Origin: Formicincola oecophyllae | GTDB lineage: Bacteria; Pseudomonadota; Alphaproteobacteria; Acetobacterales; Acetobacteraceae | DNA: 64,000 nt | Direction of reading: 5' to 3' | NCBI RefSeq assembly: GCF_006542395.2 | Contig: NZ_CP038231.1 | Location: 372,001-436,000 of the forward strand | Program-made: the position numbers and the translations under genes | The notes under the pieces: model-generated | Seen by the model: only the letters and a program-made list of their open reading frames with translations | What the model was told of the DNA's origin: nothing | The model's database searches: none | Shown here: positions 1-64,000 of the stretch, one piece after another | How positions within the stretch are numbered: position 1 is the first letter of the stretch | How the letters are laid out: each line of letters begins with the position of its first letter

Positions 1-268
1 CTGCCATGGAGGCCAGGATCTCCACCGCATCCCTGAAACCATGGCCTTCCGCTTTGATGAGCCAGCTTATGGCATCGCCATGCTCCTGGCAGGAGAAGCA
101 ATGGTAATGGTCGTCATAAACATAAAAGGAGGGGGTTTTCTCCCCGTGGAAAGGACAGCATGTTTTCCAATGCTGCGATGAGCGCACCAGCTTGTGGCGC
201 TTGCCAATCAGCTGCACCAAGCTAGTGCGGGCGCGCAGGGCATCAAGGAAAGTGTGGTCAATGGCCAT
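1..268 (-). CDS. dnaG: DNA primase DnaG, N-terminal part (cut by the window edge)
   Basis: Replicative primase that makes RNA primers for the replisome. Only the first 89 codons are in the window and the gene runs off the left edge. The reverse strand from the ATG at 268 gives MAIDHTFLDALRARTS followed by a CHC2-type zinc-binding domain: C-C-P-F-H-G-E-K-T-P-S-F near residues 39-50 and H-C-F-S-C near residues 58-62. The ATG is preceded by a strong GAAAGGAGG ribosome binding site. It follows the YqeY-like gene on the same strand, a common arrangement (yqeY-dnaG, often then rpoD). Confidence 0.93.
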   Translation of the reverse strand, partial: MAIDHTFLDALRARTSLVQLIGKRHKLVRSSQHWKTCCPFHGEKTPSFYVYDDHYHCFSCQEHGDAISWLIKAEGHGFRDAVEILASMA

Positions 269-399
269 GGTGCCCTCCTTTCACGCTCTCAGGATTTGGG
301 AACAGTGGCTTAGGCGGCCTGGTTGCCCCGCCCCCTTAAGCACACTTTGGCCCCACCTCTGCCAAGGTCAAAAGGCGGGGAAGGCGTCAGCCTGACTCC

Positions 400-852
400 T
401 CAGCCCAGCTTGGCTTTGACCATAGGGGCTGCGCGGGCAGCGTCCAAAGCAGGGCCAAAACGGCCTTTCAAAACGCCCATGACTTTGCCCATGTCCTTCA
501 TGGAGGTGGCACCCGTGCTCGTGACAGCCTCAGCAACGGCTGCTTCAAGATCAGCATCAGAAGGGCCTTGAGGCAAATAGGATTCAATCACGGCGATTTC
601 GCCTTCCTCCTTCTCAGCCAGTTCGGGGCGCCCACCCTGGCGGTAGAGGGCTGCTGATTCAGTGCGCGACTTGATCATGGAGCGCAGCGCGCCCATTACG
701 TCGCTTTCCGTGACGTCCCCAGAACCGGCGCGGGCGGCCACATCCAGGTCCTTGAGCTTGGCAGTGATGGCGCGCAGGCGTGCGACCTGCGCCATGTCCT
801 TGGCTTTCATGGCTGTTTTGAGGTCAGCCATCACTTGCTGGCGAATGTCCAT
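400..852 (-). CDS. GatB/YqeY-domain protein
   Basis: 150-residue protein matching the YqeY family in length and composition. These small helical proteins resemble the C-terminal tRNA-binding part of GatB, but their cellular role is not firmly known. Visible family features are the N-terminal MDIRQQVMADLKTAMKAKD helix, an alanine-rich central helix pair, and a C-terminal stretch with G-K-V-M-G-V-L-K. The ATG at 852 follows GGGAGAAG on the reverse strand. It lies 131 bp upstream of dnaG and is probably co-transcribed with it. It is divergent from carA, so both share the 853-1034 control region. Confidence 0.88.
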   Translation of the reverse strand: MDIRQQVMADLKTAMKAKDMAQVARLRAITAKLKDLDVAARAGSGDVTESDVMGALRSMIKSRTESAALYRQGGRPELAEKEEGEIAVIESYLPQGPSDADLEAAVAEAVTSTGATSMKDMGKVMGVLKGRFGPALDAARAAPMVKAKLG

Positions 853-945
853 GGATTCTTCTCCCTAATATTCTCCCACACCTAGTGGGTCAGGCTGCCT
901 AGCACGGGCCATGGTGGGCTCCAACTTTGACGGCCCAACCCTTCA

Positions 946-1027
946 TGGGAACTTTTTTCCCAGGGCGCGTCTAAGTCATAGCATTGTGGCCTTGACAGTG
1001 TGGGAAAAAAATTCCCATCTCTTCCCA
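946..1027. promoter_or_regulatory. Tandem dyads TGGGAA-N5-TTCCCA in the carA/yqeY control region
   Basis: Two perfect 17-bp inverted repeats with identical arms lie at 946-962 (spacer CTTTT) and 1001-1017 (spacer AAAAA), 55 bp apart. A further half-site TTCCCA is at 1022-1027. A consensus -35 TTGACA sits at 992-997 pointing toward carA, so the second dyad falls in the -35/-10 spacer; the -10 itself is weak (about 1015-1021). The layout looks like a pair of operators. The binding protein is unknown; the HTH-like domain on CarA itself is the obvious candidate. Confidence 0.6.
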
Positions 1028-1034
1028 ACAGGCA

Positions 1035-2594
1035 GTGTCTGACAACACACCAATGGAGCCAGAGAACCCACCTATGCAGGATGTGGACAGCATTATCACG
1101 GCCGCTGGTGGTGCGGCTCATGTGGCCAGGCTTGCCGGCGTTGGTTCAGAAGCCGTGCGCAAATGGCGCCAGTCAGGTGCCATCCCCGCCAAGCATTGGC
1201 CCCTTTTCCTAAGCTTCCCTGGGGTGAACATGGCAATGTTGACTGCTCTTGCGCCACGACAGAAATCCACCACGCTGCGCCCCAAGCCGCTTCAGGCTCA
1301 GCGCGCCGCCACACCACCTGCTCCCTCCACCCACCATGGGAAGGACCGCATGACCCAACGCACCACCCCCAACCACTTGCGCGCTAACCTGCACCAACCT
1401 GCTGGGGCGACCGCAGCCCTCATTTTGGCTGATGGTACCGTCCTATGGGGTCGGGGCTTTGGCGCCTACACCCCTGCTGAAGGTGGCCAAGTAGCGGAGC
1501 TCTGCTTCTGCACAGCCATGAGCGGTTACCAGGAAACGCTGACCGACCCTTCCTTCACAGGGCAGATCATCACCTTCACCTTCCCCCACATTGGCAACAC
1601 AGGCACCAATGCTGAAGACCATGAAGCCAGCCATATGCTGGCCGCTGGCATGGTGGTGAAGGACATGGTCACAGAGCCATCCTCCTGGCGCAACGAAGGT
1701 GGCGCTGAAGGTGACCTGCGCGCTTGGCTTACACGGCAGGGCAAGCCAGGCATCGCTGGGTTGGACACGCGTTTCATCACCCGCCTGCTGCGCGACCACG
1801 GGCCACAGTCCGCCGTCATCGCCTACCCAGCTGAAGGTCAGGTGGACGTGAAAAGCGCCCTTGAGCGGGTGCGGCTTTGGGAAGGGCTGGAAGGGGCCGA
1901 TTTGGGCAGCCAAGCGGCCAGGCCGGCGCGAAGCTGGGACAAGGGGCGCTGGGAGGGGTTCATCATGCCCAAAGCCCCCACAGGCACGCCGCGCCGCGTT
2001 GTCGCGCTGGATTTCGGCGCCAAGGACAACATCCTGCGTTCCCTGGTCAGCGCGGGCTGCGCGGTGCAGGTCCTGCCAGGGACAGCCAGCTTTGAAGACA
2101 TCATGGCACAGGCGCCAGAAGGTGTGTTCCTCTCCAATGGGCCTGGGGACCCTGCCGCCACAGGGGTGAAGGTGGTGCCCGTGCTGAAGAAGCTGCTTGA
2201 AAGCGCCATACCCTTGTTTGGCATCTGCCTGGGCCACCAGCTGCTGGCCCATGCGCTCGGTGGCAAGACCACGAAAATGGCCCGCGGCCATCATGGGGCC
2301 AACCAACCCGTGAAGGACCTGGCGACCGGCCGGGTGGAGATCACCAGTCAAAACCATGGTTTCGCTGTGGATGAGGCCAGCTTGCCTGCAGATGTGGTGG
2401 TGACTCACCGCAGTCTGTTTGACGGCACCAATGAAGGCATCGCCTCCCCCCGTCACAAGGCGTTCTCCGTTCAGTACCACCCTGAGGCCAGCCCCGGGCC
2501 GACAGACAGCCAGCACTTGTTCCAGCGCTTTGTGGCCAACATTGACGCAGCACGTGCAGCGCGCGCCAACACCCAAACCAGCCCGAACACCTAA
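1035..2594 (+). CDS. carA: Carbamoyl-phosphate synthase small subunit with N-terminal HTH-like domain
   Basis: Glutaminase subunit that supplies ammonia to CarB for carbamoyl phosphate, the precursor of pyrimidines and arginine. The frame is open for 519 codons from a GTG at 1035. Residues ~14-55 look like a short helix-turn-helix domain ([10 protein letters not shown] then [11 protein letters not shown]), similar to the 'carph-isopro' domain as I recall it. Canonical CarA begins at the ATG at 1350 (residue 106, 414-residue product), which has its own GGAAGGA site. The C-terminal class I glutamine amidotransferase has Cys398 in G-I-C-L-G-H-Q and the His482/Glu484 pair in Y-H-P-E. No stop separates the two parts, so either a fusion or two starts is possible; in-frame starts also occur at 1053 and 1074. 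carB follows after 17 bp. Confidence 0.95.
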
Positions 2595-2611
2595 AGGGGG
2601 GAGGACACACC

Positions 2612-5887
<3,276 letters not shown>

Positions 5888-5976
5888 GGGGGTCTACAGC
5901 CTGGGGTGGCTAGCGTTCTTGCGCGGGCGGCCCCACATCGGTTAGGCTTGCAGCATTCATCCAAAACCATGGCGTT

Positions 5977-6010
5977 TTGCCACTGCCCTTTACCAAAGGG
6001 GCGGTGGCAA
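5977..6010 (+). terminator. Hairpin between carB and greA
   Basis: An imperfect inverted repeat has arms of about 15 bases (TTGCCACTGCCCTTT and its near complement) around a three-base loop. The T-rich stretch after it is weak and about 10 bases away. It may end carAB transcripts or act in the greA leader. Confidence 0.45.
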
Positions 6011-6092
6011 GGTGCTTATGGTCTTTTGAAGCCCTGCCTTGCTATGGGCACGGCTTCCGTCCCTCCATTCAAGGTTTTTGAGGAGTCACGCC

Positions 6093-6566
6093 ATGCAGAA
6101 AACACCCATGACCGCCCAGGGCCTCAAACATCTTGAAGATGAGTTGCGCCGCCTGAAAACGGAGGAGCGCCCCGCCGTCATCCGCGCCATTGCTGAGGCA
6201 CGCGCCCATGGCGACCTTTCAGAGAACGCTGAATATTCCGCAGCCCGTGAGAAGCAGTCCTTCATCGAAGGGCGCGTTTTGGAACTGGAGGCCCTGATTT
6301 CCACAGCAGAGGTCATCGATCCCAGCACCCTTTCAGGTGACCGCGTTCAGTTCTCAGCCTTCGTCACGCTGGTGGATGAGGAGACCGACAAGGAAAAGAC
6401 CTGGCAAATCGTTGGGGAGCAGGAGGCCGACATCAAAACAGGCCGCCTTTCCGTTGGTGCGCCCTTGGCCAAAGCCTTGATTGGCAAGGAAGTTGGCGAC
6501 ACCGTCTCCGTCCCAGCTCCTGGCGGCGACCGCACTTACGAAATCCTCAAGGTCACGTACAAATGA
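6093..6566 (+). CDS. greA: Transcription elongation factor GreA
   Basis: 157-residue factor that enters the RNA polymerase secondary channel and stimulates cleavage of backtracked transcripts. The N-terminal half is the antiparallel coiled coil with the family signature around H-G-D-L-S-E-N-A-E-Y, which carries the acidic tip (Asp and Glu). The C-terminal half is the FKBP-like domain ending Y-E-I-L-K-V-T-Y-K. The ATG at 6093 has AGGAG 8 bases upstream and gives the standard length; upstream in-frame ATGs would add a non-homologous leader. It is convergent with the AT-rich ORF pair on its right. Confidence 0.97.
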   Translation: MQKTPMTAQGLKHLEDELRRLKTEERPAVIRAIAEARAHGDLSENAEYSAAREKQSFIEGRVLELEALISTAEVIDPSTLSGDRVQFSAFVTLVDEETDKEKTWQIVGEQEADIKTGRLSVGAPLAKALIGKEVGDTVSVPAPGGDRTYEILKVTYK

Positions 6567-6569
6567 CCT

Positions 6570-6941
6570 TCAACTAAACATCATCAAGGGTTTGATTTGA
6601 GAGGCCACCACGTCAAGAACCTTCAAAAGGTTCTCCTCCATTTGTTTGGTGGCCTCCTCAGTTTCCATCTTCGTGGAACTGACGACTTTTGATATTTCGC
6701 TATCCTCCACCATAGGTTCTTTAAGTTGAGGTGTACTCCCTTTATTGGAGGATACACCATGCCTATGTGTAAATCCGTAGTCACCTACTATTTCATTGAT
6801 TATTAATGATATTTTCTTCCAATCCTCATCAATAAGATTGGGAAATACCCATTCTATATATTTTGAAGAATGGACCCTGAACTCAGGAATGGGCTGGCCC
6901 CAAGCGTTAGAGCCTGGATGTTTTCCCGGTAACGCTTCCAA
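6570..6941 (-). CDS. Unknown AT-rich ORF overlapping its upstream neighbour (possible frameshift remnant)
   Basis: A 123-codon frame starting at a TTG at 6941, inside and out of frame with the preceding ORF (6854-7174). The product is hydrophilic, with W-V-F-P-N-L-I-D-E-D-W and a C-terminal run rich in Glu, Lys, Val and Met. I do not recognise a family. The frame is already open for about 30 codons before 6941 without an ATG, so it may be the displaced 3' half of one gene shifted by -1 relative to the upstream ORF. The region is visibly more AT-rich than the flanking greA and hemN. It could be a real coupled gene or a broken one. Confidence 0.4.
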   Translation of the reverse strand: MEALPGKHPGSNAWGQPIPEFRVHSSKYIEWVFPNLIDEDWKKISLIINEIVGDYGFTHRHGVSSNKGSTPQLKEPMVEDSEISKVVSSTKMETEEATKQMEENLLKVLDVVASQIKPLMMFS

Positions 6942-7174
6942 ACATCCCAGCGCAATTGAAACAATTTCATGTTCCGTTCCGAGATTTGCGTCTCGGTCTG
7001 TTGTTTTGTGAACGCCTGTTGGCGTTCAGTAGTTTCTTTGCAGGCTGTCGCCTGTGAACGCGTCTGCCGCCATTGCATCACTGCCAGGATGAACATGCCT
7101 ATGGGAGAGAAGATTGGCACCGCCACAGACAAGATGTGCGACACTTGCTGAAGCAACAGAGACAGACTGACCAA
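6854..7174 (-). CDS. Unknown small single-pass membrane protein
   Basis: 106 codons from a TTG at 7174 that has a good AAGGAAG site upstream. Residues ~10-33 form one hydrophobic segment (V-A-V-P-I-F-S-P-I-G-M-F-I-L-A-V), followed by a Gln/Thr/Glu-rich charged stretch likely to be helical, and then K-L-F-Q-L-R-W-D-V-W-K-R-Y. That last motif is of a kind seen in many small membrane proteins of unknown role. The frame stops shortly after, while the next frame stays open to 6570. It begins only 20 bp after the hemN stop on the same strand, so it is probably read from the hemN transcript. Function unknown. Confidence 0.5.
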   Translation of the reverse strand: MVSLSLLLQQVSHILSVAVPIFSPIGMFILAVMQWRQTRSQATACKETTERQQAFTKQQTETQISERNMKLFQLRWDVWKRYRENIQALTLGASPFLSSGSILQNI

Positions 7175-7193
7175 TTATCACTTCCTTGCCTTG

Positions 7194-8681
7194 TCAGAGC
7201 GCGCTTGAATGGGCTGGCGCACTGCCTGGGGCTGGCAAGTATTCATCAAAAAGCGATGCGATGTTGCGCACGAAGGCCCGCCCCAGCTCCGTCACCTTCA
7301 AGTGGCGGTTCCCCCCCCCCTGGCTGCCCGGGCCCAGCACCAGCAGGCCGTCATCCACATACTGCCCAATCTGCCTGTCCAGTTCTGGAAAGGCGTGGCC
7401 TGGGGCCTCTTCATCCAAATCAACCTCCAGCAGGCACATCAGCTTGTCGATGACGCGCGCGCGCACGCTGTCATCGCCCACACGCTCCAAACCGTGCAGG
7501 ACGGGCCGGCTTTGCGGGCGCGCTTTCATGGCGTTTTTGTACATGGCCGCTGAAGGGGCGTTCTGCGTCAAACCCTGGGGGTAGGATGAAATGGCTGAAG
7601 CCCCCATGCCAACCAGAACCTTGGCCTTGTCCACGGTGTAGCCCTGGAAATTGCGGCGCAGCGTACCCTGGCGCACAGCTTCAGCCATGCTGTCGCTGGG
7701 CAGGACGTAATGGTCCAGCCCCACCACCTGGTAACCGTCCCGCTTCAAGACAGCGTCAATGGTTTGGCGCTGCACCAGGCGTTCACGCACCTGGGGCAGG
7801 GTGCTTTCATCAATCAAGCGTTGGCGCTTCTGTTTCCAGGGCACGTGGGCATAGCCAAACACCGCCAAGCGCTCCGGCTGCCAAGCAGCAACGCGTGCTG
7901 CTGTGCGCGCAACGCTTTCAGCCGTTTGGCGGGGCAGGCCATAGATAAGGTCTATGTTGATAGCCTGAATGCCGGCAGCGCGGACCGCCCTAATGCATTC
8001 AGCCGTCAATTCCTCCGTCTGCCTGCGGCCACAGGCTTCCTGCACGTCCTCTTCCAAATCCTGCACGCCGAAACTGACGCGGTTAAAGCCCATTTCATGA
8101 AGCTGGGGCGGCACGTCCTCAGGTAAGTGGCGGGGGTCCAGCTCAATGGAAATTTCAGCGTCATCAGCCAGGGGGAAACGTTCGCGGATACGTTCCATGA
8201 CGCGCCGCATGGCCGCCATGGGCAGGCTGGTTGGCGTGCCACCCCCCCAATGGAGGTGGGTGATGGGGTGTTCAGCCCCCGTCAGGCCATGAACGCGGTC
8301 AACCTCATCGAGAAGCAGTTCACCATAAGCCAGCCGGCTTTCAACACGGCGCACCACAGCAGTGTTACAAGCACAAAAACTGCAAAGCTCGTCACAGAAC
8401 GGCACGTGAAAATAAAGTGAAAGTGCCTCCCCCCCAGGCAGGGCACGCAGCCACTCAGCTTCCTTGGCAGCATTCACCTGGGCATTGAAGCGCGTGGCGG
8501 GGGGGTAGCTGGTGTAGCGCGGAATCAAGCGTCCGTAACGCGGCAACAAGGCCGATATGGCCTCTACGTCCTGTTCAACGCCCGCAATCAGGCTGGCAAT
8601 GTCAACAGCGCTGCTGCCGTGGACTTCTGCATCTGCATAGGGGTGAACCATGGCGCTTGAATCCATCAAAGGGTGAAACAC
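7194..8681 (-). CDS. hemN: Oxygen-independent coproporphyrinogen III oxidase
   Basis: Radical-SAM enzyme that decarboxylates coproporphyrinogen III to protoporphyrinogen IX in haem synthesis without O2. The [4Fe-4S] cysteines form C-x3-C-x2-C at residues 96, 100 and 103, with an adjoining C-x-C. They follow the family motif P-R-Y-T-S-Y-P near residue 54. A G-G-G-T-P-T SAM-contact motif and a C-terminal HemN domain follow. The start is uncertain: GTG at 8681, ATG at 8666 or ATG at 8651. A run of ten G on the coding strand (7311-7320) encodes part of residues ~454-457 and is a possible slippage site. No clear FNR-like box (TTGAT-N4-ATCAA) was seen upstream. Confidence 0.95.
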   Translation of the reverse strand: MFHPLMDSSAMVHPYADAEVHGSSAVDIASLIAGVEQDVEAISALLPRYGRLIPRYTSYPPATRFNAQVNAAKEAEWLRALPGGEALSLYFHVPFCDELCSFCACNTAVVRRVESRLAYGELLLDEVDRVHGLTGAEHPITHLHWGGGTPTSLPMAAMRRVMERIRERFPLADDAEISIELDPRHLPEDVPPQLHEMGFNRVSFGVQDLEEDVQEACGRRQTEELTAECIRAVRAAGIQAINIDLIYGLPRQTAESVARTAARVAAWQPERLAVFGYAHVPWKQKRQRLIDESTLPQVRERLVQRQTIDAVLKRDGYQVVGLDHYVLPSDSMAEAVRQGTLRRNFQGYTVDKAKVLVGMGASAISSYPQGLTQNAPSAAMYKNAMKARPQSRPVLHGLERVGDDSVRARVIDKLMCLLEVDLDEEAPGHAFPELDRQIGQYVDDGLLVLGPGSQGGGNRHLKVTELGRAFVRNIASLFDEYLPAPGSAPAHSSAL

Positions 8682-8781
8682 TTCTCACAATTAAAGAGGC
8701 GGGGGAATTGGATTGGGCATGGGGGCCATGCGCAACGCTTCATAACAGCCGATTAAAGAAAAAGTAATCTTTAAGTCACAT

Positions 8782-9213
8782 TCAGGCCCCTGAAGGCGTG
8801 AAATCCAAGGCTAGGCCATTGACGCAATGGCGCATGGTTGTGCCTTCGGGGTGCTCCTGGGCGGTGGGGCCATCGTCAAAAACATGGCCTAAATGCCCCC
8901 CGCAACGCGCGCAGTGGATTTCTGTGCGGGTCATGTTGTGGCTGTGGTCAGCCCGTGTGGCAATGGCGCCTTCAGTGCCCTGGGTGAAGCCAGGCCAGCC
9001 ACAGCTAGTGGGGAACTTGGCGCTGCTTTTATAAAGGGGCGCGCCACAGCCAGCGCAGCTGTAAAGGCCAGCGCGCCCCTCCTGGTTGAGGGGGCTTGAG
9101 AAGGGTGGCTCTGTGGCGCCCTCCAACACAGCGCGCCTGGCGGCAGCCATAAAAGGGTCAGAGGCCGTTTTGAGGGAGGGGCTGGGGGCGCTTGCTGGGG
9201 AGCGGTTGTTCAT
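8782..9213 (-). CDS. msrB: Peptide-methionine (R)-S-oxide reductase MsrB
   Basis: Repairs methionine-R-sulfoxide in oxidised proteins using thioredoxin. The 143-residue chain has the two structural zinc pairs (Cys53/Cys56 in C-A-G-C and Cys101/Cys104 in C-A-R-C), the G-W-P-G-F motif near 72-76, the G-H-V-F-D-D-G-P motif, and the catalytic Cys130 in R-H-C-V-N-G. It is a cytoplasmic form: no signal peptide is visible. The residues before about 35 are a low-complexity extension. It lies directly upstream of hemN on the same strand with a 100-bp gap. An A/T-only inverted repeat just past its stop (8753-8774) is too weak to call a terminator. Confidence 0.96.
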   Translation of the reverse strand: MNNRSPASAPSPSLKTASDPFMAAARRAVLEGATEPPFSSPLNQEGRAGLYSCAGCGAPLYKSSAKFPTSCGWPGFTQGTEGAIATRADHSHNMTRTEIHCARCGGHLGHVFDDGPTAQEHPEGTTMRHCVNGLALDFTPSGA

Positions 9214-9350
9214 GCCGGCACTTTAACAGAGTGATAACCGATTGGTCAGCCCTTGTGGTGTCGTCAAACCACTCCCATTTTTGAAACAGGACGTTCACTA
9301 TGCCCTGCAGGCACCTGCCTGCCCAACCATCTTTTTAAGAGAGCCGCACA

Positions 9351-9566
9351 ATGACATTGGACGATTTCAAGACCATCCTCACTGAATTTGAGGCCAGCCA
9401 GTCCCCCCGCATGAATTTGTGGCGCCGCAACGGCTACCATTCCGTGCTGTGCCGCCACCATGAAACCCTTTCCATCAAGGGTGACAACCTTTTGGTCGTG
9501 CCCAAGGATGCCCCTGAGAAACGCCTCTACACCGCCATCAGCGAAATTGAGTGCGTTTCTTTCTAA
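9351..9566 (+). CDS. Small conserved-looking protein of unknown function
   Basis: 71 codons from an ATG with AAGAGAG upstream. The product is compact and mixed alpha/beta in look: M-T-L-D-D-F-K-T-I-L-T-E-F-E at the start, a basic centre (W-R-R-N-G-Y-H and C-R-H-H-E), and an end rich in Glu and Ile. There is no signal peptide or membrane segment. Codon use matches its neighbours, which supports a real gene. It is divergent from msrB. Paired hairpins lie between it and gpmI. I do not recognise a family. Confidence 0.65.
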   Translation: MTLDDFKTILTEFEASQSPRMNLWRRNGYHSVLCRHHETLSIKGDNLLVVPKDAPEKRLYTAISEIECVSF

Positions 9567-9764
9567 ACATCTAAGGCTGGGAGGGGCCGCAGGCATCCTA
9601 ACCCATGCGCCGCGCGCTTCCCTGCCATGAATGTGCCTGCCACAAGGCACACGCGCCCTGCTGGGCCGTTTACATCTGCAGCCCCTGGCCCGATATGTGG
9701 GGCGACGCGTCCACATGCCAGCCACCCTGCTAACGCTCTGCCGGTGGCACCATGGCACGTTGAA

Positions 9765-9819
9765 AGCCCTCCCCCTGTGGAGGGCTGGCAAGACCACAGC
9801 GCCCACAGTGGGCGCTTTT
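9765..9819 (+). terminator. Two adjacent hairpins before gpmI, the second terminator-like
   Basis: First stem: AGCCCTCC/GGAGGGCT at 9765-9772 and 9779-9786. Second stem: AGCGCCC/GGGCGCT at 9798-9804 and 9810-9816, followed by TTT. The second is a short intrinsic-terminator-like structure only about 17 bases before the gpmI start. It could end the small upstream gene or attenuate gpmI. The rest of 9567-9764 holds no gene I can support. Confidence 0.5.
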
Positions 9820-9835
9820 GTTGAAGGAGTGACAC

Positions 9836-11386
9836 ATGTCCCAGCCCAAACAGCGCCCTGTGATGCTGACCATCCTTGATGGCTTCGGTTACCGTGACGA
9901 CAGCGCCGACAACGCTGTGCGCATGGCCCACATGCCCGTGTTCAACAAGCTGTGGAACGAATTCCCGCACAGCCTCCTGGAAGCCAGCGGCGAAGCCGTG
10001 GGGCTGCCCGCCGGCCAGATCGGCAACTCCGAGGTCGGCCACATGAACATCGGCGGTGGCCGCGTTGTCCTGCAGGACCTGCCGCGCATCACCAAAGCGT
10101 GCCAGGATGGCTCCATCGCCCAAAACCCTGTCCTGGTCGGCTTCATTGACGCGCTGAAAAAGTCTGGCGGCACGTGCCAGCTCCTTGGGCTGTGCTCCAA
10201 AGGTGGCGTGCACTCCTACCAGGAACACATCGTGGCGCTGGCCAAGACTGTGGCTGCCGCTGGCATCCCCGTTGTGCTGCACCTGTTCAGCGATGGGCGC
10301 GACGTTGCCCCTGAATCAGGCATTGAGTACTTCAAGGAAGTCATGGCCGAACTACCCAAGGGCGTGACCATCGGCACTGTTGGCGGCCGTTACTACGGCA
10401 TGGACCGTGACAACCGCTGGGACCGTGAGAAGCTTGCCTTCGACGCCATCCGTTATGGTGAAGGCCCGCACTTCCCCAACCCCATCGCTGTGCTGGAAGA
10501 CCAGTACAAGAAAGATAGCCGTGGTGACGAGTTCGTCATCCCCGCCGTTATCGATGGCTACAAGGGCATGAAGGATGGTGACGGCCTGCTGTCAGCCAAC
10601 TTCCGCGCTGACCGCATCCGCCAGATCATGGATGCGCTGGTCCTGCCTAACTTCGACGGCTTCGACCGTGGTCCTGGCAACCCCATCAAATGGGCTGCTG
10701 TCGCGACCATGACCGCTTACTCAGACACGCTCTCCAGCTATGTCCAGGTCCTGTTCCCACCAGAAATCTTGACGGAGACACTGGGTCAGATCGTCTCTGA
10801 GAACGGCCTCAAGCAGATCCGCATGGCCGAGACGGAGAAGTACCCCCACGTCACCTACTTCTTCAATGGTGGCCAGGAGAAGAAGTTCCCAGGCGAGGAC
10901 CGCATGCTTGTGGCCTCCCCCAAGGTCGCGACCTATGACCTGCAGCCTGAGATGAGCGAGCCTGAGCTGGCGGACGATGCCGTCAAGGCCATCAATTCCG
11001 GCAAGTACGACATGATCGTCCTGAATTTCGCTAACCCGGACATGGTTGGCCATTCAGGCCGCCTGGACGCCGCCATCAAAGCCTGTGAAGCTGTGGACAA
11101 TGGCTTGGGCAAAATCATTGAAGCCATCAAGAAGCAGAATGGCGTGTTCCTGCTGACGGCGGACCACGGCAACTGCGAGGTGATGAAAAACCCCAAGACC
11201 GGCAAACCCCAGACGGCCCACACCACCAACCCGGTGCCTTTCCTGGTGGCTGACTGGAAGCCTGGCTTCCAGTTCAAGCTGGAGAACGGCGCGCTTTGCG
11301 ACATCGCCCCAACCATGCTGCAAATCATGGGGCTGAAGCAGCCAGCGCAGATGACCGGTCATTCCCTGATCGTCAAGGAAGACTGA
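9836..11386 (+). CDS. gpmI: 2,3-bisphosphoglycerate-independent phosphoglycerate mutase
   Basis: Glycolytic/gluconeogenic enzyme interconverting 3- and 2-phosphoglycerate through a phosphoserine intermediate with two Mn2+. It is an alkaline-phosphatase superfamily fold of 516 residues, the usual length. Visible motifs are L-D-G-F-G with metal ligand Asp15, nucleophile Ser65 in G-N-S-E-V-G-H-M-N, S-D-G-R-D, N-F-R-A-D-R and the C-terminal metal motifs (N-P-D-M-V-G-H and T-A-D-H-G-N). The ATG has GAAGGAGTG upstream. Codon use is strongly optimised, fitting high expression. envC follows after about 95 bp. Confidence 0.98.
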   Translation: MSQPKQRPVMLTILDGFGYRDDSADNAVRMAHMPVFNKLWNEFPHSLLEASGEAVGLPAGQIGNSEVGHMNIGGGRVVLQDLPRITKACQDGSIAQNPVLVGFIDALKKSGGTCQLLGLCSKGGVHSYQEHIVALAKTVAAAGIPVVLHLFSDGRDVAPESGIEYFKEVMAELPKGVTIGTVGGRYYGMDRDNRWDREKLAFDAIRYGEGPHFPNPIAVLEDQYKKDSRGDEFVIPAVIDGYKGMKDGDGLLSANFRADRIRQIMDALVLPNFDGFDRGPGNPIKWAAVATMTAYSDTLSSYVQVLFPPEILTETLGQIVSENGLKQIRMAETEKYPHVTYFFNGGQEKKFPGEDRMLVASPKVATYDLQPEMSEPELADDAVKAINSGKYDMIVLNFANPDMVGHSGRLDAAIKACEAVDNGLGKIIEAIKKQNGVFLLTADHGNCEVMKNPKTGKPQTAHTTNPVPFLVADWKPGFQFKLENGALCDIAPTMLQIMGLKQPAQMTGHSLIVKED

Positions 11387-11481
11387 AGCTGGCACGGACA
11401 GTGACAGCAGGGTGGGGGCTGACACCCCCGCCATCCCCACGAGGCGGGCGCGCCTTCCCCGTGCGCGGCCGGAGGCGCTGA

Positions 11482-12552
11482 TTGCGTTTCCGGCTTTTTC
11501 CTGTTGGGGCGCCCTTTTGGCGCCTGGCCATTGCAGCGGCTGTCTTTGAGCTGCAGGGGGTGGCTGCCTGGAATGCGGCTCAGGCGCGCCCTCGCCTCCC
11601 CAACCATGGCAGCGCTGTGGCGGCGGCGCGCGCCATGGTGCAGACAGCCAACCAACAACAACGGGCCGTTCGCACCAGTTTGGCAACTTGCCAACGCGAC
11701 ATCGCCGCGTTAAAGGGGCGCCTGGCCACTACAGAGCAAAATCTTTCACAAGCCCAACGCCAGCGCAGCTCCATGTTGGCAGCGCTGCTCAACAACAAGC
11801 ACAACACGCTTTTGGGGCCTTTGGTCAAAGTGGCCACCAAACGCCTCAACGACCTCCAAACCCGCAAAGCGCAGCAGGAAATAGACCTCAGCGCGCTGGA
11901 AGGGCGCCAAGCCCAGCTCAAAGGGAAGCTGGCCCAAACCCAGCATGCAGCCCAACAGGGTGCAAGGGCACTCAAACAGGCCCTTGCTGCGCCCCCACCA
12001 ACTGCTGCACCCAAACCCAAATCACCCCCACCAGCGCCAAACCCACCAAGCAAAGCGGCGCATGCTGCCCCCTCAGCCAAGACGTCCCGTACAGCTCCCC
12101 GCCAAGCCATCCCCCATACCACTCCCCCAGCGCACGCCGACACAATGCCCAACCCAGGCCATGGATTGCGCCCTGGAAGCGCGCTTGTGCCTGTTCATGG
12201 GCGTTTGCGCAGCACATGGCATAGCGCCACACCTGACGGACCGTCCCAAGGCATAAGCTATGTCACACCCCGCAACAGCCTCGTGCTGGCGCCTTGCGCT
12301 GGCAAGGTGGTGTTCGCAGCGCCCTTCAACTTCTACGGCAACACCATCATTCTAGACTGTGGCCAATCCATGCATTTTGTGCTGGCAGGGCTGGGCACCA
12401 TAAGCGCTGACAAAAACGACCCCACAGTGCGCGGTGAGTCCATCGGCGCCATGGGGGAAGGGCGCACCACCCTGTTTGTGCAGTTGCGCCATGGCGACAG
12501 CCCCATCAACCCTGCCCCTTGGCTGGAACGTGGCGGCCGGCCCCAGCCATGA
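11482..12552 (+). CDS. EnvC-like murein hydrolase activator (degenerate LytM/M23 domain)
   Basis: Periplasmic activator of cell-wall amidases at division, as inferred from domain order and neighbours. The TTG start at 11482 follows CGGAGG. A hydrophobic N-terminus (about residues 8-28) looks like an export signal. Residues ~45-165 are Gln/Lys/Leu-rich coiled coil. A long Pro/Ala/Lys linker spans ~167-235. A LytM-like domain fills the end (G-K-V-V-F-A-A-P, then Y-G-N-T-I-I-L-D-C-G). The zinc ligands of active M23 peptidases are not evident, as in EnvC. The coiled coil is shorter than in E. coli EnvC. The gene sits between gpmI and, beyond FUSC, ctpA, the usual alphaproteobacterial context. Confidence 0.85.
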   Translation: MRFRLFPVGAPFWRLAIAAAVFELQGVAAWNAAQARPRLPNHGSAVAAARAMVQTANQQQRAVRTSLATCQRDIAALKGRLATTEQNLSQAQRQRSSMLAALLNNKHNTLLGPLVKVATKRLNDLQTRKAQQEIDLSALEGRQAQLKGKLAQTQHAAQQGARALKQALAAPPPTAAPKPKSPPPAPNPPSKAAHAAPSAKTSRTAPRQAIPHTTPPAHADTMPNPGHGLRPGSALVPVHGRLRSTWHSATPDGPSQGISYVTPRNSLVLAPCAGKVVFAAPFNFYGNTIILDCGQSMHFVLAGLGTISADKNDPTVRGESIGAMGEGRTTLFVQLRHGDSPINPAPWLERGGRPQP

Positions 12553-12554
12553 CC

Positions 12555-14873
12555 TCAGCCAGGTCCAGGCGCTTCTGTGGCCATAGCTTGGCTGGGGTTG
12601 AGGAAGTCGCAGTAGCGTTCCTCCAAAGCGGCAATCAGCAACAGGCAGAACAGGGCTTCAGTCAGTTTCTGGTTTAGCAAGGGGGCTTGGCTGGTGGCTG
12701 TGAATTGGCGCACGTTGCTGTCAAGTGCGCTCAGGGCTGTCTCAAACCGCTCACGGATCTCCCCCTCCCTTGCCTTGGGGAGGGCTGAGGGGAAATGGGC
12801 AGCGCGCGGCATGAGCAGATCAAGGCAGCTTTGGAACTGTTGGCGCAACAGCTGCGGGAAACCGCCTTCATGGATGAAGCGTTCGCAGCGGATGACGTTC
12901 AGCCCCAATGAAAGGGTGCCCAAAAGCCCTGCCAACCATTTCCGCACCAAAGGGTCACCTTCAACAGGGCCGCGCGTGGCGATTTGCGCAAAACGCGCCA
13001 GGGAATGGTTGATCCATTCATAGGAATGAGGGCCCGTGCGCAGGCACACCGGATGGTTGACTTGCCGCAGGGGGGCGCGCCCCCGCCCCGTTTGCGTGCG
13101 GAATTCCTGCCAAAGCCCCGCAAGGTCATGAAGCAGTGAGCGGCGCGCCCTGAAAGCCAGCTTCCCCAGGTTAAAGGGGAAGAACAGCTTGAACATCAGC
13201 ACAGCGGTTGTGGCGGAAAGGCACATGCATAGCGCCCGGTTGTAGTAGCTCAGCTCATCCATGTCGTGATGGTTGCTGAGGCCACTCATCAAAAACAGCA
13301 TAAAGCCGTAAATAATGCCGGCATACATGGTGCTTGGCGTGGCGCGGGCTTTGCAGGCTGTCATCAAGGCAAGGCCGAACACCAGCGCCAGGGGTTCGTA
13401 GGTCTTGATGGTGGGGATCATCACCGTTACCAGAAACCAGGCCATGGCAGCAGCGCACAGCGTGCCCTTTAACCAACCCATGGCGGCGCCTTCAGCATTG
13501 GCGCGCGGACTATAGACGCAGCACACCACAGTGGCATAAGCGATGAAGGACATGCCTTCAGACCAAGCCGTGACCTCAGCGATGAACCCCGTTACGACAA
13601 TGCACAGGGCACTCCTCACCCCCCCCAGGAGCGCCAGCTGCCGGTCGCACCACGGGTGGGGAACAGGCAGCGCAAGGCTTGGCCCGGCCATTTCATGGGC
13701 TGCAATGGCCAGGTCGTCCAGGACCTCAGCCAAAGTGAACAAATGCAATTTCTCTGGCGCGCTGAGGGGGGCTTCGCGGGCCAGGCCCTGACTGACCCCA
13801 CGAAGCCCATCCAGTTTCTGCAACAACGGCGCCAAATCCGCCGCCACGGCCTGGCTTGCTGGCAGGCCATTTTTGGCGCGCGCTGCTTTAGGGGGCGGCT
13901 GCGCCGACCAAACGTGCATGGTCTGTTCATAACGGTTTGTGAAAGCGTCCAGCTCAGCTAGGAATGCCTTGTGCGCGGCGTTATCATGGGGGGTGGCGTT
14001 CCTGATGATGCTGGCCCCTAGCAAATGGGAAAGGGCGGCTGCAAGCGCGCCCAACGCCAGCTGGGCCCGTTCGGCCATGGCGCGCCCATCAGGCCCCAGC
14101 TCTATGGCGATGAACTCCAAATCCTCCTGGAAGACCAGCATGCGGGCTATTTCCTGTTCGGCCAGGGTGGTGGCGGCACCAATACTGTCAGGGCTGTCCA
14201 CCCCTTCAGCCAATTGGCGCAGAACGCTGCACACGCTTGTGGTTGCCCTTTGCAGCCCCGCAGCCAGCCGTTTATGGGCCTTGAGGACAGGATCGCCTGA
14301 AAACACGGCTTCCACAGCCATTTCACACCCGATGCCCAACAGGATGTAGCTGGTCCGCGCCACTGCAATGTTAAACACGTTGCCGGCGTTTGGCGCAGCT
14401 GACATGGTGATGATGACGCAGGTGAAGCCCGCCAAGGCCCAGCCATAAGAGCGGAAGCTCACCTCCAGCCCAGCCAACGTCACACACACAATGACCCAGC
14501 CGCCAAGCCCCAGGTAGAACAGCCAGAACCCCTGCGGGAAAATGGCAGCTAGCGTCAGCGCAGCCGTCAAGCCTGCCAAAGTGCCCAAAGTGCGCCAATA
14601 AGCTTTGGAAAGGCTGCGGCCTGATGTGTCCTGGGCCACCACCCAGGCTGTCAGCGGGGCCCAGGCGGGACTGTCCAGTTCCATAGGCAGTGCTAGGCCA
14701 AGGGCCAGCAGGCACGCCACTGTGGTGCGCAGCGTAAACAAGAACCCAGGCGGCAGGGCAGGCCGGTACAGCCGCCACCAAGGCAAAGGCGGCCGCCCTG
14801 GAACCTTCACCCCTCCCAAAGGCGCTTGGGGCTGTTCAGGGCCTGTGGGCGGGGATGTCTGGCGGTTGGCCAT
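12555..14873 (-). CDS. FUSC-family inner-membrane exporter (aromatic acid efflux type)
   Basis: 772-residue membrane protein with the FUSC/AaeB layout: an N-terminal bundle of hydrophobic helices (about 45-190), a soluble helical region, a second bundle (about 425-565) and a cytoplasmic C-terminal domain. Relatives export hydroxylated aromatic acids (AaeB) or act with a membrane-fusion partner; the substrate here is unknown and no adaptor gene lies beside it. Its stop lies 2 bp from the envC stop, convergent with it. It interrupts the gpmI-envC / ctpA-rppH order on the opposite strand, which suggests a later insertion or rearrangement. Confidence 0.88.
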   Translation of the reverse strand: MANRQTSPPTGPEQPQAPLGGVKVPGRPPLPWWRLYRPALPPGFLFTLRTTVACLLALGLALPMELDSPAWAPLTAWVVAQDTSGRSLSKAYWRTLGTLAGLTAALTLAAIFPQGFWLFYLGLGGWVIVCVTLAGLEVSFRSYGWALAGFTCVIITMSAAPNAGNVFNIAVARTSYILLGIGCEMAVEAVFSGDPVLKAHKRLAAGLQRATTSVCSVLRQLAEGVDSPDSIGAATTLAEQEIARMLVFQEDLEFIAIELGPDGRAMAERAQLALGALAAALSHLLGASIIRNATPHDNAAHKAFLAELDAFTNRYEQTMHVWSAQPPPKAARAKNGLPASQAVAADLAPLLQKLDGLRGVSQGLAREAPLSAPEKLHLFTLAEVLDDLAIAAHEMAGPSLALPVPHPWCDRQLALLGGVRSALCIVVTGFIAEVTAWSEGMSFIAYATVVCCVYSPRANAEGAAMGWLKGTLCAAAMAWFLVTVMIPTIKTYEPLALVFGLALMTACKARATPSTMYAGIIYGFMLFLMSGLSNHHDMDELSYYNRALCMCLSATTAVLMFKLFFPFNLGKLAFRARRSLLHDLAGLWQEFRTQTGRGRAPLRQVNHPVCLRTGPHSYEWINHSLARFAQIATRGPVEGDPLVRKWLAGLLGTLSLGLNVIRCERFIHEGGFPQLLRQQFQSCLDLLMPRAAHFPSALPKAREGEIRERFETALSALDSNVRQFTATSQAPLLNQKLTEALFCLLLIAALEERYCDFLNPSQAMATEAPGPG

Positions 14874-15187
14874 GGCGCTCCAGCCTGTGTCACCAAGGCT
14901 ATGGCAGGACGTGATTGCAGACGGACAGCATACAGTCCTGCGCTGGATTTTCAGCTGTCTTTGTTGTCATTCAGTGCCCACCCAGTGCCCACCGGCCTTG
15001 CGCTGAAAGCAGGGGATGTCTGCTGGCGCGTGTGGCGCGAACAGGCCACCTGCCCAACTACCCTTGGCAAAATAGGGCCCACCCCCTTGGCGCAGCATGG
15101 TGTGGCAGTGCTATTCTGAGCGGCGTTGCCGCCCTTCTGCTTCAGTGCGGCTTTTTCTTGGCGCCAACGCAAGGATGAAACCTGGCA
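14874..15187. other. Divergent intergenic region FUSC/ctpA with an 11-bp tandem repeat
   Basis: This 314-bp stretch separates the divergent FUSC and ctpA genes and holds no ORF I can support. It contains a perfect tandem duplication of CAGTGCCCACC (14972-14982 and 14983-14993). No convincing -35/-10 pair stands out on either strand, though both genes need promoters here. Confidence 0.5.
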
Positions 15188-16837
15188 ATGACATGTTCCC
15201 GCCCCTCCCTGTCTCGTCTTGCCAGAGTGCGCCTGGCCGGATTTGGCCTCTGCGGCGTTCTGGGATTCGCCCTGGCCAGCCAGGCATGGGCGCAGCCCCC
15301 CGCCAACCAAGGGCGCTTCCTGCTGGCCCTGGATGAAGCCACCCCAACGCCCCCAGCCCCTGCGCAGGCTTTGCCTGCCGCCCCAACCAAGAAGCCAGTG
15401 GGGCAGGCCACTGTACCCCCAGCCGCTTCTGGGGAGGGGGAGGATGACGACCAGCAAGGCAAAGGTTCAGACGCCAACAACGCTGAAACTGTCCGCCTGC
15501 TAACGCTGTTTGGAACCGTCATGGACATTGTGCGCGCTGAGTATGTGCAGCCCATGACATACAAGAAGCTCATCAACAATGCGCTCAATGGCATGGTGGG
15601 GGACCTTGACCCGCATTCAGCCTATATGTCGCCTGAGCAATTCAAGGAGATGCAGGACGAGATGGGCGGTCAGTTCGGCGGCCTGGGACTGCAGATCCAG
15701 TCAGATGCTAAGCATCTGCGCATCGTCTCCCCCATTGACGGCACACCTGCTGCCAAAGCTGGATTGAAACCAGGGGAAGTCATCCTAGATGTGGACGGCA
15801 AATCCGTGGCTGACATGAATGTCGACCAGGCCGTGAAGAAAATGCGCGGCAAGCCTGGCACCAAAGTGACTTTGACGTTGCTTGACCCCAAAACAGGCAA
15901 AACGCGCACTGTCACCCTCACGCGCCAAATCATCCACGTTCAGGTGGTGCGCGCTGCCCTTTACGGGCCGGTGGCCTATATACGCATCAGTGAATTTGGC
16001 GACCATGTGGCCAAGGAAGTACGCAAAGCCTGGGAAAAACTGCAGGAAGACGCCCAGAAAAAACATGTGCACATTATAGGCCTTGTCCTTGACGTGCGCT
16101 CCGACCCCGGCGGGAAACTGGACCAGGTCATTGCCGTGTGCCGCGACTTCATCAAGCAGGGGGAGATTGTCTCTATCCGGGGGCGCCACCCTGAAAACAA
16201 CCAGCATTGGGAAGCCAAAGGGCGCGACATCACCCATGGGCTGCCCATTGTGGTGCTGACCAACGCTGGCTCCGCCTCCGCCAGCGAGATTCTGGCTGGC
16301 GCTATCAAGGACCACCACCGGGGCCTCATCATGGGGCAGCGCACCTTTGGCAAAGGCTCTGTGCAAACCATCATCCCCATTGCCGACCAGGGCGCGTTGC
16401 GCCTCACGACAGCGCGCTACTACACGCCTTCTGGGCAATCCATCCAAGGCCACGGCATCACGCCAGACATCCCTGTGGCTGAAAGCGCTGATGACGATTC
16501 ATTCTACACCTACCATGAATCGGACCTCGCCCATGTGCTGAGCAATGTCGGCAGCAAAAAAGCCGCTGCGGAAGTAGCCACCTTGCCGCCAGCGGCACGG
16601 ACCATCCCCAAAGAGCCGCCAAAAGGCTGGCCGGCTTATGACCCCACCAACCCCAAAACAGATTTCCAGCTTCAGCAGGCCCTCCACCTGCTTCATGCTG
16701 AAACCAACACCCCTGAACCACGTGTGGAGGTGACGTCTGCCACCCTCACGCCCCACAAAGAAGGGGTTCCTGCCAGCAAAGCTGCTCCAGCCAAAGTTCC
16801 AGCCAAGCCAGCGCCAGCTCAGCACGCAGTGCCTTAA
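15188..16837 (+). CDS. ctpA: C-terminal processing peptidase (S41 family, CtpA-like)
   Basis: Periplasmic serine protease that trims the C-termini of envelope proteins. The 549 residues start with a signal peptide (basic start, hydrophobic 14-30, cleavage likely after A-Q-A-W-A), then a Pro/Ala linker, a PDZ domain (about 165-235) and the S41 protease domain. The catalytic pair is Ser364 in G-S-A-S-A-S-E and Lys389 in F-G-K-G-S-V-Q, the expected 25-residue spacing. The end is a Lys/Pro/Ala-rich tail. The ATG has AAGGA upstream. rppH follows on the same strand. Confidence 0.95.
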   Translation: MTCSRPSLSRLARVRLAGFGLCGVLGFALASQAWAQPPANQGRFLLALDEATPTPPAPAQALPAAPTKKPVGQATVPPAASGEGEDDDQQGKGSDANNAETVRLLTLFGTVMDIVRAEYVQPMTYKKLINNALNGMVGDLDPHSAYMSPEQFKEMQDEMGGQFGGLGLQIQSDAKHLRIVSPIDGTPAAKAGLKPGEVILDVDGKSVADMNVDQAVKKMRGKPGTKVTLTLLDPKTGKTRTVTLTRQIIHVQVVRAALYGPVAYIRISEFGDHVAKEVRKAWEKLQEDAQKKHVHIIGLVLDVRSDPGGKLDQVIAVCRDFIKQGEIVSIRGRHPENNQHWEAKGRDITHGLPIVVLTNAGSASASEILAGAIKDHHRGLIMGQRTFGKGSVQTIIPIADQGALRLTTARYYTPSGQSIQGHGITPDIPVAESADDDSFYTYHESDLAHVLSNVGSKKAAAEVATLPPAARTIPKEPPKGWPAYDPTNPKTDFQLQQALHLLHAETNTPEPRVEVTSATLTPHKEGVPASKAAPAKVPAKPAPAQHAVP

Positions 16838-16918
16838 TGACCTTAATGAATAGAGAGCCTTTCCAAGGCCCTGTTTCGGTTCCAGGCTAGCAGTAGCCAA
16901 ACCTTAAGGAGACACACC

Positions 16919-17488
16919 ATGGCCCCCATGACGGACCCAAGCACCCTACCCTACAGGCGTAATGCCGGCATTGCCCTTTTCAATCATTGTGGGGAGCTTT
17001 TCCTGGCCAAGCGCACCGACCTTGCCGGCAATGTATGGCAATTCCCCCAAGGTGGCATTGACGAGGACGAAACCCCCCTTGAAGCAGCCTGGCGTGAAAT
17101 GGGCGAGGAAACCGGCACTAATGACGCCGTCCTGCTGGGCAGCCTGCCTGAGTGGGTGCGCTATGACCTGCCAGCCAACCTGGTAGGGCAGGCACTGGGG
17201 GGACGCTACCGTGGCCAGGAGCAGAAATGGTTCGTGTTCGGCTTCACAGGGCAGGACAGTGCTATCAACCTCACTTTGCAGACCCCGCCTGAATTCAGCG
17301 CCTGGCGCTGGGTGAAGCCAGCTGACGTCCTTTCAGGGGCCTATGATTTGGGCTTCAAGAAGGAGCTTTACAGCCAAATCATTCCCCAGTTGGTGCAGGT
17401 GTTTGAAGGGGCGGCGCACGCCAGCGATGCTGAGGCACGCCAATGGGCTGAAAAAGCCAAGGCCTGGGTTGCTGCCAGCCAAGGGTGA
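16919..17488 (+). CDS. rppH: RNA pyrophosphohydrolase (Nudix), RppH
   Basis: Removes pyrophosphate from mRNA 5' ends to start decay; alphaproteobacterial relatives (IalA/NudH) also hydrolyse dinucleoside polyphosphates. The 189-residue protein has a complete Nudix box at residues 45-67 (G-x5-E-x7-R-E-x2-E-E-x-G). It also has the family start Y-R-R-N-A-G-I-A-L-F and the W-Q-F-P-Q-G-G motif that identifies RppH rather than other Nudix enzymes. The ATG is preceded by TTAAGGAGACACACC. The order ctpA-rppH is conserved in many Alphaproteobacteria. Confidence 0.96.
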   Translation: MAPMTDPSTLPYRRNAGIALFNHCGELFLAKRTDLAGNVWQFPQGGIDEDETPLEAAWREMGEETGTNDAVLLGSLPEWVRYDLPANLVGQALGGRYRGQEQKWFVFGFTGQDSAINLTLQTPPEFSAWRWVKPADVLSGAYDLGFKKELYSQIIPQLVQVFEGAAHASDAEARQWAEKAKAWVAASQG

Positions 17489-17535
17489 GGGACGTTCCCC
17501 TGCGATTACCATCCTCGTGCCTGGCGGGCGGGCTT

Positions 17536-19233
17536 TCAAGAAGGCTCCACCACCTTGCCTTGCTCCAGGTGGATAACGCGCTGCGCTGCCTTGATGGCGG
17601 CGTGGCGGTGCGCCACCAAAAGGGTTGTCCTGCCGGCGCGCATCGCAGTGATGGCCGCCAGAACGCGCGCTTCCGTAGCAGCGTCAAGGGCTGAAGTCGC
17701 CTCATCCAGCAGCAGCAGGCGTGGCTGCCTGACAAGGGCGCGCGCCAAGGCCACACGCTGGGCCTGCCCCCCTGAAAGGCGCTGGCCATCAGGCCCCACA
17801 CGGAAATCAGCCCCACCTGGCAGGTCATCCAGGAAATCAATCGCCGCTGCTGCGCAGGCAGCTTTGAATTCACTTAAAGTGGCTGTTGGGCGCCCCAAAA
17901 GGATGTTGTCACGCACGCTCATGTCGAAAAGCGCCGTTTCCTGGCACACATAAGCCATGGATGCCCGCAGTGACGGCAGATTCACTGTGCTGATGTCAGT
18001 GCCATCCAGCATGATGCGCCCTGATGAGGGGTCGTGAAGGCGCGGGACCAGGGAAAGCAAGGTGGATTTGCCAGCGCCGGAAGGCCCTGCGAAAGCCACC
18101 ATGGTGCCTGCTGGGATTTCAAAACTGACATCCTCCAGCGCACTGCGGCCATCATCATAGCTGTGACATACATGCTCGAAACGCAACGTACCCTGCCCAG
18201 GCGGCAGGGCCTTGGCGCCAGGGTGCTGGCGGATGGCGGGTGGCTCATCAATAACAGCGAACACGCGCGCCATGCCCCCCATTCCTTCCTGCAAAGCCGT
18301 GTTGAGCGACCCCAAAGACCGCAAAGGGCGCGATGAGGCAAACAAGGCCGCTACAAACGCCGTAAATCCCCCCAGTGTCGCCCCGCCTGTGGCCGCCCGC
18401 CAGCCTGCGAAACCCAGCACAAAAGCGATGGCCGCGCCACCGATGACCTCCAACATAGGGTCCAGCCTGGCGCGGTTGCACGCAATGCGCAGGAACGTGT
18501 CATGGAGCCTGGCGAAAGCCCTGCCAGCCCTGGCTTCCTCGTGGGCCTCCAGACCATAGGTGCGCACTTGCCGCGCTAGGGCGAAGCTCTCCGTCAGAAG
18601 GGCTGCTGTCTGGCCCATCTGCTCCTGCGCGCCGGAAGCGCTACGCCGCACCGCACGCCCCAGGCGCTGCACCGGGACAGAAGCGAGGGGGTACAGCACA
18701 ATGGCGGCCAGGCTCAGCTCCCAGTCCATCCACACCATGGCCACGACAAGGCCAGCCAAGGTGATGACGTCACCCAACGCGTTGACTGAACGGGTCAGCG
18801 CTTCCCTGATGGCCAGGGCATCTGATGTGAAACGCGCGCTCCACTGCGCTGGCGCCTCACGTTCCAGCCACGCTACGTCAGCGGCTAAAGTGTGGGCGAA
18901 CATGCGTTTCTGCAGGTTTCTCATCACCTTCATGACCATGGTCTGAACAGCGACATTCTGCCCGTACTGCGCAAGCGCCTTGGCGCCTGTCACCCCCATG
19001 ACCAGCAACGGCACCTGGTAGAGAATGCGCCTGTCGTGGGCGGTGAACATGTCAATGGCCTTCTTGATGACTACAGGGTAAGCCGCCGTCAGGCTGCCCA
19101 TCAGCATAGTCAGCAGCACCATGGCCCCCAACAGACACGAATGGGGCGTCACTTCCTCACGGAAAATGCGCCATGCAAGCGTCATGGTGGTGGCAGGGGG
19201 GGTGGGATTTGTCACAAGCAAGCGCTGAACCAA
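17536..19233 (-). CDS. MsbA-like ABC exporter (fused permease and ATPase)
   Basis: Half-transporter of 565 residues: an N-terminal six-helix exporter membrane domain (about 25-310) and a C-terminal ATPase with Walker A (G-P-S-G-A-G-K-S-T, near 380), signature L-S-G-G-Q (near 486) and Walker B L-L-L-L-D-E-A-T-S-A-L-D (near 504). It is of the MsbA/lipid-flippase type, working as a homodimer. The substrate cannot be told from sequence; lipid A or another lipid is possible. The start may be the TTG at 19233, 12 bp after the cca stop and so translationally coupled, or the ATG at 19185. Confidence 0.9.
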   Translation of the reverse strand: MVQRLLVTNPTPPATTMTLAWRIFREEVTPHSCLLGAMVLLTMLMGSLTAAYPVVIKKAIDMFTAHDRRILYQVPLLVMGVTGAKALAQYGQNVAVQTMVMKVMRNLQKRMFAHTLAADVAWLEREAPAQWSARFTSDALAIREALTRSVNALGDVITLAGLVVAMVWMDWELSLAAIVLYPLASVPVQRLGRAVRRSASGAQEQMGQTAALLTESFALARQVRTYGLEAHEEARAGRAFARLHDTFLRIACNRARLDPMLEVIGGAAIAFVLGFAGWRAATGGATLGGFTAFVAALFASSRPLRSLGSLNTALQEGMGGMARVFAVIDEPPAIRQHPGAKALPPGQGTLRFEHVCHSYDDGRSALEDVSFEIPAGTMVAFAGPSGAGKSTLLSLVPRLHDPSSGRIMLDGTDISTVNLPSLRASMAYVCQETALFDMSVRDNILLGRPTATLSEFKAACAAAAIDFLDDLPGGADFRVGPDGQRLSGGQAQRVALARALVRQPRLLLLDEATSALDAATEARVLAAITAMRAGRTTLLVAHRHAAIKAAQRVIHLEQGKVVEPS

Positions 19234-19245
19234 GGGGCGTTGGCG

Positions 19246-20529
19246 TTAGGCCATGGTGCTGAATGTGCTGAAACGGCCTGCGCCAGCCTGTTCAGCCAAC
19301 CATGCCCTGCAAGCTTCCATGCTGGGTTGGCAATCATGGTTAAGCCACCACTGCCTGCACGCTTTCAAGGCCTGCCCTAGCTCAGGGCCAGCTGCCAGGC
19401 CATGGGCCAGGCCATCGCGCCCTGTCAGGGTAAAAGTTGGCACAGGCTCCACAGCCAGGGCTTCCAGCGCTACCAGCGGCCATTGCTCCAGCACAGCACG
19501 CCCCACCACAGCGGCCAGGCCCCGCTCAGCCAAGGCAGGACGCACCACGGCCGTACTCTGCGCCTGTGGCAACGGGACCTGGAGGGCTTGCAGGAAGTTC
19601 TGCGCCTTGCGCGAAAGTTTCAACTGTGCCCCAGCCTGACCATCAGGGGCGAAGGCTGCCAAACGCAGGAGGGTTGGGCCGCTCTCATGCGCGCCTAAGC
19701 CAGGGACCTCAAGCGCTTTGTTGAGGGCCCCACCCAATGTGCCTGGCACTGCCTGGGGGCGCTGCTGGCCCAGCCAACTGTCCAAAATCCCCGTGCTTAC
19801 CATGTGCTCCAGAATGGTCTGCAGGTTGCGTTCAGGCCCAGCCAATAGGCGCAGAAGCTCAGCAGCTACGCGTTCCGCTGAAAGGGTGCTGGCCAACGGT
19901 GCAAGCTCCCTGATGACCTCGAGCCCCTCCTGGTCCACCTGCTGACCATAGCGGGCAGTGAAGCGGAAAAACCGCATCATCCGCAACGCGTCTTCCTGGA
20001 TGCGGGTCTTGGCCACCCCCACAAAACGCACGCGCCCAGCCCGCAAATCCTCCAGACCACCAAAATAATCGCTCACCTGGCCTTCATAGTCAGCGTAAAG
20101 CGCATTGATGGTGAAATCGCGCCGCGCTGCGTCTTCGCGCCAATCATCTGTCCAGGCTACAACGGCGTGGCGACCATCGGTTTCCACATCGCGGCGCAAG
20201 GTGGTGACCTCCACCGGGACAGTGCCGCTGGCTGTGGTGACCAGCACCGTCACCGTGCCATGGTCAAGGCCTGTGGGCACTGTGCGCATCTCCCCTTTGG
20301 CGGCGCGCGCCATGACGACTTCAGGGGGGAGGGGCACGGCAATGTCCAAATCGTGCACAGCACGCCCCAAAAGCAGGTCACGTACACAGCCACCTGCCAT
20401 GCGCCCTTCTGGCAGGATTTTGCCCATGGCCTGCCACGCATCAGCCATGGCAGGGGGCAACAACGTGGCGTCCACTGTAGTGGGCGCCACAATGGCCTGT
20501 GGGTGTGCTGGGGACGCGCCAGAATTCAT
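19246..20529 (-). CDS. cca: CCA tRNA nucleotidyltransferase (class II, poly(A) polymerase family)
   Basis: Adds or repairs the 3'-CCA of tRNAs. The 427 residues have the nucleotidyltransferase head with G-G-C-V-R-D-L-L-L-G-R (46-56) and the metal-binding D-L-D (60-62). They also have the conserved R-R-D-F-T-I-N-A-L-Y motif and the E-D-A-L-R-M-M-R-F-F-R-F motif of the neck domain. The C-terminal body is alpha-helical with no HD domain apparent. In some bacteria related enzymes split the work between CC- and A-adding, but a single gene is usual in this group. It is co-directional with the ABC exporter downstream. Confidence 0.95.
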   Translation of the reverse strand: MNSGASPAHPQAIVAPTTVDATLLPPAMADAWQAMGKILPEGRMAGGCVRDLLLGRAVHDLDIAVPLPPEVVMARAAKGEMRTVPTGLDHGTVTVLVTTASGTVPVEVTTLRRDVETDGRHAVVAWTDDWREDAARRDFTINALYADYEGQVSDYFGGLEDLRAGRVRFVGVAKTRIQEDALRMMRFFRFTARYGQQVDQEGLEVIRELAPLASTLSAERVAAELLRLLAGPERNLQTILEHMVSTGILDSWLGQQRPQAVPGTLGGALNKALEVPGLGAHESGPTLLRLAAFAPDGQAGAQLKLSRKAQNFLQALQVPLPQAQSTAVVRPALAERGLAAVVGRAVLEQWPLVALEALAVEPVPTFTLTGRDGLAHGLAAGPELGQALKACRQWWLNHDCQPSMEACRAWLAEQAGAGRFSTFSTMA

Positions 20530-20733
20530 GGCAGCAGAATAGAAGAGAGGACTGCAGCCGTGCTAGGGTGAAAATGCAGCGATGTGCCCTGGGTTCATAT
20601 ACCGTGCCTTCAGGGGCCCCTCATGCCTTGTCTCAAGCTTTGTGGCCTCAACGCCCCCGTTCCTGGCCCTTTACTTAAATCCCTTACGTTCAATTATTTA
20701 TTCCTTCCAGTGCCCTTTGACAGAGAAGCCTTC

Positions 20734-21771
20734 ATGACATCCGCAGCATCCCCCCACCAGAACAATGCCTATGGCGACAATGGCAGCCCTGACCTTCTGG
20801 CGCAGGCTGATGGTTTAACCAGCCGCCTCCAAGCGTTGCGCACGGGGCTTGGTCATATCCTGCTTGGCCAGGAGAACGTCATTGATGATGTTCTAACGGC
20901 CATTTTGGGTGGTGGCCATGTCCTGCTGGTCGGGGCGCCTGGCCTTGGCAAAACCCTTCTAGCGCGTTCCATGGCGGCAGCTTTGGGGCTTGAAGGTGCA
21001 CGCATTCAGTTCACACCGGACCTCATGCCCTCTGACATCACAGGGGCGGAAATCATGGAGGAAGGGGCAGACGGCAAGCGGCATTTCCGTTTTGAGAAAG
21101 GACCCGTGTTCGCGCAGCTGGTCTTAGCTGACGAAATCAACCGCGCCAGCCCCCGTACCCAGGCAGCCCTTTTGGAAGCCATGGGGGAGGGTAGCGTCAC
21201 CCAGGCGGGCCACAGCTGGCCGCTGCCGCGCCCTTTCCACGTGATGGCAACCCAGAATCCAGCTGACCAGGAGGGGACCTATCCCCTGCCAGAAGCGCAG
21301 CTGGACCGTTTCATGCTGCGCGTGGCTTTGGCAGCCCCGCCCCGCCAAGCGGAGCGCAACATGCTGCTGGCGACCGGCACAGGACCAATGCCCCAGCCAC
21401 AACCCCTTTTCACCGCCCAGGAGGTGCTTGCAGCACAGGATGTGGTAGCGCGCCTGCCAGTGAGCGAACGCGTTTTGGACGCTATCCTCTCCCTGGTGCG
21501 TTCACTGCGGCCTGAGGATGAAACCGCTACCCCAATCGTGCGTGAAAACGTTCTCTATGGCCCTGGCCCACGCGCCAGCCAGGCCTTGTTGCGCGGCGTC
21601 AAAGCGCGCGCGCTGTTGAATGGGCGCCTCTCACCCTCTGTGGAAGATGTGAAAAGCTTGGCCATTCCTGTTCTGGCCCACAGGCTTGGGCTGGATTTCC
21701 AGGCGAGTGCAGCAGGCCAGACCCCCGAAAAACTGATCAGCGCTGTGGCGGCAGCGCTCCCTGACCGCTAA
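20734..21771 (+). CDS. MoxR-family AAA+ ATPase
   Basis: AAA+ chaperone-like ATPase of the MoxR type, usually found with DUF58 and von Willebrand A proteins. From the ATG at 20734 (AGAGAAG upstream) it is 345 residues, the family's normal size; the frame is open 150 bp further up but that extension is not family-like. Walker A is G-A-P-G-L-G-K-T (about 67-74), Walker B is L-A-D-E-I-N-R (about 128-134), and the typical A-T-Q-N-P and G-T-Y-P-L-P-E-A-Q-L-D-R-F sensor motifs follow. It is the first gene of a five-gene co-directional run reaching 29119. Confidence 0.95.
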   Translation: MTSAASPHQNNAYGDNGSPDLLAQADGLTSRLQALRTGLGHILLGQENVIDDVLTAILGGGHVLLVGAPGLGKTLLARSMAAALGLEGARIQFTPDLMPSDITGAEIMEEGADGKRHFRFEKGPVFAQLVLADEINRASPRTQAALLEAMGEGSVTQAGHSWPLPRPFHVMATQNPADQEGTYPLPEAQLDRFMLRVALAAPPRQAERNMLLATGTGPMPQPQPLFTAQEVLAAQDVVARLPVSERVLDAILSLVRSLRPEDETATPIVRENVLYGPGPRASQALLRGVKARALLNGRLSPSVEDVKSLAIPVLAHRLGLDFQASAAGQTPEKLISAVAAALPDR

Positions 21772-21798
21772 AGCTAAAACGGGGCCTGGCCTGCCATC

Positions 21799-22839
21799 AT
21801 GACATTCCCTCACCATCCCTCACCTGGAAAGGCGCCCTCTGGCTTGGCCAGCAAAGCAGGCAGCTGGCTACGCCATTGGTTCAGACCATCCAAGGGGGTA
21901 TCTGCCCCCCAGGGGGTAACACCCCCCCATGCCACGGAAGAGCCCATCGCGCTGCCCCTTCTTTTGCTGGAAGCTGAGCAGCTCTCAAAACAGCTGACCG
22001 CTGGGCCCCATGGCAAACGGCAAAAGGGGGATGGTGAGGCTTTCTGGCAATTCCGCCCGTACCAGGCGGGAGAACCCGCCCAGAACATTGATTGGCGCCA
22101 ATCAGCGCGCTTGGCTGGGGGCATGTCAGGGCAGGGGGCTTTTGTCGTACGTCAACGTGAGGCGGAGAACACCAGCCGCCTTCAGCTGTGGGTGGACTGT
22201 TCCCCCTCCATGAACTGGCGCAGCGCTGAAACACTGCCCCTTAAATCCACCGTGGCCTTGAAGGGCGCCTTAGTCTTGGGGAGTGCCGCCCTGCGTGCCG
22301 GCGAACGCGTCAAAGGGGGGAGTGGGCTATGGCTTGGTGGTACAGGCAGCGCCCCGCCCAGGCTTCTGGAACGCCTTGGCCAGGATTTGAGGCAGGCCAC
22401 GCCACCAAGCAACAGCCAAGCCAACCAGCCTAACGCCGCTTTTTGGGCAGGGCAGGGGGCACGCCTTCTGGTCAGCGATTTCATGATAGGCGACCAAGCC
22501 TTTGCTCAGCTGCTCCAGCAAGCGCAGCGCGCCCCAGGGAAAGTCACTTTCCTATGCGTTCTCGACCCTGCCGAGCGCGCCTTACCCTGGCAAGGCACAA
22601 CCAGGATGCTTTCCTTGGAGGAAGGGCAGGCTGGAGAAGAAAGCCTTCTGCTGCCTTCCGTGGAGCAGGAAGCGGCCGCTTACCAGGCATTGATGAAGCG
22701 CCATTTAGCGGACCAGGCTGCCCAGGCCAAAGCGGCTGGGGTTCAATTTGTTATTCAATCCACGGCTCTTCCCCTGTTGCCAGCTCTTTTAAAGGTGCAG
22801 GCGTGGCTGGGCCAACAGGGAAAAGGGAAGGTTAGTTGA
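21799..22839 (+). CDS. DUF58 protein
   Basis: 346-residue partner of the MoxR ATPase. The DUF58 core is visible as F-R-P-Y-Q-A-G-E, N-I-D-W-R-Q-S-A-R and, further on, L-W-V-D-C-S-P-S-M, a degenerate MIDAS-type strand that links the family to von Willebrand A folds. No membrane helix is evident. Its precise biochemical role is not known; MoxR-DUF58 pairs are thought to aid maturation of other proteins. It starts 27 bp after moxR, and its TGA overlaps the next gene's ATG (TGATG at 22837-22841). Confidence 0.9.
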   Translation: MTFPHHPSPGKAPSGLASKAGSWLRHWFRPSKGVSAPQGVTPPHATEEPIALPLLLLEAEQLSKQLTAGPHGKRQKGDGEAFWQFRPYQAGEPAQNIDWRQSARLAGGMSGQGAFVVRQREAENTSRLQLWVDCSPSMNWRSAETLPLKSTVALKGALVLGSAALRAGERVKGGSGLWLGGTGSAPPRLLERLGQDLRQATPPSNSQANQPNAAFWAGQGARLLVSDFMIGDQAFAQLLQQAQRAPGKVTFLCVLDPAERALPWQGTTRMLSLEEGQAGEESLLLPSVEQEAAAYQALMKRHLADQAAQAKAAGVQFVIQSTALPLLPALLKVQAWLGQQGKGKVS

Positions 22840-25800
22840 TGGGGGCGACAACTCTTTTAAGCACGGGGGGTGGTTTGGCATGGGCTCATCCAGCTTTGCT
22901 GGGGGGTTTGGCTTTGTTGCCTGCCACCTGGTGGTTGAGCCGCCTGACACCCCCAGCGCCACGCAAGCAGGTTTTTCCAAGCGTGCGCCTGTTGCACCAG
23001 CTGAAGCGCACAAACAGCACCAACGCTAAAACACCCTGGTGGCTGCTCGCTTTGCGCTGCGCTGCTTTAGGCTGCGTGGTTCTAGGGTTGGCTGGTCCTG
23101 AATGGCGGCCTCCCTCAAGTGCCGCCATGGCAGCAGCCCTGGCTGGGGGCGGGCGCAACATGGTCATGTTGATTGACAATGGCTGGGCCAGCCTTCCCAA
23201 TTGGGCCCAACGCCTCGACAGTGCCACCACCCTAGGGCAGCAATGGCTTGCTCAGAGATCTGAAGGGGCCAACACAACGCTGGCCATCCTGACCACAGCC
23301 CCCCAGCCAGATGGCCGCATGAAAGCGCCCTTCATGCTGGGCGCCCCCAATCAGGCGGACGCTGACCTGCGTGATGCTCTGGCCAGCGCGCTAGCTAGCC
23401 TGACACCCCGCCCTTGGCCTGTTGACCGCCAATCCACGGCCAAGCAGCTGCGCGACAATGAACAGCTCCGCCAAGCCCTTGCAGGTGCGGATGTGTGGGT
23501 GCTTTCAGACGGCATCAACCAAGGTGGCGAAGCCGCTTTGGAAGCTGCCTTGAAGCCTGCGCGCCAACGGAGGGACATGCGATGGGACCCCTGCCTGCCC
23601 GTGTGGCTGGACATGCGCCCCCCCAATGCGCGAAGCCAACCCTCTGCGCAAGCTGGCGTAGCCTGGCAGGCCAAGGTTCTTTTCGCCCAGAACTGCGCCA
23701 CGCCTGCCCCTTTAGCCCTCAGCGCTTATGGGCTGAATACCCCAACGCCATCCCAGCGTTCTGATAACTTCAGCATGTTAGCAAGCTGGAAGCTGCCAGC
23801 AGGCAAAGCGGCAACAGCCATGACTGTCCCCCTTGATGGAGCCCTTGATGGAGCAGTGGGGGCGTTTGCTTTGAACCCTCCAACATCAGCACGCGCTGGC
23901 AGTGCCGCAGCCTTGCCAGGGCCTGCCGCCTGGCACTTGTTGGCTACTGCCGTTCATGGCCGCAGCACAGCGGCGGTGCTGATGGGCCCTCATGATGCTC
24001 AAGCGCTGACGGGGGCAGGCTGGTTCTTGCAGCAAGGCAGCGCCCTGCATGGCCAATCTCTGGCCACCCTTACCCTGCACCAACTTGAAAGTCCCAATCC
24101 CAGCAGCCCAGTGCCACCAGCTTTGCGCGCCATCAGCCTGGTCTATGCGCCAGACGGCACACTGCCCGCCCTCTCCAGCCACCCTTCAGAACCTGATGAA
24201 CAGCGCGCCAAGGCAGGCCTTATGGCCTGGGTCAGGCAAGGGGGGACTTTAGTGCGCTTTGCAGGGCCGGTGGCAGGACGCTCCAGCCTTGACAGCCGTG
24301 ATGATGGTACCAGCTCTGAAAACCCAGGGATTGATAACTCACCCTCCCTTGATGAAACCCTTTCTGTGCCCCTGCTGGGGGGAACACGTCAGCTTGGCGG
24401 TCCGCTTTCACTTACCAAACCACCCCATTTGGCCTCCTTTCCTGCCCAGGGACCTTTCGCTGGTTTGGCTGTTCCCCAAGACGTTACAGTAGAACGCCAG
24501 ATCCTGGCACGCCCCACAGCAACGCTGAACGACCATGTCTGGGCCAGCCTTGAGGACGGCACGCCCTTGGTCACGGCCCGCCGGGAAGGAAAGGGGGAAG
24601 TTGTGTTCTTCCACACAGCCCCCCTGGCCAATTGGACAACACTTCCTTTGGCGGGCCTATGGCCAGCCATGCTTGAACGTCTGGCCCAGCGCGCTGACGC
24701 GCACAGCCCCAACCACCCTGCCCAAAATGGCCTTGTGACCCAGCCTTCCACAGGTGGTGCTGGTGAGGGGAACCAGACAGGATTGCCGCCCTGGCGGGTG
24801 CTCACGCCACAAGGCAGCTTGACGATAGCAGGGCCTGACGTTCTACCCCTGCCTGACGATGATCATGCAAGCCCCATACCCGTCAGCGCGCTCCACCCAG
24901 CAGGGCTTTATGGGCGCCCTGGCGGTTTCATGCGTGCCCTTAACCTTGCCCCTATGCTGACGCCAGACCGCGCAGCCCTGGCTGTTGAAAAACCTTTAGG
25001 GATCTTGGCCAGGCCTGTGGGGCCAATTACCCCCCATGCCCTCGGCCCCATTTTGATGACCTGCGGTCTTGGGCTGTTGATGCTGGCACAAGCCATTTTG
25101 CTGGCACAAAGCCTCAAGAGAGCTTGGTGGAAACGCCTCACGGGCAAAGCTGGGCTTTCTGTCCTCATGCTGGCCAGTGGTTTGGGGGCAGCCAGCCACG
25201 CTTGGGCAGGACCAGCCCTTGGCGCAGGGCAAAAGGGGGCGCCCACTCCGGCCCAAAGCGCTGAAAGCGATTGGCACAACACCCTTGAAACCCGTTTGGC
25301 GTGGTTGCCCACTGGCGACCAGGAAACAGATGATCAGATCGCCGCCGGCATGAAAAGCCTGACTGATTACGTCAACCAACGCAGCAACCCCCATTTGGGA
25401 GCGCCCATCAAACTTGACCTCAACCGTGACGATCTGGGTTTCTACCCTTTGATTTACTGGCCCATCCTGCCCAATGCCCATGCTGACGGGGCGCGCGCCC
25501 AAAAAATCAGCCTTTACATGCAGCGTGGAGGCATGGTGCTGGTGGACCGCATGGGCGCTGGCACGCTAACTAATGCCGCTACCAGCGCTACCAGCGCTGA
25601 ACATGCCCAAAACAGGGCGCTGGAGGGGGTGACCCTGCCCACTCTGCTGCCCTTAACGGACCAGGCCACTGTCGCCCACACCTTCTATATCCTTCACGGC
25701 TACCCTGGCCGCGCCCCTGCCCAGCCTGTGCTCGGTGTGGGGGCGCAGGCAACAGGGCATCTGGGCACTCCCAAGGGCACAGAGAACCAGCCAACCCTCA

Positions 25801-26147
25801 ACCAAGGCACTGATGGCGGCGATGAGGATAGCGAGGGCGAACAAGTCACCCCCATCCTGATTGGCAACGGTGATTGGGCGCGCGCCTGGGCCATGGACAA
25901 GCAGGGCAACCCCATCATGGCGGTGGAACCAGGGGGGGAGGACCAGCGCCGCCAAGCGCAGCATTTTGGGTTGAACCTGGTGATCTACGCTTTGACAGGC
26001 ACCTACAAGGATGACCAGAGACGCTACCCCAAGCTTCTGCAGCAACTCCCTGGTCAGGGGGGGGCCAAAGACGGTAGCCCAGGCTCCACAGGCCAGGCGC
26101 CTGGCCTTGATAATGAGAATGATGGGGAAAGCGAGGATACGCCATGA
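22839..26147 (+). CDS. BatA-type membrane anchor fused to a C-terminal DUF4159 domain
   Basis: 1102-residue protein. The N-terminus is the BatA/aerotolerance module: two hydrophobic helices (about 10-30 and 62-84) around F-P-S-V-R-L-L. A long, mostly extracytoplasmic middle region follows with V-L-S-D-G-I-N, which resembles a vWA-like fold. A further hydrophobic pair lies at ~725-785. A DUF4159 domain is near the C-terminus (about 805-1045; L-D-L-N-R-D-D-L-G-F-Y-P-L-I-Y-W). Its function in the operon is unknown, probably a periplasm-facing scaffold worked on by MoxR/DUF58. The ATG overlaps the DUF58 stop by one base, and its own stop overlaps the next start (ATGA). A G8 run lies at about 26057-26064. 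Confidence 0.85.
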   Translation: MGATTLLSTGGGLAWAHPALLGGLALLPATWWLSRLTPPAPRKQVFPSVRLLHQLKRTNSTNAKTPWWLLALRCAALGCVVLGLAGPEWRPPSSAAMAAALAGGGRNMVMLIDNGWASLPNWAQRLDSATTLGQQWLAQRSEGANTTLAILTTAPQPDGRMKAPFMLGAPNQADADLRDALASALASLTPRPWPVDRQSTAKQLRDNEQLRQALAGADVWVLSDGINQGGEAALEAALKPARQRRDMRWDPCLPVWLDMRPPNARSQPSAQAGVAWQAKVLFAQNCATPAPLALSAYGLNTPTPSQRSDNFSMLASWKLPAGKAATAMTVPLDGALDGAVGAFALNPPTSARAGSAAALPGPAAWHLLATAVHGRSTAAVLMGPHDAQALTGAGWFLQQGSALHGQSLATLTLHQLESPNPSSPVPPALRAISLVYAPDGTLPALSSHPSEPDEQRAKAGLMAWVRQGGTLVRFAGPVAGRSSLDSRDDGTSSENPGIDNSPSLDETLSVPLLGGTRQLGGPLSLTKPPHLASFPAQGPFAGLAVPQDVTVERQILARPTATLNDHVWASLEDGTPLVTARREGKGEVVFFHTAPLANWTTLPLAGLWPAMLERLAQRADAHSPNHPAQNGLVTQPSTGGAGEGNQTGLPPWRVLTPQGSLTIAGPDVLPLPDDDHASPIPVSALHPAGLYGRPGGFMRALNLAPMLTPDRAALAVEKPLGILARPVGPITPHALGPILMTCGLGLLMLAQAILLAQSLKRAWWKRLTGKAGLSVLMLASGLGAASHAWAGPALGAGQKGAPTPAQSAESDWHNTLETRLAWLPTGDQETDDQIAAGMKSLTDYVNQRSNPHLGAPIKLDLNRDDLGFYPLIYWPILPNAHADGARAQKISLYMQRGGMVLVDRMGAGTLTNAATSATSAEHAQNRALEGVTLPTLLPLTDQATVAHTFYILHGYPGRAPAQPVLGVGAQATGHLGTPKGTENQPTLNQGTDGGDEDSEGEQVTPILIGNGDWARAWAMDKQGNPIMAVEPGGEDQRRQAQHFGLNLVIYALTGTYKDDQRRYPKLLQQLPGQGGAKDGSPGSTGQAPGLDNENDGESEDTP

Positions 26148-28345
26148 CCAACCTCCTTTCAGGGGGGCATGAAGCCTCCAAGGCCATCTTCACGGTAATG
26201 CCCCACCCGCTGCCCCATTTGGTGTGGCATCCCTCCATGCCTTGGTGGGTGATTGGCACCCTTGGCGCCTGTGCAGCCAGCCTGGCGCTGCTTGGGTTGG
26301 TGCAACGCCAGCGCGGCACCCTTCCGGTGGCTTTGGCCCTGGGGGTGGGGCTGCTTTGGCTGGCTGGACCTGGCATCAGCACCCCCCTCAAAGGGGTGCG
26401 CCCGCGGACTGTGGCGGTTCTCGTGGATCAGTCACCCTCCATGGCGCTGGGGCAGCGCCGCCAGCAAGCGCGCAAAGCGGTCGCCAGCCTGCAAGCCAGT
26501 GCACGTAGCTTGGCTGACGTCACGGTGCGTGTGGTGCCATTCGGCGCTGAAGGGCCGAGCACCAAGCTGCTGCCTGCGTTAGCGCAAGTTCAACGCTGGC
26601 CAGATTTGGCTGCCAGTGTCATCGTGAGCGATGGCCAAGCAACGGACGCTACCCCCCAAAGCGCCCTGTCCTTGGCCACCAGCCCTGCTGCCCCCCTATC
26701 GCTGATTGTGGCAGGGCAGAAGGGAGAGACAGACCGTAGCCTGACTCTGACAGGCCTTCCTCCCTATGTGGTGGCAGGTGAGAAGGCCACATTGACGGCG
26801 CGCGCTGATGATCATGGTGCAACTACCAGTGCACCTGTGACCTGGCGGTTGCGCATGGCAGACGGCACCGTGAGGGAAGTTGCCCACAGCCGCACTGGCG
26901 AACCCACCACTATAACGTTGCCTTTGGGCCCTGGGGGCCTCAAAGCAGGCACGACCCCCGTTGAAATCAGCGTTTCCCCACGACCTGGAGAAGTGTCGAG
27001 CGCCAATAATCACCGGGTCATCAAACTTGTCGCTGTGCGCAACCGCCTGCGTGTTGTGTTAGTTTCAGGCTCGCCCCAGCAGTCAACGCGCGTGTGGCGG
27101 CGCTTGCTGAAATCCGACTCTACAGTTGACTTGGTGCATTTCACCATTCTGCGCGCCCCTGAAATGGAAGATGACGCCCTGCCTTCAGAACTAGCGCTGA
27201 TTCCCTTTCCCACCAAAACCCTGTTCAAGGACAAGCTGCGCAGCTTCGACCTGGTCATTCTGGACCGCTTCGCCACTCAGGGCCTGTTGCCAGACGCCTA
27301 TATGCAGAACATGGCTGATTATGTGAAAGGGGGCGGTGCGTTGCTGGTCACCACAGGGCCGGAACAGCTGGAGGGCGGCGCGCTGGAGGAAACCCCCTTG
27401 GCCAGCGTGTTGCCAGCCCGGCTTCTGCCTGCGCCAGGTGTACCCATGCCATCCCCCCAAGTGGGGCCGTACAGCATTGTGCCCACTGAACGCGGGCGCC
27501 ACCACCCCATTACCAGCGCTCTTGGAGGGGCAGGGCAATGGGGGCCTTGGTACCGCATGATGCGCCCCCTACAAACCACTGGTGAGGTTCTGCTGGAGGC
27601 ACGTCCCCAAAGCAACCTCCCAACCACCCCAAGCGAGGGGGACTCTAGAACAACTCAGCCTGCCCTCATCATCGGCCAGGCTGGTAAAGGTCGGGTCGCC
27701 ATGATGATGTCAGGGCAAAGCTGGCTGTGGTCGCGCCCCCTTGATCGTTCAGGACCCCAAATGCAATTGCTGGACCGTTTGGCCCACTGGCTGATGAAGG
27801 AACCGTCCCTGGAGGAAAACCGCCTGACCGCCACCATGACGCGCGGCGCTGGTGGTAAGGTGGTGCTTGCCGCCACACGTGTGCTGGAGAAGCCAGCAGC
27901 AAGGGCTACAGTCCAGGTGAACGGCCCTGAGGGGCAACATCTCACCCTTGTGCTGCAGCCACCAGCAGGCCAGGAACAGGCCACCGTGCTTTCAGGTCAG
28001 CTGACGCTCCCTGCCAATACTGAGCCAGAGGAACTGTGGTGCTTGAAGCTTGATGGCTTGTCGGCCACGGCCTGGCTGCCCAGCCAAGATCAGGCGGAAA
28101 ACCGTGACCTTCACAGCACTGCGGGCGTGCTGGGCCCCCTCGTTGCCAAAACGGGTGGCCATATCGTGTGGGGGGCAGGAAAGGCCACCCTCCTGGAGGG
28201 TAGCGCCAAAGGGGGCATCCCAGTGGGGGGACGTATGGCCATGCTGCCTGGGCAGTTCAGCTGGCATGCCCTTTTGCCGCTATGGGCCGTGCTGGCGCTG
28301 ATGGCAGGGCTGTTGGGGGTGGGATGGCGGCGTGCTTCAGAGTAA
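26144..28345 (+). CDS. Membrane protein with vWA-like and glutamine-amidotransferase-like domains
   Basis: 733 residues. Two N-terminal hydrophobic helices (about 31-52 and 60-78) are followed by V-L-V-D-Q-S-P-S-M-A-L-G, a vWA/MIDAS-like start. A class I GATase-like region lies near 300-470, with F-D-L-V-I-L-D-R-F and G-G-G-A-L-L-V-T-T-G-P-E. The protein closes with a C-terminal hydrophobic helix. I see no convincing catalytic Cys-His-Glu triad, so it is probably not an active amidotransferase. It is the usual last core member of MoxR-DUF58-DUF4159 operons and overlaps its upstream neighbour by four bases. Confidence 0.82.
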   Translation: MTNLLSGGHEASKAIFTVMPHPLPHLVWHPSMPWWVIGTLGACAASLALLGLVQRQRGTLPVALALGVGLLWLAGPGISTPLKGVRPRTVAVLVDQSPSMALGQRRQQARKAVASLQASARSLADVTVRVVPFGAEGPSTKLLPALAQVQRWPDLAASVIVSDGQATDATPQSALSLATSPAAPLSLIVAGQKGETDRSLTLTGLPPYVVAGEKATLTARADDHGATTSAPVTWRLRMADGTVREVAHSRTGEPTTITLPLGPGGLKAGTTPVEISVSPRPGEVSSANNHRVIKLVAVRNRLRVVLVSGSPQQSTRVWRRLLKSDSTVDLVHFTILRAPEMEDDALPSELALIPFPTKTLFKDKLRSFDLVILDRFATQGLLPDAYMQNMADYVKGGGALLVTTGPEQLEGGALEETPLASVLPARLLPAPGVPMPSPQVGPYSIVPTERGRHHPITSALGGAGQWGPWYRMMRPLQTTGEVLLEARPQSNLPTTPSEGDSRTTQPALIIGQAGKGRVAMMMSGQSWLWSRPLDRSGPQMQLLDRLAHWLMKEPSLEENRLTATMTRGAGGKVVLAATRVLEKPAARATVQVNGPEGQHLTLVLQPPAGQEQATVLSGQLTLPANTEPEELWCLKLDGLSATAWLPSQDQAENRDLHSTAGVLGPLVAKTGGHIVWGAGKATLLEGSAKGGIPVGGRMAMLPGQFSWHALLPLWAVLALMAGLLGVGWRRASE

Positions 28346-28354
28346 CATGGAACC

Positions 28355-29119
28355 ATGCCCACCCCTGCAGCAGGAAACCCCTTCATGATGCGTGCTGTCC
28401 GCCACCCAGCCTGCGCTTTGCCAACAGCAAGCTTTGCAGCGCAGGCTCAACCCACCCCCAGCGTTTCACGGCGCCACCAGGGTTTCAAAGGGGTTGCTTT
28501 GAGTTTGGGGCTTCTGTCCATGCTGGGAGTGGGGGCGTTTATTCTGGTTGGCGGCTTGAGCACCCCAGTCCACGCCCAAAGCAGCCGGCAACAGGCAGAG
28601 GCTGAAGAGGATGCAGCCGAAGCCCAGCAACGTGCCGAAGCGCGCAAGGACGCCAAAAGCGCAGCGCCACCTTCTGCTTTGCCAGGCGCAGCCGCAGGGG
28701 GGGACAGCAGCCACGCCCGCATGGACGTTGGCCCGACTGAAGCCCTTTTTGACGCCATCAACAAAGGCGCCCTTCAAGCTGCCAAAGAGGCCGTTGGCCG
28801 TGGCGCTGACCTGACAGCTAAAAACGAGGTCGACCAAACCCCGCTGGACATGGCTATTGATTTGGGTCGCAACGACATCATGTTCCTGCTTTTGTCGCTG
28901 CGCACCTATGACCCAGAGGGCCGCCTGGTGCTGACGGCGCCTAAACAACACCACCTCATCCCCACCCACACGGAACGGCGCGAGAGCATGGCCCAGCGCC
29001 TGGCTGAGGAACGCGCACACCAGCGGGAAATGGCCGCCCTTGCCAAGCAGCGCCGTCAACGCCTTGTAGAAACCGACACCCCCCAGCCCGATGTCGGGTT
29101 CCTGGGCTTCAAGCACTGA
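28355..29119 (+). CDS. Secreted ankyrin-repeat protein
   Basis: 254 codons. A hydrophobic segment (about 49-70) ending in T-P-V-H-A-Q reads as a signal peptide with a long n-region. An ATG at 28385 with AGGAAA upstream would give a shorter, more usual leader. Then comes a Gln/Ala/Glu-rich coiled stretch (about 75-115), and one to two ankyrin repeats (about 128-190: A-L-F-D-A-I-N-K-G, G-A-D-L-T-A-K-N, T-P-L-D-M-A-I-D-L-G). A basic, Gln-rich C-terminal tail follows. It starts 9 bp after the GATase-like gene, so it is likely a member of the same operon and acts in the periplasm. Confidence 0.78.
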   Translation: MPTPAAGNPFMMRAVRHPACALPTASFAAQAQPTPSVSRRHQGFKGVALSLGLLSMLGVGAFILVGGLSTPVHAQSSRQQAEAEEDAAEAQQRAEARKDAKSAAPPSALPGAAAGGDSSHARMDVGPTEALFDAINKGALQAAKEAVGRGADLTAKNEVDQTPLDMAIDLGRNDIMFLLLSLRTYDPEGRLVLTAPKQHHLIPTHTERRESMAQRLAEERAHQREMAALAKQRRQRLVETDTPQPDVGFLGFKH

Positions 29120-29199
29120 TGTCAGGATTTCATGACTTGTCCCGTCAAGTCTGATGCCATCAAGCCTATCACGCCCTCCGCCAGGGCTAGGGAGAGACC

Positions 29200-30159
29200 A
29201 TGACAACCCCAATACCCAACCCCCAGGGCCAGCCCGGCCTCCTTCTGTTAGGCACTGTTTGGCCTGAAAAAGCCGTTGAGGCCTTCAGGCAGTTTTTTGC
29301 TGTCCACCGTTTTGAAAAAATGGCCGACCTCAACCAGGCGGCGCTCGCGCAGATTGGGCCAGGCATCAAGGCGGTGGCCACTGGCTTTGTGCCGGGTCTT
29401 CCTGGGCCTGTCATGGCGGCTTTGCCTGCCCTCCAAGCCATTGCGGTGGATGGCGTTGGCACAGATTTAGTTGACATGGCCCAAGCGCATAAGCGCGGCA
29501 TCGCCGTCATGACGGAGGCAGGCGCGCCCATCATCACCCATGATGTCGCTGACATGGCCATGGCGCTTCTGTTGGCCGTCAAACGCCGGGTGGTCTTCAA
29601 CAACCAATGGGTGCGCTCAGGTGATTGGGCGGCCAAAGGGTTGCCGCCACTGGGTTCCAGCCTCAGCGGGTGCAAAATGGGCTTGGCAGGATTTGGCCAT
29701 ATCGGCCAGGCCATTGCCCGCCGCGCCGCCGCTGCTGAGATGACCATCGCTTATTGGCAGCGCCACCAGGTTCCCCAAAGCCCCCACCCTTTCATGGCCA
29801 CGTTGCTGGAACTGGCCCAATGGGCGGATGTGCTGGTGTTGGCCATGCCAGCCACCGCAGCCACAAGGGGCATCGTCAATGGTGCAGTGCTGGAGGCGCT
29901 GGGGGAACAGGGTGTCCTTATCAACATCGCTCGCGGCGCCCTGGTTGATGAGCAGGCGTTGATCGCTGCCCTGGCAGGGGGCAGGCTGGCAGGGGCTGGG
30001 CTTGACGTGTTTGACCATGAACCTGCCATCAACCCTGCTTTCCTGATGCTCCAAAATACTGTGTTGTCCCCTCACCAAGCTTCCGCCACCTTCAAGGACC
30101 GTTTGGACACGGCTTTAGACTGCTTGGGCAAGCTCAAGGCTTTTTTCAAGTTAGGCTAA
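29200..30159 (+). CDS. D-2-hydroxyacid dehydrogenase (NAD(P)-dependent)
   Basis: 319-residue enzyme reducing 2-keto acids to D-2-hydroxy acids; substrate not determined, with glyoxylate/hydroxypyruvate reduction plausible. The NAD-binding Rossmann motif is G-F-G-H-I-G (about 165-170), followed by a basic patch at the end of strand 2 (Y-W-Q-R-H) that leans toward NADP. The catalytic trio Arg (N-I-A-R-G-A-L-V-D), Glu (D-V-F-D-H-E-P) and His (L-S-P-H-Q-A-S-A) is complete. The ATG has AGGGAGAG upstream. It is convergent with ccrM. Confidence 0.92.
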   Translation: MTTPIPNPQGQPGLLLLGTVWPEKAVEAFRQFFAVHRFEKMADLNQAALAQIGPGIKAVATGFVPGLPGPVMAALPALQAIAVDGVGTDLVDMAQAHKRGIAVMTEAGAPIITHDVADMAMALLLAVKRRVVFNNQWVRSGDWAAKGLPPLGSSLSGCKMGLAGFGHIGQAIARRAAAAEMTIAYWQRHQVPQSPHPFMATLLELAQWADVLVLAMPATAATRGIVNGAVLEALGEQGVLINIARGALVDEQALIAALAGGRLAGAGLDVFDHEPAINPAFLMLQNTVLSPHQASATFKDRLDTALDCLGKLKAFFKLG

Positions 30160-30184
30160 ATGAATTGGAATGGGCCGGCTCAAT

Positions 30185-31306
30185 TCAGCTTTCTGGCTTA
30201 GGTGTTTGCGCCAAAGGGCTTGGGCGCTGGCGCAATGTGTCCAGCTCCTGCCATTGGCCTGCCACTTCATGACGCCAGAATGTCCAGCCATTGCAGCTGG
30301 CCTGGCCTGAGAGCGCCCGCCCCAGCTGATGAATGGAGCCGCGCTGGCCTGTTGCTTGGGCCACTAGGGAACCATCCGCTGTGACCATGGCCTGGTGGCG
30401 CCCGGTGGCGTCCTGCAGCATGGTGCCTGGTGGCACCTGTCCCCCCTCCACAAAATGGCTGAACGCTACACGCGGTTGCTGGCGCCGTTCAGGGGTGACA
30501 TTCAAAATCCCAGCCTGCCAAGGCTGCACTGTTTCCAGGCGTTGCCTGGCGGCCTTAGCATAGGTGGGGTTGCGTTCCATCAAGATGTAATGCCGCCGCA
30601 TGCGCTTGGCGGCAGCAGCTGTGGTGCCTGTGCCGCCAAAGGGGTCCAGAACAATGTCCCCAGGCAGGGTGGAAGCCAACAAAACTCGTTGCAGCAGGCT
30701 TTCAGGCTTTTGCGTGGGGTGAAGCCGCCCTCCATCCCCTTGGCGCAAACGTTCCTTACCCGTGCACAGGGGCAGGAACCAGTCTGAACGCATTTGAAGC
30801 CCCTCATTAAGCGATTTCATGGCTTGGTAATTAAAACGGTAAGGGCTGCCAGCCTGACGCGCAGCCCAAATGAGCGTCTCATGGGCATTGGTGAAACGCC
30901 GCCCCCTGAAATTGGGCATAGGGTTGGTTTTGCGCCACACAATGTCGTTGAGAAGCCAGAAACCTAAATCCTGCATCAACGTGCCCACCCGGAACACATT
31001 GTGGTAGGACCCCATGACCCACATCGTGCCTTCAGGGTGGAGAACACGCCGCGCCTCCGCCAGCCAGGCGGCACAGAAAGCGTCATAGGCAGCAAAGCCT
31101 TCAAAGCAGTCCCAATCGTCATGCACACCCTGGACCAAGGTTTCATCAGGGCGGTGCAGTTGCCCGCGCAATTGCAGATTGTATGGGGGGTCTGCAAACA
31201 CGCAGTCCACACAGCTGTCAGGCAGGGCTTTCATGAGTTCCAGGCAGTTGCCTGTCAGCACCACGTCCACCTCCAGGGCGCTGGGCTCCAAGGAGGTGGG
31301 GATCAC
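30185..31306 (-). CDS. ccrM: CcrM-type DNA adenine methyltransferase (GANTC)
   Basis: Cell-cycle-regulated methyltransferase expected to methylate adenine in GANTC. Beta-class order: catalytic D-P-P-Y at residues 39-42 first, SAM-binding D-P-F-G-G-T-G-T-T near 215-223 later. CcrM-like stretches include D-D-W-D, W-V-M-G-S-Y-H-N and N-P-M-P-N-F-R-G-R-R-F-T-N-A-H-E. The C-terminal ~85 residues form the additional DNA-contact (RAMA-like) domain typical of CcrM (W-T-F-W-R-H-E near the end). The ATG overlaps the rnhB stop as ATGA, so it is translationally coupled to rnhB. No partner restriction gene is nearby, fitting a solitary regulatory enzyme. Confidence 0.95.
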   Translation of the reverse strand: MIPTSLEPSALEVDVVLTGNCLELMKALPDSCVDCVFADPPYNLQLRGQLHRPDETLVQGVHDDWDCFEGFAAYDAFCAAWLAEARRVLHPEGTMWVMGSYHNVFRVGTLMQDLGFWLLNDIVWRKTNPMPNFRGRRFTNAHETLIWAARQAGSPYRFNYQAMKSLNEGLQMRSDWFLPLCTGKERLRQGDGGRLHPTQKPESLLQRVLLASTLPGDIVLDPFGGTGTTAAAAKRMRRHYILMERNPTYAKAARQRLETVQPWQAGILNVTPERRQQPRVAFSHFVEGGQVPPGTMLQDATGRHQAMVTADGSLVAQATGQRGSIHQLGRALSGQASCNGWTFWRHEVAGQWQELDTLRQRPSPLAQTPKPES

Positions 31307-32118
31307 AGTGGCTGTACCCCTTTGGCAGGCCTGGAATGCTGGCTAGCAAGGGCAGCACGCACAGGCGCAAAGGTGGGGCGGTGGTGCGCGGTGGCACCCC
31401 ATTGCGCCAAGGCTGCCAAATGTTCCTTGGTGGGGTAGGCAGCGTTGCGTGCCCACCCATAAGGTGCGCAATGGGGCAGGCGGGCCAACTTGGCCATGGC
31501 CCGGTCACGGGTTACCTTGGCCAGGATGGAAGCCGCAGCGATAGTGATGCAGCGCCCATCCCCCCCTTTGAAGGCGGTGACAGGTACCTGTTCGTGGCCT
31601 GCAAAGGAGGGTGCCACCAGGCCATCTACTAACAAGGCTCCCAAAATCGGTTCATTCCCCCCAGCCAAGCCACCATGTGCCTGGCGCAGCAAGGCCGCCA
31701 AAGCACGCCCCATGGCCTTGTAGCTGGCCTGGGCAATGTTGAGGCTGCCGATTTCAGCCACACTGGCTGCACCCACACCAAACCAAAGCAGCTTTTGCCG
31801 CGCGCCCTCCCGCAGCAGGGCGCAGGCGTGTTCACGCTTGGGGGCGCTCATGCGTTTGGAATCATTGACCAGCGCCAGAATCCCTTCCCACAACGCTGCC
31901 TTTGCAGGTGGCAGGGCGTGGCCCCGCAACAAAGCGGGCGCCACAGCCACAGCGCCTGCCACCACAGGCCCAGCCAAAGGCCCGCGGCCTGCTTCATCAA
32001 GACCAACAATCAGGGCGCCTTCAAGGCTTGTAGCGGCAGCTGCCCGTTCACAAGCTAAATCAGGGCCCGCTTTAGGGGTCTTTTTCTGGTTCCGGTGGGA
32101 GGGGGAATTTGTCACCAT
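31303..32118 (-). CDS. rnhB: Ribonuclease HII
   Basis: Nicks RNA-DNA hybrids and removes ribonucleotides misincorporated in DNA. The active-site opening G-L-D-E-A-G-R-G-P-L-A-G-P is near residue 40 and carries the first acidic pair; the later L-V-D-G-L and Ser-Lys-rich N-D-S-K-R-M motifs are also present. The ATG at 32118 has AAGAG upstream and gives 271 residues; a TTG at 32154 would add 12. About 35 residues precede the conserved core, slightly longer than E. coli RnhB. It is first gene of the rnhB-ccrM pair. Confidence 0.95.
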   Translation of the reverse strand: MVTNSPSHRNQKKTPKAGPDLACERAAAATSLEGALIVGLDEAGRGPLAGPVVAGAVAVAPALLRGHALPPAKAALWEGILALVNDSKRMSAPKREHACALLREGARQKLLWFGVGAASVAEIGSLNIAQASYKAMGRALAALLRQAHGGLAGGNEPILGALLVDGLVAPSFAGHEQVPVTAFKGGDGRCITIAAASILAKVTRDRAMAKLARLPHCAPYGWARNAAYPTKEHLAALAQWGATAHHRPTFAPVRAALASQHSRPAKGVQPL

Positions 32119-32347
32119 AACTCTTAAGTGAAGCACCCTTCGCACTGAAAGCAAGCTAAGAACGTGCCACCCCTAACCCATGGGCTGGAAGGGGGCTTGA
32201 AATGCCTGTTTGTGCGCCGCGCTCATCAGGCTATGATGTCTTTTGAGACTGGATTGTTTTATAAAGGGAATGTTCTGTCTCCCTCACGCTCATTTTGGAG
32301 CCACCTGGCGCCACGGGCGTCAACTGCTTCGCAGCAAGGAAGTCACC

Positions 32348-33085
32348 ATGGAAATCACCCGCAAGCTGGCACGCATGGCAGCCGCCTCCCTCTCCGCCTT
32401 TTCTTTGGCGGCTGTTCCGCTGTGCGCCCATGCCCAGGCCACCACGGCCAACATGGCGCCTGGCCTTATGTCCAACCTCACCACCAACCAGCTTAACAAT
32501 GCTTCCCTGGCAGTGGCTGACGGCGTGACCACCGCCACCCTGAGCGTGGCCCTGTATGCTGTGCGTTCCAACACCCCAGCGCTGGCCAAGAACATCGCTA
32601 AGCTGGTGAACAGCACGCAGAACCGCGACAACGTCTCCATGAAGGCGCTGCTGAAAAAGGCCGGCACTGTGCGCTATGACGGCACACGTGACCTGACAGC
32701 CTATATCGGCCACCAGATGCCCATCAGCGTTCTGGTTCAGGGCAAGCACCACACCGTCAGCGGCCTGACGCTGTCTTTCACCGCTGTGCCTGGCCTGACC
32801 ATGAACCCAGCCTGCCCCGCCCCGAACCTGCCTGTCGTGGTGGGTGGCGTCTACATGAAAACGGGCCTGTTCCCAGCTGCTGTGGAAGCCAACAACACCA
32901 CCATCCCTGATGGCGCGGTGGATAAATTCTCTGGTGTCAGCTTCCCGGATGCCGCCATCTGCGTGCCTGCTGATGGCCAGGGTTCCGCTGTGCTGATCCC
33001 GCAGCCTGTGAAGTTCCATAACTTCTACCAGACCATCGTTGCCGTTGTTCAGGACCGTAGCCCTACCGCCAGCCTGGCCAACTGA
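32348..33085 (+). CDS. Secreted protein of unknown function, probably highly expressed
   Basis: 245 residues from an ATG with AAGGA upstream. The N-terminus is a clear Sec signal (basic M-E-I-T-R-K-L-A-R, hydrophobic core, cleavage near A-H-A-Q-A at about 30). The mature part has no membrane helix, is rich in Ala, Val, Thr and Asn, and has two cysteines (in P-A-C-P-A and A-I-C-V-P) that could form a disulphide. I do not recognise the family. Codon use is strongly biased to the codons of gpmI and the ribosomal genes. The gene stands alone, with a strong terminator after it and rnhB divergent before it, all pointing to an abundant periplasmic or exported product. Confidence 0.8.
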   Translation: MEITRKLARMAAASLSAFSLAAVPLCAHAQATTANMAPGLMSNLTTNQLNNASLAVADGVTTATLSVALYAVRSNTPALAKNIAKLVNSTQNRDNVSMKALLKKAGTVRYDGTRDLTAYIGHQMPISVLVQGKHHTVSGLTLSFTAVPGLTMNPACPAPNLPVVVGGVYMKTGLFPAAVEANNTTIPDGAVDKFSGVSFPDAAICVPADGQGSAVLIPQPVKFHNFYQTIVAVVQDRSPTASLAN

Positions 33086-33153
33086 CCTGAAGTTCGAGGG
33101 TTAGGTGCTCCCCTTAGCAGGTGCACCAACCACTCTTGTGGACTTCAGTAAGT

Positions 33154-33187
33154 AAAACCCCCTGCCAGCATCTGGCAGGGGGTTTTT
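33154..33187 (+). terminator. Strong Rho-independent terminator
   Basis: Nearly ideal structure: AAAACCCCCTGCCAG, loop CATC, its complement TGGCAGGGGGTTTTT, then TGTT. It lies about 70 bp after the secreted-protein gene. The A-run on its left could let it work in both directions, so it may also end the convergent GYF-domain gene. Confidence 0.92.
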
Positions 33188-33213
33188 GTTGAACGTTTTA
33201 AAACCGCTTATGG

Positions 33214-34140
33214 TTAAAGCTCAATAAGTTTGTCATCTGGAGCAGTTTCGTGCTGGAGCGCTGGTTTTGAAGGCATTAGCTGTGCTTTTGGCGCCTTTTC
33301 AACCTGAGTGTGGTTGAAGGGATTGACCAATAAAGCTGGCCAGTGGCTTTCAGAATGTGGTGCTGGGCCTGAAATGGTCTGCTGCTCTTGCTGGGATTCC
33401 CCCTTGGCACCAAGGTTGGGCAGAATGGAGTAGACCCACAGCCAAGCCATCACACCATACACCGCGTAAAACCCAACGCAGCCCCAGAAAAAACCTTGCC
33501 CCCGACCACCAAGCGCTTTAGCACGCACCCAGAAATACCCTGGCAAAAACAGAAACCACCACAATGAAGGTGGCCTCACCCCCTGTTGCGCCAGCACCAT
33601 GCGGTCCTGCTGCACAGCTACAATCCTGATGACAAACAGCAGGAAACCAATGAGCAGCGACACTAAGGACGGCTCATACTGCAACGTGCTGTAAACATGA
33701 ACCAGATCATGGAGGTTGATCACGGTGACAAGGGCCATCAAGGCCATCAACACCCATGCCCATGTGCTTGGCACATCCCGGACCACTTTACCTGAAAGGG
33801 TGTTCAGGGGGGTAGCGTCAGGCTTTTTTAACCCTAGGGTGGACAACCCCTTCACCCCTGGCAGGCTGTTCAAGCCAGATTTGGCAGTGCCTGCGCGCTG
33901 TTCAGCGCGCTCTGTCTGGCTTTCTGTAAGGGGGCCTGCGCCAATCAGACCTGCCAAGGCTGCCGGGCGCCACTCATTGCCGAATTCAGGGTGCCAAACC
34001 AGTGTTTGCGGCCCAATGCGGCGCAACAAAATAAGCTTGATGAGGTCTGTGCGCGTGACAGGGCCTGCTGGCTGACCGTTCTTTTCATAAAACCATTCAA
34101 CAGCGCTCAACCACCATCCTCCCCTTAAATGTGCCAGCAC
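33214..34140 (-). CDS. GYF_2/DUF4339-domain membrane protein
   Basis: 308 codons. Residues ~16-62 form a GYF_2-type domain (E-W-F-Y-E-K-N-G-Q-P-A-G-P-V, then G-P-Q-T-L-V-W-H-P-E-F-G-N-E-W), a fold that in bacteria usually precedes membrane segments and is thought to bind peptides. A linker follows, then about four hydrophobic segments between ~130 and 255, and a polar, Gln/Pro/Lys-rich tail. Function unknown. The start is uncertain: upstream ATG at 34140 or a GTG just before E-W-F-Y. It is convergent with the secreted-protein gene across the shared terminator. Confidence 0.75.
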   Translation of the reverse strand: MLAHLRGGWWLSAVEWFYEKNGQPAGPVTRTDLIKLILLRRIGPQTLVWHPEFGNEWRPAALAGLIGAGPLTESQTERAEQRAGTAKSGLNSLPGVKGLSTLGLKKPDATPLNTLSGKVVRDVPSTWAWVLMALMALVTVINLHDLVHVYSTLQYEPSLVSLLIGFLLFVIRIVAVQQDRMVLAQQGVRPPSLWWFLFLPGYFWVRAKALGGRGQGFFWGCVGFYAVYGVMAWLWVYSILPNLGAKGESQQEQQTISGPAPHSESHWPALLVNPFNHTQVEKAPKAQLMPSKPALQHETAPDDKLIEL

Positions 34141-34306
34141 TTCAGAGAATCCAGGTGCCTGGATCGCCCATGAAGTGAAACCATGTGAACCATTTATTGT
34201 ATAATTGTTTTTAAATCATTGTGGGGGCTGTTCCACCCCCATGCAGGCAGGGCTGAAGGCCAACGCCCCCAGCCCTTCAAACTGAGCCTTAATTAAGGCA
34301 GCTTAA

Positions 34307-34591
34307 TCAGCCCCGGCGGCGCAGGAGCAAGCGCCCGATGATGAAGCCGATGAACGCTGCAATGCCCAGGGAAACAAAGGGGCGTTCCTGGATGAACGTG
34401 GTCGTGGCTTCCATGCGGGTTTCGTCAGGATCGTAAAGATCAGCGAAATCACGCTGAGCGTGGCCAGCGAATTCCTCGAACTGGCCCTTGGCGGCCAAGG
34501 TGTGGTCGCCTGTCATTTTGCCCAATTCCTTTTTGGCCGCACCGGCCACTTCCTTGCCCATGCCTTTGGCAGCAGCAACAGTATCGGTCAT
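34307..34591 (-). CDS. CsbD-like/DUF883 stress protein with C-terminal membrane anchor
   Basis: 94 residues from the ATG at 34591, chosen because AGGAG lies ~9 bases upstream; longer frames lack a site. The N-terminal half is a charged, Ala/Lys/Gly-rich helix with G-K-M-T-G-D-H-T-L-A-A-K-G-Q-F, like CsbD proteins. The C-terminal half has R-P-F-V-S-L-G-I-A-A-F-I-G-F-I-I-G-R-L-L, the glycine-rich membrane anchor of the DUF883/ElaB group, ending in basic residues. Relatives are stress-induced and some associate with ribosomes, but the role here is inferred. A perfect 14-bp palindrome (GCCTTAATTAAGGC, 34286-34299) lies just past the stop. Confidence 0.82.
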   Translation of the reverse strand: MTDTVAAAKGMGKEVAGAAKKELGKMTGDHTLAAKGQFEEFAGHAQRDFADLYDPDETRMEATTTFIQERPFVSLGIAAFIGFIIGRLLLRRRG

Positions 34592-34851
34592 GTTTTTCAT
34601 CTCCTGAGTTTCAGCGGCTGTGCCCAAAGGTGGGAAGGGGTGTTCCATTCCTGGTGCACAGTCCATGTTCCAGATATGAGCCCGCCCCAGCCCCACTGCA
34701 AGGGGGGAGTTATAAGCACGGCCTAACCACAGCCCGCAAGGGAGGGTCCAACATGGTTCAGCCATGATTTTGCATTATGGATGCCAGTTCTGCATCATGG
34801 TCATGACCAAACGGTCACCCTTCACCACCCAAGCAACAGGGCTAAGCTTCT

Positions 34852-36225
34852 ATGACAGGCATGCTGGCGCCAGCCGACACCACCACCCATGGCGCCCCCC
34901 AAGGCCCGTCCCCAACCCCGCCTGGACAGAACGCGCCTGATTTGGGCCAAGACTCCCCACCTCCTAGCGCCCTCCATGGCGGCCAGGGCGCCAAATCACA
35001 TGGCCCTTGGCGGCGCCGCCTGTTGCTAGGGGGGGCTGTGTTGTTGGGCGCCTTGGTGGTGTGGCGCTTGCTTCCCCACAAAACCCACCATCACACCCCA
35101 ACGCAGCCTGCGCCCGTGGCGGTGGCCACGGCAAGCTGGGTGGACATGCCGGTGATTTACAAGTTGCTTGGCACGGTCGTTCCTGTGGACAATGTCACGG
35201 TGACGCCACGCGTCAACGGTTACATCATGGAGGTTTACTACCATGAGGGGCAGCGCGTTCATAAAGGCGACCTGCTGGAGCTGATCGACACCCGCCCCTA
35301 TGAGGCCACATTGCACCAGGCGGAAGGCCAGCTGGCTGCTGACAAGGCCCAGCTGGTGAAGGCCCAGGTCGATAACCAGCGCTACCAGCGCCTGCTGCGC
35401 GAGCACTCCACCTCAGACATGCTGGCGCGTGACCAGGCCTACACCGTCCAGCAGCTCCAAGGGCAGGTAGCGGCTGATGAAGCCAACGTCTACAATGCCA
35501 AGCTTAACATCATGTACTGCCACATCACCGCCCCAGCTGACGGGCGCATTGGCATTCGCGTGCTGGACAAGGGCAATTACGTCACCGTTGGGCAGAGCAA
35601 CGGCGTGGCCATCATCACCCAAATGCAGCCCATGTCGGTGATTTTCACCTTGGCCCAAAATGGCCTGCCTGACGTTTGGCAGGAAATCAGCCACCAAGCC
35701 ACATTGCCCGTGGAGGCCTGGAGCGCTGATGAAAGCCGCAAAATCGCTGATGGGACCACAAACGCCCTCGACAGCCAGATAGACACGGCGACAGGCACTG
35801 TCCGTATGCGCGGCATTTTCCCTAATAAGCCAGAAGTCTTGTTTCCCAATGAGTTCGTCAACGCCCACCTGCGGGTTAAGACGCTGCACCATGTTCTGGC
35901 TGTGCCCACTATCGCTGTCCAAGCGGGGCCTGACGGGCCTTTCCTGTGGGTGGTGCAACCTGATGGCCACGTGAAGGCCGTTGACGTCGCCACGGGCTAC
36001 AGCAATGACAGCCAAACAGTCATCACCAAGGGCATTGACGCTGGCGCGCGCGTGGTGACGGACGGCATCAACCACCTGCGTTCAGGGGCTAAGGTGACCA
36101 TCGCCCCCACGGCACTTTCCATTGCGCAGAAGCTTGTCGATAAACATGTGCAAAACCAGCCGACCAGCGCCAAGGCCCCAGCGCCCCCTTCCCCCCCGCT
36201 CCACCACAAGGGGCATGGGCATTGA
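34852..36225 (+). CDS. RND efflux periplasmic adaptor (MdtA-like)
   Basis: Membrane-fusion protein joining the inner-membrane RND pump to the outer-membrane channel. 457 residues: a Pro-rich cytoplasmic start, one hydrophobic anchor (about 54-73), a barrel-sandwich/lipoyl half-motif (V-N-G-Y-I-M-E-V-Y-Y-H-E-G-Q-R-V-H-K-G-D), a helical hairpin (about 145-215), the second lipoyl half (I-T-A-P-A-D-G-R-I-G), a beta-barrel and a membrane-proximal domain. The tail ends in a His-rich stretch (L-H-H-K-G-H-G-H). It is the first gene of a four-gene operon; no regulator gene adjoins it. Confidence 0.93.
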   Translation: MTGMLAPADTTTHGAPQGPSPTPPGQNAPDLGQDSPPPSALHGGQGAKSHGPWRRRLLLGGAVLLGALVVWRLLPHKTHHHTPTQPAPVAVATASWVDMPVIYKLLGTVVPVDNVTVTPRVNGYIMEVYYHEGQRVHKGDLLELIDTRPYEATLHQAEGQLAADKAQLVKAQVDNQRYQRLLREHSTSDMLARDQAYTVQQLQGQVAADEANVYNAKLNIMYCHITAPADGRIGIRVLDKGNYVTVGQSNGVAIITQMQPMSVIFTLAQNGLPDVWQEISHQATLPVEAWSADESRKIADGTTNALDSQIDTATGTVRMRGIFPNKPEVLFPNEFVNAHLRVKTLHHVLAVPTIAVQAGPDGPFLWVVQPDGHVKAVDVATGYSNDSQTVITKGIDAGARVVTDGINHLRSGAKVTIAPTALSIAQKLVDKHVQNQPTSAKAPAPPSPPLHHKGHGH

Positions 36226-36252
36226 AGAACCTGAGAAGGTTGGTTTGACATC

Positions 36253-39200
36253 ATGAGCGGCTTCAACCCTTCCCGCCTGTTCATTGAACGCCCCGTGGCC
36301 ACCATTTTGTTGATGGTGGCGTTGCTGCTATCTGGTCTTCTGGGCGGGTATTTCCTGCCTGTGGCAGCGCTTCCCAATGTGGAATACCCCACCATTGTGG
36401 TTTCCACATTCTACCCAGGCGCCAGCCCGGACGTGATGGGCACCTCCGTCACCGCCCCCCTTGAGACGCAGCTTGGGCAGATGCCGGGGCTGGACGCCAT
36501 GATGAGCCAGTCTTCAGGGGGCGCTTCCGTCATCACGCTACGCTTTGCCATGAACATGGCCATGGATGTGGCGGAGCAAGAGGTGCAGGCGGCCATCAAC
36601 AACGCCAATTCCCTGCTGCCAAGCGACCTGCCGACCCCGCCTGTCTACGCCAAGGTCAACCCTGCTGATGCGCCTGTGGTCACGCTGGGGCTAACATCGA
36701 AGGTGATGCCGCTGACGGACGTTTCCGATTACGTCAACACGCGCCTGCAGCAGAAGCTTTCTGAAATACCGGGGGTTGGCCTCGTCAGTTTGCAGGGGGG
36801 ACACCGCAAAGCACTGCGCGTCAAGATCAACGTGCCCAAGCTGACCTCTTACGGCATTGCGCTTGACACCGTGCGCACCATTATCAGCACAGTCAACGTC
36901 AACTCCCCCACAGGCACGTTTGACGGGCCCCAATACGCCACCACGCTACGTATGGAGGGGCAGATTACTTCCCCCGACATGCTGGCCAACCAAATCATCG
37001 CCTACCAGAATAACGGCCCTGTGCGCCTCAAGGACGTTGGCAGCGTCACCTACGGCCCTGAAAACACGGAACTGGCCGCCTGGGCTAACGGCCAGCCTGG
37101 CCTTGTTCTGTCCATTCAGAAGCAGCCTGGCGCCAACGTGATTGACGTGGCCGACAACGTCAAAGCCATGCTGCCGCGCCTGCGCACGGAACTGCCCCCT
37201 GGCATTGACATCGTCCCCCTGGCTGACCGCACGGTGACCATCCGCGCTTCTGTGGAAGATGTGGAGATCGACCTCGCCCTGGCGGTTTTCCTGGTGGTAG
37301 CCGTCATCTTCCTGTTCCTGCGCAATGTGCCTGCCACCATCATCCCCACGCTTTCCGTGCCCCTTTCGCTGATTGGCACGCTGGGGGTCATGGATTTGCT
37401 TGGCTACTCCATGGACAATTTGTCCTTGATGGCGCTGACCATCGCGGCCGGCTTCGTGGTTGATGACGCCATCGTGGTAATTGAGAACATCGCCCGCCTG
37501 ATTGGCGATGGGATGGAGCCTTTCGCCGCCGCCCTCAAAGGTTCAGCTGAAATCGGCTTCACTATCATCTCCCTGACGGTTTCGCTCATCGCCGTGCTGA
37601 TCCCCCTGCTTTTCATGAGTGACGTCATGGGCAGGCTGTTCCATGAGTTCGCCATGGTGCTGGCCATCACCATTGTGATTTCGGCCTTGGTTTCCCTCAC
37701 GCTGGTGCCCATGATGTGCGCGCGCATCCTCAAGCCTGCCCACAGCACCTCCATGCCAGCCAAAGCACCAGGTCTGCGTGCACACCTGAAACGCCTTTGG
37801 TGGCGCTTCATGAATGAGGATGGCGCCATCCTGGGCGCCACGTTGGCCTGGTACAAACGTTCCCTTGAAGTCGTTCTGCGCCACCAGCCTCTGACCATGG
37901 CCGTGATGCTTTCAAGCATCGCGTTGACGGGTTTCCTGGCTTGGGAGATTCCCAAGGGCTTTTTCCCTACCCAGGACACGGGCCTTGTCCAGGGCATCAG
38001 CGTCCTGCCTGAGACCATATCCTTCCAGGGCATGGCCAAACGCCAGGAAGCCATCGGGCGGGCCATCCTCCAGGATCCAGACGTGGCCTCCCTTTCCTCC
38101 TTCATTGGGGTTGATGGTCAGAACATGACCATCAACACAGGCCGTTTTCAAATTAGCCTCAAAGACCGCGCCCACCGTACCAGCAGCCTGCCTGCCATCC
38201 TGGCGCGCCTGCGCCAATGCGCCAAGGACGTGCCCGGGGCAACACTGCATGTGCAGCCCGTTCAAGACATTTCGCTCAACTCCACTGTTTCAGCTGAGCC
38301 CTACCAGCTGGTGGTGGAAAGCCCAGATCAAAAGGCCTTCACCCAATGGGCGCCACGCTTCGTGCAGGCTCTCCAGGCCCAGCCTGCCATTGGGGCTGCG
38401 ACATCTGACCTGGCGCCTGGGGGGCAGTCCGTCCTGCTCAAGCTCGACCGGCAAACGGCGGCGCGCTACTCCATCACGCCCCAGACGCTGGATAACCTGC
38501 TTTATGACGGTTACGGCCAGCGCCAGGTCTCAACCATCTACACCCAGTCCAACCAGTACCGCGTCATTCTGGAAGCCGCTCCCCACCTGCAGCGCTCCCT
38601 TGATGACCTCTACCAGCTCTACCTGCCAGGCATTACGGGCAATGCTGGCCAAAGCAGCACGGGGGACGCGCGCCAACCCACATCAGGCTTGGTGCCGCTC
38701 ACGCAGGTGGCGGCCCTCATCAGGCAACCCAGCGCGCTGATGATTTCGCACTACGCCCAGTTTCCCGCCACGCTGCTCTCCTTCTCCGTGGCGGCGGGGC
38801 ATTCGCTGGGGGAAGCCATCAAAGCCGTGACGACTGTGCAGAGCAACATCCACCTGCCCCAGAACTTCCATATGTCCTTTCAAGGGACGGCAGCGGCCTT
38901 CCAGACCTCGCTGGGCCATGAACTTGCCCTGGTCGTGATCGCCTTGGTGGCTGTCTACCTGGTGCTGGGCATTCTCTATGAGAGCTACGTCCACCCCATC
39001 ACTATCCTCTCCACCCTGCCGTCAGCAGGCATTGGCGCCCTTCTGGGGCTGGAGGCCTTCGACATGCCCCTCGACGTTATGGGCATCATTGGGATCGTCC
39101 TGCTAATTGGCATTGTGAAGAAGAACGCCATCATGATGATCGACTTCGCCCTCCAAGCGGAGCGTGAAGAAGGCATGAGCCCCCTGCAGTCCATCACCCA

Positions 39201-39495
39201 GGCGGCCTTGCTGCGCTTCAGGCCCATCCTGATGACAACGCTTGCAGCGCTGTTCGGGGCCGTGCCTTTGATGATTGGCAGTGGAGCTGGTTCCGCCCTG
39301 CGCAAGCCTTTGGGCGTGGCCATTATCTGCGGGCTGATGTTCAGCCAGGTGCTGACATTATTCACCACCCCTGTGGTCTACCTTTACATGGAACGCTTCC
39401 TGCGCGCCGCCCGCAAAGCCCTTGGCCTCAAGCCCACCCCCTCTCACCAGGGCCAGGGGGCCGCTGCCCATCCCACGCCAGGAAAAACGCTTTGA
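36253..39495 (+). CDS. RND multidrug efflux permease (MdtB-like)
   Basis: 1080-residue proton-driven inner-membrane pump of the HAE1/MdtB class. It has the 12-helix plan with two large periplasmic loops. The first helix follows F-I-E-R-P-V-A-T-I-L-L. The proton-relay aspartates lie in the G-F-V-V-D-D-A-I-V-V-I-E-N motif of helix 4, and a conserved G-I-V-K-K-N-A-I-M-M-I-D stretch marks helix 10. Paired with the next permease it probably forms an MdtBC-type heterotrimer, so substrates may include bile-salt-like or antibiotic compounds; this is inferred from the gene pair. Its TGA overlaps the start of the next gene. Confidence 0.95.
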   Translation: MSGFNPSRLFIERPVATILLMVALLLSGLLGGYFLPVAALPNVEYPTIVVSTFYPGASPDVMGTSVTAPLETQLGQMPGLDAMMSQSSGGASVITLRFAMNMAMDVAEQEVQAAINNANSLLPSDLPTPPVYAKVNPADAPVVTLGLTSKVMPLTDVSDYVNTRLQQKLSEIPGVGLVSLQGGHRKALRVKINVPKLTSYGIALDTVRTIISTVNVNSPTGTFDGPQYATTLRMEGQITSPDMLANQIIAYQNNGPVRLKDVGSVTYGPENTELAAWANGQPGLVLSIQKQPGANVIDVADNVKAMLPRLRTELPPGIDIVPLADRTVTIRASVEDVEIDLALAVFLVVAVIFLFLRNVPATIIPTLSVPLSLIGTLGVMDLLGYSMDNLSLMALTIAAGFVVDDAIVVIENIARLIGDGMEPFAAALKGSAEIGFTIISLTVSLIAVLIPLLFMSDVMGRLFHEFAMVLAITIVISALVSLTLVPMMCARILKPAHSTSMPAKAPGLRAHLKRLWWRFMNEDGAILGATLAWYKRSLEVVLRHQPLTMAVMLSSIALTGFLAWEIPKGFFPTQDTGLVQGISVLPETISFQGMAKRQEAIGRAILQDPDVASLSSFIGVDGQNMTINTGRFQISLKDRAHRTSSLPAILARLRQCAKDVPGATLHVQPVQDISLNSTVSAEPYQLVVESPDQKAFTQWAPRFVQALQAQPAIGAATSDLAPGGQSVLLKLDRQTAARYSITPQTLDNLLYDGYGQRQVSTIYTQSNQYRVILEAAPHLQRSLDDLYQLYLPGITGNAGQSSTGDARQPTSGLVPLTQVAALIRQPSALMISHYAQFPATLLSFSVAAGHSLGEAIKAVTTVQSNIHLPQNFHMSFQGTAAAFQTSLGHELALVVIALVAVYLVLGILYESYVHPITILSTLPSAGIGALLGLEAFDMPLDVMGIIGIVLLIGIVKKNAIMMIDFALQAEREEGMSPLQSITQAALLRFRPILMTTLAALFGAVPLMIGSGAGSALRKPLGVAIICGLMFSQVLTLFTTPVVYLYMERFLRAARKALGLKPTPSHQGQGAAAHPTPGKTL

Positions 39496-42400
39496 ACATC
39501 GTCCGTTTCTTTGTTGAACGGCCTATCGGCACCACTCTGATGACGGTGGCGCTGTTCCTGTGCGGCTTGCTGGGCTTCTACGAACTGCCTGTGGCCGACC
39601 TGCCTAATGTCGATTTCCCCGTCATCATGGTGCAGGCTACCCAGCCAGGTGGCTCGCCTTCGGAGATCGCCTCCACTGTTGCCGCCCCGCTTGAACGGCA
39701 TTTGGGCATGATTGCAGGCTTGCGGGAGATCACCTCCACCTCCACCGTCAACCAGACGCGCATCATGCTTCAGTTTGACCTGAACCGTGACATCAACGGT
39801 GCCGCGCGTGACGTCCAGGCTGCCATCATGGCCTCCCGCCAGGATTTGCCCACAAGCCTCAAAACCAATCCCACTTACCACAAGGCCAATTCGAACGGCC
39901 CCCCCGTCCAAATCCTGACGCTGACCTCCAAACGCCGCACGCCACCGTTCCTCTACGACCTGGCTTCTAACATCGTCATGCCAGACCTTGCTTCGGTTGA
40001 AGGTGTTGGCATGGTGGACCTCCACGGCAGCTCCCTGCCTGCTGTGCGCGTGGAGATGAACCCGCTGCGCCTGTTCAGCTACGGCATCGGGTTTGAGGAC
40101 GTCCGCGCAGCGCTTGCCTCCACCAATGCCCACACCCCTAAAGGCTTCATCGACCAGGGGTTGGAACGCTTCATCCTGGAAACCAACGACCAGGCTCTGA
40201 CGCCGCTTGACTACCGCGACATCGTCATCGCCTACCGCCAGAACAGGCCTGTGCGCCTCAGCGAGGTAGCCAAGGTCGTCAACGGGCCGGAGGACCTGCG
40301 CCAGGCAGGCTACGTCAATGGTGACCCTGACATCATCTGCATCGTGTTCTCACAAGCTGGCGCCAACCTCATCGCCACCACAGACCGCCTGCGCGAACGC
40401 CTTCCCCAGCTGCGCCAAGATCTGCCGCCAGACGTCAACATGAACGTTGTGCTGGACATGTCGCGCTCTGTCCGCGCCGCCCTGACGGACACGGAGTTCA
40501 CCCTCATCCTGGCCATTGTGCTGGTGGTGCTGGTGGTGCTGCTGTTCCTGCACAACCTCACCACCGTCATTGTGCCGGCCATTGTGGTGCCCGTCTCCAT
40601 CGTCTCTGCCTTCGGCGCGATGGACGTCCTGGGCTACCAGCTCGACACCCTTTCACTCATGGCGCTGACCATCGCAACGGGTTTTGTGGTGGATGATGCC
40701 ATCGTTGTGCTGGAGAACATCACCCGCTTTCTGGAGAACGGCCACCCCCCTCAGCAGGCAGCCATCGAGGGGGCAGGGGAAGTCGCCTTCACCGTCTGCT
40801 CCATCACGCTGTCGCTCATCGTGGTGTTCCTGCCCATTTTGCTGATGGACGGCATTGCAGGGCAGTTCTTCCATGAATTCGCCATGACGCTGGTTATTTC
40901 GCTCTGCGTCTCCATGCTGCTGTCGCTTACCCTCACCCCCATGCTGTGCGCCACATTCCTGCGCCCCATGCCAAAACCTGGGGAAGGGCCAACGCCAAGC
41001 GCGCTGCGGCGCTGGTGGGACAGGGCGGGGGCCCGGATGGCCCTTTGGCAAGACAGGCTCACCCATGCCTATAGCCGCTCCCTGGCAGCCGCTCTGCGCC
41101 ACAAGGGCTGGCTGGTCGCCACCTTACCAGCCACGCTTGTCCTGGCGGGTTTCCTGTTCATGATCGTGCCTAAGGAGCTATTCCCCCAGGAGGACAACGG
41201 CATGGTCATGGGGCGGCTGGTGGCTGATGAGACAGTCTCTTTCCATGCGCTGCAGGTCATGGCGCGCGCAGCCGAAATCCGCATTAAGCAGAACCCCAAT
41301 GTGGTCAGCGTCATCGGTGGTCTTGGGGGGCGTTCATCCAACGCCGTTAATCTGTTCGTCACATTGGTGCCACTGGAAAAGCGCACTGAATCATTGGCGC
41401 GCATCATCGACCACCTCAACGCCATGTTCCAAGGCCAAGCGGGACTAAGCCTGCGCTTGCACGTTCCCTCCATGATTGGCGGCGGCGCACGCTCCACGGA
41501 CGGCGCCGTGCAATACGCCCTGCAGGGCCCTAACGCGGAGGAACTCTATGAATGGACGCCGCGCCTGGTGAAGGCGCTCTCGAAACTGCCAGGGCTGCGC
41601 GACGTCAACTCAGACCTGGAGCAGGACGGGCGCGGCATCACCCTCAACATCAATCGTGACCTTGAGGCACGCTATCAAATCACCCCCCAGCTCATCAGCA
41701 ACGTCCTCAACGACGCTTTCAGCCAGCGCACGGCTTCTGTCATTTACCGTCCCCTCAACCAATACCGCGTCATCATGGAGGCCTCCCCCCGCTATTGGCA
41801 GAACGCCTCCTTCCTCAAAGAGGTGTGGGTCAGCGCTTCAGGCGGCACTTCAGCAGGCGCCACCGCCTCCAACAACATCCGCGTGCGTAAAGCGGACAGC
41901 TCCTCGTCAGTCATCAACCAAAGCACCCTTTCCTACCTCAACAGCCAAGCCAACGCCCTGGCTGGCGGCAAGACCTCCTCCAATGGTGCAGCTGTGACCA
42001 CCGCGCGTGAAACCATGGTGCCGCTTATGCAGACAGGCCCCCTTGTCCTTCAAAACACCCCCCTGGCGGTGAACCACCAAGGGCAGTCCGTGGCTGTAAC
42101 GTTGTCCTTCAACCTGGCCCCTGGCACCGCCATGAGCCAGGCCGTGGCAGCGGTTGACACATGCATGGCCACCATCGGCATGCCTCACGACATCCAGGGA
42201 GCCTGGGCTGGATCAGCGGCCCAGCTTCAGCAAACGGCCTCGCGGGAACCTTTGCTTATCTTGGCAGCCGTTGTGGCTGTCTACATTGTGCTGGGCATTC
42301 TCTATGAAAGCTTCCTGCAGCCACTGACCATCCTCTCCACCCTGCCATCGGCTGGGGTGGGGGCCTTGCTGGCTGTTTTCCTCTGTGGGCAGGCCTTTTC

Positions 42401-42761
42401 CCTGCTGACCCTGATTGGCATTATCCTGCTGATTGGCATCGTGAAGAAAAACGCCATCATGTTGATCGACTTCGCCATCCTGGCGCGCCGCGGTGGCGCC
42501 AGCCCTTACGCTGCCATCACGCAGGCAAGCCATCTGCGCTTCAGACCCATCATCATGACGACAGCCGCAGCGGCCCTCGGGGCGGTGCCCCTGCTTCTTT
42601 CCAGTGGCTATGGCGCTGAGATGCGCCGCCCCCTTGGTCTGGCCATTCTAGGGGGGCTTGGGTTGAGCCAGCTTTTGACCTTGTACACTACCCCTGCCGT
42701 TTATCTCTGCCTCTGCCGTTTTGAAGGCCGCAACCCAACCCCCCAAGGAGCCACGCCATGA
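39492..42761 (+). CDS. RND multidrug efflux permease (MdtC-like)
   Basis: Second RND pump subunit, 1089 residues, starting at a TTG (39492) that overlaps the previous stop, so it is translationally coupled. It shows the same architecture: F-V-E-R-P-I-G-T-T-L at the first helix, G-F-V-V-D-D-A-I-V-V-L-E-N in helix 4, and G-I-V-K-K-N-A-I-M-L-I-D in helix 10. It has a long insert rich in Ser, Ala and Asn (about 780-845) in the second periplasmic loop that the first permease lacks. Two dissimilar permeases in one operon suggest a mixed trimer as in MdtBC. Confidence 0.95.
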   Translation: MNIVRFFVERPIGTTLMTVALFLCGLLGFYELPVADLPNVDFPVIMVQATQPGGSPSEIASTVAAPLERHLGMIAGLREITSTSTVNQTRIMLQFDLNRDINGAARDVQAAIMASRQDLPTSLKTNPTYHKANSNGPPVQILTLTSKRRTPPFLYDLASNIVMPDLASVEGVGMVDLHGSSLPAVRVEMNPLRLFSYGIGFEDVRAALASTNAHTPKGFIDQGLERFILETNDQALTPLDYRDIVIAYRQNRPVRLSEVAKVVNGPEDLRQAGYVNGDPDIICIVFSQAGANLIATTDRLRERLPQLRQDLPPDVNMNVVLDMSRSVRAALTDTEFTLILAIVLVVLVVLLFLHNLTTVIVPAIVVPVSIVSAFGAMDVLGYQLDTLSLMALTIATGFVVDDAIVVLENITRFLENGHPPQQAAIEGAGEVAFTVCSITLSLIVVFLPILLMDGIAGQFFHEFAMTLVISLCVSMLLSLTLTPMLCATFLRPMPKPGEGPTPSALRRWWDRAGARMALWQDRLTHAYSRSLAAALRHKGWLVATLPATLVLAGFLFMIVPKELFPQEDNGMVMGRLVADETVSFHALQVMARAAEIRIKQNPNVVSVIGGLGGRSSNAVNLFVTLVPLEKRTESLARIIDHLNAMFQGQAGLSLRLHVPSMIGGGARSTDGAVQYALQGPNAEELYEWTPRLVKALSKLPGLRDVNSDLEQDGRGITLNINRDLEARYQITPQLISNVLNDAFSQRTASVIYRPLNQYRVIMEASPRYWQNASFLKEVWVSASGGTSAGATASNNIRVRKADSSSSVINQSTLSYLNSQANALAGGKTSSNGAAVTTARETMVPLMQTGPLVLQNTPLAVNHQGQSVAVTLSFNLAPGTAMSQAVAAVDTCMATIGMPHDIQGAWAGSAAQLQQTASREPLLILAAVVAVYIVLGILYESFLQPLTILSTLPSAGVGALLAVFLCGQAFSLLTLIGIILLIGIVKKNAIMLIDFAILARRGGASPYAAITQASHLRFRPIIMTTAAAALGAVPLLLSSGYGAEMRRPLGLAILGGLGLSQLLTLYTTPAVYLCLCRFEGRNPTPQGATP

Positions 42762-44359
42762 GTAAAGTGACCGCTTCCCAAAGCGCCGCCATTCTTGCCA
42801 TTGCAGGTCTGATTGGGTTGGCTGGTTGCATGGTTGGGCCAAGCTACCACCCTCCCAAACCCATCATTTCTGCCCGCTTTGGCGAATCACCCTTCAAAGC
42901 TGGCAAAATGCCCCCAGGCTGGGTGAAGGCAGCACCCGACATGGCCCAATTCCCCAAAGGGGACTGGTGGACGATTTTCCGTGACCCCCAACTCAACCAG
43001 TTGGAGGGAATGGTGGCCACCTCCAACCAAAGCTTGAAGGAATACGAAGCTCAGTACCGCAAGGCCGCCGCCATGATTGATTCCGTGGCAGCCCAGCTCT
43101 ACCCCACTTTGAACGGCAAGTTCAGCTTTGGCCGCACCATGCACGGCACAGGTTCAACCAACAGCGCCACAGGTGGTTCAACCGGCTATTACGGTGCTGG
43201 CGGCAATCACAACCCCCCGCCCCATAATTCCTGGACAACCATGCCAACAGCCAGCTGGACAGTGGACGTGTGGGGCACAGTGCGGCGGCAGATCCAGGAA
43301 CAGATACGCAGCACCCAGGCTGACGCCGCGTTGGTCGCCAACATGAAGCTTTCCTATGAGCTTCAGCTGGCGGAGGACTACTTTTCCATGCGCTACCAGG
43401 ACAGCTTGATTGACCTCTACGGGCGCAATGTGAAGCTCTATGCAGAAAATCTGCACATCCTTGAAAACCAAATGAAGGCAGGCGTCACAGACCCTGCAAG
43501 CGTGCTTCAGGCGCAGTACCAGTACCAGTCCACCCAGGCCAGCTACGCCAATGCCCATGTGGCGCGCGCCCAGTATGAACACGCTATCGCCGTTCTGGTG
43601 GGCAAGCCGCCAGCCTGGCTTCACCTCCCCCATGACCCATTGCCCAACACATTGCCGCCACCCCCTGTGGCCCTTCCCTCTACTTTGTTGGAGCGCCGCC
43701 CTGACATCGCCCAGGCTGAACGCAACATGGCCTCCATGAATGCAGAGATCGGTTATGAAATTGGCGCCTTCTACCCGCAAATCACCCTGACGGCCAATTA
43801 TGGCTATGCTGGCAATCCCCTGATGTCACTTTTCGACATCGGCATGTTGACTTGGAGCCTGGGTGCTGGCGCAACGGAGACCATTTTCGAGGGCGGTTCA
43901 CGCGCTGCCGCCGTCAGAAGCGCCGTGGCCGATTATGATGATGCCGTGGCCAATTACCGCCAAACCGTTTTGAGCGCCCTTCAGGATACAGAAGACCAGC
44001 TCTCCAACCTGCGTTACCTGGGGGAGCAGAAAGAGAAGGTGAATGACGCCCTCACCACAGCCAACCAGGCGGTGCGGGTGGCCATGAATGAATACATGGC
44101 GGGCACCCAAATCTACACCACGGTTATCAGTGCGCAGCAGGCTGCGCTTTCCTACGCGCAGAATGCCCTTGGGGTACAGAATCAACGTTACCAGGCGGAG
44201 CTCAAGCTCATCACTGACCTGGGTGGCGGATGGTCGCGCAAGGACCTTCCCAGCACAGGGGCGCTTTTGCCTGACAACCCCTTGGTGCCAGCCCCCATCC
44301 TGCCCAACACCAATGGCGTGTTGAATCCTGATGGCAAACCTGCCCACATAGAGCCTTGA
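42758..44359 (+). CDS. RND outer-membrane channel lipoprotein (NodT/OprM family)
   Basis: 533-residue outer-membrane factor, the TolC-like exit duct of the pump. The lipobox L-A-G-C places the acylated Cys at residue 24, followed by the family start M-V-G-P-S-Y-H-P-P. Two OEP repeats of long helices with alternating Gln/Ala follow (A-S-V-L-Q-A-Q-Y-Q-Y and A-L-Q-D-T-E-D-Q-L-S-N-L-R-Y). L-L-E-R-R-P-D-I-A-Q-A-E-R, a hallmark of this group, lies between. The ATG overlaps the preceding TGA. The C-terminal tail is Pro/Asn-rich. Confidence 0.95.
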   Translation: MSKVTASQSAAILAIAGLIGLAGCMVGPSYHPPKPIISARFGESPFKAGKMPPGWVKAAPDMAQFPKGDWWTIFRDPQLNQLEGMVATSNQSLKEYEAQYRKAAAMIDSVAAQLYPTLNGKFSFGRTMHGTGSTNSATGGSTGYYGAGGNHNPPPHNSWTTMPTASWTVDVWGTVRRQIQEQIRSTQADAALVANMKLSYELQLAEDYFSMRYQDSLIDLYGRNVKLYAENLHILENQMKAGVTDPASVLQAQYQYQSTQASYANAHVARAQYEHAIAVLVGKPPAWLHLPHDPLPNTLPPPPVALPSTLLERRPDIAQAERNMASMNAEIGYEIGAFYPQITLTANYGYAGNPLMSLFDIGMLTWSLGAGATETIFEGGSRAAAVRSAVADYDDAVANYRQTVLSALQDTEDQLSNLRYLGEQKEKVNDALTTANQAVRVAMNEYMAGTQIYTTVISAQQAALSYAQNALGVQNQRYQAELKLITDLGGGWSRKDLPSTGALLPDNPLVPAPILPNTNGVLNPDGKPAHIEP

Positions 44360-44522
44360 GGCATCAAAACGTTTCCCCAGGACTGTGGTCAGGCCTCTCT
44401 CCAATCCTGTCGCCCTATAATCAACCCCATTCCAAGTTGCTGGTGGCGCAAAGTTTTATAAGGCAGGCACGCACAGTGATTCTAAGGGGAATAATCCCTA
44501 GGGCGTTGCCTCATCCATCATG

Positions 44523-44558
44523 ACGCTCAGAGCGTGGGAAAATGGTATAATGCCCTTA
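44523..44558 (+). promoter_or_regulatory. Promoter with consensus -10 and palindrome, probably leaderless
   Basis: A perfect TATAAT lies at 44546-44551. Its expected transcription start, 6-7 bases on, coincides with the ATG at 44558, and there is no ribosome binding site. Just upstream, where the -35 and spacer would be, sits a perfect inverted repeat ACGCTC-A-GAGCGT (44523-44535). The -35 hexamer itself is poor, as expected for an activated or repressed promoter. Confidence 0.65.
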
Positions 44559-45292
44559 TGTGCAATGACTATCGTTTAACGGCCTCCATTGACGACATTG
44601 AACAGGCTTTTGAGGAAGCTGGCATTCAATTGAGAACCAATGCCACCAACCTTCAACCTCGCAACAATATCCGCATCGGTGAAAACGCCCCTGTGGTTCT
44701 GCCACTGGCCCAACCTAACCAGGCCATCCTCACCCCCATGCGGTGGGGATGGCGAAGCAGCACAGGGCGCACTGTTTTCAACGTACGTTCTGAAGGCTTT
44801 CCCCAACAACCCAAACCAACGTTCCTGGGGGCTTCTCAAGGGCGTTGCCTCATCCCAGCCAATGGCTTCTACGAATTCACCGCCCCTTCTGGAGAGTCAG
44901 CCAAAACACCCAAGGTAAAAAACAAATGGCTCTTCACATTGTCAGCGCGCGCTTTGGAGCTCTTGCACAAACGCTATGGAGGTGATGACGGAGGTGTGTT
45001 CTGCATTGCAGGTGCATGGCGTGCGGTCAAAAAGGATCAATTAGCGGGGCGTTTAGAAACATTGCCTGCCCTCGACCAAACACATCTCTCAGCCACAGGG
45101 GTAGTGAAGGCCTTTTCGATGGTCACTGTGGAACCTGGTCCCGATGTAAAACCTTATCACAAGCGCCAAATCGCCCTGGTGGGACGGGGGCAATGGCAAA
45201 ATTGGCTGAACGGTAACTTGGCGCCTCAACAGCTGCGACCTTTACCAGCTGGCACACTTGATGTTACGCCCGTGCAAAATGCCAACGCTTAA
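44558..45292 (+). CDS. SRAP-family abasic-site crosslinking protein (YedK/HMCES-like)
   Basis: Protects abasic sites in single-stranded DNA by a thiazolidine crosslink through the N-terminal cysteine. The start at 44558 is decided by function: it makes Cys residue 2, exposed after Met removal, while the longer frame from 44534 would bury it. The remaining active-site residues line up: Asn75 in F-N-V-R-S-E-G, Glu106 in G-F-Y-E-F, and His201 in Y-H-K-R-Q. The last motif departs from the more usual H-x-R-M-P. 244 residues, normal length. It is preceded by an apparent leaderless promoter and followed by a bidirectional terminator. Confidence 0.94.
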   Translation: MCNDYRLTASIDDIEQAFEEAGIQLRTNATNLQPRNNIRIGENAPVVLPLAQPNQAILTPMRWGWRSSTGRTVFNVRSEGFPQQPKPTFLGASQGRCLIPANGFYEFTAPSGESAKTPKVKNKWLFTLSARALELLHKRYGGDDGGVFCIAGAWRAVKKDQLAGRLETLPALDQTHLSATGVVKAFSMVTVEPGPDVKPYHKRQIALVGRGQWQNWLNGNLAPQQLRPLPAGTLDVTPVQNANA

Positions 45293-45330
45293 AAACTCAA
45301 AAACCACCTCTGCTTAAGGCAAAGGTGGCT
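45290..45330. terminator. Bidirectional terminator between the SRAP gene and the microprotein gene
   Basis: The stem CCACCT-C-TGC / GCA-A-AGGTGG (45304-45328) has a single mismatch. On its left are A-runs (read as TTTTTGAGTTTTT on the minus strand), on its right CTTTCACACAAACTTTT. It fits best as the terminator of the minus-strand microprotein gene and may also serve the SRAP gene. Confidence 0.65.
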
Positions 45331-45356
45331 TTCACACAAACTTTTGAAATGTGAAG

Positions 45357-45485
45357 TCAGTTTTTGTGGCAGCATTTGCAGCGACCCAGCAACAGGCCAC
45401 CTGCAAACGCAACAATCGCCCACAACCACGGACGGGAAATGATCATTTCACGCGCAACTTGTTTGATCGGACACTGGCAGCTCAT
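45357..45485 (-). CDS. 42-residue Cys-rich membrane microprotein, unknown
   Basis: A short frame from an ATG at 45485 with AGAAAGG upstream. The product has a Cys pair at the start (M-S-C-Q-C-P), a basic/amphipathic stretch, one glycine-rich hydrophobic helix (about 19-34: W-L-W-A-I-V-A-F-A-G-G-L-L-L-G) and a C-terminal cluster C-K-C-C-H-K-N. Five cysteines and a His flank a single membrane span, suggesting metal or redox chemistry at both faces, but this is inference. Support for being real: a ribosome binding site, its own terminator-like hairpin downstream and a palindrome in its promoter region. Family not recognised. Confidence 0.65.
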   Translation of the reverse strand: MSCQCPIKQVAREMIISRPWLWAIVAFAGGLLLGRCKCCHKN

Positions 45486-45528
45486 GGGAGAACCTTTCTA
45501 TGTGAGTAGGTGTGATGACCTATGAATA

Positions 45529-45543
45529 GACTATGGCATAGTC
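45529..45543. promoter_or_regulatory. Perfect palindrome upstream of the microprotein gene
   Basis: GACTATG-G-CATAGTC is a 7-1-7 inverted repeat about 45 bp upstream of the microprotein ATG (minus strand), where a promoter would lie. It has no T-run and a one-base centre, so it is more likely a protein-binding site than a terminator. Confidence 0.45.
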
Positions 45544-45554
45544 ATAGCAGACGC

Positions 45555-45590
45555 AAATAAAGAGAAGGAGGTTCCTTTTCAGGAACCTCC
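45555..45590 (-). terminator. Terminator closing the ribosomal supercluster
   Basis: A 9-bp perfect stem (GGAGGTTCC at 45567-45575 and GGAACCTCC at 45582-45590, loop of six) is followed on the minus strand by TTCTCTTTATTT. It lies about 40 bases after the rplQ stop and ends the alpha block. Confidence 0.88.
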
Positions 45591-45631
45591 CTCCTCAACC
45601 GGTCACCCAGGCTTAAAGTCCAGAAAGCGCC

Positions 45632-46048
45632 TCAGGCTGCTTTGGCTTCTTCCTTTTGGGGAGCGCCACTGTTCTTGCCCTTGGCGGTCACATCACGCTC
45701 CACCAGTTCAATCACAGCCATATCAGCGTTATCACCATAACGCATACCTGCTTTCAACACACGGGTGTAACCACCGTTACGCTTGGCATAGCGTGGGCCC
45801 AGCACGGAGAAGAGCTTCTCAACAGCCCCTTTGTCCTGCAAGCGCGCAACTGCCAGGCGGCGTGAATGCAGGTCACCCTGCTTGCCCAAGGTAATGAGCT
45901 TCTCCGCCACGCGGCGCAGTTCTTTGGCCTTTGGAAGCGTTGTGGTGATCTGCTCATGTTTCATGAGGGCAGTGGCCATGTTGCGGAACATGGCTTTGCG
46001 GTGGGAGGAAGTGACGTTGAGTTTACGTCCGCTCAGTCCGTGACGCAT
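45632..46048 (-). CDS. rplQ: 50S ribosomal protein L17
   Basis: 138-residue large-subunit protein at the exit-tunnel region. The start [18 protein letters not shown] is diagnostic, with the conserved [14 protein letters not shown] and the G-Y-T-R-V-L-K stretch. The C-terminal tail ([14 protein letters not shown]) is an alphaproteobacterial-type extension. It is last gene of the alpha block and of the whole supercluster, 65 bp after rpoA and directly before the 45555-45590 terminator. Confidence 0.98.
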
Positions 46049-46113
46049 GTGATGATCCCCTGGTGGTGCTTGGTGGCCCTATATACAGGGCTACCTTGAT
46101 TTAAAGGAATGTC

Positions 46114-47139
46114 TCAGAAATTCTCATCGAGACGACGTGTGAGGTCCTCAATGCTCTCAGGCGGCCACTCTGGCACATTCATGCCCAGGGAAAGACCCAT
46201 ACCTGTCAGCACTTCTTTGATCTCGTTCAACGACTTGCGACCGAAGTTCGGTGTGCGCAGCATTTCCTGCTCAGTCTTCTGAACCAAGTCGCCAATGTAG
46301 ACAATGTTGTCGTTTTTCAAGCAGTTAGCGCTACGGACGGAAAGCTCAAGCTCATCCACCTTGCGCAGCAAATGACGGCTGAAGGGCAGGTCGTCCTGCG
46401 GCTCCTCATGCTGCACCTGGCGTGGCTCATCAAAGTTGATGAACAGCTGCAGCTGGTCTTGAAGAATACGCGCGGCCACAGCCACAGCATCCTCTGGGGC
46501 GATGACCCCATTGGTCTCCACATTGAGGAGGAGCTTGTCGTAGTTGGTCACCTGTCCAACACGCGTTGGCTCCACCTTGTAGGAAACGCGCTTGACGGGA
46601 GAGTAGATCGCATCCACTGGAATCAAGCCAATGGGCGCCTCTTCTGGGCGGTTCTCAGCGGCAGGCACATAGCCCTTGCCAGCGTCAACGATGAATTCCA
46701 TGTTGAATTTGACGTCATCATCCAAAGTGCAGATGACAAGGTCAGGATTCATGATCTCGATGTCAGGGCCAGTTTGAATCTGAGAAGCTTTCACTTCCCC
46801 AGGCCCAGTAGCGCTGAGGGACATGCGCTTGGGGCCTTCGCCATGCATGCGCAAAGCCAGTTGCTTAACGTTGAGGACAATGTCAGTCACATCCTCACGC
46901 ACACCTGAAACAGCCTGGAACTCGTGAAGAACGCCATCAATCTGAATGGCGGTAACAGCTGCCCCTTGTAATGATGACAGCAAAACACGGCGCAGGGCAT
47001 TGCCCAGGGTCAGACCAAAACCACGCTCAAGGGGTTCTGCCACAACCGTTGCTTTCTGGGCAGGGTTGGAGCCAGGTTCAACCGCAAGCTTCTCGGGCCT
47101 AATGAGGGACTGCCAGTTTTTCTGGAGAGCCAAGGTCAT
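46114..47139 (-). CDS. rpoA: RNA polymerase alpha subunit
   Basis: 341-residue subunit that nucleates polymerase assembly. The N-terminal domain has the dimerisation/beta-contact motifs ([17 protein letters not shown] near 40-56), a linker, and a C-terminal domain with [11 protein letters not shown] and [10 protein letters not shown], the helix-hairpin-helix surface that contacts UP elements and activators. Length is typical of Alphaproteobacteria. It is separated from rpsK by 148 bp holding a strong hairpin. Confidence 0.98.
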
Positions 47140-47179
47140 AGCCTTTCAAACTACGAAACCCACCGTGAAACGGGGGTGC

Positions 47180-47205
47180 CCGGCCCACCAGGTGTGGCGG
47201 GCCGG
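47180..47205 (-). repeat. Hairpin between rpsK and rpoA
   Basis: An inverted repeat CCGGCCCACCA / TGGCGGGCCGG (one mismatch) flanks a four-base loop. There is no T-run, so RNA stabilisation, processing or attenuation is more likely than termination. Confidence 0.55.
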
Positions 47206-47287
47206 ATTTCGGTGACGGCAGAGAAAACAGGAAACTTACAGGAGTGCATCCGCTGCCGTGATGCTCGCCTGCGAACGGGCAGACGCC

Positions 47288-47680
47288 TCAGACGCGGCGG
47301 CGTTTACGCGGACGGCAACCATTGTGGGGGACTGGGGTCACGTCACGGATGGACGTGATGGTAAAACCCACAGCCTGAAGAGCGCGCAGCGCGCTCTCAC
47401 GCCCTGAACCGGGCCCGGAAACCTCAATCTCAAGGGTTTCCATGCCGTGCTCACGGGCCTTACGGCCAGCATCCTCAGCGGCCACCTGGGCAGCATAAGG
47501 GGTGGACTTGCGTGACCCCTTGAAGCCCTGCGCGCCGGAGGAAGACCATGAAATGGCATTTCCCTGTGCATCGGAAATAGTGATCATGGTGTTGTTAAAG
47601 GTGGAAAGGACGTGTGCAACGCCCGAAATGATGTTTTTGCGTTCCTTCCGGCGGACGCGGGGTGTGGCTGCCTTGGCCAT
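47288..47680 (-). CDS. rpsK: 30S ribosomal protein S11
   Basis: 130-residue platform protein of the small subunit. It has the family features [37 protein letters not shown] and the ending [13 protein letters not shown]. The start [11 protein letters not shown] is standard. It is placed between rpsM and rpoA as in the classical alpha operon; rpsD is not in the operon, as usual for Alphaproteobacteria. Confidence 0.98.
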
Positions 47681-47801
47681 GGTAATATGTCGTTCCCTGA
47701 TTCGCTGTGAAGCCGGCTTCTGTTAAACCGGCGAACATTTCCTGCACCAAAAAGGCAAATCTGGCCAGGGCTGCCAAAGCAACCCATGCCAGACTGCGGT
47801 T

Positions 47802-48179
47802 TTAGCGGGTGGCTTTCTTCTTGCCGGCAATCGCCACGGCCTTACCCTTGCGGGTACGGGCGTTAGTGTGGGTGCGCTGGCCATGAACGGGCAAGCCACG
47901 ACGGTGGCGCAGGCCACGGTAGCAGCCCAGATCCATCAAGCGCTTGATGTTCATAGCCGTCTCACGGCGCAGGTCACCTTCAACGTTGTAGTCAGCGTCA
48001 ATGCGTTCGCGAATGGCGCTCACCTGCGCGTCAGAAAGCTCGTTGACGCGGGTGGGGGCTGGAATTTCAAGCGCTTCGCAAATGGCTTCCGCGCTTGCAG
48101 GGCCAATGCCATAGACATAAGTGAGGCCCACGACCACGCGTTTGTTGGTCGGAATGTTTACGCCGGCAATACGTGCCAC
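47802..48179 (-). CDS. rpsM: 30S ribosomal protein S13
   Basis: 125-residue head protein contacting the P-site tRNA and the central bridges. Typical start [10 protein letters not shown], the helix-two-turn-helix region [10 protein letters not shown], and the basic tail with [25 protein letters not shown]. It is the first gene of the alpha block, 317 bp after adk, so it likely has its own promoter or leader there. Confidence 0.98.
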
Positions 48180-48496
48180 GTTGTCTCTCCCATGGACGCA
48201 ACCAGTTATACGGGCGCGCCTCTTCCTGTTTTATAGTCCGAAAATCACCAGAAAACCGGCAATTTCCTTGCGCCCATGAAGGACGCTTGCCACCCAGCCA
48301 TTGCCAGGTGACCTGTTCCCTGCCGCCACAATGGATGGCTTCTCCGTGGAGAGGCCAGATATACCGCAGCGGCTCATAAGTCAAACCGAACGGGCCATTT
48401 TTTGGTGAAGAACGTTAATGCAATACCATCATGGCTTAGCTTAACATGTTTTTTCACCAAAGCTCCAGGGGAACCTTGCCGTTCTTGCCTGCCTGC
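48180..48496 (-). promoter_or_regulatory. adk-rpsM intergenic leader with long stem-loop and possible promoter
   Basis: 317 bp without a gene I can support. An extended inverted repeat has outer arms TTTGGTGAA (48401-48409) and TTCACCAAA (48453-48461) and partly paired inner arms. Downstream on the minus strand there is a possible promoter, TTGACT (48379-48384) with TATATC (48358-48363), spacer 15. In other bacteria the leader before rpsM is the site of autoregulation of the alpha operon; whether this one is regulatory is inference. Confidence 0.45.
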
Positions 48497-49090
48497 TCAA
48501 GCGTGGGGCTTTTGCAGCCCTGGCTGGTTCAGAATAGCAGCGATATGGCTTGCCACCACATCAACGGGCTTCATGCCATCCACTCGCTTCAAGCGCCCTT
48601 CCTTTTCGTAATAAGGCAGGATGGGGGCTGTCTGCTTCTTGTAGGTGGCCAAACGCTTTTTGACCACCTCAGGCTCATCGTCAGCGCGCCGCGACCCATC
48701 CTCACCACGCCGACTGCCCAAACGCTTGATCAAGGCCTCCTCATCGACATCAAGCAATATAACTGCACTGATGCTCAAGCCACGATCAGCCAGCATCGTG
48801 TCAAGTTCAGCCGCCTGCGCTTCTGTGCGTGGGAAACCATCCAGAATGAAGCCTTTTTTGCAGTCTGGCTCCCCAATGCGCTTGGCGATAAGGGCAATCA
48901 TGATGTGGTCAGGGACGTAATGCCCCCCTTCCATAAGGGCCTTGACCTCCCGCCCTAACGGAGAATCCATTTTAACTTCGGCCCGAAGCATGTCCCCTGT
49001 AGAGATCTGCTTCAAGCCCCTTTCCTGCTCCAGCAGCTTGGCTTGGGTTCCCTTGCCGGCGCCCGGTGGCCCCAAAAGAATGATGTTCAT
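48497..49090 (-). CDS. adk: Adenylate kinase
   Basis: Interconverts AMP+ATP and 2 ADP. 197 residues: P-loop G-P-P-G-A-G-K-G-T (7-15), the AMP-binding helix region with S-T-G-D-M-L-R-A, and F-I-L-D-G-F-P-R-T. It is the short-LID form: the segment after R-L-G-S-R is brief and lacks the zinc cysteines of long-LID enzymes. The ATG overlaps the secY stop by four bases (ATGA), so translation is coupled to secY. The usual alphaproteobacterial position. Confidence 0.98.
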   Translation of the reverse strand: MNIILLGPPGAGKGTQAKLLEQERGLKQISTGDMLRAEVKMDSPLGREVKALMEGGHYVPDHIMIALIAKRIGEPDCKKGFILDGFPRTEAQAAELDTMLADRGLSISAVILLDVDEEALIKRLGSRRGEDGSRRADDEPEVVKKRLATYKKQTAPILPYYEKEGRLKRVDGMKPVDVVASHIAAILNQPGLQKPHA

Positions 49091-50472
49091 GGTTTTCCCC
49101 CTGTGATTCGGCGCCGTGTGGCGGTGGTGCGCGCCCGCCCGCCCCTGCCACGCTGGCGGTTGATCAACCCCTGGTACTGGTGGCCCACCAGATGGGATTT
49201 AATTTGCGTCACTGTGTCAATCGTCACTGACACGATGATGATTAGGCTGGTCCCACCAAAATAGAACGGCACATGGTAACGGTTGATCAGGAATTGTGGC
49301 AGCAAGCATACCGCCACCATGTAAAGCGCGCTGATGCCCGTCAGGCGCGACAGAATGCGGTCAAGATAATGGGCTGTGGCGCTGCCTGGGCGCACGCCTG
49401 GAATGAATCCGCCCTGCTTGCGCAAATTCTCAGCTGTTTCATCCGGATTGAAGGTAACGGCCGCATAGAAGTACGAGAAAAACACAATCATGACGGCATA
49501 AAGGATCATGTATAGCGGCTGGCCTTGGGACAACCACTGGCCCACCTTGCCCATGACGCCTGTCGTGCTGTGCGTGAACCCCGACAGCGTGGCCGGGATC
49601 AACAACACAGATGAAGCGAAAATGGGCGGAATGACGCCCGCTGTGTTGACTTTGAGGGGCAGATGCGTGGTGTCGCCCCCATAAACCCGCGTTCCCACCA
49701 TGCGTTTGGGGTATTGGATGGTCACGCGGCGCTGGGCCAGCTCCATAAATACAATAAAGCCCACCACGCCAAGCGCCCCGGCCAAGAACAGCATGACAAA
49801 CAAGGGCGAAAGCGCCCCTGTGCGCGACAACTCGAAAAGGGTCGCCATGGCTGAGGGCAGGTTGGCCACAATCCCCGCGAAGATGATCAGTGAGATTCCG
49901 TTGCCAATACCACGGCTAGTGATCTGCTCGCCAATCCACATCAGGAACATGGTGCCTGTCACCAAAACGGTGATGTATGAAACCAAGAACATGGGACCTG
50001 GATCAATCACGGCGCTCAGGCCAGCAGCCGTACGCAAATGCCCAAGTCCCATAGCGAACCCATAGGCCTGCACTACCGCAATGGCGACGGTTAGGTACCT
50101 TGTGTACTGGTTGAGCTTCTGCCGGCCACTCTCACCATCCTTCTTCAAGGCCTCCAGGGCTGGCAAAGCAGTGGAAAGCAGTTGAACGATGATGGAAGCG
50201 CTGATGTACGGCATGATGTTCAGGGCAAACACCGTCATGCGCCCTAAGGCACCACCTGTGAACATGTTGAACATGCCCAAGATGCCACCTTGGTTTTGGG
50301 ACACAATCTGTCCCAGAACCGCTGAATCAATGCCAGGCACGGGAATGTAGGTGCCTAAACGGTAAACGACCAAGGCAGCGAGGGTGAACCATATCCGCTT
50401 CTGAAGTTCAGTCGCTTTGGCAAACGCCTTGAAGTTCAGGCTGTCAGAGATTTTTTGAACAGCTGTGGTCAT
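49087..50472 (-). CDS. secY: Protein translocase subunit SecY
   Basis: Central pore of the Sec translocon in the inner membrane. 461 residues with ten membrane helices. Recognisable parts are the N-terminal L-Q-K-R-I-W-F-T-L-A-A-L-V-V-Y-R-L-G-T-Y-I before helix 1, P-Y-I-S-A-S-I-I-V-Q-L in the helix 2/plug area, and the cytoplasmic loop G-K-P-S-H-like region near K-P-G-S-A-T-A-H-Y. It follows rplO after ~100 bp that hold a strong hairpin, and overlaps adk by four bases. Confidence 0.97.
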   Translation of the reverse strand: MTTAVQKISDSLNFKAFAKATELQKRIWFTLAALVVYRLGTYIPVPGIDSAVLGQIVSQNQGGILGMFNMFTGGALGRMTVFALNIMPYISASIIVQLLSTALPALEALKKDGESGRQKLNQYTRYLTVAIAVVQAYGFAMGLGHLRTAAGLSAVIDPGPMFLVSYITVLVTGTMFLMWIGEQITSRGIGNGISLIIFAGIVANLPSAMATLFELSRTGALSPLFVMLFLAGALGVVGFIVFMELAQRRVTIQYPKRMVGTRVYGGDTTHLPLKVNTAGVIPPIFASSVLLIPATLSGFTHSTTGVMGKVGQWLSQGQPLYMILYAVMIVFFSYFYAAVTFNPDETAENLRKQGGFIPGVRPGSATAHYLDRILSRLTGISALYMVAVCLLPQFLINRYHVPFYFGGTSLIIIVSVTIDTVTQIKSHLVGHQYQGLINRQRGRGGRARTTATRRRITGGKP

Positions 50473-50495
50473 TCATTCCCCGTCCTTTCACGCAA

Positions 50496-50528
50496 ACAGC
50501 GTCACCGCACCGGGTGCGGAGACGCTGT
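50496..50528 (-). repeat. Strong hairpin between rplO and secY
   Basis: The arms ACAGCGTC-A-CCGCAC and GTGCGG-A-GACGCTGT around loop CGG give a 14-bp stem with one internal mismatch. No T-run follows on the minus strand. Its place just before secY suggests an mRNA processing, stability or attenuation element separating ribosomal from translocase expression. Confidence 0.6.
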
Positions 50529-50573
50529 CTGTAACTGCATCGCCAAGCGACAACTAGGTCACCCCTGCAATGC

Positions 50574-51059
50574 TCAGGCGGCCTCAGCCTCTTCAGCCAC
50601 TTCAAGAATGACGACCGTGCCGCCAGCCTTCTCCACAGCATCTTTGGCGCCTTTGGAAACGCCTGCAACTTCAAAGCGCAGGGGCTTGTTCAGCTCACCT
50701 TTGCCCAGAAGACGAACGCCTTCGACATTGCCGCGGCCAATAACCCCAGCCTTACGCAAGCTATCATAGGTCACAGGGGCATCCGCAGGCAATTTACCCT
50801 CTTCAACCGCTTGGGCAACACGACCCAGGTTGGCGATGGCGTAATGCTTGCGGAAGATATTGACAAAGCCACGTTTCGGCATACGGCGGTAAAGGGGAAG
50901 CTGACCACCCTCAAAACCATTCAGGGCAACGCCCTCACGGGCTTTCTGGCCCTTCACGCCTTTGCCAGATGTCTTGCCCTTGCCAGAGCCGATGCCACGG
51001 CCCAGGCGTTTGCGGCGGGTGTGCGCGCCTTCATTATCGCGCAGCGCATTGAGTTTCAT
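50574..51059 (-). CDS. rplO: 50S ribosomal protein L15
   Basis: 161-residue protein of the large subunit core. The glycine-rich start [12 protein letters not shown], then the basic [20 protein letters not shown] stretch, R-R-M-P-K-R-G-F and the C-terminal globular domain are all typical. The stop is separated from the secY start by 101 bp. The start follows directly on rpmD (no spacer), as usual in the spc block. Confidence 0.98.
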
Positions 51060-51245
51060 TCAGTCCTCCACCTTCACGAGGTGCGCCACCTTGCGGATCA
51101 TGCCGCGCACCGCAGGAGTATCTTCAAGGACGCGAACCGAACCAATGCCGCGCAGGCCGAGGCCCCGCACAGTTTCAGCCTGGCCCGGCTTGCGGCCAAT
51201 CACGGAAGCGATCTGCTTGACGCGCAGGGTCTTGCCTTCAGACAT
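51060..51245 (-). CDS. rpmD: 50S ribosomal protein L30
   Basis: 61 residues from the ATG at 51245, which has GGAGG 6-7 bases upstream; the longer open frame (to 51347) lies inside rpsE and is not used. The product [19 protein letters not shown] then G-L-G-L-R-G-I-G matches L30. The start overlaps the end of rpsE by 8 bp. The short spacing from rpsE and to rplO is the conserved spc arrangement. Confidence 0.96.
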
Positions 51246-51804
51246 TCTGCCCCTCCGTGGTTTCACGACGCCCAAAAAGCTCTGAAGGCTTCTTGCCACG
51301 GCGCGCAGCCACCTGGCGGGGGCTGGCGGCACGTGACAAGGCGTCAAAGGTTGCCTTGATCATATTGTGTGGGTTGCGGGTACCAAGGCTTTTGGTCACC
51401 ACATCACTTACGCCCAGGCTCTCAAAAACGGCACGCATAGGGCCACCCGCGATGATGCCTGTACCAGCATCAGCAGCACGCACCACCACTTTGCCAGCGC
51501 CAAAATGGCCCTGGGCATCGTGATGAAGGGTGCGGCCCTCCTTAAGGGGAACGCGGATCATGGTCTTGCGGGCGCGCTCTGTAGCTTTGCGAATGGCTTC
51601 AGGCACCTCGCGGGCCTTGCCAGCGCCATAGCCTACACGGCCTTTCTGGTCACCAACCACTACCAAAGCTGCAAAGGCAAAACGACGTCCACCCTTAACC
51701 ACCTTGGCAACACGGTTAATGGTGACGAGTTTGTCAATGAACTCATCACCCTCTTCACGGTTGCGGTCACGACCGCCCCGGCTGTCTCGTGCATCACGTG
51801 CCAT
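51238..51804 (-). CDS. rpsE: 30S ribosomal protein S5
   Basis: 188-residue small-subunit protein with roles in accuracy and mRNA entry. It has the S5 double-stranded-RNA-binding start ([16 protein letters not shown]), [14 protein letters not shown] and the C-terminal [13 protein letters not shown]. The N-terminus is a charged, Gly/Arg/Asp-rich extension ([11 protein letters not shown]) typical of Alphaproteobacteria. It overlaps rpmD by 8 bp. Confidence 0.98.
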
Positions 51805-51815
51805 GTGCGATCTCC

Positions 51816-52178
51816 TTAGAACGAAAGCCCGCCTTCACGGGCGGCATCAGCCAGCGCTTTCACGCGGCCATGGTACAGGTAAGGGCCACGGTCAAACACG
51901 ACCTCGTTGATGCCAGCGGCCTTGGCACGCTCTGCAATCAAGCGCCCGATGGCAGCGGCAGCATCAATATTGCCCCCAAACTTGCCAGCGTTGCGCAGCT
52001 CTTTTTCCAGGGTGGAGGCTGCAGCCAAGGTATGGCCAGCCGCATCGTCGATCACCTGGACGTGAATGTTTTTGTTGGAGCGGAAAACCGACAGGCGCGG
52101 ACGGCCAGCGCCCTTGCGGCGCAACTGGTAACGCAGGCGCTGCTGACGGCGCGCCCGCAATGCATGGGACGTAGCCAT
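51816..52178 (-). CDS. rplR: 50S ribosomal protein L18
   Basis: 120-residue 5S rRNA-binding protein. Features: [14 protein letters not shown] basic start, [20 protein letters not shown], and [17 protein letters not shown] near the end. Its ATG shares one base with the rplF stop (TAATG), so the two are translationally coupled. It lies 11 bp before rpsE. Confidence 0.98.
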
Positions 52179-52714
52179 TACTTCTTCTTACCTTCCTTGC
52201 GCAGCAGAACTTCGTTTTCATAACGCACGCCTTTACCTTTATAAGGCTCAGGCTTACGGAAATTGCGAAGGTCGAGCGCCACTTGGCCGACGTGCTGCTT
52301 GTCGTTGCCCTCAACCACAATGCTGGTGGGCTTAGGGGTGGTGATCTTGATGCCTTCCGGAATTGGATAGACGACATCATGAGAGAAACCCAGGTTCATA
52401 ACTAGGTTTTTGCCCTGCACAGCAGCGCGGAAACCAGTGCCCTGAATTTCAAGACCTTTAGTGAAGCCTTCAGTCACACCTGTGACCATGTTGGCAATGA
52501 GGGCACGGGTGGTGCCCCACATGGCGGTGTTAAGACCCTGGCGAGTCTTGACTGGCGTCACAGTGATCTCATTGCCTTCAATCTCGACGGAAACAGCTTC
52601 TGTCAAAGGAAGGCTTAGTTCGCCACGCTTGCCCTTGATGGTGCAAACACCATTATCGAGGGTAGCTTTGACGCCATCAGGAAGCGTGACAGGATGTTTA
52701 CCAACGCGTGACAT
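52178..52714 (-). CDS. rplF: 50S ribosomal protein L6
   Basis: 178-residue protein at the factor-binding side of the large subunit. It has two L6 repeats. The start is M-S-R-V-G-K-H-P-V; the end has [13 protein letters not shown], the family signature. It sits between rpsH and rplR in the spc block and overlaps rplR by one base. Confidence 0.98.
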
Positions 52715-52725
52715 ACATTCTCCCC

Positions 52726-53124
52726 TTAGAAAACGCGGCAGAGAACTTCGCCGCCAACATTGGCAGCGCGTGCCTCGGTGTCTGACAAGACACCGCGCGG
52801 CGTGGAAAGGATGGAAACACCCAGCCCACCATAGATGCGTGGCAAGTCCTTGATGCCGGAATAGACGCGGCGACCAGGCTTTGAAACGCGCTGGAGTTCG
52901 CGAATGACGGGCTCACCTTCAGAATATTTCAGCTCAATGCTGAACTGGGCGATACCCTTGCGGATTTCTTCACGCTCATAACCACGGATGTAGCCTTCGC
53001 GCTTCAATGCTTCAAGAACGTTGCCGCGCAGCTTGGAAGCGGGCGCCGTGCAGGTGGCATGGCGGGCACGCTGAGCATTACGGATGCGGGTGAGCATATC
53101 ACCCAGCGGGTCGGACATGGACAT
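52726..53124 (-). CDS. rpsH: 30S ribosomal protein S8
   Basis: 132-residue 16S-binding assembly protein; in E. coli it represses spc-operon translation. The start [18 protein letters not shown] and the C-terminal [13 protein letters not shown] motif are the family hallmarks. Autoregulation of the spc block by S8 is known in enterics but no S8-site mimic was identified here. It is followed closely by rplF. Confidence 0.98.
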
Positions 53125-53136
53125 ATTGGAACCCTC

Positions 53137-53442
53137 TTACCAGCTCGCTTTGACCATGCCGGGAATCTGACCTGTAGAGGCCAGTTCACGCAGGGCGATA
53201 CGGCTCAGACCGAATTTGCGATAATTAGCGCGCGGACGGCCAGTGAGGCGGCAGCGCAGACGAACACGCGTCTCAGAACCATTGCGCGGCATGGCAGCCA
53301 GCTTAATGGTGGCTTCAAAACGCTCTTCGATAGGAAGGTTGCGATCGTTGATGATGTTTTTCAGGGCGGTGCGCTTGGTTTTGTCGCGCTTGGCCATAGC
53401 CGCACGACGGTTGTTGCGCGTCACCGCAGAAAGCTTTGCCAT
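53137..53442 (-). CDS. rpsN: 30S ribosomal protein S14 (non-zinc form)
   Basis: 101 residues from the ATG at 53442, which has GGGAGA ~10 bases upstream; an ATG at 53451 is too close to that site. It is the long, zinc-independent S14: [19 protein letters not shown] is present but the C-x2-C pairs of the zinc form are absent. The position between rplE and rpsH is standard. The 124-bp gap to rplE holds only a small hairpin. Confidence 0.97.
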
Positions 53443-53566
53443 ATTGGACATTCTCCCGGAACCTGCCAGGCCCATCCCAGCGGTTTTCCATACAGGGTTT
53501 CTTAACGGCAGGAAGGGCTTTTGAAAACCCCTCCCACCTGCTCGCATCTCTGACCTGCGCCTGGAA

Positions 53567-54124
53567 TCAGGCGGCGATCGGCAGATTAAAGGCCTTGAGC
53601 AGCGCCTTCGCTTCTTTGTCAGATTTGGCAGAAGTGACGAAAATCACGTCCATGCCCCTGACGGCATCAACCTTGTCGTAATCGATTTCTGGGAAAACGA
53701 TCTGCTCTTTAAGGCCAAGCGCGAAATTGCCGTGGCCATCAAAGCCCTTATTGGGGGGCAGGCCGCGAAAATCGCGGATGCGCGGCATAGCAATGGTGAT
53801 CAGGCGATCAAGGAATTCAAACATGCGCTCACGACGCAACGTCACCTTGCAGCCAATAGGCAGGCCTTCACGAATTTTGAAGCCAGCAATGGCTTTACGG
53901 GCCACTGTTTTGACAGGCTTCTGACCGGTGATGAGGGCCATGTCACGCACAGCGGCATCCAGCACTTTCTGATCGCCAACCGCTTCGCCCACACCCATGT
54001 TGAGAACGATTTTCTCAAGGCGGGGAATCTGCATCGGATTGGTGTAGCCGAACTGCTCTTTCAGCTTGCCACGCAGAACGTCCTGATACTCCCGCTGAAG
54101 ACGGGGGGTCTGTTTCTCGCTCAT
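53567..54124 (-). CDS. rplE: 50S ribosomal protein L5
   Basis: 185-residue 5S rRNA-binding protein contacting the P-site tRNA. The family motifs [33 protein letters not shown] and R-D-F-R-G-L are present. It lies 10 bp downstream of rplX, in the usual spc order. Confidence 0.98.
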
Positions 54125-54134
54125 TGCTCGCTCC

Positions 54135-54452
54135 TCAGCCGATCACTTCGCCAGATTTGCGCGCGACACGCACCTTGCGGCCACCCTCAAGAATGCGAAA
54201 GCTCACCTTGGTGACCTTGTCGGTCTTGGGATCGATCAGCGCCAGGTTGGACAGGTCAATCGGCATCTCTTTTTCAATGATGCCGCCACCTTGCCCAAAA
54301 CGGTCCGGCTTGGAATGACGTTTCACGACATTGGCGCCACGCACAACAGCCTTACCCGTTTTGGGGGCAACTGACAGCACTTCGCCACGGACGCCACGTG
54401 AGCGGCCTGTGGTGACCATGACCTGGTCACCTTTCCTGATACGGGCAGCCAT
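54135..54452 (-). CDS. rplX: 50S ribosomal protein L24
   Basis: 105-residue assembly-initiator protein with a KOW motif at the start ([21 protein letters not shown]). The remainder ([11 protein letters not shown] and the C-terminal R-V-A-R-K-S-G-E) is typical. Its ATG overlaps the rplN stop by one base, so translation is coupled. Confidence 0.98.
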
Positions 54453-54820
54453 TACAGCACCTCCGGCGCAAGCGAAATGATTTTCATGAACTTGCGTGCA
54501 CGCAGCTCACGCACGACCGGCCCGAAGATACGGGTGCCGATCGGCTCCTGCTGCTTGTTGATCAGCACAGCCGCATTGCGGTCAAAACGAATGACGGAAC
54601 CGTCAGCGCGCTTCACAGGGTAGGCGGTGCGAACAACGACAGCCTGATGGACGTCGCCTTTTTTCACCTTGCCGCGGGGAATGGCCTCTTTGACGGACAC
54701 GACGATGATGTCGCCGACCGAGGCACTCTTCCGCTTTGAGCCGCCCAGTACCTTGATGCACTGCACCTTGCGCGCGCCGGAATTGTCCGCCACGTCAAGA
54801 TTGGTCTCGGGTTGGATCAT
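54452..54820 (-). CDS. rplN: 50S ribosomal protein L14
   Basis: 122-residue subunit-interface protein, the first gene of the spc block. The start [17 protein letters not shown] and the C-terminal [11 protein letters not shown] match L14, and the length is the family standard. It follows rpsQ after 12 bp with no separate promoter evident, so S10 and spc blocks are probably one transcript. Confidence 0.98.
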
Positions 54821-54832
54821 CTGTCGCCTCCC

Positions 54833-55108
54833 TTACGCTTTTGCGGGAGCCTGAGCGGCTCCGCGGACGTCTGCACCATTCTGGTTCACGACCGTCCATG
54901 TTTTGCGACGGGAAATGGGGGCGCATTCTTCGATACGCACCACATCGCCAATCTTGCAGGCATTGGCTTCATCATGCGCCGCATATTTTTTAGAGCGGCG
55001 GATGAACTTCTTATAAAGCGGGTGCATGACGCGGCGATTGACAAGAACCGTAACGGTCTTGTCCATCTTGTCGCTGGTCACACGTCCCGTCAGGACGCGC
55101 CTGGGCAT
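54833..55108 (-). CDS. rpsQ: 30S ribosomal protein S17
   Basis: 91-residue OB-fold protein that binds 16S r[24 protein letters not shown] start and the central [18 protein letters not shown] signature are clear. A short Ala-rich tail (A-A-Q-A-P-A-K-A) ends it. It closes the S10 block. Confidence 0.98.
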
Positions 55109-55121
55109 CGTCCGTCTCCTC

Positions 55122-55352
55122 TCAGGACTTGGCGGAGGCTTTGGCCTCGGCCTTCAATTTCATTTCATTAAGCAGGGTCTTAATGCGCGCTACAGCACGG
55201 CGGGTCTGCTTAATGGGACTGGTCTGCTCAGACTGGCCAGTGGCAACAGCAAAACGCTGGTTGATCTGGTCACGCTTGAGCTGAACCAGGAGAGCCTTAA
55301 GCTCATCAGGGCTTTTGGCACGCAGGTCAGCGATTTTGTAGGCTTCAGCCAT
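55122..55352 (-). CDS. rpmC: 50S ribosomal protein L29
   Basis: 76 residues from the ATG at 55352 (GGAGA upstream; a GTG two codons earlier is less likely). A small two-helix protein near the exit tunnel, with the motif [17 protein letters not shown] and [12 protein letters not shown]. The tail is Lys/Ala-rich. It starts two bases after the rplP stop, so it is tightly coupled. Confidence 0.96.
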
Positions 55353-55354
55353 GG

Positions 55355-55768
55355 TCACTCTCCGATGCGCTGAATGAAGCGCGTCTTGATGGGCAGCTTG
55401 GCAGCACCAAGGGCCAGAGCCGTGCGGGCGACATCAAGGGGCACCCCCTCGATCTCAAACAGGATACGGCCTGGTTTGACGCGGGCGGCCCAATATTCGG
55501 GAGCGCCTTTGCCGGAACCCATACGCACTTCAGCAGGTTTTGTCGAGACGGGCAGATCCGGAAAAATACGGATCCACACACGGCCTGCACGTTTCATGGC
55601 GCGGGTGATGGCACGACGAGAAGCCTCAATCTGGCGTGCGGTGACACGCTCCGGCTCCAAGGCCTTAAGCCCATAGGCGCCGAAATTCAGCTGCGTGCCA
55701 CTTTTGGCCAGGCCATGAATGCGGCCTTTATGGGCTTTGCGAAACTTTGTCCGTTTCGGTGAAAGCAT
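55355..55768 (-). CDS. rplP: 50S ribosomal protein L16
   Basis: 137-residue protein at the peptidyl-transferase/A-site tRNA region. The start [16 protein letters not shown], the central [10 protein letters not shown] and the R-M-G-S-G-K-G motif, here followed by A-P-E-Y-W-A-A, are typical. It lies between rpsC and rpmC, 49 bp after rpsC. Confidence 0.98.
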
Positions 55769-55817
55769 CTTTTTCTATCCTCACATCAATCGCCTGACGG
55801 CGAAAGGACACCGTCCC

Positions 55818-56495
55818 TCAGCGCTGGGGAGCCTGCTCAGCAGCACGACGGTCCTGGGCCAGAGGATCATGGGCGAGGATCTCACCTTTGAAGATCCAAA
55901 CCTTGACGCCGCATGAACCATAGGTCGTGTGCGCAGTAGCGGTGCCATAATCGATATCGGCACGCAGGGTGTGAAGGGGAACGCGCCCTTCACGATACTG
56001 CTCAACACGCGCAATCTCAGCACCACCAAGACGGCCACCGCATGTGATGCGGATACCCTGGGCGCCAAGACGCATAGCAGACTGAATAGAGCGCTTCATC
56101 GCACGGCGGAAAGCCACACGGCGCTCCAGCTGCTGTGCAATGTTGTCTGCGACCAAGGTGGCATCGATTTCAGGCTTGCGGATCTCAACGATGTTGAGGG
56201 CCACATCCGTGCCAGCCATGCGGCTGAGCTGCTTGCGCAGCGCATCGATGTCCTGGCCCTTCTTGCCGATGATAACGCCAGGGCGCGCAGCATAAATGGT
56301 GATGCGCGGCTTTTTAGCAGGACGCTCAATGACGATGCGTGAGACGCCAGCGCCACGGAGACGTTTCTGGAGGAATTTGCGCAGCTTCAGATCTTCATGA
56401 AGCAGACGACCATAGTCATCACCAGCGAACCAACGACTGTCCCAGGTGCGGTTGACGCCCAGGCGCAGCCCAATCGGATTAACCTTGTGTCCCAT
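55818..56495 (-). CDS. rpsC: 30S ribosomal protein S3
   Basis: 225-residue protein at the mRNA entry channel. The N-terminal [13 protein letters not shown], a KH type II domain with [11 protein letters not shown] (about 80-90) and the C-terminal domain with [15 protein letters not shown] are all present. It starts two bases after the rplV stop. It is normal length with an Arg/Gln-rich tail. Confidence 0.98.
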
Positions 56496-56497
56496 CG

Positions 56498-56953
56498 TCA
56501 GGCAGCCTTCTTCTGGTTCTGGAGTTTGCGGCCTTTGGCCTTGCCTTGACCGGGCAGCTTCTTAGCCTTGGGAGCTTCATCGGCGCCAGGAACGGCCACA
56601 ACGATTTTCAGGTGACTGAAAAATTTCTCAATGCGCGCGGAACGGCCACGTGCACGAGCGTGAAAACGCTTCATGACAATCGCTTTGCCGACTTCGGCAT
56701 TGCGCACAATGAGCGTGTCCACATCAAGGTTATGGTTGTTCTCAGCGTTAGCGATGGCGCTTTCAAGGGTCTTCTTGACCAACTGCGCAATGCGTCGGCG
56801 TGAGAATGTGAGGGCACCCAGAGCCTTGTCAACAGGCTGGTTGCGGATCATGCCGGCCACCAGGTTGAGTTTGCGCGGGCTGATACGGATGTTGCGGGCA
56901 ATAGCCTGCGCTTCCGAATCAGATAGGGCACGGGGGGTTTTGGGTTTGCTCAT
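56498..56953 (-). CDS. rplV: 50S ribosomal protein L22 (with C-terminal extension)
   Basis: 151-residue exit-tunnel protein. The core is typical: [15 protein letters not shown], then A-E-N-N-H-N-L-D and the tunnel hairpin [14 protein letters not shown]. The protein is longer than the ~110-residue E. coli form because of a basic, Lys/Gly-rich C-terminal tail ([13 protein letters not shown]) and a longer N-terminus ([11 protein letters not shown]). Both ends point outward in known ribosomes. Confidence 0.97.
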
Positions 56954-56955
56954 GA

Positions 56956-57234
56956 TTAGCCCCGTTTTGCTTTCTTGTCGCCACCATGGCCGGTGTAAGT
57001 GCGGGTGGGTGCGAACTCACCGAACTTGTGACCGACCATTTGCTCAGAAACCTGCACAGGCAGGAACTTGCGACCATTGTGGACGCCGAACGTCAAACCA
57101 ACGAACTGCGGAAGAATTGTTGAACGGCGTGACCAAATTTTGATCACCTCGTTACGGCCCGAAGCACGGGCCTTCTCAGCTTTACCAAAGAGATACCCGT
57201 CGACGAACGGGCCTTTCCAGACGGAACGTGCCAT
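56956..57234 (-). CDS. rpsS: 30S ribosomal protein S19
   Basis: 92-residue head protein that forms a bridge with the A-site region. [33 protein letters not shown] and [11 protein letters not shown] are diagnostic. It lies 15 bp after rplB and 2 bp before rplV. Confidence 0.98.
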
Positions 57235-57249
57235 CTTGTCTATGCCCCC

Positions 57250-58080
57250 TTATTTGCCAGTTTTGCGACGACGGATAATCAGGTTGTCCGTGCGCTTGTT
57301 GGTGCGAGTCTTGTAACCCTTGGTGGGGACACCCCACGGCGTCACAGGGTTACGACCACCTGAAGTGCGGCCTTCACCACCACCATGTGGATGGTCAACT
57401 GGGTTCATGACCACGCCACGGTTGTGGGGACGACGGCCCAGCCAGCGATTACGGCCAGCTTTGCCGAGGTGCTGGTTCATGTTGTCAGGGTTAGAAACGG
57501 CCCCAACAGTCGCCATACATTCACCGCGGACACGGCGCAGCTCCCCTGACTGCAACTTGAGCTGAGCATAGCCAGCGTCCTTGCCAACGAGCTGCGCGTA
57601 AGAGCCAGCAGAACGGGCCAGCTTGCCCCCAGCACCCTGCTTCAGCTCAATGTTGTGGACGATGGTACCAACAGGCATGGAACCCAAGGGCATCGCATTG
57701 CCAGGGCGGACATCAACCTGATGACCGGCCATAATGTTATCGCCAGCTTTCACACGCTGAGGGGCAATGATGTAGGCCAATTCACCGTCTTCATAGCGAA
57801 CAAGGGCGATGAAGGCCGTGCGATTAGGATCGTACTCAATACGTTCCACAGTGCCCGGAACATCAAACTTACGGCGTTTGAAGTCCACAAAACGGTAAGT
57901 GCGCTTGTGCCCGCCGCCACGGAAACGCACCGTGGTACGACCATAGTTGTTGCGGCCACCCGTGGAGTGCTTGCCTTCGGTCAGCGTCTTGACCGGCTTG
58001 CCTTTCCACAGACCGGAGCGGTCGATGAGGACGGTGCCACGGTTGCTGGGCGTCGTCGGATTAAAATGTTTCAGTGCCAT
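57250..58080 (-). CDS. rplB: 50S ribosomal protein L2
   Basis: 276-residue core protein needed for peptidyl-transferase activity and subunit joining. Motifs: [18 protein letters not shown] start region, and the C-terminal [16 protein letters not shown] with the conserved His near 230. Normal length. It lies between rplW and rpsS in the S10 block. Confidence 0.98.
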
Positions 58081-58096
58081 TTGATGGGTCCCGCCG

Positions 58097-58438
58097 TCAG
58101 TCGATCTTGGCGGTCAGGTCAATTGCCTGACCAGGAGCGAGCTCGACATAGGCCTTCTTGACGTCAGAACGACGCCCAGGACGACCTTTGACGCGCTTGA
58201 CCTTACCCTTCTGATTAAGGGTACGGACGCTTTTGACGCTCACGTTGAAGATTTTTTCCACCGCTGTTTTGATCTGCGGCTTAGTCGCATCGCCGGCCAC
58301 ACGAAACACTATGCGGTTCTGTTCCGTGGCGTTGGTGGCTTTTTCAGTGATCAGCGGGTTGCGCAGAACATCGAAAAGACGCGCCTGTGACAGCGAAGCG
58401 GCAGCTTTTTTGGCGTTTCTGACTGGAATGGTGGTCAT
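58097..58438 (-). CDS. rplW: 50S ribosomal protein L23
   Basis: 113-residue exit-site protein that docks trigger factor and [12 protein letters not shown] and the hairpin-forming [20 protein letters not shown] motif are present. Its ATG overlaps the rplD stop as ATGA. The N-terminus is some 15 residues longer than in E. coli. Confidence 0.97.
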
Positions 58439-59052
58439 GCCAGACGCTCCTTCAGACCTTCCAAGGCGGCCTGCGTGACCACCAGGAAGTCATGGTTGAG
58501 AATGTCGTAGACATTGGCACCCATTGTGGGAAGGGCATCAATGCGCGGCAGGTTGGCGATGGCGCGACCAAAGGAGGTATCCACAGCCTGATCAATGATC
58601 AGAGCAGATTTCAGCAGCCCCAGCGCCTGCAGGCGTGTGGCGGCTTCCTTGGTTTTCTGCACCCCTTCAGCCCGGTCCAGCACGACCAGTTTGCCATCAG
58701 CAGCCTTCTGAGAAAGTGCTGACTTCAAACCGAGACGACGCACTTTCTTAGGCAGCTTGAAAGCGTGTGAGCGGCTCACTGGGCCATGAGCAACGCCACC
58801 AGTACGGAACTGGGGGGCACGCAGTGAGCCCTGGCGGGCCGAACCTGTGCCTTTCTGGCGGTAAGGCTTCTTAGTAGTGCCAGAAACAGCGCCCATGCCT
58901 TTGGTGGCATGTGTGCCAGCACGACGCTTAGCCAGCTGCCAGTTCACCACACGCGCCATGATGTCGCGGCGGGGGAGAATACCGAAAATGTCTTCTGCGA
59001 GGCTCACCGAGCCAGCAGTGCCATTGTCGAGAGTTTTGACTTCATGTTCCAT
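58435..59052 (-). CDS. rplD: 50S ribosomal protein L4
   Basis: 205 residues from the ATG at 59052; a GTG at 59061 overlapping the rplC stop is an alternative. It is an exit-tunnel constriction protein which in E. coli also represses the S10 operon. It has [15 protein letters not shown], the tunnel loop, plus [12 protein letters not shown] and the C-terminal N-H-D-F-L-V-V-T. It is coupled to rplW by a 4-bp overlap. Confidence 0.97.
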
Positions 59053-59057
59053 GTTGG

Positions 59058-59756
59058 TCACTCGGCGGCTCCACCATTGGCAGGGGCCTGGGATGCGGTC
59101 GGATAGGGTGCATCCGCGTGGCGGGCCTTCTTGATTGCATCACGCACGAGAACGTAACCGTTTTTGGCACCTGGGACGGCACCGCGCACCATGATGAGGT
59201 TGCGTTCGGGGTCAACGGCTGCGATCTCAAGGTTCTGGGTTGTCACGCGCTCATCGCCCATGTGACCGGCCATCTTCTTACCCTTGAACACCTTGCCAGG
59301 GTCTTGGCGCTGGCCTGTCGAACCGTGTGAACGGTGGCTGATGGACACGCCATGGGAAGCCTCGAGGCCCCCGAAGTTGTGGCGCTTCATGGCGCCTGCA
59401 AAGCCCTTGCCCTTGCTCTGGCCGGTCACGTCCACTTTCTGGCCTGCAACAAAGTGGGCCACTGAAAGCTGCGTGCCAGCTGGGAGGAGGGCATCCTCTG
59501 AAACGCGGAATTCCACAAGCTTGCGCTTAGGAGCCACGCCGAGTTTGGCAAAGCGGCTGCGGTTAGGTTTGGAGAGGTGCTTGTCCTTGGCAGCGCCAAA
59601 ACCAAGCTGAAGGGCTGTGTAGCCGTCCTTCTCCGTGGTGCGCTGAGCCACCACTTCAAGATCCTCGAGGATCAGGACGGTTACAGGCACATGGGTGCCA
59701 TCGTCCTTAAAAATCCGGGACATACCCAGTTTTTTTGCAATCAATCCGGTGCGCAT
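59058..59756 (-). CDS. rplC: 50S ribosomal protein L3
   Basis: 232 residues from the ATG at 59756 ([14 protein letters not shown]); the longer open frame lies inside rpsJ. It helps shape the peptidyl-transferase centre. [15 protein letters not shown] and the loop [13 protein letters not shown] carry the Gln that is commonly methylated. It has a short Ala/Pro-rich C-terminal tail. It lies 10 bp after rpsJ. Confidence 0.97.
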
Positions 59757-59766
59757 CGTCTGGGCC

Positions 59767-60075
59767 TTACAGTTTAATCTCAACGTCAACGCCAGCGGCG
59801 AGGTCGAGCTTCATGAGGGCATCCACGGTCTGCGGAGTCGGTTCCACGATGTCGAGGAGGCGGCGGTGAGTGCGCATCTCGAACTGTTCGCGGCTCTTCT
59901 TGTCCACGTGGGGGGAACGGTTAACCGTGAAACGGGCAATGTGGGTTGGCAGGGGAATCGGGCCACGCACGCGGGCACCGGTTCGTTTGGCAGTGTTAAC
60001 AATCTCACGGGTGCTGTTGTCCAGCACGCGGTGATCATACGCTTTGAGGCGTATGCGGATGTTCTGATCTTCCAT
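59767..60075 (-). CDS. rpsJ: 30S ribosomal protein S10 (NusE)
   Basis: 102 residues from the ATG at 60075, the standard start ([19 protein letters not shown]) and length. It is both a head protein and the NusE partner of NusB in antitermination. The family motif G-P-I-P-L-P-T is present. First gene of the S10 block; the gap to tuf holds a strong hairpin. Confidence 0.97.
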
Positions 60076-60141
60076 TGGTGTTCGTTTCATCCAGGTTAGA
60101 CAGCCGGGGAGCATCCGGCAGCCGGCGGAGCCGTAACGCAA

Positions 60142-60167
60142 CCCCGGCCGGATTGCTCCGGCCGGGG
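60142..60167 (-). terminator. Strong GC hairpin between tuf and rpsJ
   Basis: A perfect 10-bp stem CCCCGGCCGG / CCGGCCGGGG around loop ATTGCT lies about 25 bases after the tuf stop. On the minus strand it is followed by TTGCGTT rather than a full T-run, so termination would be partial; it may separate tuf from S10 expression. Confidence 0.6.
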
Positions 60168-60193
60168 CTGCACGTCAACAGCTAGAGACGTGA

Positions 60194-61384
<1,191 letters not shown>

Positions 61385-61432
61385 CGTTCTCTCCAAAACC
61401 CTGACCCAAAGGGCCAGAGATCAAACCGGGAA

Positions 61433-61471
61433 CCTCCCCTTACCGCCCTGAAACAGGGCGGGGAAGGGAGG
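61433..61471 (-). repeat. Large hairpin in the rpsG-tuf junction
   Basis: Two 18-base arms (61433-61450 and 61454-61471), paired except for three mismatches, are separated by loop AAA; they include a perfect CCGCCCTG/CAGGGCGG core. No T-run follows. It sits exactly where fusA is found in most str operons. Confidence 0.6.
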
Positions 61472-61496
61472 CTCCACTTTCAATAGCTGGTAGTGG

Positions 61497-61979
<483 letters not shown>

Positions 61980-61987
61980 TTAACTCC

Positions 61988-62359
61988 TTATTTCGGACGC
62001 TTGGCGCCGTAAAGCGAACGGCGCTGACGACGCTTGGCAATGCCCTGGGTATCAAGGACACCGCGCAGGATGTGATAGCGCACGCCCGGAAGATCCTTGA
62101 CGCGACCGCCACGGATAAGGACCACGCTGTGCTCCTGCAGGTTGTGCCCTTCACCGGGGATATAACTCACGACCTCGAACCCGTTGGTCAGGCGCACCTT
62201 GGCAACCTTGCGAAGGGCAGAGTTCGGCTTCTTTGGAGTAACGGTGTAGACGCGTGTGCAAACGCCACGCTTCTGCGGGCATTCCTGAAGCGCGGGAACT
62301 TTGTTCCGCTTCGCAGCCGGCTTACGGCCTTTTGCGATCAACTGGTTGATGGTCGGCAT
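61988..62359 (-). CDS. rpsL: 30S ribosomal protein S12
   Basis: 123-residue decoding-centre protein, target of streptomycin resistance mutations. M-P-T-I-N-Q-L-I, the loop [13 protein letters not shown] (with the Lys of the streptomycin site) and G-V-R-Y-H-I-L-R-G are unmistakable. It is the first gene of the str block and is preceded by a 572-bp gap after rpoC, so it has its own long leader. Confidence 0.98.
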
Positions 62360-62820
62360 GCGCCCTTCCCAATCCTTAGTCCACTAGTGGCCGGGAGCCC
62401 AATCCCGTCCGTATTGTTAGCCAAAACGACTGGGCCAGGCGTGCCTGTCGCAGTCAAAGCCCCAAGCCTTCCAGAAGCGGGCTCTCCTTCTGGAAGGTAG
62501 CGCAAAACCTCCGGCCTCACTGCCACACCCCAAGGGGTGGCATGACACCGAAGACAATTCGAAAATCCTGGGGCCGTTCCGGGGCCAAAGGGAGCCGGAA
62601 CTGCCTAGGGCGCGCACCCTACGGGTGGCAGGGTGGCAAGTCAAGGGCCTGCGCCGGGTTGTTTTGACAAACCGTTAAGGAGCAGGCGCTTTCCAGGGGG
62701 TGTGCCGTGTCACCCACTGGGAGACTGGGTTTTCCGCACGCACCAGGCTGAATGCCTCTTTATAAGGTAGTTTCCTTGGCAATGCCAGGGGTGGAATGTC
62801 CGGTCTATGCCTTCAATCCA
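62360..62820 (-). promoter_or_regulatory. Long structured upstream region of rpsL
   Basis: No gene I can support lies here. Three hairpins stand in a row: a perfect 11-bp stem CCTTCCAGAAG / CTTCTGGAAGG (62467-62497), GCCAC-A-CCCC / GGGGTGGC (62520-62542), and GTTCCGG / CCGGAAC (62576-62601). A TATAAA on the minus strand at 62759-62764 could be a -10 that puts all three into a ~390-base leader; its -35 is unclear. This is a candidate ribosomal-protein leader or attenuator. Confidence 0.45.
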
Positions 62821-62863
62821 TCAAAACACAAAACCGCGCCCCTTGTGAAAGGGGCACGGCTTT
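62821..62863 (-). terminator. rpoC terminator
   Basis: On the minus strand GCCGTGCCCCTTT, loop CAC, AAGGGGCGCGGTTTTGTGTTTTG: a long stem with one mismatch followed by a T-rich tail. It lies ~70 bases after the rpoC stop and separates rpoBC from the str block. Confidence 0.85.
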
Positions 62864-62931
62864 GCTGCAGAGAGGCATTTTGCCAGCTAGCACAGTCTAT
62901 TTAGTGCGTGCCAGCTGGGCACTGTGCGTTG

Positions 62932-64000
62932 TCAGTTTTCTGTAGAGACAGCGTCAATCACCTTGGTGTGGGCGTTTTCCACAGCAGGGTGTGAGTCTGC
63001 GTCAGCAATTTGCTGCAGACGGCGCATGGCCCCACCAGTGCCGGCTGGAATGAGGCGCCCGACAATGACATTCTCCTTCAACCCACCCAGGGTATCGACC
63101 TTGCCAGAGCTCGCAGCTTCCGTAAGGACACGTGTGGTTTCCTGGAAGGAAGCAGCTGAGATGAAGGACTGAGTTTGCAAGGAAGCCTTGGTAATGCCCT
63201 GCAGGATAGGCATGGCCTTAGCCATTGTACGCCCTGCAGCCTCCAGCTCCCTGTTGACACCCTCGAACTCCACACGATCAACGGTCTCGCCGATGAGCCA
63301 AGTGGAATCACCTGGTTCCAGAACCTCAACTTTCTGCAGCATCTGGCGAACGATCACTTCAATGTGCTTGTCGTTAATCTTCACGCCCTGCAGGCGGTAA
63401 ACATCCTGGATCTCGTTGACGAGGTAGTCGGAGAGGGCTTCCACGCCCATGACTTTAAGGATGTCATGGGGAACACGCGGCCCATCGACCAACGGATCGC
63501 CTTTTTGGACGTAATCCCCCTCCTGAACGGAGATGTGCTTACCTTTCGGGATAAGGTAATCCGTCTGTTCGCCTGTTTCGTCATTTTTGACGATGATGCA
63601 GCGTTTTGCCTTGTAGTCCTTGCCAAACTCGATGCGCCCAGGCCCTTCAGCGATGATGGCATGGTCCTTGGGACGGCGCGCTTCAAACAGCTCAGCCACA
63701 CGTGGCAGACCACCAGTGATGTCGCGTGTTTTGCCACCTTCACGCGGAATGCGCGCCAATACGTCACCAGCATGAACTTCCGCCCCATTATCCACCGAAA
63801 GGATAGAATCAGGGGAAAGGAAGTAGCGGGCTTCATTGCCATTGGCGAGATGAACGAGCTTGCCATCTGGGCCCTGGAGCTGCAGGCGGGGACGCAGGTC
63901 AACGCCCTTAGCAACACCTTTGTTGTCAATGATGATGCGTGACGTCAGGCCTGTGACTTCATCCATCTTCTCAGCCAAGGTCACACCTTCAATGAGGTCC
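62932..64000 (-). CDS. rpoC: RNA polymerase beta' subunit, C-terminal part (cut by the window edge)
   Basis: The last ~355 codons of the catalytic beta' subunit; the gene continues beyond the right edge. Recognisable parts: [19 protein letters not shown] (trigger-loop-adjacent/jaw boundary), [13 protein letters not shown], and [18 protein letters not shown] near the C-terminus. It is followed by a terminator and then the str block, the usual rpoBC-str order. Confidence 0.97.

Follow-up and report, generated by a model that had tools for sequence, protein, structure and literature searches.

Phage Cro repressors bind symmetric operators that adjoin their own gene, and the enzymes PutA and BirA each contain a DNA-binding domain and repress their own operon. 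In E. coli, carAB is transcribed from tandem promoters under arginine and pyrimidine control, exerted through several transcription factors and trigger enzymes, and its product is a CarAB heterodimer that is inhibited by UMP and forms tetramers with ornithine (PMC6245113). In the portions of that account drawn on here, the regulators of carAB are separate proteins and no DNA-binding domain of CarA is mentioned (PMC6245113). The carA locus of Formicincola oecophyllae combines elements of all three systems. As in PutA and BirA, a catalytic part and a part of DNA-binding type are joined in one chain, and autogenous control would, judging from comparative evidence, be a further shared feature; unlike in PutA and BirA, the enzyme is here the small subunit of carbamoyl-phosphate synthase, and the fold joined to it is Cro-like. 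The N-terminal domain of CarA resembles the Cro proteins of P22, N15 and the Xfaso 1 prophage in HTH sequence and probably in fold, but, whereas phage Cro is a small phage protein, the domain forms the N-terminus of a housekeeping enzyme, with the sites lying in the promoter region of that enzyme. From comparison of sequences, we consider it highly probable that CarA is an autoregulatory enzyme, the Cro-like HTH of which binds dyads at the carA promoter and represses carAB. Mainly open-access literature, searched at the level of abstracts, yielded no published account of autoregulation by a CarA HTH or of a Cro-like domain on such an enzyme, and a term search of the main text of PMC5756330 found no mention of carA.

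The stretch of DNA analyzed, here called the window, comprises 64,000 nt of the F. oecophyllae contig NZ_CP038231.1 (positions 372,001–436,000, forward strand). Its carA ORF occupies 1035–2594 on the plus strand and encodes 519 amino acids in the long form that starts at the GTG at 1035 (ATG codons at 1053 and 1074 are alternative starts). The protein scores 406.8 bits against TIGR01368, the glutamine-hydrolysing carbamoyl-phosphate synthase small subunit (cut-off 307.35), with the enzyme domains spanning residues 127–504 (1413–2546, plus strand). It is also a member of NF046037, with 51.6 bits for the whole protein and 54.3 bits for its N-terminal part (cut-off 38), and this NCBIfam carph-isopro domain, a Cro-like HTH, covers residues 17–60 (1083–1214, plus strand). 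With both profiles above cut-off, a catalytic part and a domain of DNA-binding type are encoded in one ORF. A second plus-strand ORF of 1091 codons (2612–5887) begins 17 nt past carA; we take it to be carB, after the initial annotation, and presume that it is co-transcribed. On the other side, a divergent gene on the minus strand (400–852) is called yqeY-like, again after the initial annotation. Among the CarA-profile matches listed in the family genomes, one (G033) has an internal stop and the others have none. Two apparent splits were considered as cases of a separate regulator and set aside: in G087 the domain and the enzyme lie in different frames, where six consecutive G point to an assembly error, and in G035 they lie on different contigs.

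That the carA product carries an HTH-like domain, as first read from the sequence, is borne out both by NF046037 and by matches to Cro in sequence and fold. A profile built from 49 sequences matched Cro-type entries in the PDB, namely XPH1 (5w8y; E = 0.00067), which combines two Cros in a hybrid, the Xfaso 1 Cro (3bd1; E = 0.001) and the N15 Cro (2hin/6on0; E = 0.0039). Because the Pfam families P22_Cro (17.4 bits, cut-off 30.2) and YdaS (24.4 bits, cut-off 30) both remain below cut-off, we term the domain Cro-like rather than Cro. The predicted domain has five helices and a mean pLDDT of 80, and DSSP on this model places the predicted recognition helix at residues 32–41 (1146–1175, plus strand). 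Foldseek with this domain returned Cro proteins in all of its first eight rows, at weak E-values (0.17 at best). VIA-align ranked 3bd1 first (Z 6.4, with 62 residues aligned at rmsd 2.8), followed by an unrelated enzyme (Z 5.5) and, in third place, the P22 Cro 1rzs (Z 5.3), with 6on0 at Z 4.8; these Z values are below the safe range by themselves, and the sequence matches agree with a Cro fold. In the full-length model, residues 63–98, between the domain and the enzyme, have pLDDT values below 50, and the linker joining the HTH to the catalytic part is probably flexible.

Upstream of carA, the window contains two exact copies of TGGGAA-N5-TTCCCA, a distal dyad at 946–962 (TGGGAACTTTTTTCCCA) and a proximal dyad at 1001–1017 (TGGGAAAAAAATTCCCA), both listed without strand. 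As the initial annotation had reported, they have the same 6-bp arms and the same N5 spacing, with starts 55 bp apart; its view that chance is an improbable origin also stands, as the window holds exactly two matches against a mean of 0.01 in 100 shuffles, none of which contained two. In the whole genome (1,957,668 bases), these two sites are the only exact matches. Both have counterparts that are kept in relatives. An additional TTCCCA half-site at 1022–1027 (likewise without strand) was also described at the outset, and it is present in the sequence; it is, however, not conserved, since every base stays below 60% across the 165 relatives at +21 to +26 past the proximal dyad, and its occurrence is probably incidental.

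Conservation of the dyads was examined across the Acetobacteraceae. Retrieval with the N-terminus of the window CarA gave 208 loci, of which the best 80, all from named genomes, were fetched, and 78 of these 80 have TGGGAA-N5-TTCCCA at no more than two mismatches just upstream, mostly in two copies; the dyad escapes this threshold in L044 and L050, which carry CCGGAA-N5-TTCCGC. With further loci from family genomes added, the first set comprised 165 domain-bearing loci including the window, with 145 distinct 120-bp upstream sequences. An exact GGAA-N5-TTCC core lies upstream in 161 of the 165, and all 165 have a site with at least seven of the eight core bases, counts that are not independent, as some of the loci belong to one species or to close relatives. 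Two exact cores occur within about 220 bp upstream in 110 loci, one in 51 and none in four. In control windows of the same size the exact core occurred in 0/165 cases inside the gene and 1/164 further upstream, and a site at seven of eight bases in 9/165 and 11/164, respectively. An earlier set of 135 loci had given 234 cores in 31,050 upstream bases versus 14 in 501,006 other bases. Three loci in which the domain is not seen (L197, L201 and L202) are truncated at contig ends and were excluded from the domain counts.

A harder second set consisted of 26 carA regions, 20 of them from family genomes without an exact full dyad, plus those of G121, G015, G077, G090, G119 and G159 (G159 is common to both sets). 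Here, 23 of 26 regions have the exact core, and two or three sites with at least seven of eight bases occur in every one of the 26. One member, L328, has two exact cores 39 bp apart; its domain was missed by the motif expression and is covered by the CarA profile. Relatives that keep the HTH domain thus keep the dyad in both sets, and the idea of the initial annotation withstands the refuting condition that it had set itself, a dyad missing from close relatives that have the domain.

At the level of genomes, the exact full dyad was found in 189 of 299 family genomes, compared with 17 of 299 for a reversed-pattern control (hand count). The CarA profile matches in 282 of these genomes, 187 of which have the dyad; among the 17 genomes that lack a match, the dyad is present in 2. 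Outside the family, the dyad occurred in 29 of 285 genomes and the reversed pattern in 24 of 285 (hand count). Some of the exact dyads behind the count of 189 are located away from carA, as seen in G121, G172, G015, G030 and G061. Several such sites were considered as operators and rejected: those in G061, G121 and G172 (L238, L349 and L350) are within ORFs, and L239 is a near match only, also within an ORF. The recurring CCGGAAATTTCTTCCCA was discarded too, as in four genomes (L233–L236) it is part of a long ORF and represents conserved coding sequence; by a motif in it, the ORF appears to resemble an ABC-type ATPase. The exact site of G030 away from carA (L237) is intergenic with respect to ORFs, with a resolvase-like ORF following at about 60 bp. 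As a separate observation, G071 contains 11 copies of TGGGAA-N5-TTCCCA (L240, L243, L246 and L249–L254), nine with the same spacer on either strand, and these copies are probably a repeated element.

Where the domain is absent, the dyad is absent as well. In three family genomes (G209, G115 and G029), the start of CarA is complete but lacks the domain, and in none of the three does the dyad lie upstream of carA; G029 has two matches at two mismatches, both distant from the gene start. In the tree, the domain-less locus of G209 (L198) branches beside that of G030 (L180), where the domain is present along with two perfect dyads. For an outgroup, 30 carA loci were obtained from 44 genomes of other families above cut-off, and one of them proved to be a family member. 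The GGAA-N5-TTCC core was found in 0 of 28 outgroup carA regions within 400 bp upstream, the RKW motif of the recognition helix likewise in 0 of 28, and a 29th locus (L284) has no core anywhere in it. The domain also has stand-alone relatives, found in G013 and G049 (L285 and L286), and these have no such dyad within the 2 kb examined. This conservation of the dyad with the domain, together with their joint absence, supports by sequence comparison the autoregulatory circuit for carAB that the initial annotation had put forward. A separate transcription factor, encoded elsewhere, could bind the dyads while the CarA domain serves another role, and the binding of CarA to the dyads is itself a prediction from sequence. 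We judge such a factor to be unlikely: dyad and domain are present or absent together, a separate factor would usually have other targets, yet the window genome offers no other exact site, and the CarA domain is itself Cro-like.

The same comparison lends no support to a further suggestion in the initial annotation, that the dyads might also control the divergent yqeY-dnaG genes. A divergent yqeY accompanies carA in 148 of 164 domain loci, leaving 16 that have dyads without a detected yqeY, and the domain-less loci L199 and L200 keep yqeY but lack the dyad. The dyad therefore follows the CarA domain, not yqeY. In the CarA tree, the window clusters with L199 and L200 on a long branch, which may reflect long-branch attraction.

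The position of the dyads relative to the promoter is clearest in 78 distinct upstream regions in which the proximal dyad is at most 45 bp from the domain. Of the 78, 76 have TTG at positions −6 to −4 from the dyad, the best fit to TATAAT starts at +17, directly past the dyad (mean 3.44/6), and ATG is found at +29 or +30 in 69 of 78. With TTG at −6 to −4 and the best −10 at +17, the 17-bp operator in these regions is the promoter spacer itself, and the transcript would start at or adjoining the start codon. The other 64 regions, among them the window and those of the acetic acid bacteria, have their nearest dyad further from the domain and no TTG at −6 to −4, and their best −10 fit is at +34 (2.91/6). 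The spacing between dyads, measured for 155 pairs, is 38–41 bp in 85, 43–44 bp in 28, 48–51 bp in 30 and 55 bp in two. For the window, the proximal dyad had been placed inside the promoter spacer. This claim holds insofar as a possible −35 hexamer, TTGACA, is present on the plus strand at 992–997, ending 3 bp before the proximal dyad; no sigma-70-like −35/−10 pair, however, passes a simple scan of the window, and the TTG of the relatives with the other promoter type is 3 bp nearer to the dyad than the window TTGACA. The arrangement is thus well supported in the 78 related regions of that other type and unproven for the window genome.

Two alternatives bear on this promoter anatomy. MerR-type activators bind in the spacer between −35 and −10, and their promoters have spacers of 19–20 bp, whereas 17 bp is the best spacer length for sigma-70 promoters. 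An operator that coincides exactly with the −35/−10 spacer, as in the 78 regions, would be compatible with a CarA that bound the dyads and activated carA, for example through a MerR-like reshaping of the spacer. The spacer in these regions is, however, 17 bp and not 19–20 bp, and positive feedback would be unusual for an enzyme of general metabolism, so that activation appears improbable, slightly more so than a separate factor. The arms of the dyads could also pair in RNA, as hairpins acting in attenuation or in control of translation. We give this possibility almost no credence, as in the 78-region type both dyads are upstream of the expected transcript start, changes in the arms are uncompensated (of 324 dyads, 52 have C-C at the second pair and 57 have C-A at the outer pair) and Rfam gave no match over 850–1400.

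To compare the recognition helix with its presumed half-sites, the domains and upstream regions of the relatives were set side by side. Residues E26, A27, R29, K30, W31, R32 and Q33 are invariant in a 40-row alignment of relatives, and the last Q of the helix is replaced by S, T or A in some lineages. Among half-sites of exact cores, proteins with ...RKWRQ have TTCCC in 449 of 510 and TTCCG in 53 of 510, those with ...RKWRS have TTCCG in 26 of 26, and those with T at the helix end have three TTCCC and three TTCCG; the one case with A (L221) has mostly TTCCG-type half-sites, at sites with seven of the eight core bases. In a scan of 44 columns across 118 distinct domains, the residue at the helix end, for which the window has a Gln codon at 1170–1172 (plus strand), predicts the half-site base best (eta-squared 0.67, next 0.30). 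Exceptions occur on both sides. L044, L050, L194 and L226 combine RKWRQ with predominantly TTCCG half-sites, the RKWRT clade has both types and leans to TTCCC, and the Ser protein L228 has one TTCCC-type half-site, at a site with seven of eight core bases. In the second set, L334 and L340 (RKWRQ) lack TTCCC at most half-sites, and L353, with His at the helix end, has TTCCG-type half-sites at its exact site. This imperfect covariation, as seen in L044, L050, L194, L226, L334 and L340, is a further point in favor of a separate factor. The changes amount to three of the helix residue and four of the operator type, which leaves too few independent pairs to support a sign test, and the AU test does not reject a single origin of Ser (p 0.509). 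The covariation of helix and half-site is partial, and a small number of events may underlie it; with the second set of 26 regions, conservation is strengthened and covariation weakened. By analogy with lambda Cro, in which the end of the recognition helix would face the inner and not the outer bases, direct contact between the helix-end Gln of CarA and the half-site base is doubtful.

Returning to CarA as its own regulator, we infer that the HTH, held on its linker, would bind a single 17-bp dyad or a pair of them (TGGGAA-N5-TTCCCA or a variant of it) at the carA promoter, and that its occupancy of the −35/−10 spacer, or of the promoter region, would repress carAB rather than activate it. CarA would shut the carA promoter probably as part of the CarAB complex, such that the level of CarA, and probably the assembly or allosteric state of CarAB, would feed back on carAB transcription. 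If CarAB tetramers form as in E. coli, such oligomers could bridge both operators, and metabolite signals would then tie repression to pyrimidine and arginine status. Were this correct, the enzyme that makes carbamoyl phosphate for pyrimidines and arginine would be the sensor for its own transcription throughout the family, with no separate regulator.

A possible second start lies behind the linker, at 1339–1352 on the plus strand, where GGAAGGA, a strong Shine-Dalgarno sequence, precedes an ATG at 1350 that would give a 414-aa CarA. A Shine-Dalgarno-like motif precedes 86 of 150 linker ATG codons, compared with 415 of 4413 control codons; by locus, 85 of 165 have a linker start with such a motif and 53 of 165 have no linker ATG at all. 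Use of this start, as read from these motifs, may yield a form of CarA that lacks the HTH domain.

The NCBIfam entry NF046037, as retrieved, states no function for the carph-isopro domain, to which an operator is attached here; if the reading is true, the domain would gain the function that its entry lacks, and the related pairs of helix and operator would provide a natural set for the study of how Cro-type proteins read DNA. The domain is above cut-off in 52 of 289 genomes of a class sample, family members included. Four other carriers were tested (L122, L138, L132 and L139) and comprise two mitofilin-like proteins, an NAD(P)H-hydrate dehydratase/epimerase and a crotonyl-CoA carboxylase/reductase. 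No recurrent 17-bp dyad was seen upstream of other domain carriers among the plus-strand loci, two of which were identified as mitofilin-like. Tentatively, and with rather more doubt than conviction, we propose that carph-isopro is a portable Cro module that makes enzymes into self-repressors, with each carrier having its own helix-matched 17-bp dyad of 6-N5-6 geometry, and that the second start of CarA may add a domain-less form; the carriers in question are CarA in the Acetobacteraceae, and the hydrate dehydratase/epimerase and crotonyl-CoA carboxylase/reductase in other Alphaproteobacteria. If the pattern holds for the other enzymes, a class of self-regulating enzymes could be found from sequence alone.

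For the two other enzymes, both patterns were chosen after inspection, the loci are related and some controls are close, and the dyads may serve as leads only. Of nine hydrate dehydratase loci with the domain, eight have a GTACGT-N5-ACGTAC-like dyad that matches 10–12 of 12 bases at 35 to 47 bp before the domain, and the ninth (L292) matches 8 of 12. The dyad is perfect in L287 (−47 from the domain), L299 (−42) and L293 (−35), and its 6-N5-6 geometry is that found at carA; a control with other arms gave 14.0 versus 16.9 on seven related loci. For the crotonyl-CoA carboxylase/reductase, 11 of 23 loci have a TGTTG-N5-CAACA-like dyad (8–10 of 10 bases) at −79 to −83, and a control spacing gave a ratio of 10.0 versus 8.3, on four and five matches. 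At about −80 from the domain, the loci L302–L324 also display GTGTTG/CAACAC repeats and a TGTTGAC-like/CCAACA-like dyad before the crotonyl-CoA carboxylase/reductase genes.
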